DNA of 64,000 nucleotides from Edaphobacter dinghuensis (GTDB lineage Bacteria; Acidobacteriota; Terriglobia; Terriglobales; Acidobacteriaceae): assembly GCF_014640335.1 (NCBI RefSeq), contig NZ_BMGT01000003.1, forward strand, positions 355,149 to 419,148, read 5' to 3'. This document shows, one piece after another, positions 1 to 64,000 of the stretch; the stretch's first letter is position 1, and the number at the start of each line of letters is the position of its first letter. The position numbers and the translations under genes were made by a program. The notes below the pieces were generated by a model. That model ran no database searches and was not told where the DNA came from. It saw only the letters and a program-made list of their open reading frames with translations.

Positions 1-21
1 CGCAGCACCAAGGTTGTATCA

Positions 22-78
22 ATGGCAGAGCAGTCAGGGCAGGAACAACTTCCTCCCGGCTGCTCTGCCATCTTTTTA
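22..78 (+). terminator. Intrinsic terminator-like hairpin
   Basis: A perfect 12-bp stem (ATGGCAGAGCAG at 22-33, CTGCTCTGCCAT at 60-71) is followed by CTTTTT on the plus strand. The loop is 26 nt. It probably ends a plus-strand gene lying left of the window; no gene is visible in 1-149. Confidence 0.55.
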
Positions 79-105
79 ATGTCATTGCGATTGCAGACAA
101 AACAG

Positions 106-136
106 AGCCCCACCTCGTATGAGGTGGGGCTTTGTT
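106..136 (-). terminator. sucA terminator
   Basis: An 11-bp perfect stem (AGCCCCACCTC at 106-116, GAGGTGGGGCT at 121-131) closes a 4-nt loop. Read on the minus strand it is followed by a T-rich tail (CTGTTTTG). It lies 14 nt past the sucA stop and could work in both directions. Confidence 0.8.
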
Positions 137-149
137 CAACGAAGAAGAG

Positions 150-2636
150 CTAAGCTCCGAAGGCAAGATCGATCAGGGTCTTCTCTTCCATGTCATGAGC
201 CTTGGCCGATCCGGTGGCAGGTGTTGCACTCGGACTGCGCTTCACGCTCAGCACGGCACGGTCGCCAGCAAGACGCCGCAGCAGCGGCATCACATAGAAC
301 AGTGGGCCCATGTTCGCCGGCTCCTCCTGCACCCAGACGATCTCCTCGGCTCCGGGATGCTGGTCGAGCGCGGCCTGCAACTCTGCCTCTGGCCAGGGAT
401 AAAGCTGTTCGACAAAGATGATGCCGACGCCCATGTCCTTGCGCTTCGCCCGCTCCATACGCAGATTGTGTCCTACCTTGCCGCTGCAGACCAGCAGCCG
501 TCGCGGATTCACTACCTCGTTGTCAGGCAGCACATTCTGGAAGCGATCCTTGGCGAAGTCGGCCAATGACGACGATGCATCCGGATGCCGCAACATGCTC
601 TTCGGGGTAAAGACGATCAGCGGCTTACGCCACGACCGCATCACCTGCCGTCGCAGCAGATGGAAGTGCTGCGCTGCCGTCGACGGCTGGCAGATCTGCA
701 TGTTGTCGTTCGCGGCCAGTTGCAGATAGCGCTCCAGCCTTGCGCTCGAGTGCTCCGGCCCCTGTCCCTCGTAGCCGTGTGGCAGCAGCATCGTAATGCC
801 CGACAGCAGACCCCACTTCATCTCGCTCGACGCGATGAACTGGTCGATGATGACTTGCGCGCCGTTGGCAAAGTCGCCGAACTGCGCCTCCCAAAGCACC
901 AGCGCCTCGGGATAGTCGCGAGCGAAACCGTACTCGAAGCCGAGCACAGCCGCTTCAGACAACAGCGAGTTGAAGACTTCGAACCGCGCCTGGTCTTTGC
1001 TCAGGTGGGCCAGCGGAGAATACTTCACCTCGGTCTCCGTATCGACCATCACCGAGTGGCGTTGGTTGAACGTGCCGCGCTGCGAGTCTTGCCCGGTTAA
1101 TCGCACCAGCGTGCCTGCCTCAAGCAGCGAAGCATAAGCCACCAGCTCAGCAGTGCCGTAGTCGAAGGGCTTTGAACCCGTGCCCATCTCTACGCGCTGC
1201 TCAAACAGCTTCTTCACCTTGGGGTGAATATGGAAGTCGCTTGGATACTTTGTGATCGCCTGCACCAGCTCGTTGATGCGCTCGCTCGGCAGACCGGTCT
1301 TGACATTCTCGTCCTCCGGCCGCAGTTCGCCGCCGTGATAAGGGTTCCAGTAGTCGGGCATGGTACGTAGCAGCGGCACATGCTCGGCCTTGGTGGCGGT
1401 CTTCTGGTCGTCGAGAAACTCCTGCTGCACCTGCTGCACTTCGCTCGCAGGATCGACACCGATCTGCTGCGCATAGAGCTGGAACAGAGGAGGATGGTCT
1501 TTGATCACGGCGTAACGACGCGGCTGCGTCACCGTCGGATCGTCTACCTCGCTATGACCATGGCGGCGATAGCCGATCAGGTCGACCACAACATCGGAGT
1601 GAAACTGTGCGCGATACTCCGCGGCAATCGCAGCGACTCTGACTACAGCATCCGGGTCTTCCGCGTTCACATGGAAGATCGGAATCGGCAGACGCTTCGC
1701 GATGTCGGAAGAGAAGCGCGTCGAGTTCGACTCTTCGGGAATCGCGGTGAATCCCAGCAGGTTGTTGACGATCACGTGGATCGTGCCGCCGACGTTATAG
1801 CCGTGCAGCGTCGCCATGTTCAGCGACTCGGCAAGAATGCCCTGTCCGGCGAAGGCCGCGTCGCCGTGAATGATTAGCGGAAGCACGGCTGCTTTTCCGC
1901 CCTTGCCGATGCGCTCCTGCTTGGCGCGCGCGCGTCCCAGAACGACGGGATCGACTGCTTCAAGATGGCTTGGGTTCGACGCGAGATGCAGACCAATCAC
2001 CTGGCCCTTGGGAGAGCGGTACTCGCCAGTCGCGCCGATGTGGTACTTCACGTCGCCGCCGCCCATCGTGCTGCGCGGATCGACGTCTTCGAACTTGGTG
2101 AAGATCTCGGCAGCCTTGCGACCGATGGTGTTGGTCATCACGTTCAGGCGTCCGCGATGGCTCATGCCCATCACACTCTTACTAACGCCAAGATCTGCGC
2201 TGACGGCGAGCACGCGGTCGAGGAAGGGAATCAGAGCGGTGAGCCCTTCGAGCGAGAAGCGCTTCGTTCCCAGATACCGCGACTGAATCACCTGCTCGAA
2301 GATCTCGGCGCGAATCAGTTGCGTGAGGATCAGCTTCTGATCGGCAGCGGGAGGCGTCTGCTCCATGCGCTCCTGCAGCCACTGCCGCTGCTCCGGGCTC
2401 GGAATGTGCATGAACTCGGCAGCGATGGTGCCGCAATAAAAACCGCGTGCTGTTGCAGCGGCTTCGCCTTCAGGAGCAGGAGTTGGAAAGGGTTCGGGGG
2501 GGAGGTATTGACCGAGAGGGTCGAGCGAAGCTTGAAGATATCCCCAACGACGGAAGATATCGAAAACTGTTTCACGATCTTGCGGTTCTACTGCCGAAGC
2601 CGGTGGTGGGGTCACTACCCCTGCCTTGGTGGCCAT
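150..2636 (-). CDS. sucA: 2-oxoglutarate dehydrogenase E1 component
   Basis: This is the thiamine-diphosphate-dependent E1 subunit that decarboxylates 2-oxoglutarate and passes the succinyl group to the lipoyl arm of E2 in the TCA cycle; it acts in the cytoplasm. The 828 residues run from a short E1 N-terminal segment (FRRWGYLQASLDPLG, about 28-42) through the core motif MSHRGRLNVM (about 158-167), the HLASNPSHLEAVDP stretch (about 217-230) and a GDAAFAGQG...NN cofactor-binding motif (about 258-292). The C-terminal transketolase-like domain contains WEAQFGDFANGAQ. It is about 100 residues shorter than E. coli SucA, mostly at the N-terminus. GAGGA sits 5 nt before the ATG. No E2/E3 genes are adjacent; the upstream neighbour on the same strand is a sugar-acid dehydratase 111 nt away. 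Confidence 0.95.
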   Translation of the reverse strand: MATKAGVVTPPPASAVEPQDRETVFDIFRRWGYLQASLDPLGQYLPPEPFPTPAPEGEAAATARGFYCGTIAAEFMHIPSPEQRQWLQERMEQTPPAADQKLILTQLIRAEIFEQVIQSRYLGTKRFSLEGLTALIPFLDRVLAVSADLGVSKSVMGMSHRGRLNVMTNTIGRKAAEIFTKFEDVDPRSTMGGGDVKYHIGATGEYRSPKGQVIGLHLASNPSHLEAVDPVVLGRARAKQERIGKGGKAAVLPLIIHGDAAFAGQGILAESLNMATLHGYNVGGTIHVIVNNLLGFTAIPEESNSTRFSSDIAKRLPIPIFHVNAEDPDAVVRVAAIAAEYRAQFHSDVVVDLIGYRRHGHSEVDDPTVTQPRRYAVIKDHPPLFQLYAQQIGVDPASEVQQVQQEFLDDQKTATKAEHVPLLRTMPDYWNPYHGGELRPEDENVKTGLPSERINELVQAITKYPSDFHIHPKVKKLFEQRVEMGTGSKPFDYGTAELVAYASLLEAGTLVRLTGQDSQRGTFNQRHSVMVDTETEVKYSPLAHLSKDQARFEVFNSLLSEAAVLGFEYGFARDYPEALVLWEAQFGDFANGAQVIIDQFIASSEMKWGLLSGITMLLPHGYEGQGPEHSSARLERYLQLAANDNMQICQPSTAAQHFHLLRRQVMRSWRKPLIVFTPKSMLRHPDASSSLADFAKDRFQNVLPDNEVVNPRRLLVCSGKVGHNLRMERAKRKDMGVGIIFVEQLYPWPEAELQAALDQHPGAEEIVWVQEEPANMGPLFYVMPLLRRLAGDRAVLSVKRSPSATPATGSAKAHDMEEKTLIDLAFGA

Positions 2637-2747
2637 TGCGTCCTCACTTCAGGTCTATTCGCGAAAGCGAAATTAACGTACTTCTTTTATGCTAGACCTT
2701 TCGGCGGCGCGCCGCATCTACTTCATTCGATGTTGTGCGATAGCCGA

Positions 2748-4259
2748 CTACAAAGTTGCACTCTGTAACCAGGGTTGGAACTCCTCTTCGCCAAAACCCA
2801 GCTCTTCGCTTCTCGTCTGCTTGCCCGAGGCCACGGCCAACATCTCCTGAAAAATCTTTGCTCCCGCCTCCTGTACCGTCTGCTCGCCGTCGACGATAGT
2901 GCCGCAGTTGATGTCCATATCGTCGGCCATCCTGTTGTAAAGAGGGGTGTTTGAGGCCAGCTTGATCGATGGCGTCGGCTTGCAGCCGAAGACCGAGCCG
3001 CGACCGGTTGTGAAGCACAGAAGGTTGGCTCCGCTCGCGACCTGTCCCGTGGCCGAGACCGGGTCGAATCCGGGCGAATCCATGAAGACAAGGCCCTTTT
3101 TATCAATCGGTTCAGCGTAGCGGTAGACCTCGACCAGGTTTGTCGTCCCGCCCTTCGATATCGCTCCCAGCGACTTTTCGAGGATCGTCGTCAGGCCGCC
3201 GGTCTTGTTGCCGGGCTGAGGATTGTTGTCGATCGAGCCCTTGTGCCGAGCGGTGTACTCCTCCCACCAATGGATGCGCTCGATCAGCCGCGCAGCGACT
3301 TCAGGGCTGGCCGAGCGGCGAGTCAGCAGGTGCTCCGCCCCATAGATCTCCGGTGTCTCAGAGAGAATGGCCGTGCCTCCGTTCTGAACGAGAAGATCGA
3401 CCGCGGCTCCCAGGGCGGGGTTGGCGCTGATGCCGGAATAGGCGTCAGAGCCGCCGCACTGCAGGCCCACCATCAGGTTTGAAGCCGGGACGGTGCTGCG
3501 GCTTACACGATTGGCCTGCTCCAGCATCTCCCTGACCGTAGCAATTCCATTGCGGATCGCCGTAGCGGTACCGCCCTCTTCCTGAATGGTGCTGGTGCGC
3601 AGATCGGAGGAACTTCCGGTCAGAGGTATCAGGCTGTCGATCTGATTGGTTTCGCAACCGAGGCCCAGCAGAAGGACGGCAGCAAAGTTGGGATGAGTTG
3701 CGTAGCCTGCAAAGACGCGCCGTAGCAGGTCTGCCGGCTCGCCGTGTTCGGCCATGCCGCAGCCGGTTCCGTGGGTGATGGCAACTACGCCGTCGACGTT
3801 CGGGTAGGCACTAAGAACCTCAGGGGTAAAGTGGGCGGCGATGCGACGGGCGACTGTGGCCGAGCAGTTAACGGTCGTCAGAACACCGACATAGTTCCGT
3901 GTACCGACGCGGCCATCGGCGCGGACGATCCCTTGGAAGGTAGCTGCCTGAACAGGGTCGAGAAGCTCGGTTGGGTGAGCCTCGGTTCCGATAGAGTAGT
4001 CGCGCTCGAAGTTTCCAGTAACAAGGTTGTGGGTGTGAACATGCTCGCCCACGGCGATAGGTTTGGGTGCAAAGCCTATGATCTGGTTGAACTTGCGGAC
4101 AGGTTGCCCAATAGCGACGGTGCGCAGGGCAATCTTGTGGCCGGCGGGAATGTCAGCGAGTGCTGTAATCTTCAACTCGGGAATGAAGGTATTGGCGTCT
4201 ACCGGATTGAGGGCGACGGCTACGTCGTCCGAGTTGCCGAGGATGAGCATTTTGGGCAT
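2748..4259 (-). CDS. UxaA family sugar-acid dehydratase (altronate/galactarate type)
   Basis: It belongs to the family that removes water from hexonates or hexarates such as D-altronate or D-galactarate to give a 2-keto-3-deoxy sugar acid, in the cytoplasm and normally with a metal ion. The start is the ATG of MPKMLILGN, giving 503 residues, the usual family size, with GAGGAAAAG upstream; a further in-frame ATG at 4322 adds 21 unlikely residues. Residues 1-90 form the SAF-like domain (VALNPVDA, HTHNL near its end). The core has THGTGCGMAEHGE, LGLGCETNQ and LQCGGSDAYSGISANPALG, and ends with GCKPTPSIKLASN. The exact substrate cannot be read from sequence because UxaA and GarD share these features. 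Operator-like sites lie about 240-330 nt upstream. Confidence 0.88.
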   Translation of the reverse strand: MPKMLILGNSDDVAVALNPVDANTFIPELKITALADIPAGHKIALRTVAIGQPVRKFNQIIGFAPKPIAVGEHVHTHNLVTGNFERDYSIGTEAHPTELLDPVQAATFQGIVRADGRVGTRNYVGVLTTVNCSATVARRIAAHFTPEVLSAYPNVDGVVAITHGTGCGMAEHGEPADLLRRVFAGYATHPNFAAVLLLGLGCETNQIDSLIPLTGSSSDLRTSTIQEEGGTATAIRNGIATVREMLEQANRVSRSTVPASNLMVGLQCGGSDAYSGISANPALGAAVDLLVQNGGTAILSETPEIYGAEHLLTRRSASPEVAARLIERIHWWEEYTARHKGSIDNNPQPGNKTGGLTTILEKSLGAISKGGTTNLVEVYRYAEPIDKKGLVFMDSPGFDPVSATGQVASGANLLCFTTGRGSVFGCKPTPSIKLASNTPLYNRMADDMDINCGTIVDGEQTVQEAGAKIFQEMLAVASGKQTRSEELGFGEEEFQPWLQSATL

Positions 4260-4400
4260 TAACTTTTCTTTTCCTCGGCGCGATGGCCGTGAATGCGCAA
4301 AGCCAGTAAATGGTAAGACCACAGTCTACTCTATTACAGATATGTAATCTTCGGAACTGTTGTTATGAGCGTTCTCGGCGATGGCAACTAAGATGGAAAC

Positions 4401-5414
4401 ATGGCGAGTCGGGCTTGGAGAACGCTGCTTCTAATCGTAGTTCTGGGACGGCTGTCTGCTGGATCGGTATCTTTGGCGGCAAGTATAGGCTTTTTGGCTG
4501 GTAACCGGTATCAGGCTGTTTCTCCGGTTACATTAGCCCTCCTTAGCCCCCTGTGTAACCTGTATCTTGCCTTTTTACCGGTTACATCCCAGATCTCTGC
4601 GTCCGAGGGCGAAGAGCGCCCGCTGCCCGACATTCCCAAGCTGATGCATGAAGTGCAGGAACACGAGAGGACATCAGAGGCCGTTCAAAAGGATTATCTC
4701 TATCACGCGATCGACACGATGCAGGAGATAGACGGGCATGGCCGTGTAAAGAAGACCGAGAGCCGTGGATACGATGTCTTCTGGGTAGAAGGTGTACCGG
4801 TGCATAAGCTGACCAGCAAGGACGGCCGCAATCTGAGCCCGCAGGAGCTGAAGAAAGAGGACGAGCGGATCGACAAGGAAGTCGCCAAGGCCAAAGAGCG
4901 GTTAGCGAAGGCCGATGCCAAAGGGAAGGCGACCGATCCTGAGGGCAACGACGAAGTTACCGTGTCGCGACTGCTTGAGCTTGGCAGCTTCAGCAATGCG
5001 CGGCGAGTGACGCTCAATGGACGCAGCACGATTGCTGTGGACTATGCAGGCGATCCCAAGGCCAAGATACGGAACCGGCTGGAGGGCGTGATTCGCGATA
5101 TGGCAGGAACGGTCTGGGTGGATGAAGACGACCGCGCCATCGCGAAGCTGGAGGGACATTTTTTTGAGACATTCAAGATTGGCGCGGGACTGGTTGCGAA
5201 CATTCAAAAGGGCACGAGCTTTTCGCTGGAGCAGCGCAAGATTAATGATGAGGTCTGGCTGCCGGTCGAAGCGAATGGGCATGGAACGGCGCGGATGCTT
5301 CTGCTCTTCAAATTCAATGGGAATTTTCGTGAGGTTGATTCGGGATACAGAAAGTTCAAGGTGACGAGCACGATTCTGCCGGGGATGGAGACGCCAGTGG
5401 ATGGTTCGCGGTGA
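4401..5414 (+). CDS. Secreted protein of unknown function
   Basis: I do not recognise a characterised family. The 337-residue product begins with a plausible signal peptide (RTLLLIVVLGRLSAG then SLAAS). Next comes an odd hydrophobic segment of about 35 residues encoded by a 54-bp tandem repeat, then a soluble domain. Residues 70-180 are highly charged and helical (KELKKEDERIDKEVAKAKERLAK in part). The rest is beta-rich (VWVDEDDRAIAKLEGHF, GTARMLLLFKFNGNF), somewhat like LolA/LolB-type lipoprotein carriers or DUF4292-like folds, which is only an inference. The gene is divergent from the uxaA-type gene. The exact start is uncertain because the repeat could be promoter DNA and the true N-terminus could lie further in; the uninterrupted frame favours the ATG at 4401. 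Confidence 0.7.
   Translation: MASRAWRTLLLIVVLGRLSAGSVSLAASIGFLAGNRYQAVSPVTLALLSPLCNLYLAFLPVTSQISASEGEERPLPDIPKLMHEVQEHERTSEAVQKDYLYHAIDTMQEIDGHGRVKKTESRGYDVFWVEGVPVHKLTSKDGRNLSPQELKKEDERIDKEVAKAKERLAKADAKGKATDPEGNDEVTVSRLLELGSFSNARRVTLNGRSTIAVDYAGDPKAKIRNRLEGVIRDMAGTVWVDEDDRAIAKLEGHFFETFKIGAGLVANIQKGTSFSLEQRKINDEVWLPVEANGHGTARMLLLFKFNGNFREVDSGYRKFKVTSTILPGMETPVDGSR
4497..4604. repeat. 54-bp tandem repeat with LacI-type operator-like sites
   Basis: Two diverged 54-bp units (4497-4550, 4551-4604), each holding a TAACC-N-GTATC block and a CCGGTTACA block. Centres of the four operator-like sites are near 4506, 4525, 4560 and 4579, so the spacings are 19, 35 and 19 and both sites repeat at exactly 54 bp. 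GGTAACCGGTATCA and TTACCGGTTACAT resemble the CCGG-centred palindromes bound by LacI-family regulators of sugar-acid genes. The repeat is in frame with the plus-strand gene at 4401 and upstream of the divergent uxaA-type gene. Confidence 0.6.
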
Positions 5415-5431
5415 GGGCTTGTCTCAGGTTC

Positions 5432-5497
5432 AGAAGAACAGGCAACAGCAAATACAGGGATCTCTCCACTTCGCTTCGCTCCGGTCGAGATGACGTG
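5432..5497. repeat. Interspersed intergenic repeat, copy A
   Basis: The core AAATACAGGGATCTCTCCAC followed by TTCGCTTCGCTCCGGTCGAG and ATGACGTGCG is shared with 8188-8235 and 26093-26151. A preceding AGAACAGGCAACAGC block is shared with copy B. Degenerate GAGATGA-type echoes continue to about 5570. The element lies between the 3' ends of two convergent genes. Confidence 0.75.
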
Positions 5498-5595
5498 CGT
5501 TGCTGCTTCGATTGAGGTGGCCGAGATGATGTGTCTTGGGTGCGGCTTCGGTTACGGCTAGATCGAAATGACCTGCCTTCGCTGAGAGATGTGGG

Positions 5596-7278
5596 TTATG
5601 GGTTGGGATGGGTGATCTCTTTGGCGTAGATCTGGTGGGTGGTGCGGGGCGGTTCGGGGCCGCGGTGTAGGGCGCGGACGCGCTCGCGGATGGCCTCGTC
5701 AGCGGCGGTGACGCGCTCGCGGGAGCGGAGGTAGTCGAGCCATGACTCCATGACGAAGGTCTCGTTGAGATGCTCGGGGTTGGTGGCTTCGCGGTAGATG
5801 CCCCAGCGCAGCGCACCGTCGCGGAGACGGACGCCGCGCAGTTGGTGGATGGCGTGGGTGAACTCGGCGTAGTTCTCTGCGGGGACGGTGTATTCGACCG
5901 AGATGCGCACTGGGCCTGCGAAGTTGAGGTCGTCGGCCGGCTCGGACTCGAGTGCGGGAAGAGGCTGCGGCGCGGGACGCTTCCACTGGTACGGTGTGTG
6001 ATCGGGGACAGGGCCTTGCAGGATGTGGAAGCGGCTGACGATGGGAAGCGTGATGACGAGTCCGGCGGCGGCTGTGGCGAGCGAGATGGGAGTGGAGGTG
6101 TGTTCGGCAAGCGCTCCCCAGAGGACGGAGCCGAGCGCCATGCCGCCCTGGAAGGTCATGAGATACGTGCCGAGAGCGCGTGCCTGCACCCATGCAGGAA
6201 CGGCGAGCTGGACTGAGGTGTTCAGCGTGGAGAGAGTGCTGGTCCATGCGAAGCCCGAGAGGATGAGGGCAATGATGATGAGCCAGGGGATGTGCGCGAA
6301 GGCAAGGATGAGCAGCGTGACGACGTTGTAGAGCGTAGCGGCGGCGATGATGCGGTCGGCGGAGAAGCGGCGGCGGATGCGAGGGAGCGAGGTGGCTCCG
6401 ACGAGCGCGCCTACGCCGAGCGAGCCGTTGAGGATGCCGTAGCCGAGCGCTCCCTGATGGAGGACGTGGCTGGCGACGACCGCGAGCAGCGCCCAGATGG
6501 CAGAGAGGAAGAAGGTGAAGGTAAAGGTGCGGACGAGCGAGGAGCGAAGCTCGGGCGAGTAGCGGACGTAGCGTAGACCGGAGCGGATGGAGGCGGCGAT
6601 GCGCTCTGAGGGGAGGGTGGATTTGAAGAGTGGGATGCGCTTCCAGTTGACCAGCACCCAGATGACGGCGGCGTAAGAAGCGGCGTTGAGCAGGAAGACG
6701 GAACCTGCGCCGCTGTCGATGCGCTTGAAGGCTGCGACCATCAAGCCGCCGAGAGCGGGGCCGACGGCGCGTGCGAGATTGTTGCTGGCGGAGTTGAGGG
6801 AGACGGTATCGGGGATCAGCTCGCGCGGAACAAGCTCGGGAATGATGGCCTGCCATGCGGGGTTGTTCATGGCAGAGCCGATGTTGAGCATGAAGGTGAG
6901 CGCGAGCAGCGTCCACGGCGAGACATAGCCGAGAAAGGTGAGCACGGCGAGGATGCTGACGGAGCCGAGCATCCATGCCTGCCAGAAGATGAGCAGCTTG
7001 CGGCGGTCGAAGATGTCGGCGGTGGCACCGGCGAGCAGACCTAGGATGAGAACGGGAAGGCTGGCCGCGGTCTGCATCAGGGCGATGAGCAGAGGAGATG
7101 TGGTGAGCGAGGTCATGAACCACGTGCCCGCGGTGTCCTGCATCCATGTGCCGACGGAGGAGATGGTGCTGGCGATCCAGCGATCGCGGAAGAGCGGAAT
7201 GCGCAGCGGCGCGAAGCCGCTTGGCGTTGGTGGAACTGCCGATGTCGCCGGGCCGGTGTTGGGGGTCTCCAATGGCAT
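5596..7278 (-). CDS. MFS_3-type exporter with C-terminal soluble domain
   Basis: This is a major facilitator of the EntS-like MFS_3 (transmembrane secretion effector) type, an inner-membrane proton-coupled exporter of small molecules. Residues about 25-425 contain hydrophobic segments consistent with 12 helices, with family landmarks SSVGTWMQDTAGTWFMTSLT (near 40), IFDRRKLL (about 90) and NNPAWQAIIPELVPRE (about 140). From about residue 450 a soluble domain (VRISVEYTVPAENYAEFTHA, DGALRWGIYREATNPEHLNE) resembles the antibiotic-biosynthesis-monooxygenase-like tail seen in this subfamily. The substrate is unknown. At 560 residues it is longer than a plain MFS protein because of this tail. It stands alone on the minus strand. 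Confidence 0.85.
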   Translation of the reverse strand: MPLETPNTGPATSAVPPTPSGFAPLRIPLFRDRWIASTISSVGTWMQDTAGTWFMTSLTTSPLLIALMQTAASLPVLILGLLAGATADIFDRRKLLIFWQAWMLGSVSILAVLTFLGYVSPWTLLALTFMLNIGSAMNNPAWQAIIPELVPRELIPDTVSLNSASNNLARAVGPALGGLMVAAFKRIDSGAGSVFLLNAASYAAVIWVLVNWKRIPLFKSTLPSERIAASIRSGLRYVRYSPELRSSLVRTFTFTFFLSAIWALLAVVASHVLHQGALGYGILNGSLGVGALVGATSLPRIRRRFSADRIIAAATLYNVVTLLILAFAHIPWLIIIALILSGFAWTSTLSTLNTSVQLAVPAWVQARALGTYLMTFQGGMALGSVLWGALAEHTSTPISLATAAAGLVITLPIVSRFHILQGPVPDHTPYQWKRPAPQPLPALESEPADDLNFAGPVRISVEYTVPAENYAEFTHAIHQLRGVRLRDGALRWGIYREATNPEHLNETFVMESWLDYLRSRERVTAADEAIRERVRALHRGPEPPRTTHQIYAKEITHPNP

Positions 7279-7414
7279 GAGCTTGGGCTAGTTTACGGGT
7301 TTTGCATCCGAATAAGGTCTGATGCGTAAAGCGGTAATTGGCATGGAGAGTCCGCAGATTTTGCGCTTTGAGACGTTGGGAGTGGTCAAGGGAAAATAAG
7401 GTAACTCATTGATG

Positions 7415-7460
7415 TGCAAAGATTTGCATGGGTAAATTTTGACTTGGGATTAATGCAGCC
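7415..7460 (+). promoter_or_regulatory. Palindrome and sigma-54-like promoter upstream of PEP-CTERM gene
   Basis: TGCAAAGATTTGCA (7415-7428) is a perfect inverted repeat. Downstream, ACTTGGGATTAATGCAGCC holds GG at 7446-7447 and GC at 7458-7459, the GG-N10-GC spacing of sigma-54 promoters, but with a non-consensus -12 box. A start near 7470 would leave about a 33-nt leader. A near-identical palindrome and a better sigma-54 site precede the other PEP-CTERM gene of this window. Confidence 0.45.
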
Positions 7461-7503
7461 GTGAGACGTTGTGCGCATGACCCCTAGGGAGGGGGTTCCT
7501 CGA

Positions 7504-8103
7504 ATGCGCATTCTTAAACTTTTGACTCTTGCGGCTGTGATTGCTGTTCCGCTTGCGATGCATGCCTCGTCGCTTACCTACACCGATACGTTTACCGGCA
7601 GCGGCAGCGTGGGTGGTGTCGATTTCAATAACGCCGTGGTGACGTTTACTGCAACGGCTGATCCTTCGAGCCTGATCAATGAGGGTGGCGGCATCTTTGC
7701 GCTTTCGCCTTCGACTCCGGTGGCGTTCAGCATCGCTGGTGGAGCGAGTGGTGTGTTCACGGACAGCCTGCAACTCTTCGTCAATCAGTCGAGCGACATT
7801 GCCGGGCTGGGGGATAACACGAATGACTTCGCGCTGCTCTACACGTCGAATCCGGCGTTTGCGGCTTATGAGCTGGGCGCGATTGGCGCGACCTCGGGTT
7901 CGTCTATCTTCAACAACTTCGCCACCGATCTGGGCGAGGCTGTTTATGGAACGAACAAGGGTGGCCTGGATCTGACGGCTGCTGGAACGTCTACGTTCTC
8001 GGCTGTGGCTGCGTCGCAGGTTCCTGAGCCCTCTTCACTGGTGCTGCTGGGTACGGGCGCGCTGGGTGCTTTAGGTGTGGTGCGGCGGAAGTTTTTTGTG
8101 TAG
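7504..8103 (+). CDS. PEP-CTERM sorting domain protein
   Basis: A 199-residue exported protein. The signal peptide is MRILKLLTLAAVIAVPLAMHA, and the C-terminus has the exosortase recognition module: VPEPSSLVLLGTGALG, a short hydrophobic helix, then VVRRKFF. Proteins of this type are cut and attached or released at the cell surface by an exosortase and are often linked to exopolysaccharide and floc formation; no exosortase lies in this window. The middle part is Ser/Thr/Gly/Ala-rich and nearly Cys-free, with no recognisable enzyme domain. The start is placed at 7504 rather than 7471 because GGGAGGGGG precedes it and it begins the signal peptide directly. A terminator follows 15 nt after the stop. 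Confidence 0.9.
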   Translation: MRILKLLTLAAVIAVPLAMHASSLTYTDTFTGSGSVGGVDFNNAVVTFTATADPSSLINEGGGIFALSPSTPVAFSIAGGASGVFTDSLQLFVNQSSDIAGLGDNTNDFALLYTSNPAFAAYELGAIGATSGSSIFNNFATDLGEAVYGTNKGGLDLTAAGTSTFSAVAASQVPEPSSLVLLGTGALGALGVVRRKFFV

Positions 8104-8118
8104 TGAGTGGCTGAATGG

Positions 8119-8150
8119 AAAAGCCTCTCCGGTGATTCGGAGAGGCTTTT
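8119..8150. terminator. Bidirectional intrinsic terminator
   Basis: A perfect 13-bp stem, AAAAGCCTCTCCG (8119-8131) and CGGAGAGGCTTTT (8138-8150), with a 6-nt loop and T-tracts on both strands. It ends the PEP-CTERM gene on the plus strand. Confidence 0.88.
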
Positions 8151-8157
8151 GCTTTGG

Positions 8158-8235
8158 GAAGAACAGGCAACGGCAACTGCAACGGCGAAATACAGGGGTC
8201 TCTCCACTGCGCTTCGCTTCGGTCGAGATGACGTG
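8158..8235. repeat. Interspersed intergenic repeat, copy B
   Basis: GAAGAACAGGCAACGGCAAC followed by the core AAATACAGGGGTCTCTCCAC, then TGCGCTTCGCTTCGGTCGAG and ATGACGTGC (core 8188-8235). Same orientation as copies A and C. It lies in the convergent gap before the TonB receptor 3' end. Confidence 0.8.
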
Positions 8236-8279
8236 CTTTTGTTGCTGCGCTCTTGCTGTTAAGTTGCGACTTCTCTTGC

Positions 8280-11200
8280 TTAGAAGAGGAGCTTCAAGCC
8301 GAATTGGATTTGTCGCGAGCTGGTTGCGGTTGCGGTGATGACGCCGGCGGTGGGGCTGGCGACAACGGCTGCGGTCTGGTTGGCCAACGTTCCCTGCGTG
8401 GGTCCGGAGGAGAAGACGACCTCGTTGGGTGTGGCGAAGTTGGTGTGGTTGAGGATGTTGAAGAACTCGGCGCGGAATTGTGCGTGAACGTGTTCGCCGA
8501 GTTGGGTGGATTTGTGTAGCGATAGGTCGAGATTAGCCAAGCCGGGGCCGACGAGCGTGTCGCGGCCGAGGTTGCCGAAGGTTCCATAGGCCGGTGCGCT
8601 GAAGGCGGCGGCGTTGAAGAACTGCGTCGGCGTATGCGGGTAGAGGTTGCCGTGGAAGTTGGGGTTGATGTTGGGGCGGACGGGGTTGCGGGTGTCTCCG
8701 CTACCGGTGGGGTTGTAGCCGAGCTGCGGCGAGAAGGGGAAGCCGGACTGGATGGCTGCGATGGCGCTAAGCGTCCAGCCGCTGATGGCGCGGTTGGTGA
8801 GGCCGTTGAAGTTCGCGCCGAAGCGGTGGTCTGCGCCGAAGGGCAGATCGTAGGTACCGTTGATGGAGGCGAGGTTGCGGATGTCGCTGGCGGACGGGCC
8901 GTAGTCGAGGTTGGGGTTGGCGGGATACATGGTGAAGGCGGGCGTGTTGGCGCTGACGCTGGTGTTCCACGCGGAGCCGTTGTCGAGGTTCTTCGACCAG
9001 GTGTAGTTGCCGCGGATCTGGAAGCCGTTGGCGAAGCTGCGGTGCAGGTCGGCTTCGAGGGCGTTGTAGTTGCTGATGCCTCCGGAGATCCACGAGGTGG
9101 TGTTGGCTACGAGCGGGTTGGCCTTGGTGGTTGTCGGATAGTAGATGGTTCCGTTGACGAGAGTAGTGACGGGTTCGTTTAGGTCGGCGGAGAGGATTTG
9201 ATGGTAGCCGTGCGAGCCTACGTAGCCGACGGTGAGCGAGGTGTTGGGTGCGAGCTGCTGCTCGACGCGGAGGTTCCAGCTAAGGACCGTTGGAGTGTAG
9301 ATGTCGGTCTGAACGTTGGAGGGAGAGACGAGAGAGCTGGCCGATGGCTTGGTGTTGGCGGTGATGTTGAGGCTGGAAACGGGAACGTTCGAGAGCGAGA
9401 GCGTGGTGTTGTACGGGGCGGACTGGTCGAGGCGGTAGTCGAGGTTATCGAGCAGAGAGCGGTGGATGCCGAAGCCTGCGCGGACAGAGGTCTTGCCGTT
9501 GCCGAGGACGTCCCATGCGAGGCCGACGCGAGGCTCGGGGAGGAACCTGGCGCGGTTGGTGGTGAGGGCGGAGCTGCCTACAGTTGGCGTGGTGTTGATG
9601 ACGGCTAATCCACCAGGGCCTCCGGGGGTGAAGGCGTAGTTGGAGGCGCGGCCCTGTGCTTCGTTGAAGCCGTTGGTGGACTCGAAGCGGAAGCCTGCGC
9701 GGACCTCAAGGCGCGGCGTGAAGTGGATGGTGTCTTCGATGTAGCCTGCGCCCATGAAAGAGCGCCAGCCCAATTCAGTCGGCGCGGGAACTACGGTGAA
9801 GGTTTTGACGGTGCCCTGGAGGAAGGTTGCGAGCGAGGCGAAGGAGGCCTGACCGTACTGGTTCTGGGCGAGGTTGTCGTTCGATTGCAGACGCTGAATC
9901 CAGCCACCGGCTTCGATCTGGTGGCGACCGTGGGTCCAGAAGATGTGGTCGTCGAAGGTGAAGAGGTTGCGCGTGGTGGTGTTGTCGGAACCTACGTTGC
10001 CGCCTGCTCCGGTGATCTGCGATGAGCCGTTGGAGGCGGTGCTGCCTGCGATGACGATGGCTCCGATGGGCTTGCCTTCGACCCAGCCGGGAACATCAAC
10101 CGGTGTCGAGCCGAGGAAGAAGAAGGATGCGCGGGAGAAGCCGAAGCGCGCGGTGTTGAGAAGTTGCGGCGAGAAGACGTGCTGCTCCTGCGCGCTCAGG
10201 ACCTGTTCGCGGAGGCTCTCGTTGATGAGAGAGAGCGGATTTTGCGTGGGCGTGTTGGCGGTAGAGTCGTCGATGGTGTAGACGCTGAAGAAGAGATCTT
10301 TAGGGCTGATGTTGTAGTCGAAGCGTGTGGTGCCGAAGTCTTCGCGGATGTGCTGCATGGGGTTGGAGAAGGCTTCGGCGATGCCGCTACCCAGCTCGGG
10401 GCCGTTGGCTACGGGCCACAGTGCGAGCAGCGGTTTGACGCTGGCTACAGCGGCGGCGCGGCTGGCGTTGTCGGGAACGAGGGTGACGTCGGAGAGGCCG
10501 AGGTTCTGGCGGTAGCCTTCGTAGTTGGCGAAGAGGAGGAGCTTGTCCTTCTTGATGGGGCCGCCGAGCGAGCCGCCGAAGTTGTTGCGCTGGAACTCGG
10601 GGATGGTGGCCTGGTCGAAGTAGTTGCGGGCGTCGAGGGCGGAGTTGCGGATGAACTCGTAGGCGGAGCCGTGCAGTTTATTTGTGCCTGATGCGGTTAC
10701 GATTGAGATCTGCGCGCCTTGGCGCTTGCCGTAGCTGGAGGAGTAGGTGTCGCTGACGACGTTGAACTCGCGCACGGCGTCGACGCCGAGGAGCTGGCCG
10801 CTGGTGCCGCCGGGAGTGACGTTGATGAGCGAGGCTCCGGTGTACTCGATGCCGTTGAGCAGAAAGAGATTGTCTTGTGGGCGGCGGCCGGAGATGGCAA
10901 ACATATTGCCAACCGAAGAATTTGAAGTGCCGATGGTGCCGGAGCGCTGGCCGGTGTAGTTGACGACGCCGGGGTTGAGGGTGATGAGCTGGTCGTAGCT
11001 GCGGCCGTTGAGGGGAAGCTGCTTGATCTGGCGTTCGTCGACCAGACCGGAGGTCTCCTGCGTCGAGGTGTTGACGACGGAGGGCGCGTCCTGCACCGTG
11101 ACCTGCTGCGCCACCGAATCGAGCGAGAGAGTGAGGTCGATCTGCTTGCTCTGGCCTACGGTGAGCGGGATGCCGATGCGGTGCGCGGGGCTGAAGCCCG

Positions 11201-11462
11201 CGAGCTCTGCGCTGATGGTGTAGGTGCCTACGGGGATGGAGGGCGCGGAGTAGCGGCCGTCGGATGCGGTGGTGAGGTTGCGCTCGTTGCCGGTTTCGTC
11301 GTTATGGACGAGGACTTTTGCGTTGGCCAGGGCGGCGCCAGTCGAATCGGTAACAGTGCCGGAGATGGTGCCGCCGACGATCTGCGCGTGCGCGGAGATA
11401 GCGAGAGAGATCGTCAGGATTGTGACGACGAGGGGGAGTTTTTTAGTGATGAAGTGATACAT
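8280..11462 (-). CDS. TonB-dependent receptor, Oar-like, with carboxypeptidase-regulatory domain
   Basis: An outer-membrane beta-barrel receptor for energy-dependent uptake of a large or scarce ligand. The 1060 residues comprise a signal peptide ending AISAHA (about 26), a carboxypeptidase-regulatory-like Ig-type fold (about 30-115, GTISGTVTDSTGAALANAKV), a plug (about 120-260, LPLNGRSYDQLITLNPGVV) and a barrel ending in FGLKLLF with the terminal Phe used by the Bam machinery. This architecture is greatly expanded in Acidobacteriota and its ligands are mostly unknown. It is preceded 100 nt upstream by a four-cysteine leader peptide that overlaps the end of a YeiH-type gene, so a sulfur-containing ligand or sulfur-regulated expression is a reasonable inference. 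TCTGGAG lies upstream of the ATG, close to the palindrome AGGAGCGCTCCT. Confidence 0.92.
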   Translation of the reverse strand: MYHFITKKLPLVVTILTISLAISAHAQIVGGTISGTVTDSTGAALANAKVLVHNDETGNERNLTTASDGRYSAPSIPVGTYTISAELAGFSPAHRIGIPLTVGQSKQIDLTLSLDSVAQQVTVQDAPSVVNTSTQETSGLVDERQIKQLPLNGRSYDQLITLNPGVVNYTGQRSGTIGTSNSSVGNMFAISGRRPQDNLFLLNGIEYTGASLINVTPGGTSGQLLGVDAVREFNVVSDTYSSSYGKRQGAQISIVTASGTNKLHGSAYEFIRNSALDARNYFDQATIPEFQRNNFGGSLGGPIKKDKLLLFANYEGYRQNLGLSDVTLVPDNASRAAAVASVKPLLALWPVANGPELGSGIAEAFSNPMQHIREDFGTTRFDYNISPKDLFFSVYTIDDSTANTPTQNPLSLINESLREQVLSAQEQHVFSPQLLNTARFGFSRASFFFLGSTPVDVPGWVEGKPIGAIVIAGSTASNGSSQITGAGGNVGSDNTTTRNLFTFDDHIFWTHGRHQIEAGGWIQRLQSNDNLAQNQYGQASFASLATFLQGTVKTFTVVPAPTELGWRSFMGAGYIEDTIHFTPRLEVRAGFRFESTNGFNEAQGRASNYAFTPGGPGGLAVINTTPTVGSSALTTNRARFLPEPRVGLAWDVLGNGKTSVRAGFGIHRSLLDNLDYRLDQSAPYNTTLSLSNVPVSSLNITANTKPSASSLVSPSNVQTDIYTPTVLSWNLRVEQQLAPNTSLTVGYVGSHGYHQILSADLNEPVTTLVNGTIYYPTTTKANPLVANTTSWISGGISNYNALEADLHRSFANGFQIRGNYTWSKNLDNGSAWNTSVSANTPAFTMYPANPNLDYGPSASDIRNLASINGTYDLPFGADHRFGANFNGLTNRAISGWTLSAIAAIQSGFPFSPQLGYNPTGSGDTRNPVRPNINPNFHGNLYPHTPTQFFNAAAFSAPAYGTFGNLGRDTLVGPGLANLDLSLHKSTQLGEHVHAQFRAEFFNILNHTNFATPNEVVFSSGPTQGTLANQTAAVVASPTAGVITATATSSRQIQFGLKLLF

Positions 11463-11562
11463 GGGGTCTCCAGAATGTATGGGTAGGAGCGCTCCTCGCT
11501 GGTTGGTTAAGGTGCGAGGTTGCGCGTTCTTCTTTAAGTTTTTTAGGGGAGCTGGTTCTTGC

Positions 11563-11613
11563 TTAGGCGCAACAACAACAGCTTTGAAGGGCGAGGCTAA
11601 CGGTGGTCATCAT
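11563..11613 (-). CDS. Four-cysteine leader peptide before the TonB receptor
   Basis: A 16-codon frame read directly from sequence: MMTTVSLALQSCCCCA then stop. The four Cys codons are TGT TGT TGT TGC. Its ATG overlaps the yeiH stop codon, and a good ribosome site (GGAG, 7 nt spacing) lies inside the yeiH 3' end, which suggests translational coupling. The Cys-codon region GTTGCGC (11567-11573) can pair with GCGCAAC (complement of 11519-11525) further down the leader, so a ribosome paused at the Cys codons would change the fold. This is the expected anatomy of a regulatory uORF sensing charged tRNA-Cys for the receptor gene 100 nt downstream. Function is inferred; a chance ORF is the alternative. 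Confidence 0.6.
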   Translation of the reverse strand: MMTTVSLALQSCCCCA

Positions 11614-12707
11614 TGGATTGCTCCGTGGCGGTAGCTCCAGTAGACGAGGCCGAGGGTGACTAATGCGATGAAGATTTCGCCGAGGATACCGACGATGAGA
11701 GGACGCCAGCCCTGGCCGACGAGATCTCTTAAATTGGTGCGCACACCGACTCCGGCAAAGGCGGGAAGGAAGGCCCAGCGGGAGAGGTTGGAAAGGCTGT
11801 TGAGCTGTCCGTGGGTGAAGAACCCAGAGGTCGCGAGGACCGAGATAGCGATGAAGCCGAGGACGAACTTGGGGAACTTCTGCCAGAGGAAGAGGGCTTT
11901 GTTTTCGACGGCGGCGGCTTGTCCCTGCGATGCCCAGTAGACGGCGTAACCGAGGACGACGAAGCCGAGGAAGGACGAACGCGCTGTTTTGGAGAGCACG
12001 GCGAAGCGTCCGGCGGCGTCGCCGTAGATGGCTCCGGTAACGGTGGCTTCGGCAGTGTTGTCGACGGCGAGGCCGGCCCAGATGCCGTAGGACTGCTGGC
12101 TCATGTGGAGCGCGTGGCCGATGGCAGGGAAGGTGAAGAGGGCGATGGCGCCGAGGGTGAGGATGGCTGCCATGGCGGTGGAGGTGTCCTCTTCGCTGGA
12201 GTCGATGGCTCCCTGCGTGGCCATGATGGCGGTGACGCCGCAGACGCTGCTGCCGATGGAGAGCAGGCTGGTGAGTTTGGGCGGCAGCTTGAAGATGCGG
12301 CCAAGCAAAGTCATGACGGTGAGCGAGAGGACAAGCTCAATGGCGACGAGGACGAGGGTCATGCCGCCGATGTGGAAGAGGTCCTGCATGAGGAAGCGGG
12401 CGCCGATGAGGACGATGCCGAGTTTGAGCCAGAGCTCGTAGGTGGCGACGCCGGGCTGGAAGATGCGGGCGACGCCGAAGGTGTTGCTGATGACGAGGCC
12501 GAGGATGATGGCCCAGAGAACGTACTCGATGTGGGGAAGGAGCCAGGTGGGATGTTCAGCGTGGAGGACGGCGAAGGTGTGCTCGAAGACTTTACCCAGA
12601 AGACCAACGCCGAAGAGCAGCGCCATGCCTGGAATCGTTTTAACGAAACGTGAGGCAGGGGAAGAAGCCGGACTGGCGGTCGGGTTGGGTAAAGTATGGG
12701 CGGACAT
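11610..12707 (-). CDS. yeiH: YeiH-type putative sulfate exporter family protein
   Basis: A polytopic inner-membrane protein of the YeiH family (PF03601 type, putative sulfate exporters), proposed to move sulfate or related anions; the direction of transport is not settled for most members. The start chosen is ATG 12707 (MSAHTLPNP), giving 365 residues. An open frame extends 70 codons upstream, but that part is Arg/His-rich and overlaps a separate small gene in another frame. Helices begin at FVKTIPGMALLFGVGLLG. Family-like stretches include YELWLKLGIVLIGARFL, IGSSVCGVTAIMATQGAI and AVDNTAEATVTGAIYGD, and the C-terminus is LRDLVGQGWRPLIVGILGE. It lies 23 nt after a 47-residue membrane protein and behind a Cys-rich leader with terminator, which supports a sulfur role. 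Confidence 0.85.
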   Translation of the reverse strand: MSAHTLPNPTASPASSPASRFVKTIPGMALLFGVGLLGKVFEHTFAVLHAEHPTWLLPHIEYVLWAIILGLVISNTFGVARIFQPGVATYELWLKLGIVLIGARFLMQDLFHIGGMTLVLVAIELVLSLTVMTLLGRIFKLPPKLTSLLSIGSSVCGVTAIMATQGAIDSSEEDTSTAMAAILTLGAIALFTFPAIGHALHMSQQSYGIWAGLAVDNTAEATVTGAIYGDAAGRFAVLSKTARSSFLGFVVLGYAVYWASQGQAAAVENKALFLWQKFPKFVLGFIAISVLATSGFFTHGQLNSLSNLSRWAFLPAFAGVGVRTNLRDLVGQGWRPLIVGILGEIFIALVTLGLVYWSYRHGAIQ

Positions 12708-12730
12708 GAGAGTGGCCAGCGGAACAGGGC

Positions 12731-12874
12731 CTAGAAGGGGATGGAAGGAATGATGTTGAAGCGGATGAGGGCGGCGAGCGCGAGGGCAATGGTTACAGCG
12801 ATGAGATCGACATTGATGGACAGTCTGCTGGCGGCGTGCGGTCTGGTTGGTGTCTGGTTCTGCGAGCTTGCCAT
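12731..12874 (-). CDS. 47-residue single-helix membrane protein
   Basis: A small gene read directly from the minus strand: it begins MASSQNQTPTRPHAASRL, continues with a hydrophobic stretch (VDLIAVTIALALAALIRF), and ends NIIPSIPF. A strong AGGAG lies 8 nt before the ATG, better than the site of yeiH itself, whose start follows 23 nt after this stop. The layout (soluble polar N-terminus, one helix of about 18-20 residues, short tail) fits a small inner-membrane partner of the transporter downstream. It sits just after the terminator that follows the Cys-rich leader, so it would be the first structural gene of the operon. I know of no named family for it. Confidence 0.72.
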   Translation of the reverse strand: MASSQNQTPTRPHAASRLSINVDLIAVTIALALAALIRFNIIPSIPF

Positions 12875-12900
12875 AATGAAGTCTCCTGCGTTTTGGTTCG

Positions 12901-12946
12901 GAAAAAGAAAAACCCACGTATCGCGATCTACGCTGATACGTGGGTT
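12901..12946 (-). terminator. Intrinsic terminator / putative attenuator before yeiH operon
   Basis: Minus strand: AACCCACGTATC (12946-12935), 12-nt loop, GATACGTGGGTT (12922-12911), then TTTCTTTTTC. It is a 12-bp perfect stem with a T-tract, placed 36 nt after the stop of the Cys-rich leader and only 27 nt before the first structural gene. A terminator inside what should be an operon leader is best explained as an attenuator. I could not identify a convincing antiterminator pairing by eye. Confidence 0.8.
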
Positions 12947-12982
12947 CCTTGAAGTGTCTAAGCTTGAGTTCGTTCTATTCGC

Positions 12983-13066
12983 TTAGGTCTGGGAAGATCC
13001 AACGCAGCAGCCATTGCCCATACAACAGAGGCAACAGGTACAAGCTGCGATGTGCATCAATCCCAT
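12983..13066 (-). CDS. Cysteine-rich leader peptide (27 residues, 7 Cys)
   Basis: The frame starts MGLMHI and contains AACTCCLCCMGNGCC before a short tail VGSSQT and TAA. Seven of 27 codons are Cys, in CxCC, CC and CC groups. There is no Shine-Dalgarno sequence; a promoter with -35 TTGACG and -10 TAACCT places the predicted transcript start at the ATG itself, so it would be a leaderless message. A second ATG at codon 4 is possible. Downstream lie a strong terminator, then a small membrane protein and a YeiH-type gene. By analogy with classic amino-acid attenuators and with poly-Cys uORFs of mycobacterial sulfur genes, it probably senses Cys-tRNA supply. The role is inferred. Confidence 0.65.
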   Translation of the reverse strand: MGLMHIAACTCCLCCMGNGCCVGSSQT

Positions 13067-13369
13067 GAAGTGAGGTTAGATGGTTTGGGCGGTGGCGTCA
13101 AGTTTTGAGGAAGAAGATGTAGTATTTACTGCGACTTAAAGAGGAAACCCACGCAGCGCGGTGGGGGCTGTTGCGTGGGTATTCCGGTAAAGCAACGAAG
13201 TGGGTGGACTTCGTTATGACCGACTCAACCCGAAGGGAGTCCTGCCACCCCTTTAAGGTAAAGCGAAAGGGTGGCAGAGTCAAGGGAGATTTGAAATGCA
13301 CGGAAGTACATGATTTCGCTTGAGATACTTTCAGAAATCAGCCTTCGCAATATGGCCCTGAAGGCTGGT
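13067..13369. other. Hairpin-rich intergenic region downstream of pckG
   Basis: 303 nt without a gene beyond the leader promoter. Four hairpins stand in series: 13242-13277 (CTGCCACCC with GGGTGGCAG, one bulge), 13222-13241 (GACTC/GAGTC), 13194-13215 (AACGAAGT/ACTTCGTT, 8 bp) and 13147-13180 (ACCCACGCA/TGCGTGGGT, 9 bp). Read on the minus strand the last is followed by TTCCTCTTT, so it is the likely pckG terminator. The others may form a structured 3' UTR. Confidence 0.55.
13073..13101 (-). promoter_or_regulatory. Predicted sigma-70-type promoter of the leader/yeiH operon
   Basis: -35 TTGACG (13101-13096), a 17-bp spacer and -10 TAACCT (13078-13073) on the minus strand. Six nt later the sequence reaches the leader ATG at 13066, which predicts leaderless translation. 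Confidence 0.5.
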
Positions 13370-15220
13370 TTAGAGGCGGCAGATGAGAAGCTCGCGCTCG
13401 TAGATCATCTCGGGAGGGAGGTGGTCGTGAACGAGCAAAAACAGTTCTTCGTGGTCCATGACCTCGTGTCTCCATTGGGTACGATCGACGGTTTGCAGCT
13501 CGTCGAAGGTCTTGCGGGGGAAGTCGAGGCCCTTCCAGTTGATGTCCTCGTAGCGGGGTGTCCAGCCGATGGGAGTCTCCTTGCCCAGGGCTCGGCCGTG
13601 GGCGCGGTCGACGATCCATTTAAGGACGCGCATGTTCTCGCTGAAGCCGGGCCAGAGGAATTTGCCGTCGGCGTCTTTGCGGAACCAATTGACGTGGAAG
13701 ATGCGTGGGGTAGCTGAGAGATTGCGCTGCATGCGCAGCCAGTGACGGAAGTAGTCGCCCATGTGGTATCCGCAGAAAGGAAGCATGGCCATGGGGTCGC
13801 GGCGGACCTTGCCGAGGGCTCCGCCGGCGGCTGCGGTGGTTTCGCTGCCCATGGTGGCTCCGATGTAGACGCCGGAGGACCAGTTGAATGCCTGGTAGAC
13901 GAGGGGCATGGTGGTGGCGCGACGGCCTCCGAAGACGATGGCGGAGATGGGGACGCCGTCGGGTGCCTCCCACGCGGGGTCGATGGTGGGACACTGGCTG
14001 GCGGGAGCGGTGAAGCGTCCGTTGGGGTGCGCGGCGGGTTTGCCGGTCTTTTTGCCGATGGCGGGGGTCCACTTGTTGCCCTGCCAGTCGAGGCATTCGG
14101 CGGGAGGCGTGTCGGTCATGCCCTCCCACCAGACGCCGCCGTCGGGGGTGAGGGCTACGTTGGTGAAGATGGTGTTGCGGGCGAGGGTCGCCATGGCGTT
14201 GGGGTTGGTCCTGGCGCTGGTGCCGGGGGCTACGCCGAAGAAGCCTGCCTCGGGATTGATGGCGCGAAGCTGGCCGGTGGCGTCGGGTTTGATCCAGGCG
14301 ATGTCGTCGCCAACCGTCCAGACCTTCCAGCCGTCGAAGCCCGCGGGCGGGATCATCATAGCGAAATTGGTCTTGCCACATGCTGAGGGGAAGGCGGCGG
14401 CGATGTAGGTCTTTTCGGTCTTGCCCTTCTTGTCGGGTGGGGATTCGACGCCGAGGATTAACATATGCTCGGCCATCCAGCCTTCGTCGCGCGCGATGTT
14501 GGAGGCGATGCGCAGGGCGAAGCACTTTTTGCCGAGCAGAGCGTTGCCGCCGTAACCGGAGCCGTAGCTCCAGATCTCGCGGGTCTCGGGGAAGTGGACG
14601 ATGTACTTGGTGTCGTTGCAGGGCCAGGGGACGTCTTTTTGCCCGGGGGCGAGGGGAGCGCCGACGGAGTGCAGGCAGGGAACGACGCGCTTAATGTCCT
14701 TGTCGATCTCGGCGAAGACGGGAGCGCCGATGCGGGCCATGATGCGCATGTTAACGACGGCATAGGCGGAGTCGGTGAGCTGGACACCGATCTGCGACAT
14801 GGGAGAGCCGACCGGGCCCATGCTGAAGGGCATGACGTACATGGTGCGCCCCTTCATACTGCCGCGAAAGAGCTGCTTCAATTTGCGGCGCATGGTGAAG
14901 GGGTCTTCCCAGTTGTTGGTGGGGCCGGCGTTGTCTTTGGAGAGCGAGCAGATGAAGGTGCGGTCTTCGACGCGGGCTACATCGTTGGGTGACGAGCGGG
15001 CGTAGAAGCAGCCCGGCCAGAGCTCTTCGTTGAGTGGGAAGAAGGTTCCGGCTTTGATGAGGACGTCGCAGAGCTGCTCGTACTCTTTTTGCGAACCGTC
15101 GATCCAGTGGATGTGATCGGGCTGGGTGAGTTCCGCCATCTTTTCGACCCAGCGGATGAGGTGCTTGTTGGTGGTGGGAGGGGCCGCGGGAGAGTTGGCG
15201 GTGGAGGGTGCGTTCTTCAT
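13370..15220 (-). CDS. pckG: Phosphoenolpyruvate carboxykinase (GTP)
   Basis: It converts oxaloacetate and GTP to phosphoenolpyruvate, CO2 and GDP, the entry step of gluconeogenesis; cytoplasmic and metal-dependent. The 616 residues match the usual length. The nucleotide-binding P-loop FPSACGKTN with its reactive Cys is at about 277-285. Family motifs [20 protein letters not shown] (about 131-150), [16 protein letters not shown] (about 218-233) and [18 protein letters not shown] are present, as is the C-terminal [16 protein letters not shown]. The start ATG begins [10 protein letters not shown], a short polar extension before the conserved [12 protein letters not shown]. It is transcribed alone toward a run of 3' hairpins. 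Confidence 0.96.
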
Positions 15221-15356
15221 AGGCGCAGGGACTCCTTAGGCTCCATGGTTCGCCTGTTACGGGAGCAGTGTCAATGGGTATCGCACATCTGTGCGCTTAT
15301 CGAACGAATGTGGCGAGATGACGCGGATGCAGTAGACTTCCGGCGAGGGGATTTTG

Positions 15357-16847
15357 ATGGCTATTGGTTGGACCAAAATCTTGATTGCGGCTTGGGTGAT
15401 GACAGGTGTAGCGATGGCGCAGGGCGATCCGCCGCGGCTCTTTGATGCGGCGACGGCCGCGCAGCGGGCTCCGGGAACGAAGGTTCGGATCGACTTGATC
15501 GGGGACTCGACGCAGACGAACAATGCGGGATATGGCCGTGGGTTCTGCGCGAATGTGACGGCAGCGGTGGACTGCGTGAACATGGCCAGGGGAGGAGCGA
15601 GCACAAAGACATTTCGTGAGCAGGGGCTGTGGCAGGAGAGTCTGGAGACGAAGCCGGACTACATGCTGATCCAGTTTGGGCATAACGATATGGAGACGCC
15701 GGAGCATCTGCCTCGGCAGACGACGATGGCGGAGTATGAGGCGAACCTGCGGCGGTTTGTGAGTGAGGCACGGGCAGCGGGCATCAAGCCGATGTTGGTG
15801 ACTCCGCTGACGCGGAGGTACTTTGGCGCGGATGGGAAGATTCACTCCGACCTGACGGCGTACTCGGAGACGATGAAGAAGGTTGCGGCGCAGATGAAGG
15901 TGCCGGTGATCGACCTGCAGCGGGACAGTATTGCCTATCTCGATCGCGTGGGTGAAAAGGCTGGCGATGAGCTGGCGATTACAAAGAAGGACAAAGACGG
16001 CAAGACGATCTTCGACAAGACGCATTTGAACTGGCAGGGAAGCTATGTGTTTGGGAGGATCGTGGCCATCGATATGGGGAAGGCGGTGCCTGCGCTGCAG
16101 CAGTATGTGCGGCCACAGGCAGCAATATTGCCACCGGCGGGCGTGAAGGCGATGCAGGTGATTCGCGGTGGACCGGTGAAGATTGTACTGGTGGGTGATT
16201 CGACGGTGAATGCTGAGGGCGGATGGGGCAAGGGTTTTTGCGCGATTGTAACTACTAACGTTACATGTGTGAATGAGGCGCTGAACGGACGTAGTTCGAA
16301 GAGCTTTATCGATGAGGGTGCCTGGGCGAAGGCGCTGGCGGATAAGGGAGATTACTATCTGATTCAATTTGGACACAACGATCAGAAGAAGGACCCGGCG
16401 CGAGCGACGGACCCGAATACGACCTATGCGGCGAATATTCGACGCTATATACGAGATGTGCGTTCGATTGGGGCGGTGCCTGTGATTGTGACTTCGTTGT
16501 CGCGGCGGAACTATAAGGACGGAGTTCTGGTGCAGGACCTGACTGCTTATGTGAATGCGGCGAAGCGCGTGGCTGAAGAAGAGAATGTAACTGTTGTTGA
16601 CCTTAATACGATGTCTGTGAAGTTGCTGGAAGGAATGACGCAGGCGCAGGCCGATGAGTTTGATGCCAGTGGGCATCCGGATGCGAAGGCGGAGAGTAAA
16701 GGACAGACGAAGCTGGATCGAACTCATCTGAATGCGAAGGGGCAGGCGCTGTTCGGTCGGATGGTTGCGGACAATCTGGTGCGGACGCAGGTGGAGTTGG
16801 GGCCGGATATTGTGGGGCAACCGGAGGCTGCAGTGACAGGGAAGTGA
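15357..16847 (+). CDS. Secreted protein with two tandem SGNH (GDSL) hydrolase domains
   Basis: Two copies of a rhamnogalacturonan-acetylesterase-like SGNH domain stand in one exported chain. Copy 1 has block I IDLIGDSTQTN (about 43), a Gly block (MARGGASTKTF), an Asn block QFGHNDME and a final DKTHLNWQG. Copy 2 has VLVGDSTVN (about 282), NGRSSKSF, QFGHNDQK and DRTHLNAKG. Both keep the catalytic Ser, Gly, Asn and Asp/His, so both are likely active, probably deacetylating plant polysaccharides. The signal peptide is about residues 1-22. The start is ATG 15357 with GGCGAGGGG upstream; a TTG one codon earlier is less likely. At 496 residues it is twice the single-domain length, indicating internal duplication. 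Confidence 0.87.
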   Translation: MAIGWTKILIAAWVMTGVAMAQGDPPRLFDAATAAQRAPGTKVRIDLIGDSTQTNNAGYGRGFCANVTAAVDCVNMARGGASTKTFREQGLWQESLETKPDYMLIQFGHNDMETPEHLPRQTTMAEYEANLRRFVSEARAAGIKPMLVTPLTRRYFGADGKIHSDLTAYSETMKKVAAQMKVPVIDLQRDSIAYLDRVGEKAGDELAITKKDKDGKTIFDKTHLNWQGSYVFGRIVAIDMGKAVPALQQYVRPQAAILPPAGVKAMQVIRGGPVKIVLVGDSTVNAEGGWGKGFCAIVTTNVTCVNEALNGRSSKSFIDEGAWAKALADKGDYYLIQFGHNDQKKDPARATDPNTTYAANIRRYIRDVRSIGAVPVIVTSLSRRNYKDGVLVQDLTAYVNAAKRVAEEENVTVVDLNTMSVKLLEGMTQAQADEFDASGHPDAKAESKGQTKLDRTHLNAKGQALFGRMVADNLVRTQVELGPDIVGQPEAAVTGK

Positions 16848-16882
16848 TTGCGGCTGGAGGGTCGTGGCTCAAGGGATGGTGA

Positions 16883-16906
16883 AAATACAGGGGCTCTCCG
16901 CTAGCG
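16883..16906. repeat. Interspersed intergenic repeat, truncated copy D
   Basis: AAATACAGGGGCTCTCCGCT matches the left part of copies A-C with single-base changes and ends where the next gene begins. It lies in the gap between two convergent genes. Confidence 0.55.
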
Positions 16907-17965
16907 TTAGACGGGGTTTGAGAGCTTGATGTGCGGGTCGTTGAGGCGGCGATGCCAGAGGTCGAGCAGCGTGGCTGCAATGGTGAAGGTGACCGGGCCG
17001 AGGATGACTCCGATGATACCGAAGACGGCGATGCCGCCGAGGATCGAGATGAGGATGGTCGCGGTATGGCTGCGCAGGCGCGTGCCGACCAGGATGGGAT
17101 AAAGGAAGTTGTCGATGGTGCTGACGACGACGCCTCCCCAGATGGCCAGCAGCGCGGCCTTTCCCCAATGGCCGGAGATGCCGAGGTAGATGGCGATGGG
17201 ACCCCAGACGAGGAAGGCTCCGAAGGCGGGGATCATGGCGAAGAGGGCGGTAGAGAATGACCAGAGGATGATGCCGGGGACGCCGAGCACCCAGAAGGCG
17301 AGTCCGGCGAGAACGCCCTGCACGCCGGCGACGGCCAGCCTGCCGAGTGCGGTGGCGTAGATTGTGTCTCCTACACGGTCGAGCAGCTCGTGGCTCTCCT
17401 CTTCGTGGAGAGGGAGGAGAGAGCGTAGGAAATCGAGGGCGAGGTCGCGATCGCGGAAGAGGAAGAAGAGAACGAAGAGCATGACGACTATCTGAGTGAT
17501 GGCGCGGAAGGAGTTGCCGAGTGCACCGGCGAGCTTGCTGCCAACATAGGCGGCGGCGGTCTGTGCGGCGTGTCCGGGGTCGATGGAGTTGGAGATGGTC
17601 TCGATGCCGGAGGCGATGGTAGGATGGCCGCCGATGAACTCGCTGAACTTCTGCTGGTTGGCGTCGTCGCGCAGGACGCTGATGGCGGTGAGCGCCTGCT
17701 TGCCGAGGTTCTGTGCGAGGAAGTAGCCGGGGACGATGACGGCCAGCATGACGAGGATGACGGCGACAGCGGCGGCTGTGGAACGATGCCTGATCTTTGA
17801 GGCCAGCCAGTCATAGGGGCGCTGGGTAATGACGGCCAGTACAATCGCTCCGATGATGGCCATGAAGAAGGGATAGAGGAGAAAGCCGCATACGACGAGG
17901 ATGGCAAGGGTAAGCAGGTAGAAGGTGATTTGCTTCCATGTCGTTTCTTCGCGCCTCGACGCCAT
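16907..17965 (-). CDS. AI-2E family transporter (PerM/YdiK type)
   Basis: A polytopic inner-membrane permease of the AI-2E exporter family. Members have been tied to autoinducer-2 export or sodium/proton antiport, and most substrates remain unproven. The 352 residues show early helices (ITFYLLTLAILVVCGFLLYPFFMAIIGAI, about 12-40), a polar periplasmic region (about 85-145), and a C-terminal helix group with FWVLGVPGIILWSFSTALFAMIPAFGAFLVW and a conserved tail IGVILGPVTFTIAATLLDLW. GGAG precedes the ATG. It is divergent from the DUF2235 gene, with 174 nt between them that show no clear promoter. Confidence 0.88.
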   Translation of the reverse strand: MASRREETTWKQITFYLLTLAILVVCGFLLYPFFMAIIGAIVLAVITQRPYDWLASKIRHRSTAAAVAVILVMLAVIVPGYFLAQNLGKQALTAISVLRDDANQQKFSEFIGGHPTIASGIETISNSIDPGHAAQTAAAYVGSKLAGALGNSFRAITQIVVMLFVLFFLFRDRDLALDFLRSLLPLHEEESHELLDRVGDTIYATALGRLAVAGVQGVLAGLAFWVLGVPGIILWSFSTALFAMIPAFGAFLVWGPIAIYLGISGHWGKAALLAIWGGVVVSTIDNFLYPILVGTRLRSHTATILISILGGIAVFGIIGVILGPVTFTIAATLLDLWHRRLNDPHIKLSNPV

Positions 17966-18139
17966 TGGTTCCGCTCCATGAGGTATGTGACTGTTGTGGC
18001 CCTGTAGTGAGTAGGATGCATGTGCGCCGAAATCGATCTCTCGGACTTCTTCCTTTGGCTTGTTCGTTTCAAGATTGGGCGCTTTGTCGAGTTTTCAGGA
18101 TAAGATTATTTTCCCCGGGCCCCGAAGCAGGAGGATGAG

Positions 18140-19189
18140 ATGGCAAAGAAGATCATCATTTGCGCGGATGGGACCTGGAATTCGTCCCACGGCGCTGGCG
18201 CTTTCGCAAACGATACGAACGTTCGCAAGCTATTTTGTGCGTTGGCCGATACTCCGGACCAGATGCGGTACTACGACAGCGGTGTGGGAACCGATGGAAC
18301 GCCGATCGATCATTTGGCCGGTGGCGCCATGGGCGACGGCCTGTTTCAGAAGGTGCAGGATGGCTATGAGTTTCTGGCTTATGTGTGGGACCCAGGAGAT
18401 GAGATCTACATCTTCGGGTTCAGCCGCGGAGCGTATACAGCGCGCAGCCTGGGCGGAATGATCGCGGGGTTCGGCGTGCCGAACAAGAACTTCGACAACA
18501 TGACAGTGCAGAAGATCTTTGCGGCATATCGTCAGACCGATCCGACGCTGCGCGCGAACATGAAGGGGGACTTGAGTACGGAGTATGCGCTGACGAACGC
18601 AGATGTTCGGATGATCGGCGTGTGGGACACGGTAGGATCGCTGGGTGTGCCGGGGATGCTGTTCAGCGTGCTGCACCAGCAGAAGTATGGGTTTCTCGAT
18701 ACGTCGTTGCATCCGAGTGTTAAGAACGCGTATCACGCGGTCTGCATTGACGAGAGGCGTGCGCAGTTCAAACCGACTCTGTGGACGAACAAGGATGGAT
18801 CGCCGCGGGCCAACGATGACCAGGTGCAGCAGGTGTGGTTTTCAGGGGTGCATTGCGATATCGGCGGAGGCTATGACGATTGCGAGCTGTCGGAGATTAC
18901 GCTGGGCTGGATGATGAAGAACGCAATCAAGTGCGGGCTTGCGTTCAGCGATGATGCGATGGGGAAGTACATGAAGATCGATGCGAAGAACGCGCAGGGG
19001 GTGGCGCATGATGAGTGGAAGATCGTTCCGTGGGGCGTTCCCGAGCACAGAGAGATTCCTTACGGTGCAGCGATGGCCAATACAGTGCAGATGCGGCTGG
19101 ATAACGTGGCGACGTATCGGCCGGAGAATCTGGCGCTTACGGCGAAGGGGAAGCTGAAGGGATATGAAGTGGCCGATGTGTTGGCTTGA
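18140..19189 (+). CDS. DUF2235 (Tle1-like) alpha/beta hydrolase
   Basis: This matches the DUF2235 / Tle1-type phospholipase catalytic domain. Residues 1-12 give KKIIICADGTWN, the usual N-terminal strand and Asp/Gly turn. The nucleophile elbow is GFSRGAYTARS with Ser at about 95, and a later VWFSGVHCDIGGGY carries the His region. The 349 residues make up little more than this one domain, with no secretion tag, VgrG partner or immunity gene nearby, so a type VI effector role is not supported; a housekeeping lipase or esterase is as likely. An AGGAGG-like site (GCAGGAGGATGAG) precedes the ATG. Confidence 0.85.
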   Translation: MAKKIIICADGTWNSSHGAGAFANDTNVRKLFCALADTPDQMRYYDSGVGTDGTPIDHLAGGAMGDGLFQKVQDGYEFLAYVWDPGDEIYIFGFSRGAYTARSLGGMIAGFGVPNKNFDNMTVQKIFAAYRQTDPTLRANMKGDLSTEYALTNADVRMIGVWDTVGSLGVPGMLFSVLHQQKYGFLDTSLHPSVKNAYHAVCIDERRAQFKPTLWTNKDGSPRANDDQVQQVWFSGVHCDIGGGYDDCELSEITLGWMMKNAIKCGLAFSDDAMGKYMKIDAKNAQGVAHDEWKIVPWGVPEHREIPYGAAMANTVQMRLDNVATYRPENLALTAKGKLKGYEVADVLA

Positions 19190-19310
19190 CGTCAATTGCA
19201 GGGCGCTTACGTTACACATTGATGTGGCTTAAGGAGAGACTTGCACGCGGCGGAACATTATTCTTTGCGACGGCGTATCTACGGATACTTCAGTTGTAGA
19301 TAGGAGATTT

Positions 19311-19883
19311 ATGCCTCTGCAAATTAGATTCTCCTCAGTTTTATCGGCTATGGCGCTGTTGGCGATCATTATGCTTTGCGGTAGCGCAACATCCTCGGGA
19401 CAGAACTCGGATGGCGATGTCGAACTGCATGCTAATTCTCATGCCAGCGCAGCGAGTATCGGTCTGCCTGTTTATCCTGGAGCCACGTTATACAAAGGCA
19501 AGGACAATGATTCGGGAGGCGATCTGGGACTCAGCTTCGGCGATTTTCATTTCAGCCTGATGGCGATCAATTATGTGACCAAGGATTCGCCTGAGCAGGT
19601 TTTGAACTTCTATCGGAAGCCGCTATCGCGTTATGGACAGGTTCTTGAATGTGATCACGGTAAACCTGTAGGTTCGCTTACTGTTACACGCAGCGGTTTG
19701 ACATGCGATCAGAAAGATAGCGGCGATACGGCCTCTGATTCCTCTTCGGGACACGAGATTCGCGCCGGCTCTCCACAAAAATTTCGCATTGTGGGAATTG
19801 ATGAGTCGTCTCACCGTGGCTCGACTCGCTTTGCTCTTGTCTATCTTGAGTTGCCCAAGGACAGCAGTAAAAAGGCGCAATAA
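19311..19883 (+). CDS. Small secreted protein, unknown family
   Basis: I recognise no characterised function. The 190-residue product has a signal peptide (residues 1 to about 30, MALLAIIMLCGSATSSG). The mature part begins with IGLPVYPGATLYKG and includes a segment (MAINYVTKDSPEQVLNFYRKPLSRYG) with the alternation typical of acidobacterial secreted proteins in which a residue pair at the start of a beta sheet is followed by an amphipathic helix. There are two Cys in the mature chain (about 121 and 135), possibly a disulfide. TAGGAG lies before the ATG. The next small secreted protein follows 60 nt downstream on the same strand. Confidence 0.72.
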   Translation: MPLQIRFSSVLSAMALLAIIMLCGSATSSGQNSDGDVELHANSHASAASIGLPVYPGATLYKGKDNDSGGDLGLSFGDFHFSLMAINYVTKDSPEQVLNFYRKPLSRYGQVLECDHGKPVGSLTVTRSGLTCDQKDSGDTASDSSSGHEIRAGSPQKFRIVGIDESSHRGSTRFALVYLELPKDSSKKAQ

Positions 19884-19942
19884 CGCTAGAAGCCATCGTT
19901 CTCTGATTATTTGCCATCCAAATCATCGTAAGGAGAGAAGAG

Positions 19943-20197
19943 ATGAGACTTTACAAGTTAGCTGCCGCTCTTACATTGTCGCTCGTGCTGGTTGGATCAG
20001 GCTTTGCGCAAACGAATGTCGATCAGACCCGCGAGACACAGAAGCAGTTGAAGCAACAGCGTAAAGCCGATAAGGCTCAGGCGAAGGCTGACAAGGCCGA
20101 GCGAAAGGCTATGAGGACCAAGGCGCAAAAGAAAGCAGATAAGGCTCAGGATAAGGCCGACAGAGAAGCTGCGAAGGCGGCTATGTCTCCGCAGTGA
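19943..20197 (+). CDS. Short exported Lys/Ala-rich coiled-coil protein
   Basis: An 84-residue chain: signal peptide to about 23 (LTLSLVLVGSGFAQ), then almost only Lys, Ala, Asp, Gln, Glu and Arg in repeats of the form KADKAQ/KADKAE. This predicts one highly charged helix or coiled coil, with no Cys and no enzyme domain. It may be a periplasmic structural or nucleic-acid/polyanion-binding peptide; this is inference from composition only. GGAGAG lies before the ATG and a clear terminator follows, so it is probably a real expressed gene. Confidence 0.7.
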   Translation: MRLYKLAAALTLSLVLVGSGFAQTNVDQTRETQKQLKQQRKADKAQAKADKAERKAMRTKAQKKADKAQDKADREAAKAAMSPQ

Positions 20198-20225
20198 CGG
20201 CCTGTGAATGCTGAGGACAAAATAA

Positions 20226-20262
20226 TTGCCCTGTCTCCACTCAAAGACAGGGCAACTTGTTT
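20226..20262 (+). terminator. Intrinsic terminator
   Basis: TTGCCCTGTC (20226-20235) pairs with GACAGGGCAA (20246-20255) over a 10-nt loop and is followed by CTTGTTT. It ends the Lys/Ala-rich small gene and may also serve the convergent PEP-CTERM gene. Confidence 0.8.
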
Positions 20263-20270
20263 GCGGAGTA

Positions 20271-20750
20271 TTAGCAGAACTCACGCTTACGTATGACCGC
20301 AGTCGTCAGCAGCATTCCTATGACGATGAAGGTCCAACTGCCAGGCTCGGGAACTTCGCCGAGGTGGGTTGTTACGTCGTAGTCTTCGTAGATTTCTTCT
20401 TGAAAAACATCATCCCATACGGTATCACCGTAGGAATTTGTTAGTGGGTATATATTCCCATATCCGCTGGCGCCTCCTAGAGGAATAGACGGGGGAATAC
20501 TAGAACCGCTGAAGGGTAAGCCATTTACATAAGTAACATAGCATTCATCTGTAAAAAAAGGACAATCTCCGAAGGAATATGGAACGTCAAGTACGACTGC
20601 TCCCGACGCGTATATGCCGTAGATAAAGACGTCTGCGTCCGTGGATAATGCTAAGACTTGATAAGAATCCGCGAATGCATGGACTGACAGGGCGGAGATT
20701 AGAACTGCGATGGCAATAATTGTGCATAGGCAGAACATGATTTTTTTCAT
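20271..20750 (-). CDS. PEP-CTERM sorting domain protein
   Basis: A 159-residue exported protein with signal peptide (MKKIMFCLCTIIAIAVLISA) and a C-terminal exosortase signal: VPEPGSWTFIVIGMLLTTA, then the basic tail VIRKREFC. The central region is Tyr/Asp/Gly-rich with one Cys pair (FGDCPFFTDECYV) that could form a disulfide. No enzyme domain is visible. It has noticeably lower GC and different codon choice than its neighbours, which may mean a fast-evolving surface protein or a transfer. AGGATG precedes the ATG by a few nt, and a sigma-54-type promoter is found upstream. The convergent terminator at 20226 borders its 3' end. Confidence 0.88.
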   Translation of the reverse strand: MKKIMFCLCTIIAIAVLISALSVHAFADSYQVLALSTDADVFIYGIYASGAVVLDVPYSFGDCPFFTDECYVTYVNGLPFSGSSIPPSIPLGGASGYGNIYPLTNSYGDTVWDDVFQEEIYEDYDVTTHLGEVPEPGSWTFIVIGMLLTTAVIRKREFC

Positions 20751-20796
20751 TGAGCATCCTGGGGGAGTGAAGTCCAGATCATGGCATGTTTGATTA

Positions 20797-20877
20797 GCAG
20801 CATTTTTTATGCCAAGTGGGTTTCAGGATTCCGCAAGAATTCGGCTGGTCGTTGAAACTTATCTTGCAAAGCTTTGC
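20797..20877 (-). promoter_or_regulatory. Sigma-54-type promoter and upstream palindrome of PEP-CTERM gene
   Basis: Minus strand ACTTGGCATAAAAAATGCTG has GG at 20813-20812 and GC at 20801-20800, exactly the -24/-12 GG-N10-GC spacing with a good TTGGCA box. A start near 20788 leaves a leader of about 38 nt. A perfect palindrome GCAAAGCTTTGC (20866-20877) lies about 52 nt further upstream and matches the palindrome at 7415, making it a candidate activator site. Confidence 0.6.
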
Positions 20878-21009
20878 GAATGAAAAGGAAGTAATTCGCT
20901 ACACGCCTCGCTTACTGAGCATAAGCATTTGATGAATACAGGTATTCTGACGGCGTTGGCGAAGGCTGAGATTGGGCTCCCCTGAAAACTGATTGAGGAG
21001 GTGCGGATC

Positions 21010-21285
21010 ATGGTTCGTCTTGATGCCTGGCTTGCGTGCGGCGTGATGGTGTCGACCGCAGCGACGGATGCGGTTTATGTGATGTTCAATTCGGCGGTAT
21101 CGGCGAAACGTCGAGTGCCTGCGGCGACGTGGAGCAGCATTTGGTATCTGCTTTCGGCCTTTGCCGTTATTAGTTACACAAAGAATTGGGTGTATGTTTG
21201 CTTTGCAGCGATAGGGTCGTGGATCGGGGCCTATCTTTCGATGACGATCCTGCATCGGGCGAGGGAGCGGAAAACAGTGGTTTGA
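21010..21285 (+). CDS. Small three-helix membrane protein (DUF5698/DUF2179-like)
   Basis: A 91-residue integral membrane protein with three hydrophobic segments (WLACGVMVSTAATDAVYVMF, SIWYLLSAFAVISY, WVYVCFAAIGSWIGAYLSMTI) and a basic C-terminus (HRARERK). The layout resembles the membrane half of YebE/DUF2179-type proteins; the cytosolic domain is absent, so the match is only suggestive. The start is ATG 21010 because GAGGAGGTG sits 7 nt upstream; a GTG at 21001 is inside the ribosome site. It may be cotranscribed with the rhodanese-like gene 61 nt downstream. Confidence 0.72.
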   Translation: MVRLDAWLACGVMVSTAATDAVYVMFNSAVSAKRRVPAATWSSIWYLLSAFAVISYTKNWVYVCFAAIGSWIGAYLSMTILHRARERKTVV

Positions 21286-21346
21286 TTGGCGAATCCTTCC
21301 GGTTTTTCTGGGAATCAGATAGATACGACTGCAAGGAGGAGTGTGA

Positions 21347-21796
21347 ATGGCTCTAATTGCTATCTGCGTTGCGGCGTTGTGTCTTGCACTTTTTGTGGGC
21401 AACAGGATTAAGCGGGGCCGAGAGCGGCGTGAATTGGAACTGCACTCGATTGAGCCGGAGACGCTGCATGATCTGCTAACCGCAAACGAAAAAGTGCATA
21501 TCTTCGATGTTCGTCAGCCGCTGGATCTGCTGGCCTACTCCGAGCTGATCCCGGGGGCGACGCGGGTTCCGCCGAAGGAGGTAATGGCGAATCCATCGTT
21601 GATTCCAAGAGAAGAGGATGCGGTGGTGTACTGTACGTGTCCCGACGACAAGACGAGTAGAGAGATCCTGCAGCGTGCGCTGAGCTTGAACTTTTCACGG
21701 CTGAAGATTCTGCGGGGCGGGTTGGGAGCGTGGAAGGCCAAGGGATATCCGGTGGTGCCTTATCGAGAGGCGTTTCGGCTGGATACGGAGGTTTAG
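21347..21796 (+). CDS. Membrane-anchored rhodanese-like protein
   Basis: A single rhodanese (sulfurtransferase) domain of about 115 residues behind an N-terminal helix (ALIAICVAALCLALFVGN, 2-19) that would tether it to the inner membrane; the RRGRERR-like basic cluster after the helix suggests the domain faces the cytoplasm. The fold is marked by VHIFDVRQPLDL (about 50-61), IPGATRVPPKEV and a C-terminal LRGGLGAWKAKGYPV. The active-site loop reads YCTCPDDKTS, with Cys96 and Cys98; the second is the likelier sulfur carrier. It could deliver persulfide sulfur or act in redox/thiol chemistry; partners are unknown. AAGGAGGAG precedes the start. Confidence 0.85.
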   Translation: MALIAICVAALCLALFVGNRIKRGRERRELELHSIEPETLHDLLTANEKVHIFDVRQPLDLLAYSELIPGATRVPPKEVMANPSLIPREEDAVVYCTCPDDKTSREILQRALSLNFSRLKILRGGLGAWKAKGYPVVPYREAFRLDTEV

Positions 21797-21805
21797 GCCG
21801 CTCGA

Positions 21806-22612
21806 TCAGTTATCTGTGGGGCGTTCCGCTTTATCGACAACGAGCGCGTCTACTGGTCCTCTGGTCGCCACCAATTTCAGGCCGAGCTGTTGCTGCACGG
21901 CTGTGAAGAAGGGCGGGCTTGGGGCATCCGGTGAGGCCGCTGCCACGCCTCCGCCGAACTGAGAGCTGTCGGGAGCCCATGTCAGGTCGAAGTCGTACTT
22001 GCCGATGATGCCGGTCTTGTCTACGACCGGGCGATCGAGCACAGCGCGTTGCAGCAGAGAGGTGAACTCGCCCATGGTGGTGTTGCGTGCGGGCAGCAGG
22101 ATGCGCTGTGGGTAGACGGTGCTGATGAGTGCAGCGGGATCGTCTGGGGCTGCTGTGCTTTTCTTGAGCTTGGGGCCGTTCTTCGCGACTTGCAATTCGA
22201 AGATGGAGAACTCTTTTTGTTCGCGATGAAAGGCGAGCTTGAACCTGTCGGTCAATAGATTTCGGAGCATCGACATCTGCTCGTCGCGGGTAGGTCGAAC
22301 GTCGCCGGGAGTGAGGGCGAGGATGTCATAGCGGTTGGAGTCGATCCATGATGGGCCGCCGGAGATGGTCTTGGGATTGAGGTCGTAGGCCGCCGCGATC
22401 AGCAGCTTGAGGGTGTAGTACTTTTCGACAAAGCGGTGCGGTCCCTGCATGGTGATGTATTGGGGGGTCTTATCGGCAGGCTCTACCGGCTTGATGGTGG
22501 CTACTTCAAAGGCGTCGAATTTGGGGCGCGGAGAGGGAGGCTGCGAGGGGGCCTGCGCGAGTATTCCGGATGTCGAGGCTATAAGAGCTGCAATCGCAAT
22601 GTGTCGGAGCAT
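21806..22612 (-). CDS. TIGR03435-type secreted protein
   Basis: A member of the soil-associated TIGR03435 family that is widespread and multicopy in Acidobacteriota; its biochemical role is unknown. Landmarks are the signal peptide (1 to about 19, SGILAQ), then FDAFEVATIKPVEP, YYTLKLLIAAAYDL, GPSWIDSNRYDILA, LLTDRFKLAFHREQKE, VDKTGIIGKYDFDLTWAPD and the end QQLGLKLVATRGPVDALVVDKAERPT. The 268-residue length is typical of the single-domain form without the sensor-like N-terminal extension. The start has GCGAGGGG upstream. Confidence 0.88.
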   Translation of the reverse strand: MLRHIAIAALIASTSGILAQAPSQPPSPRPKFDAFEVATIKPVEPADKTPQYITMQGPHRFVEKYYTLKLLIAAAYDLNPKTISGGPSWIDSNRYDILALTPGDVRPTRDEQMSMLRNLLTDRFKLAFHREQKEFSIFELQVAKNGPKLKKSTAAPDDPAALISTVYPQRILLPARNTTMGEFTSLLQRAVLDRPVVDKTGIIGKYDFDLTWAPDSSQFGGGVAAASPDAPSPPFFTAVQQQLGLKLVATRGPVDALVVDKAERPTDN

Positions 22613-22813
22613 AGTTTGTCCCCTCGCGTAGAGAGATTCGCTTGAGTGGCTTTCATCTTATGCCAAAGGGAGTGATTACAGTGCGAAGGTAGGAGTGCGA
22701 TCGTTGCGGACGTGTAGAACACCAAGATAAATTCGTTTATTGACACATAAATGCATACATAATAATATTCGTCGGTGCCTGCGCAAAATACCTTCGTTTG
22801 AGGGTGGAAATCA

Positions 22814-23056
22814 GTGCTGAGATTCAAGCGATTTTTGCACTCTTGGTATACGTTACGTTTGTCACGGCACCGCTCAAGGCAATCTCTCAGTCCTCTGGCA
22901 ATGAAACGCCTCTCCGAATTGGCATTGCTTGATGACGTCCTTGCGGTGGATTTTCATGGCTATTTGGAGAGCGTGCATGCGGATACGGTATTGGCACCAC
23001 CTTCTCAATTTGGTGAAACTGTGAAATTTCAAAGGCTCGGTGCGTTGAGACGATGA
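22814..23056 (+). CDS. Possible small basic protein coupled to next gene
   Basis: An 80-codon frame starting at GTG 22814 (GGTGG upstream) and ending with an ATGA overlap on the next gene's start. It is Arg/Leu-rich in its first half (FKRFLHSWYTLRLSRHRSR) with no recognised domain. The overlap and the lack of a good ribosome site for the next gene suggest translational coupling, but composition alone does not separate it from a chance frame. Treat as tentative. Confidence 0.3.
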   Translation: MLRFKRFLHSWYTLRLSRHRSRQSLSPLAMKRLSELALLDDVLAVDFHGYLESVHADTVLAPPSQFGETVKFQRLGALRR

Positions 23057-24165
23057 GCATTCGTATCCCCATTGTTGTAGGCGCGTCTATTTTGATTTTG
23101 ATGGTTCATTCCGGACAAGGTATAGCGCAAAGTGCTAGTGTTTCGCAGGAAGCTAATGCAACTACTACACCAGTGCCGGTTGTACATTTGAAATTTGAAA
23201 CTGCACAGGTGCCGGTTGCTCTGCCTTCCCTGGTAGTTGCTGGATTACCGTTATGTGGATTCAAAGATTCGGAGTTGCTTGAGTTTGCGATGCCTCCGAA
23301 CTATGTCGAACGTGGGTTGTATTCAATCACAGCCGGTAAAGAAGTTCGCACGTTTTCGATAGCTGATCCAACGGACAGGAAGTTTCTTCGCAACTTTCTC
23401 CAGTTCGATGCGAACGACTCAGGTGCCTATATCCTTACTGCCACTACGCATCGCTTTCAGAAGGATGCATCTGGAAATGCCGTTCAGGGTGACGTGGGTG
23501 ATTCAATGACCTATGACATTCTGCGATATGACGATCAAGGGCAGCTTAAGGAGACAAATCATCTCGATTTACATCTTCATCCAATACGTTTCGGAGTGTT
23601 TCCGAATGGCGATTTTTTGGTGTTGGGCATTGACGATGTGAATTTGACTCCTCAAGCTGCGATACTCCACTCCGATGGATCACTTCGCGCCTACGTAGAT
23701 CTCTGGAATGAGATCCCGTCTAACGATGCGCTAGCGGCTACAGTATCTAAGGGGTTCGGCCAGGGGTCGGAGTTGATGAAATTGTCGATTGGTCTAGGTT
23801 CCTATAGGATCGAGCACACTCCGACAGGCTTGGCCTTATTTAGATACGGTATCTCCAACAAGATCATTTTGGTCACCTCAAGCGGGGCGATAAGTACAGT
23901 TACACCACAGATCCCAAAGGGTTATACCGTGGATTCCTTGGTCGAATCAGATAAAAGATGGTTGCTGCGCGTGGATGGTCCGGACTCTGGCTCCGATGCC
24001 AAATTCCAGATATTTGAGTTTCGCAGTGATGATGGAACGTTAGTTGGCGCAATGAATACTGCGCCCGCACCGAGTTCTGGATTCGCCTGCGAAAGAGATG
24101 GAGAGTTTCGTCTGATGCACTGGGTTGATAAAAAACCTTATCTGGAGACTGCGAAGCCGCAGTGA
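23053..24165 (+). CDS. Secreted beta-propeller-like protein of unknown function
   Basis: 370 residues, signal peptide to about 25 (GASILILMVHSGQGIAQ). The mature chain shows repeated strand-turn patterns of about 40-50 residues (GLYSITAGKEVRTFSI, YDILRYDDQGQLKETNHL, FGVFPNGDFLVLGID, AILHSDGSLRAYVDLW, KIILVTSSGAISTVTPQI, WLLRVDGPDSGSDAKFQIFEF), typical of beta-propeller or NHL-like secreted proteins of Acidobacteriota. No catalytic motif was recognised. Lower GC than neighbouring core genes suggests an accessory gene. There is no clear ribosome site before the ATG, which overlaps a small upstream frame. Confidence 0.75.
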   Translation: MSIRIPIVVGASILILMVHSGQGIAQSASVSQEANATTTPVPVVHLKFETAQVPVALPSLVVAGLPLCGFKDSELLEFAMPPNYVERGLYSITAGKEVRTFSIADPTDRKFLRNFLQFDANDSGAYILTATTHRFQKDASGNAVQGDVGDSMTYDILRYDDQGQLKETNHLDLHLHPIRFGVFPNGDFLVLGIDDVNLTPQAAILHSDGSLRAYVDLWNEIPSNDALAATVSKGFGQGSELMKLSIGLGSYRIEHTPTGLALFRYGISNKIILVTSSGAISTVTPQIPKGYTVDSLVESDKRWLLRVDGPDSGSDAKFQIFEFRSDDGTLVGAMNTAPAPSSGFACERDGEFRLMHWVDKKPYLETAKPQ

Positions 24166-24218
24166 CACGGCATGCCAGTCGGTAACCGTTGATTGATCTT
24201 TGCGAGGTCTGAGGTCTA

Positions 24219-25361
24219 CTAGAGTTCCATGGCGAACTGGTGGGAGGGTTCGTAGGTGTTCGCTTTGGGTTCGGTGGAGAGGTCGAGGATCAGGCGCTCG
24301 AGCACCAGCAGTTTGTTGGCGGGGCTGCTGCGGAGTTCGAGGTCGGCGCGGGCTACCAGGCGGATGGCGCGGGTGAGGTCGCGGCGGGATTTGTAGCGGC
24401 GAGCTTGCTTGATGAGGTCTTCGGCGGCGAAGGGCGGCATGCGGAAGCCTTGCCATAGCGCCTGCCAGATGGCTCGGCTGTCGCGCACGTTTTTCTCGGA
24501 GATGATGAGCATCTGGCGGAAGGTACGGGCGAGCATGTAGAGGTGGCCGATGGCGGCGTCTTCTCCGCCGTCGGACGCGTTGAGCAGGCCGTGGAGCAGG
24601 AGCAGGGCGCGGGGGCGGTCCTTGGCGGAGATGGCGTCGGTCAGCTCGTAGAGGCTGCGTTGTTTTGCGGCGAGGACCATGGTTTCTACATCGCCGAGGG
24701 TGACGCGGTTTTTTCCTTCTACATAGAGGAGGAGTTTTTCGAACTCGCTGGCGATGAGCATCATGTCGGCGCCGAGGGCGTCGACCAGCTCGCGGGAGGC
24801 GTCGGGGTCGAACTTGACGGAGCGGGATTCGGCGGTGGCGATGACCCACTTGATAGCGTCGGTGTCTTCGACGCGGGCCAGCTCGACGAGGCCGCACCAG
24901 TCGCCGAGGGTCTCGCGAATCTTTTCGTAGCGCTCCTTGTCCTGGTAGTCCATCTTGCGCAGGTCGGTGGGGATGCGGAGATGGTCGGCTACGAAGAGGA
25001 TGAGGGCCGAGGGGTTGGGTGAGCGGAAGTACGCGTCGATGGCGGCGAACTCTTCTTTTTTGCTGCCGCGTCCGTAGAGGGCTTTGAGGCCGCGGACGAA
25101 GAGGACCTGGAAGGGCGCCATGAGCGACGGAGTCTGGGCGCGGTCGAGGATCTCGAAGATGCTGGTTTCGGCGAGATCGAGGTCGTGGAGGCAGAAGTCG
25201 CGGGTTTCGGGTGGCGCAAGGGTGGAGAGGACGGCTTTGCGGCAGCGGTCGTAGAGGAAGATCTCGTCGCCGATGAGGACGTAGCCGGGGCGGAGGGACG
25301 GCGAGGCGATCTCTTCGATGAAGCGGTCGGTGCTGGCAAAGCTGCGAAGTGAGGTGGGCAT
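24219..25361 (-). CDS. holA: DNA polymerase III subunit delta
   Basis: The delta subunit opens the beta clamp as part of the clamp loader during chromosome replication. The 380 residues show the AAA+-like but Walker-less delta pattern: GYVLIGDEIFLYDRC at about 26-40 (the degenerate P-loop position), the segment LMAPFQVLFVRGL (about 80), EFAAIDAYFRSPNPSALILFV, and the lid and collar region FDPDASRELVDALGADMMLIASEFEKL (about 184-210) with a C-terminal collar (MPPFAAEDLIKQARRYKSRRDLTRAI). The length is slightly above the usual 340. The gene follows lptE by 159 nt, a pairing common in bacteria (lptE-holA). Confidence 0.92.
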   Translation of the reverse strand: MPTSLRSFASTDRFIEEIASPSLRPGYVLIGDEIFLYDRCRKAVLSTLAPPETRDFCLHDLDLAETSIFEILDRAQTPSLMAPFQVLFVRGLKALYGRGSKKEEFAAIDAYFRSPNPSALILFVADHLRIPTDLRKMDYQDKERYEKIRETLGDWCGLVELARVEDTDAIKWVIATAESRSVKFDPDASRELVDALGADMMLIASEFEKLLLYVEGKNRVTLGDVETMVLAAKQRSLYELTDAISAKDRPRALLLLHGLLNASDGGEDAAIGHLYMLARTFRQMLIISEKNVRDSRAIWQALWQGFRMPPFAAEDLIKQARRYKSRRDLTRAIRLVARADLELRSSPANKLLVLERLILDLSTEPKANTYEPSHQFAMEL

Positions 25362-25520
25362 CGTTAGAGAAAGACCGACCGCGGATGGCCGCGGGTGAGA
25401 CGGATGACAGAAACACCTAATCGGGATTTTACCGATTTGTCAGGCGATAAGAGGGCAAAAGTAGATAAGTGGTAACGCTGACGGGTGGATAAATGGGAAC
25501 GATAAGCCGAGTTAGGGCGG

Positions 25521-26036
25521 CTAGAAGGATTCGAGCATGTCGCTGACGAGGGCCTGGGCGAAGTCGCGGGCGACGCGGCGGACGGCGGCGGGGTCTTCTT
25601 GAATGAAGCCGCTGAGGTCCTGGGTGGACTGGTACTGCTCATGAAAGATGACGGCGTCGTTGCGATAGAGGACGTGGCCGTCGTGGGCGGTGAGCAGGAC
25701 TTTGGCGGTGATGGTGACGAGGTAGCTGGAGGACTGGCCGCTGGTTGCGTCGTAGGTGAGCGGCGCGACGGCCTGCGAGAGGATGGTGCCGTGGAGGGTA
25801 GCGTCGGCGTCGGAGGAGTCGGTGTTGAGGATGCGGTATTTGGTGCGGGTGTTCAGCTCGCGGATAGTGGCCTGAGTGAAGGCCATCTCGGTATGGAAGG
25901 CTTGCGCGCGGGTGGTGAAGATAGGCACGGCCAGGGTACTGACGTTACCGGGGATGTGCGTGGCGGAGCCGACGGTATGGTAGCCGCATCCGGCGAGGGG
26001 AAGGAGAAGGAAGAGGGTGAGGGTGCGGAGGCGCAT
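25521..26036 (-). CDS. lptE: LPS-assembly lipoprotein LptE
   Basis: The outer-membrane lipoprotein that plugs the LptD barrel for lipopolysaccharide export to the cell surface. The 171 residues start with a lipoprotein signal ending in LAGCGY (Cys17 acylated). This is followed by the family signature YHTVGSATHIPGNVSTLAVPIFTT, then IRELNTRTKYRILNTDSSDADATLHGTI, and a helical end (VARDFAQALVSDMLESF). Low sequence identity is normal for LptE; the lipobox plus the GYHTVG and IPGNVSTLAVP motifs and position before holA make the call. It confirms a diderm organism with LPS. Confidence 0.9.
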   Translation of the reverse strand: MRLRTLTLFLLLPLAGCGYHTVGSATHIPGNVSTLAVPIFTTRAQAFHTEMAFTQATIRELNTRTKYRILNTDSSDADATLHGTILSQAVAPLTYDATSGQSSSYLVTITAKVLLTAHDGHVLYRNDAVIFHEQYQSTQDLSGFIQEDPAAVRRVARDFAQALVSDMLESF

Positions 26037-26040
26037 TCGT

Positions 26041-26151
26041 CTTTAGCTATTGTCGCATTGGGTGGGGCGATAGCTAAAGGTGGTGCTAAGCGAAATACAG
26101 GGGTCTCTCCACTACGGCGGCAAATGCGCCGCCTTCGGTCGAGATGACGTG
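26041..26151. repeat. Interspersed intergenic repeat, copy C, with adjacent hairpin
   Basis: The core AAATACAGGGGTCTCTCCAC begins at 26093 and ends GGTCGAGATGACGTG at 26151; here the variable middle is a CGGCGGCAAATGCGCCGCC hairpin instead of the TTCGCTTCG of copies A and B. Immediately left, CTTTAGCTAT (26041-26050) and ATAGCTAAAG (26070-26079) form a further inverted repeat. The element lies between ftsH and lptE. Confidence 0.75.
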
Positions 26152-26174
26152 AGTTTGGGATGGGTCTGGGCATA

Positions 26175-26204
26175 AAAATGGGCGGCCGATGGGCCGCCCA
26201 TTTT
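26175..26204 (-). terminator. ftsH terminator
   Basis: A 13-bp perfect stem AAAATGGGCGGCC (26175-26187) with GGCCGCCCATTTT (26192-26204) and loop GATG, 18 nt past the ftsH stop. T-tracts occur on both sides, so it may be bidirectional. Confidence 0.9.
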
Positions 26205-26221
26205 GGTTGCTTGTCAACTTG

Positions 26222-28156
26222 TTATGCCGGTGAGGTGTGGCCTTCGCCGAAGCCAGGTTTGCGGCCGGATTCGGGCTTGAGCACCTTCTGGGCCTCACCG
26301 TTGCCGGAGTCCACACCGGAGAGCGCGGAGCGGACCGCCGGAAGTTCTTTGCCTTCGATGATGAGTTTGATCTCGGCTGCGTCCAGGGTCTCACGCTCGA
26401 GCAGGGCTGCTGCCATACGGTGCATGATGTCCTGGTTGGAGTCGAGGATGGTGTAGGCAGATTTATAAGCGGCCTCGACGAAGCGGCGGACCTCGGCGTC
26501 GATCTGCTTGGCGGTGTCGTCGGAGAAGTCGCGGTGCTGTGCGATCTCACGGCCGAGGAAGATCTGCTCTTCCTTCTTGCCGTAGGTCATGGGACCGAGG
26601 TTGCTCATGCCGAACTCGCAGACCATCTTGCGGGCGAGCTCGGTGGAGCGCTCGATGTCATTGCCGGCACCGGTGGTCATCTGCTTGAGGAAGATCTCTT
26701 CGGCGCAGCGTCCGCCCATGAGGGTGGCGAGGCGCGTTTCGAGATAGTCACGGGTGACCGTGTGCTGATCTTCTTCGGGCAGGTAGACGGTCACGCCGAG
26801 AGCCATACCGCGCGGGATGATGGTGACCTTGTGCAGCGGGTCGGAGTGCTCGCGCAGGGCGGAGACGAGGGTGTGACCGGCCTCGTGATAGGCGGTGACG
26901 CGTTTCTCTTCGTCGGTGAGCAGCATCGACTTGCGCTCGGCGCCCATCATAACCTTGTCCTTGGCCACTTCGAAGTCGTACATATGGACCGACTTGCGGT
27001 TGAAGCGGGCGGCAGTAAGGGCGGCTTCGTTGACCATGTTGGCGAGGTCGGCTCCGCTGAAGCCCGGTGTTCCGCGAGCGAGGACATTGAGGTTGACGTC
27101 TTCGGCCATGGGGATCTTCTTGGAGTGGACCTTGAGGACCTCTTCGCGGCCACGGATGTCGGGACGATCGACGATGACACGGCGATCGAAGCGGCCGGGA
27201 CGGAGAAGTGCGGGGTCGAGCACGTCGGGACGGTTGGTGGCAGCGACGAGGATGACGCCGTCGTTGGCTTCGAATCCGTCCATCTCGACCAGAAGCTGGT
27301 TGAGGGTCTGCTCACGCTCGTCGTGTCCGCCGCCGAGACCTGCTCCACGGTGACGGCCTACAGCGTCGATCTCGTCGATGAAGATAATGCAAGGGGCGTT
27401 CTTCTTGCCCTGCTCGAAGAGGTCACGGACGCGGCTTGCACCGACGCCGACGAACATCTCGACGAAGTCTGAACCGGAGATGGAGAAGAAGGGAACGTTG
27501 GCTTCGCCGGCGACTGCGCGAGCGAGCAGGGTCTTGCCGGTGCCCGGAGGCCCGACGAGCAGGACGCCCTTGGGGATGCGGCCGCCGAGGCGCTGGAACT
27601 TCTGCGACTCGCGCAGGAACTCGATGATCTCCTTGAGCTCTTCTTTGGCCTCATCGACTCCGGCGACGTCCTTGAAGGTGATCTTCTTCTGCTGCATGGA
27701 GAGCAGGCGTGCCTTGCTCTTGCCGAAACTCATGGCCTTGTTGCCGCCGGACTGCATCTGGCGAATCATGAAGAACCAGAGGCCGAGCAGAAGAGCGAAG
27801 GGGGCCAGATTGATGAGCAGGTTCAGCCAGGTGCTGCCGCTGGTGTCCTTGACGTTGATGTTGACGCCGTGGCTGCGGAGCGTCGTGTACATGTCAGGGT
27901 AGTTAGCCGGAATGACGGTGTGGAACTGATTCTTGACGTCGTCGCGATAGTGGCCGGTTACTTCGGAGCCATTGACGACGACATCACTGATCTTGCCGGC
28001 GTCAGCGTCGTTGAGGAGTTGGGTGAGGCTGATGGCCTTGTCCTGACCGGCGCCTGTGTTCTTGACGACGAACTGCCAGGCAACGAAGAGACAGGTTGCC
28101 ATGAAGACCCAGATCAGAATTTGTTTGACAGTCGAGTTCAAAGCGAATTTCCTCAT
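26222..28156 (-). CDS. ftsH: ATP-dependent zinc metalloprotease FtsH
   Basis: The membrane-anchored AAA+ protease that extracts and degrades membrane and short-lived soluble proteins. 644 residues, normal length. There are two N-terminal helices (about 12-30 and 112-131) around a periplasmic domain. The AAA module follows with Walker A GPPGTGKT (202-209), Walker [12 protein letters not shown] (about 257-267), the pore/SRH segment [20 protein letters not shown], and the zinc site HEAGH (424-428). The C-terminal region is flexible and Gly-rich ([19 protein letters not shown]). The gene stands between tilS and lptE, with its own terminator; tilS-ftsH order is common in bacteria and is kept here. 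Confidence 0.97.
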
Positions 28157-28407
28157 TTTCCGGTCTTTGCAGCAACCTCTGAACGTGCTGGCGCTTGCTG
28201 GACCCGGCTGCCGGGATTACCAAAAGCCCCGAAAGCCTACATCGTTAGACGACAGCGATAGGGGAAGGTGCCGGGGAAGAACGTTTAAGAGCCGCCCTGG
28301 AGAATCGTCCTACCGAGTCAAGTAGTTAGATTCTACTCTTTGGCTGGGGATTCGGGGGAGATGAATTCTGAATGTTCTGTAGCCAAAGGTGTGGCAGGCA
28401 ACGAGGG

Positions 28408-29481
28408 CTATTTCTGGAGAAATAAGCGAAGTTCGCGGTGAGAGCGCTCGGCGCGGAGCTGGCTGGAGAGGTGGAGGGCTGCCCCGGTGCGGGCGGCGAC
28501 GGTCGGAAGGGTTAGAAATCCGCAGAGGGCCAGAAGGCGGGAGGTTTCATCGAAGCTGAGGCGGGCACCGAGCTGGCGGGCGGCGGCGCGGAGGACGCGG
28601 CGGCGAAGGGCGGGGTCGAGCGAGCGGAGGCGGTCAAGCTCGATGGCCACGGCGGACTGGCCGGGGGCGGTGCTGACGGAGCGACCACCGCCACGGACGG
28701 GCTTGCCGGGGAGCAAAATCTGTGGAAGCAGGCGGTTTAGCTCGATCTGCCAGCGGGCTTCTTCTTCGCGTGCCAGCTCGGCAAGATTGGCTAAGGTCTG
28801 GTCGAGATGGGGGTTGTAATCGCGGAGCTGGGGTATCAGCTCGTGACGGATGCGGTTGCGGGTGTAGGCGGTGTCGGTGTTGGTGGAGTCTTCGCACCAG
28901 GGTTGGTTGAGTTGGTTGAGGTAAGCCTCGATCTCGGCGCGGCGGATGTTGAGGAAAGGGCGGAGGATTTTGCCGGGGCGGATGCCGGGAGTCTGGGGCG
29001 GAACTTGGACGATGGGGTGGATGGCGCTGAGGCCCTCGGTCCAGGCTCCGCGGAGGAGCTTCATGAGGACGGTTTCGGCCTGGTCGTCGAGGGTGTGGGC
29101 GGTGAGGATGGCGTCGGCCTCGCCAGTGGCGATGAGCGAGGCGAAGAAGTCGTAGCGGACGTTGCGGGCTGCCTCTTCGATGGTCTCGCCGGTTTTGGCT
29201 ACGCGCTCGGGAATCTTGGCGCTATGGAGGTGAAGGGGAATGTCGAGGCGAGCGCAGAGAGCTTCGACGAATTGCTGGTCGGTGTCGGCTTCGCCGGGAC
29301 GGATGCCGTGGTGGACGTGGGCGGCACTCAGGCCGACGCCGAGTGCATCTCGTTTTGCGGTGTTGGCGTTATGAACCGCGAGCAACAGGGCTACCGAGTC
29401 CGCTCCGCCGGAGATGGCGACGCAGATGCGGTCGCCGGGCTTGATGTTGGTGCGGTCGAAGAGAAGTGCGGGGGGTGGCAT
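28408..29481 (-). CDS. tilS: tRNA(Ile)-lysidine synthase
   Basis: It attaches lysine to C34 of the CAU-anticodon tRNA-Ile using ATP, so that AUA is read as isoleucine; essential in most bacteria. The N-terminal PP-loop ATPase motif AISGGADS is at 22-29. It is followed by the family motifs HVHHGIRPGEADTDQQFV (about 55-72), TAHTLDDQAETVLMKLLRGAW (about 124-144), and the PFL..R element (ILRPFLNIRRAEIEAYL). At 357 residues it lacks the full C-terminal domain of long TilS forms. It is immediately upstream of ftsH in transcription order, with 251 nt between them that hold no clear gene. Confidence 0.94.
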   Translation of the reverse strand: MPPPALLFDRTNIKPGDRICVAISGGADSVALLLAVHNANTAKRDALGVGLSAAHVHHGIRPGEADTDQQFVEALCARLDIPLHLHSAKIPERVAKTGETIEEAARNVRYDFFASLIATGEADAILTAHTLDDQAETVLMKLLRGAWTEGLSAIHPIVQVPPQTPGIRPGKILRPFLNIRRAEIEAYLNQLNQPWCEDSTNTDTAYTRNRIRHELIPQLRDYNPHLDQTLANLAELAREEEARWQIELNRLLPQILLPGKPVRGGGRSVSTAPGQSAVAIELDRLRSLDPALRRRVLRAAARQLGARLSFDETSRLLALCGFLTLPTVAARTGAALHLSSQLRAERSHRELRLFLQK

Positions 29482-29534
29482 TAGGTCTATGGTACTTGCG
29501 GCCAGCGCGAGACGTGACTTCTTATACTGGATGG

Positions 29535-30011
29535 ATGTTTGAGACGAGATTGGCGACAGAGGCGGATGCGGAGCTTATCAGTGAGCAGCGGCGACGGATG
29601 TTCGTGGACTCTGCTCAGGTAAGTGATGCGCGTTTGAGCGAGGTTACGGAGAACTTTGTACCTTGGGTGCGCGAGAGGCTGATCGATGGCCGCTATGTGG
29701 GGTGGCTGACTTCAGAAGAGAGGCATGTGGTGGCTGGTGCGGGGGTGCTGTTCATGGACTTTCCGCCGCACTGGATGGACCCCGAGCCGGTGCGTGCTTA
29801 TCTGCTGAATGTCTATGTTGACCCTGCGTTTCGCGGGCGTGGGCTTGCCAGAGAGTTGTTGGATGTGGCGATGAACGATGCGCGGCAACGAGGGATTAAG
29901 GTGATGTCGCTGCACGCCTCGGAGTTCGGCAGGCCCTTGTATGAGCGCAATGGATTTAAATCGACGAACGAGATGATTCTGTGGAGCGAGGCGGATGTGG
30001 CGGGGAAGTAA
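29535..30011 (+). CDS. GNAT family N-acetyltransferase
   Basis: A 158-residue single GNAT domain that would transfer an acetyl group from acetyl-CoA to an amine of unknown identity. The start is ATG 29535 (MFETRLATEADAELI), the usual beginning of this fold; 23 further upstream codons are open but unlikely. The acetyl-CoA binding motif A is LLNVYVDPAFRGRGLARELLDVA (the R-G-R-G loop included), followed by GIKVMSLHASEFGRPLYERNGFKST. It is divergent from tilS and convergent with the catalase-like gene. Substrate not predictable. Confidence 0.88.
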   Translation: MFETRLATEADAELISEQRRRMFVDSAQVSDARLSEVTENFVPWVRERLIDGRYVGWLTSEERHVVAGAGVLFMDFPPHWMDPEPVRAYLLNVYVDPAFRGRGLARELLDVAMNDARQRGIKVMSLHASEFGRPLYERNGFKSTNEMILWSEADVAGK

Positions 30012-30032
30012 ACCTTGATTCGCCACATCCGC
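29991..30032. terminator. Hairpin spanning the GNAT stop codon, probable convergent terminator
   Basis: GCGGATGTGGCG (29991-30002) pairs perfectly with CGCCACATCCGC (30021-30032) over an 18-nt loop that contains the GNAT stop codon. T-tails are weak, so function is likely but unproven. It separates two convergent genes. Confidence 0.5.
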
Positions 30033-30039
30033 TTCGTGG

Positions 30040-30990
30040 CTACTGCTCGTGAGCGCTGCGGCGACGGCGTCCGCTGATGAGGTAAACGGCGGCGCGCAGC
30101 TCGAGCAGCGGGTCGTCGGACGGCTCGATTCCGTCGACGCGCGGGATGGGATCGAAGATGATCTGCTTCTGCTCGTGGGCGTTGTCAGCTACGGGTTGGG
30201 TGAGCGTGATCGTGCCTAGTTCGAGCTGCGTGCGATCTTCGGGCCAGTGAATGGTTGCGTCGTCCACAACGTCTCCGTCGTCGGCGAGCTGCGCCAGGAT
30301 GCGGAATTTGATGGGGCCTTTGGCGATTCGTTCGGCGATCTCGTCGAAGAGGTAATTCGGAGTCTTCTTGGCGGCAGCCGCTTCGTCGAGGAAGTCGTTG
30401 CCCGCTTCGGGAAGGATGCGGTAGCGGCCGTAGCAGCTGGCACCGTCCTTGTTGATGAAGCGCATCGCGGTGACGCCGAAGTAGGACTCGCGGGCAAAAC
30501 TGGAAGGGTTGGGCTTGGCTGCCTGAACGAAGGCGAGGGCGGCGGGATGGCTGCCGAGATATGCCTCGACGGGAGTGGGGTGTGAAGTCGCGGAGGCGCT
30601 GGCGGCTATGGCTCGGAGGAACTCGAGGAACTCCTGCCCGGTGTGGGTGGGGAAGCCGTCGGTCGAGTGGCCGATGATGTCGGTGTGGGAGTGCTCGGCG
30701 AGGTGAAAGCGAATGGCGATGCCACGGGGGCTGGCGTTGGGATCGTTATCGGGGATAAGGGGCAGGCCGGTGGAGTTGGAGAAGCGTACCGTGACCGGAG
30801 TGGAGGAGCGTGTGAGATGGGAAGCGCGGGAGAGAGTGGTTGCGCTGGGTGTGGGCGTGAAAGTGCCTGTCAGGAGAGTGCCTTTGGCGTGGGCGGGGCG
30901 GAAGCCGGGATGCTGGCCGAAGATGGTTTCAAACTGCTGGAGCAGGTCGTTGCTGAGGGCAATGAGTCTTTCGTCTGAGGGAAGCGGCAT
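30040..30990 (-). CDS. Catalase-family heme peroxidase (SrpA-like, short form)
   Basis: A short member of the catalase superfamily, which lacks the flavodoxin-like and wrapping domains and usually acts as an organic-peroxide-dependent peroxidase. At 316 residues it matches the small form. The distal His is in RPAHAKG (about 31-37, His34), followed by VTVRFSNSTGLP and SPRGIAIRFHL. The proximal heme-ligand motif is R299-AAV-Y303 near the end. The Asn of the classical distal site is not obvious. No signal peptide was found, so it is likely cytoplasmic. AAGGAGATC precedes the ATG. Confidence 0.87.
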   Translation of the reverse strand: MPLPSDERLIALSNDLLQQFETIFGQHPGFRPAHAKGTLLTGTFTPTPSATTLSRASHLTRSSTPVTVRFSNSTGLPLIPDNDPNASPRGIAIRFHLAEHSHTDIIGHSTDGFPTHTGQEFLEFLRAIAASASATSHPTPVEAYLGSHPAALAFVQAAKPNPSSFARESYFGVTAMRFINKDGASCYGRYRILPEAGNDFLDEAAAAKKTPNYLFDEIAERIAKGPIKFRILAQLADDGDVVDDATIHWPEDRTQLELGTITLTQPVADNAHEQKQIIFDPIPRVDGIEPSDDPLLELRAAVYLISGRRRRSAHEQ

Positions 30991-31071
30991 AGTGATCTCC
31001 TTGAGATTGTCGTTGTGGGGAGCCGTTGAATTTGTCTATTATGCAGCGCGAAGAAGGCGGAGAGGTGAATC

Positions 31072-32877
31072 TCAGACTTTGAGGCCGATGAGTCGCATGA
31101 GTTCCACGCCGTTGCTTTTGGTAACGACGCCGTCACGGAGTTTGAAGTCGAACTTCATCTTGCCGTCTTCTATCTCATCTTGAAGGTGCATGTTGTGCAG
31201 GCGGCCTTCGCCCGAGTGCTGCATATCGGTTAGGGCGAGGTCGTGCGTGCTGATGATGCCGATTGCACCGCTGTCGATCAACTCGTTGACGACGGCATCG
31301 GCGCCGATAAGGCGGTCTTTGGAGTTGGTGCCTTGCAGCAGTTCGTCGAGAAGGAAGAGGACGGGAGGGCGCTGCTCGGCGAGATCGCAGATGTGGCGCA
31401 GGCGGGTGATCTCGGCATAGAAGCGGGAACTGCCTTCTTGCAGAGAGTCGTTGACGTGGATGCTTGCGGCTACGTGGAGCGGCGTGAGTTGCATGCGCTG
31501 GGCGCGGACGGGTGCGCCAGCCATGGCGAGGACAGTGCTAATGCCGACGGTGCGCATGAGGGTGCTCTTGCCAGACATATTGGAGCCGCTGATAAGGAGT
31601 GCCCGTGTCTTTCCGCTGATGCTGATGGCGTTGCGAACGCATTTGGCGATAGGGATGAGCGGATGGCCGAGGTCTTCAGCGTGGAAGGTGGGTGCGCCTT
31701 CGATGAACTCGGGGAAGGGATCGGCTGGATGCTCATAGCTGTAAGCGGCGATGGAGAGGAGCGCTTCGATCTCACCGACGGTGCTCAACCATGCGGTTAC
31801 AGCCTGACCATGGGCACGACGCCATGCTTCTGCGGCGAAGGCGACCTGCTCGGAGTACATGAGCGGTTTGTCGAAGACGCGTATGAAGAGGTTATCGCGT
31901 GAGTCGATGTACTGCACGATTGTCTTGAGGCGTGCGATGGCCTTTGAGCCGGGGATGGCGTGGGAAGAAAGTTGCTGCTTGAGAAGCACTAATCGGGGAG
32001 AGGTGAACTGTTCGTCTTCGAGCCTCGCCAGCAACGACGAAAGCAACTCCAGGTCGGCGAGTGCGCGATCGGTCCCGGCGAAGACTTTGTTGACCTGATC
32101 CTTGAGCGAAAAGGCGATGAAGGCTTCGACGACCAGGACGAGGAAAAAGGGCGTCTTGATTCCTGTTTCGCCCCAGAAGATGGCTCCGACGATGGCGAGG
32201 ATGGCGAGCAGGAGGGCGGTCCAGCGCAGACTTTGCTGTTTGAGCTGAGTGGGTTGCTCGGCCCAATGCAGGAGAGCTTTGGGGTGGACTCCGGTCTTTA
32301 GTTTTTCGCCGTTTTCGCCGAGGATGGCCATGTCTTCACGGAGGTCGAGGCGGTTGCGAAGTTCGGTGACTGCGGCGTGGCGCTCGGTGATTTCGCTGAC
32401 CGGAGCGGGTGAGAGCAGCCAGTGAGCGAGTGTGTCTTCTCCCATACAGGTACGTGCCTGTGAGAGCAGCTCGAAGAGACTGCCGGCTCCGAAGAGATCG
32501 AGGTCGGATGCGTAGAGGCTGGCGGCTGCATCGGAGCGCGGAGCCTGCTGGCCGTTGCCGATCCAGCGGTCTTCGATGCGGGCCAACCCTTTGCGGTAGA
32601 AGTCGACGGCTCGCTCGGCAAGCGATTTTTTACGGAGGATGGCTGCATGGTATGTCGCGATTGCGATGAATGCTCCGCAGGGGAGGAGAAGCCACCAGGC
32701 GGAGAGATTGTGACGATAGAAGGAGAACCATGCAATCAAAAGCGCGATGATGACGAGCAGAAGGCGCAGGTTTCCGAGCGTGCGGTGGGTTTGGTCGAGT
32801 TGGGCTACCGAGGTTTCGCGGGCCTGCTGGCGTTGTCTGTATTCCTCCGACGGCGTTGTCTCAGTGGGTAAGGGCAC
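31072..32877 (-). CDS. Membrane-embedded MutS-family ATPase
   Basis: A MutS-like ATPase core joined to membrane helices. Hydrophobic stretches lie at about 37-52, 59-80, 219-236 and 242-257, with the ATPase from about 420. Walker A is GSNMSGKST (431-439), Walker B is LFLLDELLQGTNS, and the switch His motif is STHDLAL. The clamp-like helical domain (about 260-400) remains, but the MutS mismatch-binding domain I (Phe-x-Glu) is absent, so classical mismatch recognition is unlikely. Similar proteins are found in Acidobacteriota and Bacteroidetes with no established role. It starts at GTG 32877 and is divergent from ispD, 50 nt away. Confidence 0.85.
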   Translation of the reverse strand: MPLPTETTPSEEYRQRQQARETSVAQLDQTHRTLGNLRLLLVIIALLIAWFSFYRHNLSAWWLLLPCGAFIAIATYHAAILRKKSLAERAVDFYRKGLARIEDRWIGNGQQAPRSDAAASLYASDLDLFGAGSLFELLSQARTCMGEDTLAHWLLSPAPVSEITERHAAVTELRNRLDLREDMAILGENGEKLKTGVHPKALLHWAEQPTQLKQQSLRWTALLLAILAIVGAIFWGETGIKTPFFLVLVVEAFIAFSLKDQVNKVFAGTDRALADLELLSSLLARLEDEQFTSPRLVLLKQQLSSHAIPGSKAIARLKTIVQYIDSRDNLFIRVFDKPLMYSEQVAFAAEAWRRAHGQAVTAWLSTVGEIEALLSIAAYSYEHPADPFPEFIEGAPTFHAEDLGHPLIPIAKCVRNAISISGKTRALLISGSNMSGKSTLMRTVGISTVLAMAGAPVRAQRMQLTPLHVAASIHVNDSLQEGSSRFYAEITRLRHICDLAEQRPPVLFLLDELLQGTNSKDRLIGADAVVNELIDSGAIGIISTHDLALTDMQHSGEGRLHNMHLQDEIEDGKMKFDFKLRDGVVTKSNGVELMRLIGLKV

Positions 32878-32927
32878 GGGTTTATTATCACTTACCGTTG
32901 GTGCCGATCTTGTATACTCCGGTGGTT

Positions 32928-33644
32928 ATGCGAGTTTTTGTGATTCTTCCGGCAGCAGGAATAGGGACGCGGATGGCCGCGCATGGGGCGACGGCGGTTG
33001 CGCCGAAGCAGTTTCTCGAGATCGGCGGCGTTCCGGTGTTGGTGCGCTCCGTGCAGGCGTTTCTTGCGGTGCCGAAGATTGACACAGTATGTGTCGCGGT
33101 GCGGGCGCAGGAGAAGGAACGGCTTGAGGCTCAGATGAAGGAGTACAAGCTGGGAGACCGCGTGAAGATGGTCGTGGGCGGCGACAACCGGCAGGAGTCG
33201 GTGGGTAATGCGCTGGCGGCGCTGGAATGCGCCGACGATGATGTGGTGTTGGTGCATGATGCGGTGCGTCCGCTGATCGATCCGGCGACGATTGAGCGGA
33301 CGATCGAGGCGGTGGTGAAACATGGTGCGGCGATTGTCGGCTTGCCTGCCGTCGATACGATCAAGCAGGTGGAGCGGACTGCGGATGGAGCGATTATCGC
33401 CTCGACCATTCCTCGGGAGCGTGTGGTGCTGGCGCAGACCCCGCAGGGAGCGCGGTTTGGGCTGTTGCAGCGGGCTTTTAAAGAGGCCGAGGCGGATGGG
33501 TTCTCGGGTACGGACGAGGCCAGCGTGCTGGAGCGGGCGGGAATTGAGGTTGCTGTGGTGCCGGGTTCGGCGCGGAACTTCAAGATTACGCAACCGGGCG
33601 ATATTGAGCTGGCGGAGTTTTATCTAAGCTCGGGCAATCGTTGA
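32928..33644 (+). CDS. ispD: 2-C-methyl-D-erythritol 4-phosphate cytidylyltransferase
   Basis: Adds CMP to 2-C-methyl-D-erythritol 4-phosphate in the non-mevalonate isoprenoid pathway. The start is ATG 32928 (MRVFVILPAAGIGTRM), giving 238 residues; 24 upstream open codons are not part of the protein. The nucleotide-binding loop LPAAGIGTRMA is present with a downstream PKQFLEIGG. Further motifs are VGGDNRQESVGNAL and VLVHDAVRPLID (Asp and Arg of the active site), and QTPQGARF. A near-consensus -10 (TATACT, 32913-32918) lies close to the ATG and predicts a very short leader. ispF follows on the same strand. Confidence 0.95.
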   Translation: MRVFVILPAAGIGTRMAAHGATAVAPKQFLEIGGVPVLVRSVQAFLAVPKIDTVCVAVRAQEKERLEAQMKEYKLGDRVKMVVGGDNRQESVGNALAALECADDDVVLVHDAVRPLIDPATIERTIEAVVKHGAAIVGLPAVDTIKQVERTADGAIIASTIPRERVVLAQTPQGARFGLLQRAFKEAEADGFSGTDEASVLERAGIEVAVVPGSARNFKITQPGDIELAEFYLSSGNR

Positions 33645-33807
33645 TTGTGGGATGACGAACCGGATATGTAAAGATTCGTCCGCTGAGGTGGGAGTCTTTT
33701 GAATTTTGATCCCGGTCGGAGTTCAAACAGTTCATACTTGAGAGTGACAAGAAGAAATCCGTATCGATCCCGCGCGAGTTCGCGGCCGATACGTTGAGGA
33801 ATTGCGA

Positions 33808-34422
33808 ATGAGCATGAGAATTGGATATGGGTTTGATTCGCACGCGTTCAGAGCGGGCGTGCCGCTGGTGATCGGCGGGTTGGCGATTGAGCATAGCGAG
33901 GGGTTGGCTGGCCACTCGGATGGTGACGTGCTGCTTCATGCAATTACCGATGCGCTGCTGGGTGCGGTCTCAGCAGGAGATATCGGGACGTTTTTCCCTC
34001 CGAGCGATGCGCGCTGGAAGGGTGCGGCCTCGAGCGTGTTTTTGAAGACGGCGCTGGAAGAGGTGGCGATGGCCGGATACAGGATCGTCAATATTGATAC
34101 GGTGCTGGTGATGGCGCGACCCAAGATTGTTCCGATTGCCGGTGAACTGCGGGAGCGCGTGGCAGAACTGTTGGGTTTGAAACCGGGTGAGGTTGGCATT
34201 AAGGCCAAGACACCGGAGGGTTTGAATCAGGACCATGTTGCGGTTGCCCACGTTACAGTTCTGCTGGAGAGCTTGTCTGTGCCTGAACCGGTGAAGAAGT
34301 TGTCGGCGACTGCGGATGTGGATGAGGTCAATCAGGTGGTCGAGAGTCTGGTACAAGGGGTTCAGGATACCTCTGCGCTAGGGCGGAAGAGGCCGGCCTT
34401 CGATGCGGACGATCTGACCTAG
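33808..34422 (+). CDS. ispF: 2-C-methyl-D-erythritol 2,4-cyclodiphosphate synthase
   Basis: Cyclises the CDP-ME2P intermediate in isoprenoid synthesis, a homotrimer with zinc. Motifs: GYGFDSHAF (metal Asp and His), GHSDGDVLLHAITDALLGA, GDIGTFFPP and the C-terminal IKAKTPEGLNQ. At 204 residues it is about 45 longer than usual; the extra part (SVPEPVKKLSATADVDEVNQVV to the end) is a polar tail after the normal terminus and is not in the core fold. The start is ATG 33808 with GAGGA 7 nt upstream. It lies 163 nt after ispD, so they may be separate transcripts. Confidence 0.95.
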   Translation: MSMRIGYGFDSHAFRAGVPLVIGGLAIEHSEGLAGHSDGDVLLHAITDALLGAVSAGDIGTFFPPSDARWKGAASSVFLKTALEEVAMAGYRIVNIDTVLVMARPKIVPIAGELRERVAELLGLKPGEVGIKAKTPEGLNQDHVAVAHVTVLLESLSVPEPVKKLSATADVDEVNQVVESLVQGVQDTSALGRKRPAFDADDLT

Positions 34423-34481
34423 AACTGCGGGAAACGTATGCCGACCGGCGCTTGCCGCACCGGATTTCCAGGAGGGTGATT

Positions 34482-36374
34482 TTGACTGCTTTTGCGCGAT
34501 TTGCTGCGTTGGTCTTATGCATGGGCTCGATTGGTGCAATGGCGCAGACGGTTGCGGATAACAGCCTGCAGCCGCGTACGGCGTCGGCTTCTGCGTGTGT
34601 GCCGAGTGGTGATGTAAAGTGGCTGACTCCGGCGGAGAAGAGCTGCTATGCCACGACACCTGACTATGACAAGACCATGGCTTATCTGCGGCGCGTGCAG
34701 GCAGTAGCTCCGGGGCAGGTAAAGATCGAGGGCTTTGGTAAGACAGGCGAGGGGCGGGAACTAGACATAGTGATTGCTTCGCGTGACGGGGTGTTCGATC
34801 CGGCCGCGATCCACGCGGCGAAACGTCCGATTGTGCTGGTGCAGAACTCAATCCATGCAGGCGAGATGGATGGCAAGGATGCCTGTCTTGCATTGCTGCG
34901 TGACATGGTGATCAATAAGACGAAGGCTTCGCTGCTGGACCGCGCAGTGTTCGTGTTTATCCCCATGTATAACGCCGACGGGCATGAACGGCGCAGCGCG
35001 TACAACCGTATCAATCAGAACGGACCAGCGGAGATGGGCTGGCGAGGGAATGGAACAAACCTAAATTTGAATCGCGACTATCTGAAGGCCGATGCGCCGG
35101 AGACGCGGGCGTTTATGGCGATGTTCCATCATTGGCTACCGGATTTTTTTGTCGACGACCATGTGACCGATGGCGCGGACTATCAGTATGACGTTACCTT
35201 CACCATCGACGATGGGCCGAATCTTCCTGCCGCCACGGTGAAGTGGGTGGATGAGGTTGCGAATCCTACGCTCGAGAAGTATGTCGATGCACATGGGCAT
35301 CTAGCGTTTCCGAATTACATCAATCTGGTGAATGACAACGATCCTGCACAGGGGCTGGGATTCAACGACGATCCGCCGCGCTTTTCTACCGGATATATGG
35401 TGCTCGAAGGACGCCCCGGCATGCTGGTTGAGTTGCACATGTTGAAGGACTACAAGACACGGGTGACAGGGAACTATGAGATTCTTGCGGGCTTGATGGA
35501 GTTAATGAATCGCGATGCCGACAAAGTGATTGCGTTGAATGCTGCTGCGGATCAACAGGCGGAGGGTCTGGGGGCGCATCCGCTGAGCGATGTGAAGTTT
35601 CCGCTTGCGCTGGGATGGGGGGGCCAGACGACGCCGGTTCTGTTTCGCGGGTATAGGTACACGAGGGAGTTGAGTGCGGTTTCGGGTGTGATGTGGGTGA
35701 AGTATTCGCATGAGCCATGGAACGTCTCGCTGCCGATGCAGTCGGGATTTAAGGTGACGGTAGAGGCTGCTCCCCCGGCGGCCTACATCATTCCTGCACA
35801 GTGGACGGATGTGATTGGAGTGTTGGCAGCACATCAAGTGGAGATACAGCGCACTACAAAGGCGTGGACGGGAGAGGTCGAGACCTACCAGTGTGCGGGA
35901 ATGCAGTGGCAGGAGCCTCCGTTTGAGGGACGGCATCCGACCTTCAATGGCGAGGCAACGCACGATCCCGGCAAGTTTGGTAGCTGCGTATTGATCCGCC
36001 AAAAGATGAGCTTTCCAGCGGATTCGGCGGTGGTGCGGCTGAACCAGCGCCTGTCGAAGGTTGTGATGGAGTGGCTGGAACCGGCTGCACCTGATTCGGC
36101 ATTGCAGTGGGGGTTCTTCGATTCGATCTTCGAGCAGAAGGAGTACGGCGAAGCTTATGTGCTGGAGTCGCTGGCGCGGGAGATGATGGCCAAGGACCCG
36201 AAATTAAAAGAAGAGTTCGAGAAGAAGGTAGCGGCCGATCCGGCATTTGCTGGAAATGCCAGTGCGCGCCTGGAATTCTTCTATGAGAGGTCGCCGTGGT
36301 TCGCGGCCAATCGCGTGGGTCTGTATCCTGTGGGGCGTTTGGACGATGTGCAACAGCTTGGAGCATTGAAATGA
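34482..36374 (+). CDS. Secreted M14-type zinc carboxypeptidase
   Basis: A large metallocarboxypeptidase of the M14 family. The start is TTG 34482, with AGGAGG 6 nt upstream and a proper signal peptide directly after it (FARFAALVLCMGSIGAMAQ). The catalytic zinc motif is HAGEMDG (His125, Glu128 from this start). Further conserved parts are VFIPMYNADGHERR and NGTNLNLNRDYLK, a probable second-His region (VDDHVTDGADYQYDVT), and the C-terminal EKEYGEAYVLE-type region. The chain of about 630 residues has a long C-terminal part beyond the catalytic domain, typical of the acidobacterial subgroup. It probably degrades peptides or peptidoglycan fragments in the periplasm or outside the cell. It overlaps by ATGA with the next small gene. 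Confidence 0.87.
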   Translation: MTAFARFAALVLCMGSIGAMAQTVADNSLQPRTASASACVPSGDVKWLTPAEKSCYATTPDYDKTMAYLRRVQAVAPGQVKIEGFGKTGEGRELDIVIASRDGVFDPAAIHAAKRPIVLVQNSIHAGEMDGKDACLALLRDMVINKTKASLLDRAVFVFIPMYNADGHERRSAYNRINQNGPAEMGWRGNGTNLNLNRDYLKADAPETRAFMAMFHHWLPDFFVDDHVTDGADYQYDVTFTIDDGPNLPAATVKWVDEVANPTLEKYVDAHGHLAFPNYINLVNDNDPAQGLGFNDDPPRFSTGYMVLEGRPGMLVELHMLKDYKTRVTGNYEILAGLMELMNRDADKVIALNAAADQQAEGLGAHPLSDVKFPLALGWGGQTTPVLFRGYRYTRELSAVSGVMWVKYSHEPWNVSLPMQSGFKVTVEAAPPAAYIIPAQWTDVIGVLAAHQVEIQRTTKAWTGEVETYQCAGMQWQEPPFEGRHPTFNGEATHDPGKFGSCVLIRQKMSFPADSAVVRLNQRLSKVVMEWLEPAAPDSALQWGFFDSIFEQKEYGEAYVLESLAREMMAKDPKLKEEFEKKVAADPAFAGNASARLEFFYERSPWFAANRVGLYPVGRLDDVQQLGALK

Positions 36375-36646
36375 GTGTTGGAGTAAATGGGAAGTTTGAG
36401 GCCGTGGTTGTGGATATCCGCGAGGAATCTCGCGTGGCTGGGCACCAGCGCTGGCAGATGGCGCTTGACCGGACAGGGTTTGGCGCGGGAGATGTAGGAA
36501 CGCTCGAAGCGGTTGCGCCCAGCGGTGTAAAGCTGGTAGTTCCGGTGCTTAATATCGTTGTGGATGATGCCGGAGAGATATGGCACGTGGTGGAAAAGCC
36601 TCTGGCGGCGGGCACTCCAGTGAAGGCGCATGTGCGTGCACTTTGA
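36371..36646 (+). CDS. Small conserved-looking protein coupled to M14 peptidase gene
   Basis: 91 residues starting at the ATG that overlaps the stop of the peptidase gene (ATGA), a strong sign of translational coupling. The product (VNGKFEAVVVDIREESR, HQRWQMALDRTGFGAGD, VAPSGVKLVVPVLNIVVDD) looks like a compact beta-rich domain without Cys or a signal peptide. No family recognised; a role linked to the peptidase is only contextual. Confidence 0.65.
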   Translation: MSVGVNGKFEAVVVDIREESRVAGHQRWQMALDRTGFGAGDVGTLEAVAPSGVKLVVPVLNIVVDDAGEIWHVVEKPLAAGTPVKAHVRAL

Positions 36647-36739
36647 TGTTTGAGCCGCGGGCCGCTTGCTGATACACTCGAAGATGTCGTTTGACAGTGC
36701 GCGTGCCTGCGAAAGCGGTGCTCGATGCGCATCTGGTGG

Positions 36740-36815
36740 GGGGCTGTAGCTCAGCTGGGAGAGCGCCTCGTTCGCAACGAGGAGGTCAGCGGTTCGATCC
36801 CGCTCAGCTCCACCA
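36740..36815 (+). tRNA. tRNA-Ala (anticodon CGC)
   Basis: A complete cloverleaf: acceptor GGGGCTG/CAGCTCC, D-arm GCTCAGCTGGGAGAGC, anticodon stem CCTCG/CGAGG with loop TTCGCAA (anticodon CGC), T-arm GCGGTTCGATCCCGC and encoded CCA (36813-36815). It decodes GCG alanine codons. Confidence 0.97.
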
Positions 36816-36954
36816 AAGATATCAACGATTTCCATCGAAAATTTGGGTCATTAAGATCTAGATCAGGTTTGCGGGGTTCATGTAGTTACCGCAGAAGTCG
36901 AACTGTATGATTTGGGCTGTCGTTACAGTACATCCTCCGACGGAGGGATAAGAG

Positions 36955-37422
36955 ATGGATTGGAAACGGTTGGTCCAGTTTGCGCTGCTGGGTAGCAGTG
37001 ATTCGGAACAATATGCCATCCTGCTGGTACGCGTATTGCTCGGGCTGTTCTTCGTTATCTCCGGTGCGAACAAATTGTTTGTCGCTGGCAGCAAGCAAAC
37101 AATGCACGAAACGCTCGTCGAGGCCAGAGTCCCGTTTCCTGACCTGATGACTTATTTCATATCGGGTGTCGAGTTTGTTGGTGGATTCTTGCTAATTGTG
37201 GGGTTTCTTTCAAGCCTTGCTTGCGTGACTTTATTGGTCGATATGCTTGTCGCCATCTTAACCACTAAACTTTCCGCCATACCTAAAGGACTGTCGCCCC
37301 TTAACTGGCTCGACGATTTCCTTTATCTTCCGGAAGGTCTGTACGTGCTCTTCTTTATCTGGTTGATCTGTTCTGGCCCTGGAAAGTTCAGTGTCGATTA
37401 CTGGCTCGCTGACAAGTTATAG
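36955..37422 (+). CDS. DoxX family membrane protein
   Basis: A four-helix integral membrane protein of the DoxX family (155 residues), loosely linked to thiosulfate/quinone or redox functions in archaea but of unknown role in most bacteria. The features are an N-terminal soluble part, then ILLVRVLLGLFFVISGANKLF (about 22-42, with the G-x-x-K motif), FISGVEFVGGFLLIVGFLSSLACVTLL, and YLPEGLYVLFFIWLICSGPGKFSVDYWL at the end. The ribosome site is GGAGG, inside a small hairpin (TCCTCCGACGGAGGGA) that could partly hide it. No partner gene is evident next to it. Confidence 0.87.
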   Translation: MDWKRLVQFALLGSSDSEQYAILLVRVLLGLFFVISGANKLFVAGSKQTMHETLVEARVPFPDLMTYFISGVEFVGGFLLIVGFLSSLACVTLLVDMLVAILTTKLSAIPKGLSPLNWLDDFLYLPEGLYVLFFIWLICSGPGKFSVDYWLADKL

Positions 37423-37511
37423 AGGTAAATCGCTCGATATTAAAGTTGTTGACGGTCCAGAGCAAATCAGTGTGGCCGAGGCGCCTAGGCGGCAAAGTGG
37501 ACGTCTGGGAT

Positions 37512-39044
37512 TCATTCGATATCAAAACTCACGCCTTGGGCGAGCGGTAATTCATGGCCGTAGTTGATGGTGTTGGTGGTACGACGCATATATTGCTTCC
37601 ATGCATCGGAGCCTGATTCTCTGCCGCCGCCGGTTTCTTTCTCTCCTCCAAAGGCCCCGCCGATCTCAGCGCCTGATGTACCGATGTTGACATTGGCTAT
37701 GCCGCAATCGGATCCAGTGACAGAGAGAAATTCTTCGGCTTCGCGCAGATTCGTGGTGAAGATGGCAGAGGAGAGGCCTTGCGGTACGTCGTTGTGCAGG
37801 GTCAGCGCGTCGACGAAGCGACTGTACTTCATCACATAGAGAATGGGTGCGAAGGTTTCCCGTTTGACGAACTCTGTCTGTGCGGAGATCTCGACCAGCG
37901 CGGGACGAACGTAAAAGGCCAGAGAGTCACCGAGAGGGTTGACGCGTTCGCCGCCAGTGATCGTTGCGCCTGAGCTACGCGCCTCATCAAGTGCCGCTTG
38001 CATCGCGTGGAAGGATCGTTCGTCGATAAGTGGCCCGACAAGGGTTCCAGCTTTGCGTGGATCGCCAACAACGATCGAGGCAAAGACCTTTTTGAGGCGA
38101 GCGATCAGCGTGGGGTAGATCGACTCGTGAACGATCAGGCGTCGGAGCGTTGTGCAGCGCTGGCCAGCAGTTCCCATCGCTGAAAAAGCGATAGCACGCA
38201 GCGCTAGGTCAAGATCTGCACTTGGACAGATAATGGCTGCATTGTTTCCGCCAAGTTCGAGGATTGCACGAGCGAAGCGTTCGGCTAGCTTCGGGGCAAC
38301 GGCACGGCCCATGGCTGTCGAGCCTGTTGCAGAGACGAGAGGTATAAGAGGGGAGTCCACGATCTGCTGCCCGACTGCCGCGTCTCCGATTAGAAGTGTA
38401 GAGAGGCCGTGCGGAACTCCACCGAACTTTGCCGCAGCGCGCTCGAAGAGTGCCTGTACTGCAAGTGCTGTGAGAGGAGTCTTTTCGGAGGGTTTCCAGA
38501 CGACGGCGTCTCCGCATACGAGCGCCAGCGCCGCATTCCACGACCAGACGGCCACAGGAAAGTTGAAGGCAGAGATGATGCCCACGACTCCGAGTGGGTG
38601 CCACGTCTCCATCATGCGATGTTGAGCGCGCTCCGATGGAACGGTAAGCCCGGCAAACTGGCGTGAGAGACCTGCGGCGAAGGTGCAGATATCGATCATC
38701 TCCTGCACTTCGCCGAAGCCCTCTGAGAGGAGCTTGCCTGTCTCGATGGTCACGAGATTCCCTAGCGTGGGGAGCGCTGCGCGGAACTCCTCTCCCAATA
38801 GGCGAATAAGCTCTCCTCGTTTGGGCGCCGGAACGGTGCGCCACTCGAGAAAGGCTTTGTGAGCCGCAGTGATTGCTTCGGTTGCAGCCGCGGTATTTGC
38901 TTCAGGCACGTGCGCGATGACTTCGCCGGTGAGTGGTGTATGAACAGCGAGGTTGCCGCTGTTGTATTGACTGGCTGGTACACCCAGCAAGGTAAGCAGG
39001 TGGTGAGTCTCCTGCTCCATTGATACGATACTGTCGGTGGTCAT
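37512..39044 (-). CDS. ALDH7-type semialdehyde dehydrogenase
   Basis: An NAD(P)-dependent aldehyde dehydrogenase of the ALDH7 type (alpha-aminoadipic semialdehyde / P6C dehydrogenase), oxidising the 6-semialdehyde formed from lysine to 2-aminoadipate. The start is ATG 39044 (MTTDSIVSMEQE), 510 residues; the 33 upstream open codons are Arg-rich and unlikely. Landmarks: GVVGIISAFNFPVAVWSWNAALALVCGDAVVWKPSEKTPLT in part (cofactor site), ELGGNNAAII (catalytic Glu), GTAGQRCTT (catalytic Cys) and NVNIGTSGAEIGGAFGGEKETGGGRESGSDAW (ALDH7-like end). It lies 106 nt after hglS in the same direction, so a lysine-degradation operon is likely. Confidence 0.88.
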   Translation of the reverse strand: MTTDSIVSMEQETHHLLTLLGVPASQYNSGNLAVHTPLTGEVIAHVPEANTAAATEAITAAHKAFLEWRTVPAPKRGELIRLLGEEFRAALPTLGNLVTIETGKLLSEGFGEVQEMIDICTFAAGLSRQFAGLTVPSERAQHRMMETWHPLGVVGIISAFNFPVAVWSWNAALALVCGDAVVWKPSEKTPLTALAVQALFERAAAKFGGVPHGLSTLLIGDAAVGQQIVDSPLIPLVSATGSTAMGRAVAPKLAERFARAILELGGNNAAIICPSADLDLALRAIAFSAMGTAGQRCTTLRRLIVHESIYPTLIARLKKVFASIVVGDPRKAGTLVGPLIDERSFHAMQAALDEARSSGATITGGERVNPLGDSLAFYVRPALVEISAQTEFVKRETFAPILYVMKYSRFVDALTLHNDVPQGLSSAIFTTNLREAEEFLSVTGSDCGIANVNIGTSGAEIGGAFGGEKETGGGRESGSDAWKQYMRRTTNTINYGHELPLAQGVSFDIE

Positions 39045-39150
39045 ATTACATTCAGCTTTCTGCGTGTCAAAGGATCTCGTTGTCCGCGGTCGCGTGTGAG
39101 AGCGCTCGAGCCAAGTGTAATCGGCGCAAATGCCGAAGTGCACTTTGAAC

Positions 39151-40182
39151 CTAAGACTTCACCGTCGAAGTCATCTTAAAGATCGCCTGCGCGTTGGAAC
39201 TGTCAAAGCTAAGGTCCAGTCCTTTCTTTCCCGATTCCTCAGGCAAGGGAAGACGGGTAATGAATTCGAGGAAAGAACCCGGGACCTCTTTTTCAAGAGA
39301 GCCTCCATTCACACGAAATGTCCTAGGCACGAGCGCTGCGCGAAATGCTGTCTGTTGCACCCTGCCGGACTGTGAGGTTTCGACAGCAGCCTTCATCGGC
39401 TGTCCAAGCGCCTTCTGTTCTGCTGCGAGTTGGTCCACATCTTCGACGCGGTCTGTGACGTGGTTGAACGCATTGCCTTCTGTAGCGATCCACGCTGCCT
39501 CTGCGGACTCGACCAACAGGGTTTCGTAGTCTTTGAGTGTGATCTCGCCATGCTGACGGCCAAAGCAAGCGACAAGAACCGGCAGCAGGCGGATAGCTTG
39601 ATCGATGCTTAAGGATCGCGAAGATTCCAGATCTTCAAGAAGAGTCTGTGCCTCTGGAGTCAGAGGATCCGTCGAAGTTGCCACAACGCGGGTCAGCGCG
39701 GCCTGAAATTCGTCTGAGAAGCGTTCGGGATGAAGCTCGCTGATAAAAAACTGAGCGATCTCTTCGGGGAAGTCGGCTTGGGCATATGAGCGTCCTGTCA
39801 TGCGCAGCCGCTCCAGTGGATAGACTCCGTTGAGAGCATATCCAAGTGGGCGTAGTAGTCGAGTGATCGACTCTTCACCTGCCGGAAGGCTGCCTACGCC
39901 AGCCATCGCTATGGTGCGAACGGCTCCATGATCGTGCAAGATGGTCTTTCCATTGCGAAGACACTGTTCAACATAAACCTTCGCCGCAGGAACTCGTTCT
40001 ACCAGGTCTTCAAATAAGAGCATGTTAAGAGCCTGCGCAATTTTTGCTCTTGAGATTCGCGCCCCTGAATCTTCCGTGAGTGCAGGATTGATTACGAGCA
40101 CCTTGAAGAGTCGTTCGGTCCGCTTAGGTCCAATCAAGGTCTCAAGCGTTGTCTGTAAAATGCCGCCGCATGTAGCTTGCAT
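39151..40182 (-). CDS. hglS: 2-oxoadipate dioxygenase/decarboxylase (DUF1338, HglS)
   Basis: It matches DUF1338 enzymes such as Pseudomonas HglS, which use Fe(II) and oxygen to turn 2-oxoadipate into D-2-hydroxyglutarate in lysine catabolism. The putative metal ligands are His85 (in ILHDHGAVRT), His241 (FNHVTDRV) and Glu306 (SFLEF), with Arg89 four residues after the first His, equivalent to the substrate-selecting Arg of HglS. Length 343 is shorter than the 430-460 of many homologues, mostly by a compact core. GGAG sits 8 nt before the ATG. It is divergent from a LysR gene with a 339-nt control region. Confidence 0.85.
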   Translation of the reverse strand: MQATCGGILQTTLETLIGPKRTERLFKVLVINPALTEDSGARISRAKIAQALNMLLFEDLVERVPAAKVYVEQCLRNGKTILHDHGAVRTIAMAGVGSLPAGEESITRLLRPLGYALNGVYPLERLRMTGRSYAQADFPEEIAQFFISELHPERFSDEFQAALTRVVATSTDPLTPEAQTLLEDLESSRSLSIDQAIRLLPVLVACFGRQHGEITLKDYETLLVESAEAAWIATEGNAFNHVTDRVEDVDQLAAEQKALGQPMKAAVETSQSGRVQQTAFRAALVPRTFRVNGGSLEKEVPGSFLEFITRLPLPEESGKKGLDLSFDSSNAQAIFKMTSTVKS

Positions 40183-40521
40183 CGTCTTTCTCCATTATGT
40201 TGCTGCTGTAAAAAGAGCGCATCATCCTTGCTTTCAGGAAGCATGTCTCAAGAAGCAGCGAACAATTCCCTCAATATGTAGTCCTGGACGGTGGAAATGT
40301 AAAATGCTATGTTTTCAAGACTTGATGAGCTTTCAGCATGATCATTTCTTCTGGAATGTCATCTCATTTCTCGTTTTAATCGATTACCCCGTCTGTACTC
40401 TTTGAAGAGATTGCGACATACTGGAATGCCTTCCGCATGCATCGGGTTGCTGTTTTTCGGAAGAGGATGTAGGTTCCAGGGACCCATGACGATTCAGTAT
40501 GACTTAGTAGGCAGGTGATCT
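40183..40521. other. Control region between hglS and lysR
   Basis: 339 nt between divergent genes, AT-richer than its flanks. It should hold both promoters and LysR sites. I see partial dyads (around 40310-40345) but no single convincing T-N11-A operator or -10/-35 pair, and no small ORF worth calling. Confidence 0.5.
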
Positions 40522-41421
40522 ATGCCGGAACTTCCAACGATTTCATGTCTCCAGGCGTTTGAAAGCGTCGCGCGTCACGGAAGTATTACTCGCGCCTCCG
40601 TAGAGCTGAGTCTGACGCAGAGTGCCGTGAGCCGCCAAATCCATCAGTTGGAGTCGTTGCTCGACGTCTCCTTGTTTGAGCGTGTGCGTCAAAGAGTTGT
40701 CATTACAGATGCAGGGAAGCTTTATCTGAACGACGTTAGTCGAGTGATGTCCGGCTTGAAGGATGCAACGAGCAGGATCATGGCATGCGGCGGAAAGACG
40801 AATCTTCTGAACCTAGCTGTTTTGCCGACCTTTGCTACTCGGTGGCTGATGCCCAGGCTCAATGATTTTCTTGAGAAGCATCCTGGCGTCACGATCAATC
40901 TCGCCACCCGGCTTGTGCCATTCGATTTTGGAATGGAGCCATTTGATGCGGGTATTCATTATGGCTCGCCAGACTGGCCGGGAGCGGTGGCGCATCATCT
41001 GGTAGACGAGGTGACGGTGCCTGTCTGCAGTCCAAAACTGAAGGAGGCGCAGCGTATTCGGAGGCCAGCTGATCTGGCTCGCGCGGTCCTGCTGCATCAG
41101 ACGACTCGTACCGAAGCATGGACAGAGTGGTTTCAGATGACAGGTGTAGACAGCCCGCAGGCGCTTCGCGGACCTCGGTTTGAGCAGTTCGCAATGATCA
41201 CACAGGCCGCAATCTGCGATTTAGGAGTGGCACTGCTGCCGAAGCTTCTAATCGAAGAGGAGCTAACTTCGGGCAAATTGGTATTACTGTTTGATCGGCC
41301 TCTTCGAAGCGCGAATGCCTACTATCTTGTCGTGCCTGAGTCGAAGACTTCCGCTATCCTTCCGGCCGCCTTTGCGCAATGGATCATCGGCCAGGCGAAA
41401 TCAGGCAGCAAAGAATCGTGA
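40522..41421 (+). CDS. LysR family regulator (GcvA-like)
   Basis: A 299-residue LysR-type transcription factor. The N-terminal winged helix-turn-helix (residues 8-65) reads LQAFESVARHGSITRASVELSLTQSAVSRQIHQLE, and the effector-binding domain follows from about 90. The C-terminal part (GVALLPKLLIEEELTSGKLVLLF) resembles the GcvA group. As it is divergent from hglS and the ALDH7-type gene, the expected role is activation of the lysine-degradation operon in response to a pathway intermediate such as 2-oxoadipate or 2-aminoadipate; this is inferred from position. Confidence 0.92.
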   Translation: MPELPTISCLQAFESVARHGSITRASVELSLTQSAVSRQIHQLESLLDVSLFERVRQRVVITDAGKLYLNDVSRVMSGLKDATSRIMACGGKTNLLNLAVLPTFATRWLMPRLNDFLEKHPGVTINLATRLVPFDFGMEPFDAGIHYGSPDWPGAVAHHLVDEVTVPVCSPKLKEAQRIRRPADLARAVLLHQTTRTEAWTEWFQMTGVDSPQALRGPRFEQFAMITQAAICDLGVALLPKLLIEEELTSGKLVLLFDRPLRSANAYYLVVPESKTSAILPAAFAQWIIGQAKSGSKES

Positions 41422-41635
41422 GAAAAATAAGATGGTTATGAGAAAGTTTCATGAGATATTGATAAAACATTGATATCCAGTATCACGTTTTGAATGCTAG
41501 TGTTTGACTTCATCATCAGCATGTCTCGTAGCGGAGAGCGGATGATATCGATCATTTTGCTTCCTGTTGAGAATAAAGATCGTGCTTTGACACATGTTTT
41601 GCTGACTTCCAGATTTTCTTGAAGAGGTTCCCGGC

Positions 41636-44600
41636 ATGCGATTCAAGCTTCTCGTACTGGCTTCCTTTTGTACCCTGTTTCTTTTCCCTGGTCATGACAT
41701 CGCCTGGAGTCAGGCAACGACGTCTTTGGGCGGACACGTAACGGACGCGGGCGGCGCATCGATTGCCGGAGCGAGTGTCAAGCTCACACGCACCGCAACC
41801 ACCACAGTTCGCGAGACCACAACAAATAAAAATGGAGAGTACCAGTTCTCGCAAGTCGCTCCGGGCCGCTATGAGTTGACGATTGCTTCGCAGGGATTCG
41901 CGACGGAGAAGCAGACTGCGATCGATCTTTTGGTTAGCCAGCCAGCGACCATCAATGTCTCACTTGCTGTTGCGAGCGTTACTTCGGACGTCACGGTAAA
42001 CGCAGCCGTTCAGCCGATCCTGAATACAACCGACGCTACATTGGGCAATGCGTTCACTGGTCAGCAGATTGAAAATCTCCCCAGCGAGGCCAGAAACGTT
42101 CCGGACCTGCTTAGCCTTCAGCCTGGCGTGACGTTTCTGGGGCGCACCGATACCGATACAGGGACGCAGTCGAACGGAAATACAAGCACCGACTCGCGCA
42201 GCGGTTCAACAAATGGAGGACGCTCCGACCAGGCCAACATCACCCTGGACGGTATCGACGTCAACGACATCAACAATGGCTATGCCTTTACCAGCGTGCT
42301 TCGCGTGTCACAGGATGCGATTGCCGAGTTTCGTGTGACGACGAGCAATCCGAATGCTGAAGAGGGGCGTTCGTCGGGCGCGCAAATTGCTCTGGTCACA
42401 AAGAGCGGAACGAACTCGCTTCATGGTGTCGTCTACGCTTACAACCGCAATAATCTGTTCCATGCGAATGACTTCTTCAATAAACAGACGCAGGCTAATG
42501 AGGGGCTGCCCAATGTGCCCTTGAAGCTGATTCGCAATGTTTTTGGTGCTTCGGTAGGCGGACCGATTAAGAAGAACACCGCGTTCTTCTTTCTCAACTA
42601 CGAAGGCCGTCGAGACACACAAGGCTTTACCTCCAATAGCGACATCGTTCCGACACCGAGTTTTCGGGCTGGCAATCTGCAATATGTTTGTACTGGCGCC
42701 GCTAAGTGTCCTGCCAGCGGCGTATTTTTGCTCACTCCATCTGATCTTCAAAGTATGGATCCACAAGGAATCGGTGTGAATACAGCTGTCCTTGCGTTGA
42801 TGAATACCTATCCCAACGGTAACAATCTGTCGCTGGGAGACGGACTCAATACAGAAGGCTACAGCTTTTCCTACAATACGCAGCGCAGCTATAACGCCTA
42901 TACAGGGCGGCTAGACTGGGACATCAGAGGCAATGGGAAGCATACGGTCTTTTGGCGTGGCAACTTGCAGAATGACCATGAGCCCGGCGGACCGCAGTTT
43001 CCAGGACAGCCGGGAAGCAACACGCTATTGACCAACAGTAAAGGATTCGCCGCGGGCTATACGGCTTTGTTCACTGACAACCTGGTCAATAACCTTGCGT
43101 TTGGCCTCACCCGGCAAGGGCTAAGTAATGCAGGCCTTTTATCCGGTCCATATGTAACGCTCCAAGATCTTAGTTCGCTACAGGCCACCACTTCCTCCAA
43201 CTACACTATTGCACCGGTGTACAACCTGACGGATAACCTCTCTTGGACGAAGCACAGTCACAATCTGGCATTTGGAACCAATATTCGCTTCATCGATGAT
43301 CGCAGTTCGAGCAATCAGCTCTCGTACTCCAATGCGACTGGCACCTATCAATACCTCAACCCTGGAACGATAGCGGGTAGCGGTGGAGCCTTTGATGCGG
43401 ATGCCTATCCAGCTCTTTATCCTCAGGTAGCCGGGAATGCTAAAACCAATTACAACAGCGCGGTGATGGCCGCTGTTGGAATTATCAATGTCGGAAATAT
43501 CACGTACAATAACACGAAGAACGGCACGACGTTACCTGTCGGCGCTCCTGTGAGCCGCGACTATCGGTGGAACGAATATGAGCTTTACGCACAGGATACG
43601 TGGAAGGCACTGAAAGACCTAAGTATCACCTATGGTTTGCGCTACTCGTATCTTCAGGTGCCTGCAGAGACGAGCGGAACGCAGGTAGGCGTGTGTCAGA
43701 TAGTCGGCAACGAGTGTGCACCCGGCGCGTTTTCGCTGACCAAGTTTGTCAATCAGAGCGCACAGCTTGCAGCATCGGGTCAGTCAGCCAGTGGAGCAGG
43801 CGAGCTCGGTTTCCCCATCAATGGCCGATATAACGGCAAGCCGGATTATTGGACGCCGGAGAAAGGTAATATCGGACCGCGAATTGCCCTTGCTTATTCG
43901 CCAACGCCAGACTCTGGTTTTCTAAAAAAGTTGTTGGGTACGGGCCAGACCAGTATTCGCGCTGGCTACTCTCTTGTGTACGATCATTTCGGCGCGGCCA
44001 TCGTCAATAACTTTGATACCGAAGGATCGTTTGGCCTTTCGACGACGCTACAGACCAGCGCTGGAGTGCTGAAGGCCGGGACTGCGCCACGCTTTACGGG
44101 AGTAAACAATGTTCCGCAAAGCCTGTTGCCGCCCGCGCCTGCCGTCGGCTTCCCGGGTATTCCCGTTCGTAGCGGGCCAACGAGTGGTGCCATCTACTGG
44201 TCACAGGATTCGGCGATTAAGACACCTTATGCGCACGTCGTCGACTTTTCGATTGCCCGCGAGATTCGTAATGGCTCCTCACTGGAGGTGACATACGTGG
44301 GACGCTTCGGACATCGCCTGCTAGAGCAGGAAGACGTAGCGATGCCTACCAACCTGGCTGCTGCTGGAACCACTTATTTTGCTGCGGCGAAACAGATGTC
44401 ACTGCTTGCTCGTCAAAACGGAGGCAATGGTGTCGACGTTTCGACGGTGCAGCCCATTGCCTATTGGGAGACACTGTTTGGCGCGCTGGATGGACAGGAC
44501 ATTGGATTTGGTCCTGGATTTACAGCGACACAGAATATCTACCAGCTTTACCAGCAGAATCTTTATAACGAAGCCAACGCGCTGTATGCGCTGGATATGC

Positions 44601-45460
44601 CCGACACGACCACGGGCGCTGGGATCAATCCGAATCAGCTGTATCCTTCGAACCGTTTCTACCACGACCAGTTCTCTGCGCTCTATGCCTGGAGATCGAT
44701 CGGCAATTCAAACTATAACGCTCTTGAGGTCGTCTATCGCCAGCGCTTTGGTCTTGGCCTGCAGGCAGATTTCAACTACACCTTTTCGAAGTCTCTCGAT
44801 GCGACTTCACAGGCGGAACGGCTGGGCTCCTCTGGTGGTATCAACAACGCACAGATCTTCAATACGTGGAATCCAAACCAGCTTTATGGCCCGTCGGACT
44901 ACGATCTGCGGCACCAAATTAATACGAACTATATATGGGACCTGCCGTTCGGCCGGGGCAAGCGGTTTGCGTCTTCGATCGGCAGGTTTGCTGATGAGCT
45001 GATTGGCGGATGGCAGACGACCGGAATTGTGCGGTGGACCAGCGGCTTTCCGTTCTCTGTGAACAATGGCAATAACTTCCCGACCAACTATGACATCCAG
45101 GGGTTTGCGACGCAGATAGCCAAGATTCCGAAGGGTCGCGGGAAGCTGAATCAGCAGTTTTCGAACCCTGCCGCAGTCTTTGCCGCTTTCGACTTTGCGT
45201 TGCCAGGCGAGTCGGGATCGCGAAACGTTCTTCGAGGCGATGGATACTTTGAAGAAGATGCCGGACTGGGAAAGACGTTTCCCATCAAAGACAGCATGCG
45301 AGTTAAGGCTGGCATAGAAGTATTCAATGTGACCAACAGTGTGCGCTTCGACGCGCACTCGGTCTCGGCAAGGATCGACAATCCAAATGGCTTTGGGACG
45401 GCTACGACGGCGTTAACGAATCCTCGGCTGGCGCAGTTTTATGCGCGCTTTGAATTTTAG
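41636..45460 (+). CDS. TonB-dependent receptor, Oar-like, large
   Basis: A 1274-residue outer-membrane receptor. Signal peptide to about residue 26 (HDIAWSQ), then a carboxypeptidase-regulatory-like domain (GGHVTDAGGASIAGASVKLTR, about 31-115), a plug (IENLPSEARNVPDLLSLQPGVTFLG, about 145-300), and a beta barrel with the expected terminal ...RFEF. The insert around residues 180-200 is Ser/Thr/Asn-rich. The ligand is unknown; the position between a lysine-catabolism operon and an aminotransferase suggests peptide or amino-acid-derived nutrient uptake. GAAGAGG precedes the ATG, and TTGACA at 41587 could be its -35 element although the -10 is poor. Confidence 0.92.
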   Translation: MRFKLLVLASFCTLFLFPGHDIAWSQATTSLGGHVTDAGGASIAGASVKLTRTATTTVRETTTNKNGEYQFSQVAPGRYELTIASQGFATEKQTAIDLLVSQPATINVSLAVASVTSDVTVNAAVQPILNTTDATLGNAFTGQQIENLPSEARNVPDLLSLQPGVTFLGRTDTDTGTQSNGNTSTDSRSGSTNGGRSDQANITLDGIDVNDINNGYAFTSVLRVSQDAIAEFRVTTSNPNAEEGRSSGAQIALVTKSGTNSLHGVVYAYNRNNLFHANDFFNKQTQANEGLPNVPLKLIRNVFGASVGGPIKKNTAFFFLNYEGRRDTQGFTSNSDIVPTPSFRAGNLQYVCTGAAKCPASGVFLLTPSDLQSMDPQGIGVNTAVLALMNTYPNGNNLSLGDGLNTEGYSFSYNTQRSYNAYTGRLDWDIRGNGKHTVFWRGNLQNDHEPGGPQFPGQPGSNTLLTNSKGFAAGYTALFTDNLVNNLAFGLTRQGLSNAGLLSGPYVTLQDLSSLQATTSSNYTIAPVYNLTDNLSWTKHSHNLAFGTNIRFIDDRSSSNQLSYSNATGTYQYLNPGTIAGSGGAFDADAYPALYPQVAGNAKTNYNSAVMAAVGIINVGNITYNNTKNGTTLPVGAPVSRDYRWNEYELYAQDTWKALKDLSITYGLRYSYLQVPAETSGTQVGVCQIVGNECAPGAFSLTKFVNQSAQLAASGQSASGAGELGFPINGRYNGKPDYWTPEKGNIGPRIALAYSPTPDSGFLKKLLGTGQTSIRAGYSLVYDHFGAAIVNNFDTEGSFGLSTTLQTSAGVLKAGTAPRFTGVNNVPQSLLPPAPAVGFPGIPVRSGPTSGAIYWSQDSAIKTPYAHVVDFSIAREIRNGSSLEVTYVGRFGHRLLEQEDVAMPTNLAAAGTTYFAAAKQMSLLARQNGGNGVDVSTVQPIAYWETLFGALDGQDIGFGPGFTATQNIYQLYQQNLYNEANALYALDMPDTTTGAGINPNQLYPSNRFYHDQFSALYAWRSIGNSNYNALEVVYRQRFGLGLQADFNYTFSKSLDATSQAERLGSSGGINNAQIFNTWNPNQLYGPSDYDLRHQINTNYIWDLPFGRGKRFASSIGRFADELIGGWQTTGIVRWTSGFPFSVNNGNNFPTNYDIQGFATQIAKIPKGRGKLNQQFSNPAAVFAAFDFALPGESGSRNVLRGDGYFEEDAGLGKTFPIKDSMRVKAGIEVFNVTNSVRFDAHSVSARIDNPNGFGTATTALTNPRLAQFYARFEF

Positions 45461-45791
45461 AAGTGCTGTTTTCGATATGGAAGGCCGCACGCGAAGAAAT
45501 GCGAATATGATGAGTTGGCGATACGAATGGGAGGGATGATGATGCGAAGGACCATTGCAAATATCCCGACGACCAACTTATCCGGCATGCTTCAGAGAAC
45601 ACGCACGCCTTTCCGTGTTCTCCCCAGCAGTAACAGGCCTAATCTCTTCTCCGGTGATTAGCAGCGGTTCATCGCGTTAGATGTGTTGGCCCAGCTCCAC
45701 GGCTGCGTCCTTCTCTCAAGGAAGGCGGTAGCTGTGTTGGAGGGGACGATGAGACACCGACCGCATCGCTGACCCGAAGGAGAGTTCCTCC
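45461..45791. other. Intergenic region with possible small ORF and hairpin
   Basis: 331 nt. A 41-codon frame (ATG 45536 to stop 45661, GGGAGG upstream; sequence includes ANIPTTNLSGMLQRTRTP) is possible but has no recognised homology. GAGAACACG (45596-45604) pairs with CGTGTTCTC to form a 9-bp hairpin inside it. The last 30 nt provide the aminotransferase ribosome site (AAGGAGAG). Nothing else supported. Confidence 0.35.
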
Positions 45792-47189
45792 ATGAATAGT
45801 TCGACTCTTAGCTCGACGCACAAGATTGTGCCCGTTGCCTCTACCGAGACCCATGCCAGATTCGGCCCGAAGCTTACAAATTCTCTGCCGGGCCCTCTAG
45901 CGCAAAAGATCGTTGCCGACGACAACCGCCTGCTTTCGCCAAGTTATACCCGGGGCTATCCTCTGGTCGTAAAACGTGGGCGTGGCTGCAGAATTGAAGA
46001 TGTTGATGGCAATGAGTTTCTTGATTTCACCGCAGGCATCGCAGTGAACTCGACCGGCCATTGCCACCCGGAGATAGTTAAGGCGATCCAGGATCAGGCC
46101 GCAGAGCTGATCCACATGTCGGGCACGGACTTTTACTACGACCTGATGCCGCGTGTTGCGCAACGGCTCTCAGCCATTGCGCCTATGCCTGGACCGCACC
46201 GCTTTTACTTCGGGAACTCCGGCGCAGAGGCAGTTGAGTGTGCAATGAAACTGGCTCGCTACCATACCGGGCGCCAGAACATCATCAGCTTCTTCGGAAG
46301 CTTTCATGGACGAACCATGGGCGCGCTTTCGCTGACGGCTTCCAAGCCTCAACAAAAGCGGCGCTTTGCTCCATTCGTTCCTGGCGTTACGCACGTGCGT
46401 TATCCCTATGCATATCGCGGATGCAGCGGCGGACCTCAGGCAGAAGAGGAGTTTGGGCTTGGCTGCGCGCGGTTCATTGAGGAGAAGTTATTCAAGACCA
46501 CATTGCCGCCTGAAGAGGTTGCGGCGATCTTTGTCGAGCCGATTCAGGGCGAGGGTGGTTATGTCGTAGCGCCTAATGCATTTCTTTATGAGATTCGGCG
46601 CATCTGCGATCGATATGGAATCATGATGGTCGTCGATGAGGTCCAATCGGGCGCAGGCAGAACAGGCAAGTGGTGGGCGATTGAGCACTCGGGTGTCGAG
46701 CCGGATATTGTTTGCATTGCGAAAGGGATTGCATCGGGAATGCCGCTCGGCATCTGCATGTCAAAAGCAGAGGTGATGGATTGGGTGCCCGGCTCGCATG
46801 CGAGTACATTCGGCGGCAATCCTCTTTGCCTTTCTGCGGCGCTTGCGACAATGGATATTATTGAGCGCGAGGCGATGGCGAACGCTGCTTCTGTTGGTGC
46901 GAAGGCATTGGCCCGCTTGAGGACGTGGATCGACAGATACGAAATTGTTGGCGATGTTCGGGGTCGTGGGCTGATGATCGGCATCGAGATCGTAAAGGAC
47001 AAGCAATCGCGTACGCCGGTTGGGTCGATAAGAGATCGCATCGTCGAATTAGCGTTTGGGAGCGGGTTGTTGCTGCTTGGCTGTGGAGAGACAACGATCA
47101 GGCTTTGCCCGCCGCTCATCGTCAAACAGGAAGAGGTCGATGTGGCACTCGATACCCTGGAAGAGTGCATTGCCGCAGCGATGGAGTAG
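45792..47189 (+). CDS. Class III (acetylornithine-type) aminotransferase, lysine/ornithine-like
   Basis: A PLP-dependent fold-type I aminotransferase, 465 residues. It has the class III pattern: SPSYTRGYPLVVKRGRGCRIEDVDGNEFLDF (about 50-80), YFGNSGAEAVECAMKLARYHTGR, FHGRTMGALSLTASKP, the Asp of VDEVQSGAGRTGKWW and the PLP Lys in IAKGIASGMPLG. It resembles the acetylornithine aminotransferase-like family that includes ornithine, lysine and amino-acid racemizing forms, so the substrate is not certain. The location downstream of the lysine operon and TonB receptor makes lysine 6-aminotransferase or 2-aminoadipate aminotransferase a good guess. Confidence 0.87.
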   Translation: MNSSTLSSTHKIVPVASTETHARFGPKLTNSLPGPLAQKIVADDNRLLSPSYTRGYPLVVKRGRGCRIEDVDGNEFLDFTAGIAVNSTGHCHPEIVKAIQDQAAELIHMSGTDFYYDLMPRVAQRLSAIAPMPGPHRFYFGNSGAEAVECAMKLARYHTGRQNIISFFGSFHGRTMGALSLTASKPQQKRRFAPFVPGVTHVRYPYAYRGCSGGPQAEEEFGLGCARFIEEKLFKTTLPPEEVAAIFVEPIQGEGGYVVAPNAFLYEIRRICDRYGIMMVVDEVQSGAGRTGKWWAIEHSGVEPDIVCIAKGIASGMPLGICMSKAEVMDWVPGSHASTFGGNPLCLSAALATMDIIEREAMANAASVGAKALARLRTWIDRYEIVGDVRGRGLMIGIEIVKDKQSRTPVGSIRDRIVELAFGSGLLLLGCGETTIRLCPPLIVKQEEVDVALDTLEECIAAAME

Positions 47190-47275
47190 GGGTAACTCAT
47201 TCCCTGAGTTATCGCATGTACTACTCTCGCATTGGTCGATTCGCCTCGGTTTTACAGGGTATAATTACGAACGAA

Positions 47276-47350
47276 GCGGGAGTAGTTCAGTGGCAGAACG
47301 TCAGCTTCCCAAGCTGAATGTCGCCGGTTCGATCCCGGTCTCCCGCTCCA
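47276..47350 (+). tRNA. tRNA-Gly (anticodon CCC)
   Basis: Acceptor GCGGGAG/CTCCCGC, D-arm with AGTTCAGTGGCAGAACG, anticodon stem TCAGC/GCTGA with loop TTCCCAA (anticodon CCC), T-arm GCCGGTTCGATCCCGGT, and encoded CCA (47348-47350). TATAAT at 47260-47265 is a perfect -10 placed for a start just before the tRNA. Confidence 0.97.
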
Positions 47351-47390
47351 AATCTCGGTAGGCAATGAAGCCTTAAATTCAGGTGCAAAG

Positions 47391-47422
47391 AAAAATGCAT
47401 CGACTCCAGTCGATGCGTTTTT
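47391..47422. terminator. Bidirectional terminator (tRNA-Gly / S41 protease)
   Basis: AAAAATGCATCGAC, loop TCCA, GTCGATGCGTTTTT: an 8-bp GC-containing core extended by A/T pairs, with T-tracts in both directions. It lies 20 nt past the protease stop and 40 nt past the tRNA. Confidence 0.87.
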
Positions 47423-47442
47423 CTTTAGTGCAAGTTGTTTTG

Positions 47443-49062
47443 TTAGCGGTTGGCCAGGGTAGTCTTCTGCGATGCCGCAAGGCGCTCTTCGAGTGCCTCC
47501 GCCTGGGGCAGGAAGCTGATCGCCTTGGCAATCTGTGGATCCCAGTCGGCGCGTACCTTCAAGCCTTCGAGTTCTCCGAACTGTGAGGTAAAGAGTTCGC
47601 TCTTGATGCTCACCTTCACCCAGTCAAGGTTACTGGCGATATCGGCATCGGTATAGTCGATTTGCTGCGACTTCAGGAAGTCCTTGAAGTCTTTCATGAC
47701 AGCATCGTCGACCACGAAGTCTTTGCTAACGGTGTGGGCTGCAAGGTAATGCTTGCTGAAGTTGAAGAATGCGTATTTCTGAACGAGTGTTCCCTGGAAG
47801 TCGTTCGCTTTGAGCTCAGGGATCGGCTCGTCGGGGGTAATACCGCCGCCGCCGTATACGGTACGACCCGAGTCGGTCAGCTTTACCTCGAGGTTGCTCT
47901 TATCGGGCTTTGCCGCGTCGTCGCGGACGTAATAGTAGTCGTACAGCGACACGCCGTTGTAGTTGCGCTGAATCAGTCGGCCCGATGGCGTGTAGTAGTG
48001 ATAGGTGGTCAGCAGCAGACCAGTCTCCTGGCTGAGCTGAAAGACGGTCTGAACCAGTCCCTTGCCGAAGGTGGTCTCACCGACGATCAGGGCGCGGTCA
48101 TGGTCCTGTAGCGCGCCCGAGACGATCTCCGCGGCAGAGGCAGTATTGCGATTGACGAGAACGACGATGGGGTACTTCTTGCCTTGTTCGCCGTTGGCTA
48201 CCCGGTAGACCTGGTCTGGAAAGGCGCGCCCTTTCTGCGAGACGACGATCTGCCCCTTTTGCAGGAACTTATCGGCCATGCCGACCGCTTCGTTCAGCAG
48301 GCCGCCCGGATTGCCGCGTAGGTCGATGACAAGACCATTCATGTCGCCGAGTCTATCGAGTGCATCTCCAACCTCGCGGCTCGTGGTCTCCATAAAGCTG
48401 GTGACGTGAATGTAGCCAATGCCAGGCCGGATCATGAAAGCGAGATCAACCGACGGGCGGGAGACCTCTTCGCGGACCAGATCGAAGACGAGCGGCTTGG
48501 GGGTGCCCTCTCGCTGCATGGTGACCGAGACATGTGTGTTACGCGGCCCCTTCAGAAGAGAGGCGACGGCTGTCGAATCCATGCCGTCGGTGGACTTTCC
48601 ATCGACGCTGATGATGACGTCGCCGGGGCGGATGCCGGCTTTATAAGCCGGAGCGCCGTCAAAAGGAGTGAGAACGACAATCTTCAGTCCATTCTTTGCG
48701 GTCGGATCGGGCTGCGGCTGAATCGCCATGCCGACGCCGTAATATTTGCCGTGCTGATCTTCGCGCATCTGGGCGAAGGCCTTGGGGTCCTGGAAGCTGG
48801 AGTGGGGGTCAAGCGTATGCAGCATTCCTGGAATTGCACCGTCATAGATGGCTTTGTCGACCTTGTCGGAGTCGAGATGTTCGGCGTAGTTCTGTTCCAC
48901 CAGAGCATAGACGTTGGTGAAGGAGTGCAGGGAGTCGCGAAGCGTGGACTCGTCGGTCGCCGACTGGGCATCGACCTTCTGGTTGATAAATGTGCCGAGC
49001 ACGGCGCAACTGGCCAGAAAGAGGGTGGCGATAAAGAGTGCGCGGCGGGTGCGTGGAGCCAT
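47443..49062 (-). CDS. S41 family carboxyl-terminal processing protease
   Basis: A periplasmic PDZ-protease of the CtpA type that trims C-termini of exported proteins. 539 residues: N-terminal anchor helix (ALFIATLFLASCAVLGTFI, about 8-26), a PDZ domain (about 110-195, GIRPGDVIISVDGKS), and the catalytic S41 domain with GYIHVTSF, VIDLRGNPGG, nucleophile Ser309 in NRNTASAAEI and Lys334 in FGKGLVQ. The C-terminal tail is about 100 residues of helix-rich sequence after YYTPSGRLIQ. It is divergent from the SurA-like gene, a neighbourhood consistent with envelope protein quality control. Confidence 0.93.
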   Translation of the reverse strand: MAPRTRRALFIATLFLASCAVLGTFINQKVDAQSATDESTLRDSLHSFTNVYALVEQNYAEHLDSDKVDKAIYDGAIPGMLHTLDPHSSFQDPKAFAQMREDQHGKYYGVGMAIQPQPDPTAKNGLKIVVLTPFDGAPAYKAGIRPGDVIISVDGKSTDGMDSTAVASLLKGPRNTHVSVTMQREGTPKPLVFDLVREEVSRPSVDLAFMIRPGIGYIHVTSFMETTSREVGDALDRLGDMNGLVIDLRGNPGGLLNEAVGMADKFLQKGQIVVSQKGRAFPDQVYRVANGEQGKKYPIVVLVNRNTASAAEIVSGALQDHDRALIVGETTFGKGLVQTVFQLSQETGLLLTTYHYYTPSGRLIQRNYNGVSLYDYYYVRDDAAKPDKSNLEVKLTDSGRTVYGGGGITPDEPIPELKANDFQGTLVQKYAFFNFSKHYLAAHTVSKDFVVDDAVMKDFKDFLKSQQIDYTDADIASNLDWVKVSIKSELFTSQFGELEGLKVRADWDPQIAKAISFLPQAEALEERLAASQKTTLANR

Positions 49063-49326
49063 TAGCTTGAATTACCTCAAAAAAGCGGGAAACAGTGCTC
49101 AATATCTACGCAAAGGAATGCGTACTATGGGCGCGCCCTCTTTGGACGGAGTATAGCATCGGGGGGTGAGCGGCTGCTGGCGATAAAGAGGATTCGCTAG
49201 ATAGGTGCAGGACAGTTAGAATGGGGAGCGGATACCGTCCAATGCTGCCCGGAGTCAAAACAAGCAGTGCTGGCACCCGTGCGATGGCCGAGCCTCGCGA
49301 ATGTTAACTTGAAGATACGAGTGACG

Positions 49327-51198
49327 ATGACCTTTAGAATTTCGCAGTTTGCGGTGGTGTTAGGGCTAAGCGTGCTGGCATTGCCGGGTGTGGCGCAGAT
49401 GCCACGGTATCAGAGTCCTGTTAGCGTTCCGGAAGCACCGCAGCCTCAACTGACGCTGCCGACCCCGGCTCCTATCACGCCGAACGCCACCGTAGTGGAA
49501 GATGTGGTCGCTCGTGTGAATGACCAGATCATTAACCGCAGCGATGTCGAGCGCGCCCAGACGGAGTTGCTCCGCGAGGACCAGCAATCCAACGCTACTC
49601 CGGCTGAGGCTGCACAGCGGCAAAAAGACCTGTTGCGCGACATGATCGACAAGCAGTTGCTGCTCTCCAAAGCCAAGGAGCTTGGCTTGAATGCCGACGC
49701 CGAGGTTATCCGTCGGCTCGACGAAATTCGCAAGCAGAACCACCTTGACTCCATGGAAGCGCTGGAGAAAGCCGCGGCGGCGCAGGGAGTTTCCTTTGAG
49801 GACTTCAAGGCGAATATCCGCGACAGCATCCTCACCCAGCAGGTTGTGCGCGATGAGGTAGGACGGCGCCTGCAGATGACGCAGGGGCAGGAGCAGGCTT
49901 ATTACGAGGCGCACAAGCAGGACTTCGCGCAACCCGAGCAGGTGAGACTGAGCGAGATTCTTATTCCGACGCCCGCCGATGCGAACGATGCGGCGCTGGC
50001 GGCCGCCAAGGCGAAGGCCGACGACATCGAAGCGAAGCTCAAGGCCGGTGCTCAGTTCGACGAGCTGGCCAAGACGCAATCCAGCGGATCAACGGCAGCG
50101 CAGGGCGGCGATCTGGGCGAGTACAAGCGCGGCGCGCTGTCGAAGGTGCTGGAAGACCAGACCTTCGACCTACCCGCAGGGCAGGTAACTGCGCCCATCC
50201 GGACTCGTCAGGGCTTTGTCATCCTGAAAGTGACCGAGCATCAGGCCGCAGGTACACCGGCATTGAAGGATATCGAGCCGCAGGTTCAGGAAGCCATGTA
50301 TATGGACCAGTTGCAGCCTGCTCTGCGCACGTATCTGACCAAGCTGCGTGAAGATGCCTTTATCGACCTTGCACCGGGATTCGTGGACTCAGGCGCAAGC
50401 CCCAATGAGAGCAAGCCGTTATTTACCGCCTATGCTCCTCCTGTCGCCAAGAAGAAAAATGTTCAGAAGAAGCGGCGATACGAGAGCGCTGGTACAGGTC
50501 GGTTTGCTGCACAGAAGAAGGTATCGACGGCAACTCCGGCTGCAGTGGCTGCAACAGGTGCGGCAGCTGCTACTCCCGTAGCGGCGGTTACGAACAGCAA
50601 GGGCAAGAAGAGGTCGAAGAAGATCAAGCGCGAGAAGATCCGCTTCGGGCAGGCTCCCCGCAATGCGTTGCCAGCAGGGCCGGAGCAGACGGCAGTTGGC
50701 GGCGATGTAGGAGCAGGTGCCGCTTCGGCCTCGGCTATCACTGCGGCGCCAGGCGCTGCTATGACCAACAGCGAGGAGAGCGCTGAGCAGGCAGCAGCAG
50801 CGGACGTCAATCCACTGACGCCCACCCAGGCTGCCCCGACGAAGAAGACGCGTTTCGCCTCGCGTGAGAAGGTTGTTCTCGCCGAAAAGAAGGCCACTAA
50901 AGCTAGAAAGGCCAAGGAGAAGGCTGCGGCGACCCCTGCGGCTGCGACAGCACAGGAGAGCGCAGACCAGAAGGCCCAGGCTGCGCCCCTTGGGTTGAAC
51001 GGCGATACAGCCAAGAAGAAGAAAAAGAAGAAGGTGAAGGGAGCCAAGAAGGAGCGCCTGGAGAACAAGGCGAAGCCTTCGACGGCCCCGCCTCCGCCGC
51101 CTGCACCCACCGTGAACCCATCTCTGGGACAGGGTCTGGGAACTGCACCGGCGACGCCTGCCCAGCCAGCTGCACCGGCACCGACGACGCCAAACTAG
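49327..51198 (+). CDS. SurA-like periplasmic chaperone with PpiC domain and long Lys/Ala tail
   Basis: A SurA_N-type chaperone plus a parvulin-like peptidyl-prolyl isomerase domain (about 195-305: PEQVRLSEILIP, FDELAKTQSSGSTAAQGGDLGEYKRGAL, LPAGQVTAPIRTRQGFVILKV). Start ATG 49327 (MTFRISQFAVV) gives 623 residues with a signal peptide. The tail from about 375 on, roughly 40 percent of the protein, is a low-complexity chain of Ala, Pro, Lys and Thr with basic blocks (KKKNVQKKRR, KGKKRSKKIKREK, KKKKKKKVKGAKKE), ending in a Pro/Ala stretch. The tail is not part of known SurA proteins. Involved in outer-membrane protein folding by homology. Confidence 0.86.
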   Translation: MTFRISQFAVVLGLSVLALPGVAQMPRYQSPVSVPEAPQPQLTLPTPAPITPNATVVEDVVARVNDQIINRSDVERAQTELLREDQQSNATPAEAAQRQKDLLRDMIDKQLLLSKAKELGLNADAEVIRRLDEIRKQNHLDSMEALEKAAAAQGVSFEDFKANIRDSILTQQVVRDEVGRRLQMTQGQEQAYYEAHKQDFAQPEQVRLSEILIPTPADANDAALAAAKAKADDIEAKLKAGAQFDELAKTQSSGSTAAQGGDLGEYKRGALSKVLEDQTFDLPAGQVTAPIRTRQGFVILKVTEHQAAGTPALKDIEPQVQEAMYMDQLQPALRTYLTKLREDAFIDLAPGFVDSGASPNESKPLFTAYAPPVAKKKNVQKKRRYESAGTGRFAAQKKVSTATPAAVAATGAAAATPVAAVTNSKGKKRSKKIKREKIRFGQAPRNALPAGPEQTAVGGDVGAGAASASAITAAPGAAMTNSEESAEQAAAADVNPLTPTQAAPTKKTRFASREKVVLAEKKATKARKAKEKAAATPAAATAQESADQKAQAAPLGLNGDTAKKKKKKKVKGAKKERLENKAKPSTAPPPPPAPTVNPSLGQGLGTAPATPAQPAAPAPTTPN

Positions 51199-51213
51199 AC
51201 CGATAACATCACC

Positions 51214-51253
51214 AGACACCGATGCGAGAGCTCCGGCTCTCGCATCGGTGTCT
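51214..51253. terminator. 18-bp perfect hairpin with UCCG tetraloop
   Basis: AGACACCGATGCGAGAGC (51214-51231) pairs without mismatch to GCTCTCGCATCGGTGTCT (51236-51253) across loop TCCG, closed by C-G, a UNCG-type tetraloop. It lies 15 nt after the SurA-like stop. There is no strong T-tail on the plus strand, so it is a hairpin or weak terminator, and may stabilise the 3' end. Confidence 0.7.
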
Positions 51254-51296
51254 GCCCTGTACGATTTCTTCGCTATGGCGCGGTATCCTGAGGGGC

Positions 51297-52277
51297 ATGA
51301 AAGATTTCTTTATTGCTGACGCCGCGAAGTTCGATAACGACACCGTAACTTCTTACTTCGCGCTGTCATCCCTGTCCGTGCGTGAGAAGAAGCAGGGCGG
51401 CCAGTATCTCGCTCTTACGCTCACTGATAAGACCGGAACCATGGAAGCCCGTATGTGGGACGAGATCGCCGACGTGCTGGCAAACTGCTCGGAGGGCTGC
51501 TACGTCAAGGTGCAGGGGCAGATCAGCAAGTATCAGGGCAAGTTTCAGATCACGCTGCAAAAGATGCGCAACGCCGCCGAGAGCGAGATTGATCCTGCCG
51601 ACTACCTTCCTGCAACTCTATTTGATGTGGAGGAAATGTGGGCTGAACTGCGCGGGTATGTCTCGCAGTTCACCAACCACGATTTGAAACGGCTGGTCTT
51701 TGCCTTTCTTGATGATGGGGCTATTGCGTCGGCCTACCGCACCGCACCGGCGGCAAAGCGCCTGCACCATGCCTGGCTCGGTGGCCTGCTGGAGCATGTC
51801 GTCACGCTGGTGCGCGTCTGTCTCGCGACCGCCCCGTTCTACCCCGAGGTAAACCCTGACCTGCTCGTTACCGGGGCAATCCTGCACGACATCGGCAAGA
51901 CGCGCGAGTTGCACTGGAAGAACAGCTTCGGCTATACACTGGAAGGTCAGCTGATCGGACACATCAACATCGCCCAGGGCATGCTGCTTGAAAAGGTAAA
52001 GGAGCTTTCCCCGTTCCCTGAGAAGCTGCGCGTTCTGGTCGAGCACATGATCCTGAGCCACCACGGCAAGTACGAGTTCGGTTCGCCCAAGCTGCCGATG
52101 ACCGCCGAAGCCCTTTTGCTCAACGTGCTCGATGACCTCGAAGCAAAGATGCAGGTGCTGCGCAACGAATTTGCTGCCGCCGAGGCCAGCGGAAAGTCCC
52201 CGGGAGAGATGACCGAGTGGGTTCGCAGTATGGATCGCCCGTTGCTCGACTCCCGCAGCTACCTGAAGGACGAATAG
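51297..52277 (+). CDS. YhaM-like 3'-5' exoribonuclease (OB-fold plus HD domain)
   Basis: 326 residues from ATG 51297 (MKDFFIADAAKF) with GAGGGG upstream; 25 earlier open codons are ignored. The N-terminal OB-fold (about 20-95: LALTLTDKTGTMEARMWD, VKVQGQISKYQGKFQITL) and the C-terminal HD metal-dependent hydrolase domain (LLEHVVTLVRVC, GAILHDIGKTREL with the HD pair, HMILSHHGKYEFGSP) fit the YhaM 3'-5' exonuclease family acting on RNA and DNA in the cytoplasm. The key His and Asp residues are in place. It follows the SurA-like gene but behind a strong hairpin; cotranscription is uncertain. Confidence 0.88.
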   Translation: MKDFFIADAAKFDNDTVTSYFALSSLSVREKKQGGQYLALTLTDKTGTMEARMWDEIADVLANCSEGCYVKVQGQISKYQGKFQITLQKMRNAAESEIDPADYLPATLFDVEEMWAELRGYVSQFTNHDLKRLVFAFLDDGAIASAYRTAPAAKRLHHAWLGGLLEHVVTLVRVCLATAPFYPEVNPDLLVTGAILHDIGKTRELHWKNSFGYTLEGQLIGHINIAQGMLLEKVKELSPFPEKLRVLVEHMILSHHGKYEFGSPKLPMTAEALLLNVLDDLEAKMQVLRNEFAAAEASGKSPGEMTEWVRSMDRPLLDSRSYLKDE

Positions 52278-52355
52278 CTGGCATCGGATAGGGGCGGAGC
52301 GGCATCGAAGATAATGACACTGGGAATTGGAAAGTCGATCATTCGGGAGCAAGTC

Positions 52356-53669
52356 ATGCCGACGGTCACCAAAGCTGATGCCCTTTCTCGCAAACTCTAC
52401 GCCGGTCTAACCCACGAACTCGAGGCCTACCATGGCCCCTCTTTCGAGCTGCGGCTGTGGGATGATACCGGCGCGAACTATGGTGCGGGCAATCCCCGCT
52501 TTACCATTACCGTCAAATCGCTCGATGTCTTGAAATCCCTCCTATGGGATCCCAACGAGATCTCCCTCGGTGACGCCTTCGTCAAGGGCGATCTCGAAGT
52601 GGAAGGCGATATCTTCGCCATGTTCGAGTTTGCCGACTTTGTCTTCAGCCGCGCGCACGGCGTCGAGAGTCCTTCCTACGCTCGCCGCCTTGTTCTCTCC
52701 GCAGGCAGGGCCTACCATCACCTCGAATACGCAGTCGGCGACCTCTTCACTCACAGTCTTCGCCGCGACCGGGAGGCCATCTCCTTCCATTACGATAAGC
52801 CGCCTGAGTTCTTCGCGCCCTGGCTCGGGCCCACGATGGTCTACTCCTGCGCCTACTTCTGCCGAAACTCGGAGACACTCGAAGACGCGCAACGGAACAA
52901 GCTCGATCTGATCTGCAAAAAGCTTCGCCTCCGGGCGGGTGATCGGATGCTCGACATCGGCTGTGGTTGGGGCAGCCTCATCCTCCACGCGGTAAAACAC
53001 TACGGTGTCCATGCCACCGGCATTACCCTCAGCGAGCAGCAATTTGCCTTCGCCCAACGCCGCATCGCGCAGGAAGGTCTCGCCGCAGATTGCGAGGTTC
53101 GTCTCTGCGATTACCGCCAGATGGATAGTGCCGCTCCCTCCTTCGACAAGATCTCGAGTGTAGGCATGTTCGAACACGTCGGTTGGCAGAACCTTGGCAC
53201 TTACTTCAATACTGTCAAGAAGCTGCTGAGGCCCGGCGGCACCTTTCTAAACCACGGCATCGTCTCTTCGCTCGACGAATATAAGAAACACGGGCCATCG
53301 TTCATTCGTAAATACGTCTTTCCCGACACGGCCCTTGCCACGCTCCCCATTGTCACCACTCAGGCCGAGCACGCAGGCTTCGAGCTGCGCGACGTCGAGT
53401 GTCTCCGCGAGCACTACGAGCGTACGTTGCACGGATGGGTCGACCGTCTCGAGCGCTGCAAACGCGAGTTGCTCAATTATGTCGATCCTGAAACTTATCG
53501 CATCTGGCGGCTCTATATGGCCGGTTCTGCCGAGGCCTTTCGCAAGGCCAAGATCAGCGTCTACCAGATTCTGCTCGCGAGCCCCGGCAACGACGATCAC
53601 CTTCAACCCACTACTCGGGCTGACTGGCTCCTGCAATCGACCGGAGGACAACTGGCCGACGCAAACTAA
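52356..53669 (+). CDS. cfa: Cyclopropane-fatty-acyl-phospholipid synthase family protein
   Basis: An S-adenosylmethionine-dependent enzyme that adds a methylene bridge to unsaturated acyl chains of membrane lipids. Start ATG 52356 (MPTVTKADAL) with GGGAG 6 nt upstream gives 437 residues; an upstream ATG at 52314 would add 14. An N-terminal lipid-binding region precedes the catalytic domain: MVYSCAYFCRNSETLEDAQRNK in part, and the SAM motif LDIGCGWGSLILHA (about 199-212). Further conserved parts are GITLSEQQFAFAQ, CDYRQMD and GMFEHVG. The Cys in YSCAYF is expected for Cfa. Isolated plus-strand gene before aroC. Confidence 0.92.
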   Translation: MPTVTKADALSRKLYAGLTHELEAYHGPSFELRLWDDTGANYGAGNPRFTITVKSLDVLKSLLWDPNEISLGDAFVKGDLEVEGDIFAMFEFADFVFSRAHGVESPSYARRLVLSAGRAYHHLEYAVGDLFTHSLRRDREAISFHYDKPPEFFAPWLGPTMVYSCAYFCRNSETLEDAQRNKLDLICKKLRLRAGDRMLDIGCGWGSLILHAVKHYGVHATGITLSEQQFAFAQRRIAQEGLAADCEVRLCDYRQMDSAAPSFDKISSVGMFEHVGWQNLGTYFNTVKKLLRPGGTFLNHGIVSSLDEYKKHGPSFIRKYVFPDTALATLPIVTTQAEHAGFELRDVECLREHYERTLHGWVDRLERCKRELLNYVDPETYRIWRLYMAGSAEAFRKAKISVYQILLASPGNDDHLQPTTRADWLLQSTGGQLADAN

Positions 53670-53737
53670 GCGCTCTCACGATTGTTACAATCAGAATTAC
53701 GGCGTCAGTACACCTTCGCGCCGCCTAAGTGAGGGAA

Positions 53738-54910
53738 ATGCTTCGATTTTCGACAGCGGGAGAGAGCCACGGCGAGAGCCTCGTGGCCATGGTAAGTGGA
53801 ATGCCGGCCGGTGTTCCCGTCGATCTTGAGTTTGTGAACCGCGAGCTGTGGCGCCGCCAGAAAGGCTATGGCCGGGGTGGCCGTATGCGCATTGAGCGCG
53901 ACACGGCGCACGTCCTCAGCGGCGTTCGCCACGGCAAGACCATCGGCTCGCCCATCGCTATGACGCTCGCCAACAACGACTGGAAGAACTGGACCGAGAT
54001 CCTGCCTGTCGAAGAAGGCGATCCTGAGAAGCACAAAGCTGTCGCCTCCCCGCGCCCCGGTCACGCCGACCTTGCGGGAGCACTAAAGTACGACTTTAAG
54101 GACGCCCGCTATGTTCTTGAACGTGCAAGCGCTCGCGAGAGTGCAGCTCGCGTAGCCTCAGGTGCCTTTGCCAAGCTTCTGCTCAAAGAATTAGGTGTAG
54201 GCGTGGCCAGCCATGTTATTCGCGTAGGCAAGGCCGAACTCTCTCGTCCGGCCACGTGGGATGAGATCGTAGCCCTGCAGGCTAAGGACGAGGTCCTTCT
54301 GAACTGCGTCGATCCTGAGAGCGAAGCTGCCATGAAGGCCGAGGTCGATGCCGTTCTCCGTACTGGCGACACCATCGGAGGCGTCTTCGAAGTAGTCGTC
54401 CACGGTTTGCCTCCGGGCGTTGGCACCCACACCAACTGGGATGAGCGCATGGATGGCCTCCTCGCCCAGGCGGTGATGAGCCTGCAAGCGGTCAAGGCCG
54501 TCGAGATAGGGCGCGGCGTCACTGCTGCCGAGTCGCTCGGCTCAACCGTTCACGACTCGATCGGCTACGAAGGCGAGGGCGGCTTCACCAAATTCTCGCG
54601 CGAGCAGAACAACGCCGGCGGCATCGAAGGCGGCATCTCCAACGGCGAAGACATCGTGGTGCGCGGCTATCTCAAGCCCATCTCGACCCTGCGCCGTCCA
54701 CTCGGTTCGGTCAGCTTCGAGACCCGCGAGCCGGTCAAGGCCGCCTATGAGCGCAGCGACGTCTGTGTCGTCCCCGCGGCGGGAGTAGCCGCAGAGGCGA
54801 TGGTCGCGTTGGCCGTCGCGCGTCTTGTGATAGAAAAGTTTGGTGGCGATTCGCTGCGCGAGTTACAGCGCAACTTCAACGGCTATTGTGAGCAGATTCG
54901 AGCATATTAA
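53738..54910 (+). CDS. aroC: Chorismate synthase
   Basis: Catalyses the last step of the shikimate pathway, EPSP to chorismate, needing reduced FMN. Start ATG 53738 (MLRFSTAGESHGES), the typical N-terminus; a GTG three codons earlier is possible. Conserved signatures are GESHGES near the start, GRGGRMRIERDTAHVLSGVRHGKTIGSPIAM in part, ASPRPGHADLAGALKYDF (second signature), RASARESAARVASGA, and the third AAGVAAEAMVALAVA region near the end. 390 residues. Its stop lies in a 23-24 nt tandem repeat that extends into the start of def. Confidence 0.96.
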   Translation: MLRFSTAGESHGESLVAMVSGMPAGVPVDLEFVNRELWRRQKGYGRGGRMRIERDTAHVLSGVRHGKTIGSPIAMTLANNDWKNWTEILPVEEGDPEKHKAVASPRPGHADLAGALKYDFKDARYVLERASARESAARVASGAFAKLLLKELGVGVASHVIRVGKAELSRPATWDEIVALQAKDEVLLNCVDPESEAAMKAEVDAVLRTGDTIGGVFEVVVHGLPPGVGTHTNWDERMDGLLAQAVMSLQAVKAVEIGRGVTAAESLGSTVHDSIGYEGEGGFTKFSREQNNAGGIEGGISNGEDIVVRGYLKPISTLRRPLGSVSFETREPVKAAYERSDVCVVPAAGVAAEAMVALAVARLVIEKFGGDSLRELQRNFNGYCEQIRAY

Positions 54911-54974
54911 GTGACGAATCAACAAAGATATTAATAACGAATCGACAGAAATATTAAATGACCCAATCAACAGG
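54904..54974. repeat. Three-copy 23-24 nt tandem repeat across the aroC/def junction
   Basis: Units start at 54904 (ATATTAAGTGACGAATCAAC), 54928 (ATATTAATAACGAATCGACA) and 54951 (ATATTAAATGACCCAATCAA). The first contains the aroC stop and a GTG; the third contains the def ATG at 54958. It looks like duplicated copies of the def start, and the region lacks a clear Shine-Dalgarno sequence. Confidence 0.65.
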
Positions 54975-55485
54975 CAAAATCCATGAAATCGTGAAGTGGC
55001 CCGATCCGGTGCTGGCAAAGCGTGGCGAAGACGTCACCGTGTTCGACGCAAAGCTCAAAAAGCTGGTCGAAGAGATGTTCGAGTCGATGTATGCCGCACA
55101 GGGCATCGGCCTGGCCGCACCGCAGATCGGCCTCTCGCAGCGCATCACGGTTATCGACTGCAGCTTCAAGAAGAACCCCGACGAAAAAGTCGTCCTTATC
55201 AACCCCGAGATCGTCGACCGCAAGGGCAAGCAGGTCGAAGAAGAGGGCTGTCTGAGCCTGCCTGAGATTCGCGACAAGGTCTCTCGTGCAGCCTGGGTCA
55301 GGGTTCGCGCACAGGATATAAACGGAGACCAGATTGAAATGGAAGGCGAAGAGTTACTTGCCCGTGCCATGCAGCATGAGATCGACCATCTGGACGGCAT
55401 CTTATTCATTGATCGGTTAAGTCGCCTCAAACGCGACCTTGTCATCCGCAAGATCAAGAAGCTGCAAAAGAACGGCGAGTGGTAG
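54958..55485 (+). CDS. def: Peptide deformylase
   Basis: Removes the formyl group from the N-terminal methionine of new proteins; an Fe(II) enzyme. The 175 residues have all three motifs: GIGLAAPQIG (about 49-58), EEGCLSLPE (about 93-101, the metal Cys), and QHEIDHLDG (about 138-146, two metal His and the Glu). The C-terminal helix is Lys-rich (RDLVIRKIKKLQKNGEW). It is followed by fmt, the enzyme that adds the formyl group in the first place, a widely conserved pairing. Confidence 0.97.
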   Translation: MTQSTGKIHEIVKWPDPVLAKRGEDVTVFDAKLKKLVEEMFESMYAAQGIGLAAPQIGLSQRITVIDCSFKKNPDEKVVLINPEIVDRKGKQVEEEGCLSLPEIRDKVSRAAWVRVRAQDINGDQIEMEGEELLARAMQHEIDHLDGILFIDRLSRLKRDLVIRKIKKLQKNGEW

Positions 55486-55571
55486 CCTTTGGGCTTTATC
55501 CTTGGTTGTTCGTATCGGTCCCATCGGTATAAATCGGTGTTGAGCCTTCAGCCGAAAGGGAGAATCCAGCT

Positions 55572-56507
55572 TTGAAATTAGTCTTTTGCGGCACTCCGCA
55601 ATTCGCCGTCCCTACCCTTGAAGCCGTTATCGCCGCCGGTCATGAGGTTGTGCTTGTAGTGACGCAACCTGACCGCGCTGCGGGCCGGGGCATGGAGACG
55701 CAAGCGCCCCCGGTAAAGCGTGTGGCGCTCGAGCACGGAATCCCTGTACTCCAACCGGAGAAGATCAAGAACAACTTTGAGCTGCGTGCCATGCTCGAAG
55801 ATATTCTCCCCGAGGCGATCCTCGTCGTCGCCTATGGTCGCATCATTCCGCAGTGGATGCTCGACCTCGCGCCCTACGGCTGCATCAATCTGCATGGCTC
55901 GCTGCTGCCGAAGTATCGCGGGGCCGCGCCGATCCAATGGGCCATCGCCAATGGGGAGAACGTCACCGGCGTTACGACGATGCGGCTCGACTCGGGACTC
56001 GACACCGGCGATATGCTGTTGGCAAAGATCGTTCCTATTGGTCAGGAAGAGACCGCAGTCGATGTGTATGAATGCCTGGCGGCGGTGGGAGCCGATTTGA
56101 TGGTGGAGACGCTCTGCGGACTGGCCGACAAGTCGCTCTTCCGCCAGCAGCAGGACCATGCCCTGGCGACGCTTGCTCCCATCCTTACTCGTGACGATGG
56201 CCGCATCGACTTCACGCGCATGGCGCACAATATCTACGACCGCTGGCGCGGCTTCCAGCCGTGGCCGGGAGCACACACTACCTTGCGCGGCAAAAAATTG
56301 ATCGTCCACAAGATGCGCGCATCGTCGCACGTTGCAGAAGGCGAACCGGGAACTATTGTCATTCAAGGCGATGCGATGATGGCCCACTGCGCCAACGGCA
56401 CGGCCATCTATCTCGACGAGCTACAGATGGAAGGCAAGCGCCGCATGAGCGCTGCTGAATTTTTGAATGGATATCAGGTCAAGAGTGGCGAACGGCTGGG
56501 TATATGA
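55572..56507 (+). CDS. fmt: Methionyl-tRNA formyltransferase
   Basis: Formylates Met-tRNA(fMet) for translation initiation using 10-formyl-THF. The start is TTG 55572 (first codons TTG AAA TTA GTC); there is no better start, and AGGGAG is upstream. The N-terminus MKLVFCGTPQFAVPTLEAV matches the family. The substrate/folate site is LHGSLLPKYRGAAPIQWAI (about 110-128) with the catalytic Asn/His/Asp environment and LDTGDML downstream. 311 residues, normal length. It overlaps rsmB by ATGA, so the def-fmt-rsmB group is one unit. Confidence 0.97.
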   Translation: MKLVFCGTPQFAVPTLEAVIAAGHEVVLVVTQPDRAAGRGMETQAPPVKRVALEHGIPVLQPEKIKNNFELRAMLEDILPEAILVVAYGRIIPQWMLDLAPYGCINLHGSLLPKYRGAAPIQWAIANGENVTGVTTMRLDSGLDTGDMLLAKIVPIGQEETAVDVYECLAAVGADLMVETLCGLADKSLFRQQQDHALATLAPILTRDDGRIDFTRMAHNIYDRWRGFQPWPGAHTTLRGKKLIVHKMRASSHVAEGEPGTIVIQGDAMMAHCANGTAIYLDELQMEGKRRMSAAEFLNGYQVKSGERLGI

Positions 56508-57847
56508 AGAACAAGCCGCTCCAACCAAAGACTCCACCGGCAAAGCGTCCTGCCGTGATGAAACGTCCAGCCTCAGCCGGATCAACTGCCTCCGCCGAAG
56601 CGTCAATTGCCAAAGTGACTCCGGCTCGACGCGCAGCATTTGAGATTCTGACACTTGTCGGCGAGGGCAAAGGCCACAGCGACGAGCTTCTGCACTCGCC
56701 TCGCATCGAAGCGCTTTCTGCCGAAGATCGTAACCTCACCACGACACTTGTCATGGGAGTTCTGCGCTGGCAGATCGCTCTGGATGCCCGTATCCGCACT
56801 TTGCTACAAAGGCCAGAGCAGCGGCTCGCCGAGCCGGTCTCGCTCGCTCTGCGGCTGGGCGCATTCCAGCTTCTGCATCTCGACCGCATACCCGCTCACG
56901 CTGCTCTCAGCGAGAGCGTTGAGCTGTGCCGCGCTGCTGGACAGCCTCACGCCACAGGGATGGTCAATGCGGTTCTGCGCAAGCTGGCAGCAGCGCAGAA
57001 GCCCGGTCAGCGAGTCTTTGAATCAGTCGCCGCATTCTCCGAGCGTCTCGGCCATCCGCAGTGGCTGGTTGAGCGATGGGTCGCCGCCTACGGTCGCGAG
57101 GCCGCGCTGAAGATCTGCGAGGCCGACCAGAAGGAACCGGCGGAAGGCGCACTCTTCACCGAAAACGGCGGCGACCTACCGCAGATGGACGATGGCTCCC
57201 GCCTTGTGGCCGAACTTGCTGCCACCGCGGTACCGGATGCGAAGACGGTGTGGGATTGCTGCGCCGCTCCCGGCGGCAAAACCCTCATCCTTGCCCATCG
57301 GCTTGTCTCGGCAGAGATTACTGCCAGCGATGTCAGCGCTAAACGGCTGGCACAGACCGAGGCTCGCTTTCGCCGCTATGCCTATGCCGAACGTATCCGC
57401 TGTGTTGTCGCCGATGCTACTGCAACCTCCGGCAGCCAGAGCTTCGATCTCATTCTCTGCGACGTTCCTTGTAGTGGCACTGGCACATTAGCTGCAAATC
57501 CAGAGATTCGTCATCGACTCAAGGCTGAAGAGTTTCCCCGTCAGGCATCTCGGCAGAAGGCCATCCTGAAAGCTGCCCTCAAACGACTGGCTCCCGGCGG
57601 CAAGCTGGTCTACTCCACCTGCTCGTTGGAGCCGGAGGAGTGCGAACGAGTCGTGGCCGGAGTCATCGCCGGAACAAACATCGTTCCATCGCCGGTCGAA
57701 GCTCTCTTGCAGGAACTGTCGGGGGCTGGAATGCTCCGGCAGGATGCCAACCTTAGCTCTGCCGTGCGCAATGGAGCGTTGCGGACGCTTCCCGGCGTCC
57801 ATTCGTGCGACGGCTTCTATGCCGCTGTGCTCGAAGCTGCGAAGTAG
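56504..57847 (+). CDS. rsmB: 16S rRNA (cytosine-967) C5-methyltransferase
   Basis: Methylates C967 of 16S rRNA with SAM. 447 residues. An N-terminal basic/Ala-rich stretch (about 1-38) precedes the NusB-like RNA-binding domain (about 40-165: ARRAAFEILTLVGEGKG, MGVLRWQIALDARI, RIPAHAALSESVELC). The methyltransferase domain shows motif I VWDCCAAPGGKTLILAHRL, LILCDVPCSGTGTLAANPEIR with the TCS/PC catalytic Cys pair (SGTG after PC; STCSLEPEEC later) and LLQEL near the end. Start overlaps fmt by four nt. Confidence 0.95.
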   Translation: MKNKPLQPKTPPAKRPAVMKRPASAGSTASAEASIAKVTPARRAAFEILTLVGEGKGHSDELLHSPRIEALSAEDRNLTTTLVMGVLRWQIALDARIRTLLQRPEQRLAEPVSLALRLGAFQLLHLDRIPAHAALSESVELCRAAGQPHATGMVNAVLRKLAAAQKPGQRVFESVAAFSERLGHPQWLVERWVAAYGREAALKICEADQKEPAEGALFTENGGDLPQMDDGSRLVAELAATAVPDAKTVWDCCAAPGGKTLILAHRLVSAEITASDVSAKRLAQTEARFRRYAYAERIRCVVADATATSGSQSFDLILCDVPCSGTGTLAANPEIRHRLKAEEFPRQASRQKAILKAALKRLAPGGKLVYSTCSLEPEECERVVAGVIAGTNIVPSPVEALLQELSGAGMLRQDANLSSAVRNGALRTLPGVHSCDGFYAAVLEAAK

Positions 57848-57864
57848 ATTCGGCTCAAAAAGTT

Positions 57865-58692
57865 CTAGTGAGTCAGCGTGATGTGGACGGCGTCGCCTTT
57901 CACCACGCGATATCCAGCTAACGGACTCTGATCTACCACCGTGCCTGGCTGCACTGCTGCTGAGGTAGGTGCGATGGGCGTTCCTGGGGCCTTTGGAGCG
58001 ATAGGCGTTGCCGAAGCCGGTGGAACGGCTGAACCTGCCGGAGCAGTGGGCGCAGGCAGATTGACATCCTCCACGCTGGCAATGTGTACGCCTGCCGCAG
58101 CCGCGCGAGCTGCGGCTCCGGCCAGCGTCAGTCCGGTGAGCGAAGGCATCACATAGGCCGTAGCATCAGGATCGGCAGGTGCGCTTAGCAGCAGGCTTAC
58201 CTGCGGCCGATCAATTCCCGAAGCATTCGGTGTAGGTGTCTGCGCGAGCACAATTCCGGTTTCGGCATCAGTCGGAAGCTGGGCGACTGTTCCCATGTCT
58301 AGCGTGAGACGACGCATCAGGATTGAGGCAGGGCGCTCTGTCTGGCCGATCAGATCAGGGACAGATACTCTCTGCGGCCCGAGGCTTTCGGTGACGCGCA
58401 CCGTCCATTCGCGCCTAACGGTGACGCCGGAGGTCGGTGATTGCGCCAGGATATGACCGGGAGCAACGTCGTTCGAGTAGAAGCGGTTCTCGACGTTGAG
58501 GTTGAGTCCCTGCGAGCTCGCCGTCTGGCTGGCTTCGGCGATGGTGAGCCCGGCGAGATTCGGGACCTCGACCTCGCGGCCGTGAATGGCAAGGCGCATG
58601 GTGATGAACGCAGAGATGAGCGCAACTGCAATCATCGCCATCCCGCCGAGAAGGATGTTGAAAAAGCGGTTGATGGTAGAGATCTTCATCAA
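57865..58692 (-). CDS. Membrane-anchored protein with three PASTA domains
   Basis: 275 residues: helix 12-32 (ILLGGMAMIAVALISAFITM), then three PASTA-type repeats (about 40-105 starting VEVPNLAGLTIAEASQTA, 108-175 starting VSVPDLIGQTERPASIL, 190-275 starting VMPSLTGLTLAGAAAR). PASTA modules normally bind muropeptides on Ser/Thr kinases and penicillin-binding proteins; here there is no kinase or transpeptidase part, so the chain is a stand-alone envelope sensor or adaptor. A Pro/Ala-rich linker interrupts the third domain. It is the last gene of the aroB-ubiE-CDF operon (17-nt gap). Confidence 0.85.
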   Translation of the reverse strand: MMKISTINRFFNILLGGMAMIAVALISAFITMRLAIHGREVEVPNLAGLTIAEASQTASSQGLNLNVENRFYSNDVAPGHILAQSPTSGVTVRREWTVRVTESLGPQRVSVPDLIGQTERPASILMRRLTLDMGTVAQLPTDAETGIVLAQTPTPNASGIDRPQVSLLLSAPADPDATAYVMPSLTGLTLAGAAARAAAAGVHIASVEDVNLPAPTAPAGSAVPPASATPIAPKAPGTPIAPTSAAVQPGTVVDQSPLAGYRVVKGDAVHITLTH

Positions 58693-58709
58693 GGTCAGGA
58701 TACAGCGCT

Positions 58710-60167
58710 TCAGCCGCGATTATCGGTGGCAGGTTCGGGATGAATTAACAAGCGGCTGACCTCGGGAGCGTCCAGCTTGAACGCCCCTTCGAGCGCGGTG
58801 ATGACGGCGTGAACCTGTGCCATGGGCAGGTCGTCCGGTAAAGTGCAGTGGCAACTGACCTGAATGCGGTCGTTTCCATGGTCTGGAATGCGGGTGACGA
58901 AGACTTCGTGGATGTCGAGGATCTCGGGAAACGCTGTAGCGGCGCGGCGAAGGCGGACTTCGAGCTGGCGGTCGCGCTCAAGCGAGGCGGGACGCTCAAT
59001 CGTGGCAGGCTCGCTCTCGATGTGGGTCAGGATAGTGGCGATGGTGGGAATCTCGCGGCGCATTTCGGATTCTAACCGTGTAGCTAAGACGTGGGCCTCG
59101 CGCAGGGGCATGGTCTCGTCGACTTCGAGGTGTTGCTCGACATGCAGTTGATGGTTGTACTCCTGCACGCTGACGTCGTGGATGGTGAGGTTAGAGCGGG
59201 CAGCTACAGCGCGGATACGATCGTGAACGCTCTCGGCCTGTGAAGCGGTGGGGACGGAGTGGACCACGACATCAGCGCCGGGCAGATGACGTTGTACGGC
59301 TGCGGTGGCTTCTGCGGTGATCTGCTCGGAGCGCTGGAAGGTGAGCTTGCGCGGCATGCCCAGGGTGACGTCGGCGAAGTAGCTGGAGCCGGAGCGGCGC
59401 GTGCGAACACGGTCGACCGAGAGCACGCCGTCGATGGCGGCGAGGTCGCGGATGAGGTCGCGGCGGGTCTGGGCGCGGGTCTCTTCGGGCGTAGCGTCGA
59501 GCAGAGCATCGATGGTGCGCCGAGCGAGCTGCCAGCTTACGCGGAGGATGATGCCGGAGACGATGATGGCTGCGACGGGGTCGGCGAGCTCGAGAAAGGG
59601 AAGATGCCAGTGCTTCCCCGCGTAGGTTGCGGCGAGTCCGAGGAGAACGGCGAACGAAGACCAAATGTCGGTGCGGAAGTGGATGGCGTCGGCTTCAAGA
59701 GCTTCGCTGTTGTGCTGCACGGCGACGCGGTGCAGCGTGCGAGAGCGGGAGTAATCGACGGTGATCGAGAGCAGAAGGACAGCGAAGGGCCAGATGGAAA
59801 AAGTAAGCGCAAGACCCTGGTGGAAGAGGATGCGGCGGACGGCCTCGGTAAGAATCCAGATGCAGGAGCCGAGCATAAGCACGGTTTCAACAAAGGCGGA
59901 GAGGCTCTCGATCTTGCCGTGGCCGTAGTTGTGTTCTTCGTCGGCGGGGCGGTCGGAGACCTGGACGGAGAAGAAGGTGATAGCTGCTGCGGCGAGATCG
60001 ATACCGGAGTGGGCCGCCTCGGAGAGCATGCCGAGTGAGCCGGTGAAGATGCCGGTGATCAGCTTGAGCAGCGTAATGATAAGCGCGGCGAAGACGGACA
60101 GCAGAGCGGCAGAACGCTTGGCGGCGTGTGTGTGCGCTGCTTCTTCGGGCGTCGTAACAGGGGCCAT
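58710..60167 (-). CDS. Cation diffusion facilitator family transporter
   Basis: A CDF (CzcD/FieF-type) metal/proton antiporter, expected to export Zn, Fe, Mn or similar ions from the cytoplasm. Start ATG 60167 (MAPVTTPEEA); the open frame runs 27 codons further, overlapping ubiE. Residues about 25-210 hold the six helices with metal motifs SEAAHSGIDL and AVQHNSEALEADAIHFRTDIWSS (HxxxD). The region after about 230 is a long C-terminal domain (about 485 residues in total) with two ferredoxin-like halves (DGVLSVDRVRTRRSGSSYFADVTL; LEILDIHEVFVTRIPDHGNDRIQVS), more than the usual single one. Position in the aroB operon is probably chance. Confidence 0.9.
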   Translation of the reverse strand: MAPVTTPEEAAHTHAAKRSAALLSVFAALIITLLKLITGIFTGSLGMLSEAAHSGIDLAAAAITFFSVQVSDRPADEEHNYGHGKIESLSAFVETVLMLGSCIWILTEAVRRILFHQGLALTFSIWPFAVLLLSITVDYSRSRTLHRVAVQHNSEALEADAIHFRTDIWSSFAVLLGLAATYAGKHWHLPFLELADPVAAIIVSGIILRVSWQLARRTIDALLDATPEETRAQTRRDLIRDLAAIDGVLSVDRVRTRRSGSSYFADVTLGMPRKLTFQRSEQITAEATAAVQRHLPGADVVVHSVPTASQAESVHDRIRAVAARSNLTIHDVSVQEYNHQLHVEQHLEVDETMPLREAHVLATRLESEMRREIPTIATILTHIESEPATIERPASLERDRQLEVRLRRAATAFPEILDIHEVFVTRIPDHGNDRIQVSCHCTLPDDLPMAQVHAVITALEGAFKLDAPEVSRLLIHPEPATDNRG

Positions 60168-60186
60168 GGGAAAGATGCTACATGGT

Positions 60187-60963
60187 TCAGGGTTTCGTGG
60201 CACGGTAGAGTCCGGCGGTGCCGAAGGTGTAGCTGGTCCAGGTGGCATTGATGAAACCTGCGTTGGCGATCAACTCGATCATGCGGGATGGACTGGGGAA
60301 GCGCGCTACGGAGTTGGGGAGATAGGTATAGGCGGCGGGGTCTCCCGAGATGAGGCCGCCGAAGCGGGGGAGAATCTGCTTGAAGTAGAGGTTATAGAGC
60401 GCTCCGGTGAGACCCGTGGGCTGGTTGAAGTCGAGGATGCCGATCTGGCCACCTGGCCGGAGGATACGGTGGAGTTCGGCTAGGCCCGCTTCGTAGTTGC
60501 TCAGGTTGCGGAAGCCGAAGGCCGAGGTGATGAGGTCGACGGAGTTGTCCGCGATGGGGAGGTGGAGTGCGTCGGCTTCGATGGGGATGATGTTGTGCGG
60601 TGCGAACTTCTCGGCTCCGCGGGAGAGCATCTGGTGGGAGAAGTCTACGGCGAGGATGGGAGCTTCGCTGCCGGTCTTTGGACGATGCTTGAGTAAAGCG
60701 AGGGTCATGTCGCCGGTGCCGCAGCAGAGGTCGAGGGCTACCGCTTCGGGGCGCTGGAGGATGGGGCGAAAGGTGCGAGCGGCGCGAGACCACCACCAGC
60801 GGTCGATGCCGACGGAGAGGACGTGGTTGAGCAGGTCGTACTTCGGCGCGATGGTGTCGAACATCTGCTGGACGTTCGCGGCCGCGTCCTGATCGGTGGT
60901 GGTACCGGTGGGACGGGCTCCGGTGGTGTGTTGGTGCTCGGGTGTGCCTTGTTGTGCTGCCAT
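60187..60963 (-). CDS. ubiE: Demethylmenaquinone/ubiquinone C-methyltransferase
   Basis: A SAM-dependent class I methyltransferase of the UbiE/MenG group, making menaquinone (or ubiquinone) from the demethylated precursor. Motifs: FDTIAPKYDLLNHVLSVGIDRWWW (about 35-58), ALDLCCGTGDMTLALL (SAM site), ADALHLPIADNSVDLITSAFGFRN, and FNQPT in place of the usual E-F-S-x-P. 258 residues. The ATG overlaps the aroB stop by one nt (TAATG). The CDF transporter start follows 19 nt after its stop, indicating a polycistronic unit. Confidence 0.94.
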   Translation of the reverse strand: MAAQQGTPEHQHTTGARPTGTTTDQDAAANVQQMFDTIAPKYDLLNHVLSVGIDRWWWSRAARTFRPILQRPEAVALDLCCGTGDMTLALLKHRPKTGSEAPILAVDFSHQMLSRGAEKFAPHNIIPIEADALHLPIADNSVDLITSAFGFRNLSNYEAGLAELHRILRPGGQIGILDFNQPTGLTGALYNLYFKQILPRFGGLISGDPAAYTYLPNSVARFPSPSRMIELIANAGFINATWTSYTFGTAGLYRATKP

Positions 60964-62093
60964 TACCGCTTGCGCTTTCGCGTAACAACTGGTGCGGCGG
61001 TGTGCTGGCGCATCAAGGCAAGCATGGATTCCGTTGCCGCAAGCAGCTCGGGCTGGGTGACGTCACGGACGATCTTCACCGTGCCGATGCTGGTGGGCAG
61101 GATGAAGGAGAGGGTGCCGCTGCGGTTCTTCTTGTCGCTGGAGGTGAGTGCTACCAGTTTTGCGGCGGTTGCCTTGAAGGACGAAAGCGGGCCATAGCGA
61201 AGGATGAGCGCGATGATGCGGTCGGACTGCGCCTGCGTGATGAGCTTGCGCGATAGGCCGAGATGCGTTGCGGCGATGGAGCCCCAGCCTACAGCCTCGC
61301 CGTGGAGAAGCTGCTTGTAGCTGGTGGCGGCCTCAATGGCGTGGCCGATGGTGTGGCCGTAGTTGAGGATCATGCGCAGGCCGGACTCGCGCTCATCGTT
61401 GGCGACGACGTCGGCCTTGACACGGACGCTGGCAGTGACGACGTGGGTGAGCGCCTTGGCGTCTCCCTTGAGGATAGCGTCGGCGTTCTGTTCCATGTAC
61501 TTGAAGAGCTTTGCATTGCGGATGATTCCGGCCTTGATGGACTCCTGCAATCCAGCGCGGAGTTGCGCCGGCGGCAGGGTGGCGAGGATGTCGGTGTCGG
61601 CGAGGACGGCAAGAGGATGGTTGAAGCTGCCGACGAGATTTTTTCCGGCGACGAGGTTGACCCCGGTCTTGCCACCAACGGAGGAGTCGACCTGCGCGAG
61701 CAAGGTGGTGGGGATTTGCACGTAGGGGATGCCGCGCATGTAGATGGCGGCGAGGAAGCCGGTGACGTCGCCGATGACGCCGCCGCCGAAGGCGATGAGC
61801 AGCGAGTCGCGGTCGGCCCCGGCGGTGGCGAGCTGCTGCGCGAGGGACTCGACGCTGGCGAGGCGCTTGTGAGCTTCGCCGGATGGGAGGAAGAGGACCG
61901 TGGGCGCTTCTTTGAACGACGCCAGGACCTGCTTATGCCAGAGGCCCCAAATCTCGGGCGAGGTGACGATGAAAGGGCGGAACGGCTTGCCTTTGGTCAA
62001 CTTGTTGAGGCGCGCGGATAAGGTGCGCAGCAGGCCGGAGGCGATGGTGATGTCGTAGGCGGCGGAGGGCGTCTTAAGTGAGATGACGGGCAC
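60963..62093 (-). CDS. aroB: 3-dehydroquinate synthase
   Basis: Converts DAHP to 3-dehydroquinate, the second step of the shikimate pathway, with NAD and zinc. The start is GTG 62093 ([15 protein letters not shown]), with GGAGA a few nt upstream, giving 376 residues. The open frame continues far upstream, but that part runs antisense to nadB and is not coding. Motifs: [60 protein letters not shown] (cofactor), [14 protein letters not shown] and [10 protein letters not shown] with the zinc His. First gene of the aroB-ubiE-CDF-PASTA operon. Confidence 0.95.
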
Positions 62094-62156
62094 AGTATCT
62101 CCATGGTATCGCGTGTTGCGGCGATTCTGCGTACGGTTGGGTAGTAGCATCGAAGG

Positions 62157-63710
62157 ATGGAACAAGTTGATTTTCTTGTAGTCGGTGCGGGAATTGCGGG
62201 TCTGAGTGCGGCGATTTGCCTGGCGCGGGTGGGCAGGGTGATGGTCGTCACCAAGGAAGAGCTGGCTGAGTCGAACACGGCATACGCGCAGGGCGGCATT
62301 GCAGTGGCAATGGGCGGCGAGGAGGACGTCGCGCTGCATCTCGAAGACACGATGAGCGCGGGTGATGGGCTGGTGAATCGCGAGGCGGCGTCGGTGCTGG
62401 TGGAGCAGGGGCCGCGACGGGTGGAGGAACTGCTGGCGTGGGGAACGAAGTTCGATCGCGAGAACGGCGAGTTGATGCTGACGCGCGAAGGAGCGCATAG
62501 CCGGTCGCGGATTCTGCATGCGAATGGGGACGCCACGGGAAAAGAGATCGCCGTGTCGCTGCTGCGGCATGTGCGCGAGATGGATTCGATTGAGTTGATG
62601 GAGTGGACGACCGGCGTCGATCTGCTGATGGAAGGTGGGCGCGTCGTTGGAGCGACGCTGCTGGATGGCGAGGGCGGCGTACGCGTGGTTCGAGCGAAGG
62701 CGGTGCTGCTGGCCAGTGGCGGAGCAGGGCAGGTCTATAGCGACACGACGAATCCGGCCGTGGCCACCGGGGACGGCATTGCGATGGCTTACCGGGCGGG
62801 TGCTGAGGTGAGCGATATGGAGTTCTACCAGTTTCATCCGACGGCGTTCAGCGTGCCGGGTGCGCCGAGGTTTTTGATGAGCGAGGCGCTGCGGGGTGAG
62901 GGCGCGTATCTGGTGAATGCCAAAGGCGAGCGGTTTATGGAGCGGTATCATCCTCTGCTGGAGCTGGCTCCGAGAGATGTGGTGGCGCGTGCGATTACGC
63001 ATGAGGGCATGGATGGTGAGGTTTATCTGGACATGCGCCACGTGAAGAAGGATCTGCAGACGCGGTTTCCTGGGATCTCGAAGTTTCTGGCGAAGTACAG
63101 GCTGGAGTTGGGCCGCGATTTGATCCCGGTGCGTCCGGCGGCGCACTACCTGATGGGCGGCGTAAGGACGGATGTGCATGGACGAAGCTCGTTGCCGGGG
63201 CTGTATGCAGCGGGCGAGGTGGCTTGCACGGGAGTCCACGGAGCGAATCGGCTGGCCAGCAACTCTTTGCTGGAAGGGCTGGTCTTCGGAGTGCTGGCTG
63301 CGGAGGCGATGATTGCCGATGACGGCACGCAGCACGAGCCTGTGGTTGAGGATCAGGGGGGCGAGGTGGCTGCCGTAGCGACAGGTTCTGCTACCGGGGA
63401 GAAAGCTACGGAGCGATGGATTGCGGAGCTGCGGGATCTGATGTGGAAATATGCAGGATTGCTGCGGGATGCTGCAGGATTGCAGGAGGCCAAGCGGCGG
63501 CTGGACGCGCTTGCGGTGACGATGCCGCGCGGGATGTTCCGGCGAGCGTTGGAGGCTCGCAATCTATATACCGTGGCCGAGTTGATCGTCGCTGCCGCGT
63601 TGGGACGTGAGGAGAGCAGGGGAGCGCACTACCGCAACGATTTTCCCGAGAGGGATGCGGTGGCGCGGCACTCGGTCATGTCGAAGGACGGATTGAAGTT
63701 TGTGGCTTAA
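62157..63710 (+). CDS. nadB: L-aspartate oxidase
   Basis: Oxidises L-aspartate to iminoaspartate with FAD, the first step of NAD synthesis. 517 residues. The FAD-binding GxGxxG is [12 protein letters not shown] (8-19). The family motifs are [35 protein letters not shown] (His/Arg near the substrate), [68 protein letters not shown] in parts, and a C-terminal helix domain. GAAGG precedes the ATG. It is divergent from aroB, 63 nt apart; no nadA/nadC adjacent in the window. Confidence 0.96.
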
Positions 63711-63718
63711 AGTCTTCA

Positions 63719-63744
63719 GCCCAGCGAAAGATGCTTCGCTGGGC
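63719..63744. terminator. Hairpin between nadB and convergent gene
   Basis: A 10-bp stem GCCCAGCGAA (63719-63728) with TTCGCTGGGC (63735-63744), 6-nt loop, directly after the nadB stop. T-tails are weak on both sides; a probable shared terminator. Confidence 0.55.
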
Positions 63745-63767
63745 CGGAGATAACTTCTGCGAGCGAA

Positions 63768-64000
63768 TTAGAAGCGGAGGTAGAAGCCGATACCTGGCTC
63801 GAAGGTCGAGGTGTGGTGCAGGATGGTCAGGTAGTTCTGTCCGAAGTCGGGGGCAAGGAAGAAGACCTGACGGAACTGGGCGCGGAAGCCGAAGTGCGGT
63901 GAGAACGCGTCATCGACACCGAGAGAGTAGTAGTAGGCCGCACGGGCCTGCTCGCGCAGTGACTGGCCGCCATAGGTGGTCGGACGGAAGGCGATGGAGC
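63768..64000 (-). CDS. Outer-membrane beta-barrel protein, C-terminal fragment
   Basis: A partial gene cut by the window edge; the stop TAA is at 63768-63770. The visible 76 residues include AFRPTTYGGQSLREQARAA, YYYSLGVDDAFSPHFGFRAQ, FRQVFFLAPDFGQNYLTILH and the end FEPGIGFYLRF. The alternation of aromatic and small residues and the terminal Phe are typical of an outer-membrane barrel, similar to OmpA/opacity-like proteins of Acidobacteriota. The full length and N-terminus are unseen. Confidence 0.7.
   Translation of the reverse strand, partial: SIAFRPTTYGGQSLREQARAAYYYSLGVDDAFSPHFGFRAQFRQVFFLAPDFGQNYLTILHHTSTFEPGIGFYLRF

Follow-up and report, generated by a model that had tools for sequence, protein, structure and literature searches.

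A predicted cysteine-responsive transcription attenuator upstream of a YeiH-like gene in Edaphobacter dinghuensis and related bacteria

The region upstream of a YeiH-like gene of Edaphobacter dinghuensis very probably acts as a ribosome-mediated, cysteine-responsive transcription attenuator which, as modelled here, would control a small membrane ORF and the YeiH-like gene, and probably also an outer-membrane gene. It lies in an analyzed stretch of 64,000 nucleotides, referred to as the window. Conservation of the leader, covariation of its helices, alternative folds and gene associations were established by computation. An attenuator sensing Cys-tRNA or sulfur supply had been put forward in the original prediction, and codon conservation, a terminator, an antiterminator and the sulfur-gene context argue for this reading at the sequence level. 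The following features were assigned:

13096-13101, minus strand: -35 element TTGACG, read in the sequence; TTGAC at the right distance in 33/34 leaders
13073-13078, minus strand: -10 element TAACCT, 6 nt upstream of the ATG
12983-13066, minus strand: Cys-rich leader ORF with ATG start, 27 aa with 7 Cys, translating to MGLMHIAACTCCLCCMGNGCCVGSSQT
13007-13041, minus strand: protector hairpin P1 (arm swap, RNAalifold, covariation)
12994-13011, minus strand: antiterminator 5' arm, i.e., the second Cys cluster GCTGCTGCGTTGG and the bases after it (folding, arm swap)
12958-12986, minus strand: hairpin P2, CTAAGC/GCTTAG around the stop codon (arm swap, covariation)
12902-12947, minus strand: intrinsic terminator with T tract (sequence, folding energy, covariation)
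12931-12947, minus strand: terminator 5' arm and part of the loop (GAACCCACGTATCAGCG), doubling as the antiterminator 3' arm (covariation)
12731-12874, minus strand: hydrophobic ORF of 47 aa, conserved between leader and YeiH-like gene
11610-12707, minus strand: YeiH-like transporter gene (PF03601), start assumed at ATG 12707
8280-11462, minus strand: outer-membrane beta-barrel gene with CarboxypepD_reg domain (PF25183), 147 bp past the YeiH-like gene

With regard to the transcription start, ribosome stalling and the direction of the response, we infer the following course. The ribosome would initiate on the leaderless AUG of the Cys-rich leader. When charged Cys-tRNA is scarce, it would stall at the first Cys cluster and prevent P1; the freed second Cys cluster would pair with the terminator 5' arm, with P2 nested inside, and RNA polymerase would read through. 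When cysteine is ample, the ribosome would reach the stop codon, break P2 and crowd the second cluster, and the terminator would form. In the absence of translation, P1 would tend to sequester the second cluster, leaving the terminator free in most, but not all, species. The window element would be one member of a larger group of Cys leaders that precede sulfur genes.

Translation of positions 13066-12983 confirmed the minus-strand frame of 27 residues with seven Cys codons that had been described earlier. Upstream of it, the promoter layout is TTGACG, 17 nt, TAACCT, 6 nt and the leader ATG; a simple scanner listed no consensus promoter in the leader region. This spacing would yield a leaderless transcript, as had been suggested.

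The conservation of the leader was analyzed in related genomes. In a first search of 41 genomes, YeiH-like loci were present in 28, and all 11 close orthologue loci carried a Cys-rich frame ahead of that gene. Named genomes (Edaphobacter, Granulicella, Terriglobus, Bryocella, Paracidobacterium and relatives) were scanned as well and gave 40 loci; a Cys-rich ORF preceded the YeiH-like gene in 35 of them, with a GTG start in L042. The five loci without a leader were L041, L063 and three titled Deltaproteobacteria, Bacillota and Firmicutes. In L041 (2386-4131), the leader-free YeiH-like gene lies directly past an APS kinase gene (PF01583), which links the family to sulfate assimilation; the locus was rejected as a leader-bearing sulfate operon, since the APS kinase gene precedes the YeiH-like gene but no Cys leader was detected.

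After removal of the near-duplicates L036, L054 and L055, a non-redundant set of 34 leaders was obtained. The motif CCxCC was kept in 33 of them, although the peptides otherwise diverge (MGLMHIAACTCCLCC..., MKQIHTAAFCCMCC..., MTLCRSAAAICCICC...); since the Cys codons double as helix bases, this conservation is not fully separable from that of RNA structure. The conservation of Cys codons in relatives had been named as a check on the attenuator, and its outcome favours that reading. TTGAC-N17/N18-TAnnnT was located 6-11 nt upstream of the start codon in 33/34 leaders; for the exception, L043, inspection by eye suggested that the start is probably an upstream GTG. The leaders contained 166 TGT and 105 TGC codons, as compared to 1 TGT and 18 TGC in 15 yeiH-like genes. 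Thus, the leaders use a codon avoided by the structural genes. As expected of an attenuator, the operon is preceded by a short ORF in which the regulatory codon is frequent.

The terminator stem (GAACCCACGTATC.../...GATACGTGGGTTT) has a predicted energy of -24.5 kcal/mol and is followed by a T tract. The terminator of the original prediction was thus recovered, whereas its distance to the leader was corrected from 36 nt to 35 nt past the stop codon. The simple scanner listed a short version only (12926-12914). A terminator-like hairpin was found 21-43 nt past the stop codon in 37 of 37 leaders examined, in a search without background control. Covariation was analyzed in an alignment of the 34 leaders (A3) against 500 shuffles, in which kinship among the sequences remains. 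For the terminator, 86.6% of cells were paired and six pairs were changed on both sides (0/500 shuffles); for P2, 67.0% of cells were paired (0/500 shuffles), and swapping its arms between species gave 0/20000. Thus, an intrinsic terminator with compensatory changes is conserved between leader and first gene, as the proposed check of the relatives' intergenic regions had anticipated. No Rfam family matched the leader above its gathering score: the matches in the window were two tRNAs only, and around the leader there was a single chance hit at E 2.3.

P1 comprises a 5' arm with the first Cys cluster, a TGTTGT loop and an outer stem that extends into the second Cys cluster. In the 34 leaders, 97.1% of its cells were paired (0/500 shuffles), the structure having been drawn by RNAalifold from the same alignment, and the arm swap between species gave 0/20000. 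In all, RNAalifold predicted 16 pairs on A3, seven of them with double changes. Since the P1 arms are shifted by one position between two clades, P1 is partly misplaced in the A3 column counts. We propose that P1, which holds the first Cys cluster, competes with the antiterminator for the second.

The alternative structure that had been missed in the original prediction was identified as a helix between GCTGYYGCG... (the second Cys cluster) and CCCACGYnnCAGC (the 5' arm of the terminator). In the 34 leaders, 84.2% of its cells were paired, and 5/500 shuffles were as high. Its double changes were weak, being equalled by shuffles in 77/500 cases when counted by pairs and in 62/500 by cells (covariation score, 10/500). 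With a fixed window, defined post hoc after the pairing had been seen, native arms paired better than swapped ones (15/20000 and, after adjustment of the anchors of L053 and L067, 18/100000); with free register, the arm swap was not significant (2715/20000). Native leader segments paired better than shuffled ones (-17.9 vs. -15.0, sd 0.5). In L042 and L067, both antiterminator arms are altered with pairing kept, as judged by eye.

In order to model ribosome positions, nascent RNA was folded from the AUG to just short of the terminator 3' arm, with the ribosome footprint as an unpaired stretch. For the window leader, a ribosome at Cys 1 to 4 gave 9-11 antiterminator pairs with P2 nested within them, and 0 pairs were predicted without a ribosome or with a ribosome at the stop codon. 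When the ribosome was stalled at Cys 1, 2, 3 or 4, at least five antiterminator pairs were predicted in 33, 31, 32 and 32 of the 34 species, respectively; this was the case in 5/34 for a ribosome on the stop codon and in 14/34 without a ribosome. This result was unchanged across three footprint sizes. By folding, antiterminator and terminator exclude each other and are set by the ribosome in 31-33 of 34 species, as in an attenuator, with weak covariation of the antiterminator helix itself. Synonymous randomization of the leader lowered the pairs in the stalled state from 9.82 to 6.92 (40 sets; sd 0.41, highest 7.76) and the contrast between the stalled and the unoccupied state from 5.68 to 1.47. 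In equilibrium folds, the full-length terminator was dominant in almost every leader, with or without a stalled ribosome. Thus, the switch must be kinetic and decided during transcription, as it is in known attenuators.

Outside the leader, positions 13131-13270 (minus strand), past a pckG-like gene, contain multiple hairpins together with a CCCACGCAACAG...CTGCGTGGG terminator. By eye, this stretch is nearly identical in L001, L002, L006, L009 and L024, with divergent flanks. It occurs as a single copy in this genome, had no Rfam match and is possibly a conserved 3' UTR RNA.

A second leader type was found on YeiH-like paralogues, a set of 15 loci (L011-L023, L029, L030) with genes about 60% identical. 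Upstream of the YeiH-like gene in 11 of them (L012-L018, L020-L022, L030), a short ORF ends in CCC plus 0-4 residues, e.g., MTVFRQPAPLHLMPTRCCCS, as compared to a background of 55/3000 windows. L018 encodes CCCRCCC with a weak hairpin only, the Cys-ending ORFs of L011 and L019 are weaker, and none was found upstream of the YeiH-like gene in L023 and L029. No CCxCC leader with a strong terminator was found in the paralogue loci, the best hairpin reaching -12.3 kcal/mol (L020). In several of these leaders, a -10-like box (TACACT, TATAAT) was seen by eye 8-10 nt ahead of the ATG.

Cys leaders were also searched for ahead of other genes, using the pattern of a leaderless promoter, ATG and CCxCC codons in 200 genomes of the window's family. 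The pattern was found in 47/200 genomes vs. 8/200 for the reversed control (controls counted by eye). The 39 distinct pattern ORFs in the retrieved loci were followed by genes for sulfite reductase (18), CysD (4), siroheme (4), CysH (1), ThiF-rhodanese (1), YeiH-like proteins (2) and outer-membrane receptors (3), and by none recognised in six cases; representatives were checked with Pfam and NCBIfam. The sulfite reductases scored under the NCBIfam cut-offs, and the models alone cannot separate them from nitrite reductase; sulfite reductase is favoured because siroheme and CysH genes adjoin. Among the best-scoring 30 sulfite reductase loci of a 100-genome search, 20 had a Cys-rich short ORF upstream, with a background of 199 in 4000 windows of 350 nt (about 5%, leaders not excluded). 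Since sulfite reductase, CysD, CysH and siroheme genes carry Cys-rich leaders, the sulfur link claimed earlier is direct.

The E. dinghuensis genome possesses the leader MANLCASRCCMCCCDAARLRLCPAS upstream of sir and siroheme genes (L102), MASPVICACCCCRMVFACCPR upstream of genes matching cysD, cysN and cysH (L151:286-351; G000:C4:307185) and MTMDTMPLICCCSCCEQAQLRG upstream of another outer-membrane receptor (L101). The L151 leader has no clear T-tract terminator and may work differently. In L101:639-5002 (G000:C1, about 133.1-137.5 kb), the receptor with Cys leader and terminator is followed by an ORF for a xylose-isomerase-like TIM barrel. Of the 31 labelled pattern ORFs (the two YeiH and the six unrecognised ones being unlabelled), 28 were folded; L077, L084 and L112, without a terminator below -9 kcal/mol, were left out. 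The antiterminator formed in 27/28 with an early stall (best of four stalls), in 10/28 for a ribosome on the stop codon and in 13/28 without a ribosome. By these folds, the contrast between stall and stop would be present but weaker than in the YeiH-like leaders.

The gene order downstream of the window's leader refined the operon. The 47-aa ORF had no match in Pfam or NCBIfam; weaker homologues (E 2e-5 to 0.003) were found upstream of 10 YeiH-like paralogues, and it may encode a small partner of the transporter. Of the YeiH operon claimed originally, the PF03601 homologue held, whereas the protein remained below the cut-off of NCBIfam TIGR00698 (YeiH putative sulfate exporter; 108.9 vs. 232.6 bits), as did those of three relatives (107.9 to 116). 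The outer-membrane protein is probably TonB-dependent-receptor-like; no Plug domain was detected in it. Its gene followed the YeiH-like gene in 24 leader loci, out of 32 that extended downstream by 1 kb or more, and the operon would consist of the small membrane ORF, the YeiH-like gene and the receptor-like gene. The latter was absent from four leader-free named loci, those that extended far enough. In the paralogue loci, two distant receptor matches only (about 30%) were found in about 1.5 kb of covered downstream sequence (less in L021 and L023). The YeiH-like gene is the constant partner of cysteine control, because the paralogues, too, carry Cys leaders yet lack this receptor. L077 and L103 contain receptors 63-67% identical to that of the window, with their own Cys leader and with a YeiH-like gene absent from the stretch covered.

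The presence of an outer-membrane receptor, combined with induction when cysteine is scarce, would fit sulfur uptake, and a sulfite safety valve appears about as likely. According to the latter possibility, which concerns the operon's function and not the switch and falls only slightly short of an even chance, the YeiH-like protein would be co-induced with sulfate assimilation so that surplus sulfite is disposed of, and would not serve uptake. This is consistent with the requirement of Salmonella YeiH for sulfite resistance, as stated in the available part of PMC12880088, and with L041, where a second YeiH-like gene comes after the APS kinase gene. By contrast, the receptor-like gene after the YeiH-like gene in 24/32 loci fits uptake, as do its relatives in L077 and L103 with a Cys leader and without a YeiH-like gene. 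If the YeiH-like protein exported sulfite, induction by cysteine shortage would be a non-obvious choice.

As for the switch itself, it is unlikely that the leader chiefly regulates how the following ORF is translated, with the hairpin being an ordinary terminator or processing site. The CCC-ending paralogue leaders without a strong terminator would suit such control, and mycobacterial leaderless polycysteine ORFs regulate downstream translation according to the accessible text of PMC9031893 and PMC13236596. In the window's type, however, the intrinsic terminator is conserved between leader and first gene, and the antiterminator overlaps the terminator 5' arm rather than the site where the next ORF begins. 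For this leader type, the conserved terminator points to transcription. It is very unlikely that the Cys-rich peptide is itself the sensor, by metal binding or oxidant response, in the manner of the copper-responsive Cys-rich leader peptides of the CruR type. The Cys clusters are dense and conserved, as such a sensor would have them, but their spacing and neighbouring residues vary widely among the leaders while the CC pairs stay. Moreover, most of the targets that could be recognised serve sulfate assimilation, none of the genes beside a leader was recognised as a metal gene, and an RNA switch accounts for the data without peptide chemistry. A chance Cys-rich frame ahead of an ordinary terminator, although loosely defined Cys-rich short ORFs do occur in about 5% of 350-nt windows, was ruled out for practical purposes by the leader's presence in 35/40 loci and the covariation, and does not fit the sulfur-gene context.

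In the trp and his attenuators, a protector (1:2), an antiterminator (2:3) and a terminator (3:4) are formed from four regions, with the regulatory codons in region 1. The attenuator predicted here shares this four-region layout. It would differ by its leaderless start, the stop-codon hairpin inside the antiterminator, the sensing of Cys, and transport and sulfate-assimilation targets.

Closest in mechanism is uORFC-8-2 upstream of cysS in Rhodobacterales, a predicted transcription attenuator as far as PMC8632094 is available. Going by that account, tandem Cys codons in the first stem, an intrinsic terminator and predicted read-through upon stalling are common to both. uORFC-8-2 belongs to another phylum, precedes a cysteinyl-tRNA synthetase gene and has two Cys codons, as compared to 4-11 in the acidobacterial leaders; the stop-codon hairpin and the predicted leaderless start are acidobacterial features not described for it in the available part of PMC8632094. 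The window leader would work like uORFC-8-2 and is not a member of it, because its downstream gene is YeiH-like and not cysS.

Mycobacterial leaderless polycysteine short ORFs are located upstream of sulfur genes (Canestrari et al. 2020, as presented in the available parts of PMC9031893, PMC9094748 and PMC13236596). Judging from these texts, both systems have consecutive Cys codons before sulfur genes and a proposed response to cysteine supply. The leaderless start is described there for mycobacteria, and for the window's type it is suggested by the promoter spacing in 33/34 leaders. The phylum is another, and the window's type has an intrinsic terminator and an antiterminator, whereas the mycobacterial ORFs, as those sources present them, control translation; the CCC-ending paralogue leaders look closest to the latter. 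Actinobacterial cys operons likewise have leader peptides with Cys runs before cysteine-biosynthesis operons. As far as the accessible text of PMC1262725 goes, a conserved terminator hairpin was not found there and the mode was unknown, whereas terminator and competitor are conserved in the window's type. With Cys runs near the stop codon and without a terminator, the paralogue leaders resemble this actinobacterial form as that text presents it.

Attenuators have been predicted in phyla such as Acidobacteria, almost none of them with an associated function according to PMC2965389, and PMC3160421 reports leaderless genes, 13.3% on average, in each of the three Acidobacteria genomes that it covered. 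As the original prediction had stated, no description of an acidobacterial cysteine attenuator was found in the literature searched, the coverage of which excluded most subscription papers. This kind of leader is known from mycobacteria and Rhodobacterales cysS; the phylum, the architecture and the gene set are new.

A wider proposal is made tentatively, as somewhat less probable than an even chance. In Acidobacteriaceae, much of the sulfur regulon would be controlled in cis by leaderless Cys leaders. Two architectures, distributed over sister clades of the YeiH-like transporter, would be in use: CCxCC leaders with a four-region terminator switch and CCC-stop leaders lacking a strong terminator; at the same time, YeiH-like protein, small membrane protein and receptor would form an importer of sulfur compounds, opposite to the exporter annotation. 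With the present analysis, Acidobacteria gain a fully drawn predicted attenuator and a candidate cysteine regulon. In the window's type, an intrinsic-terminator switch would be joined to a leaderless polycysteine ORF, and sister genes may show two solutions. Co-regulation and the adjoining outer-membrane gene give reason to ask whether this widespread, poorly characterised transporter family serves import or export of sulfur compounds.
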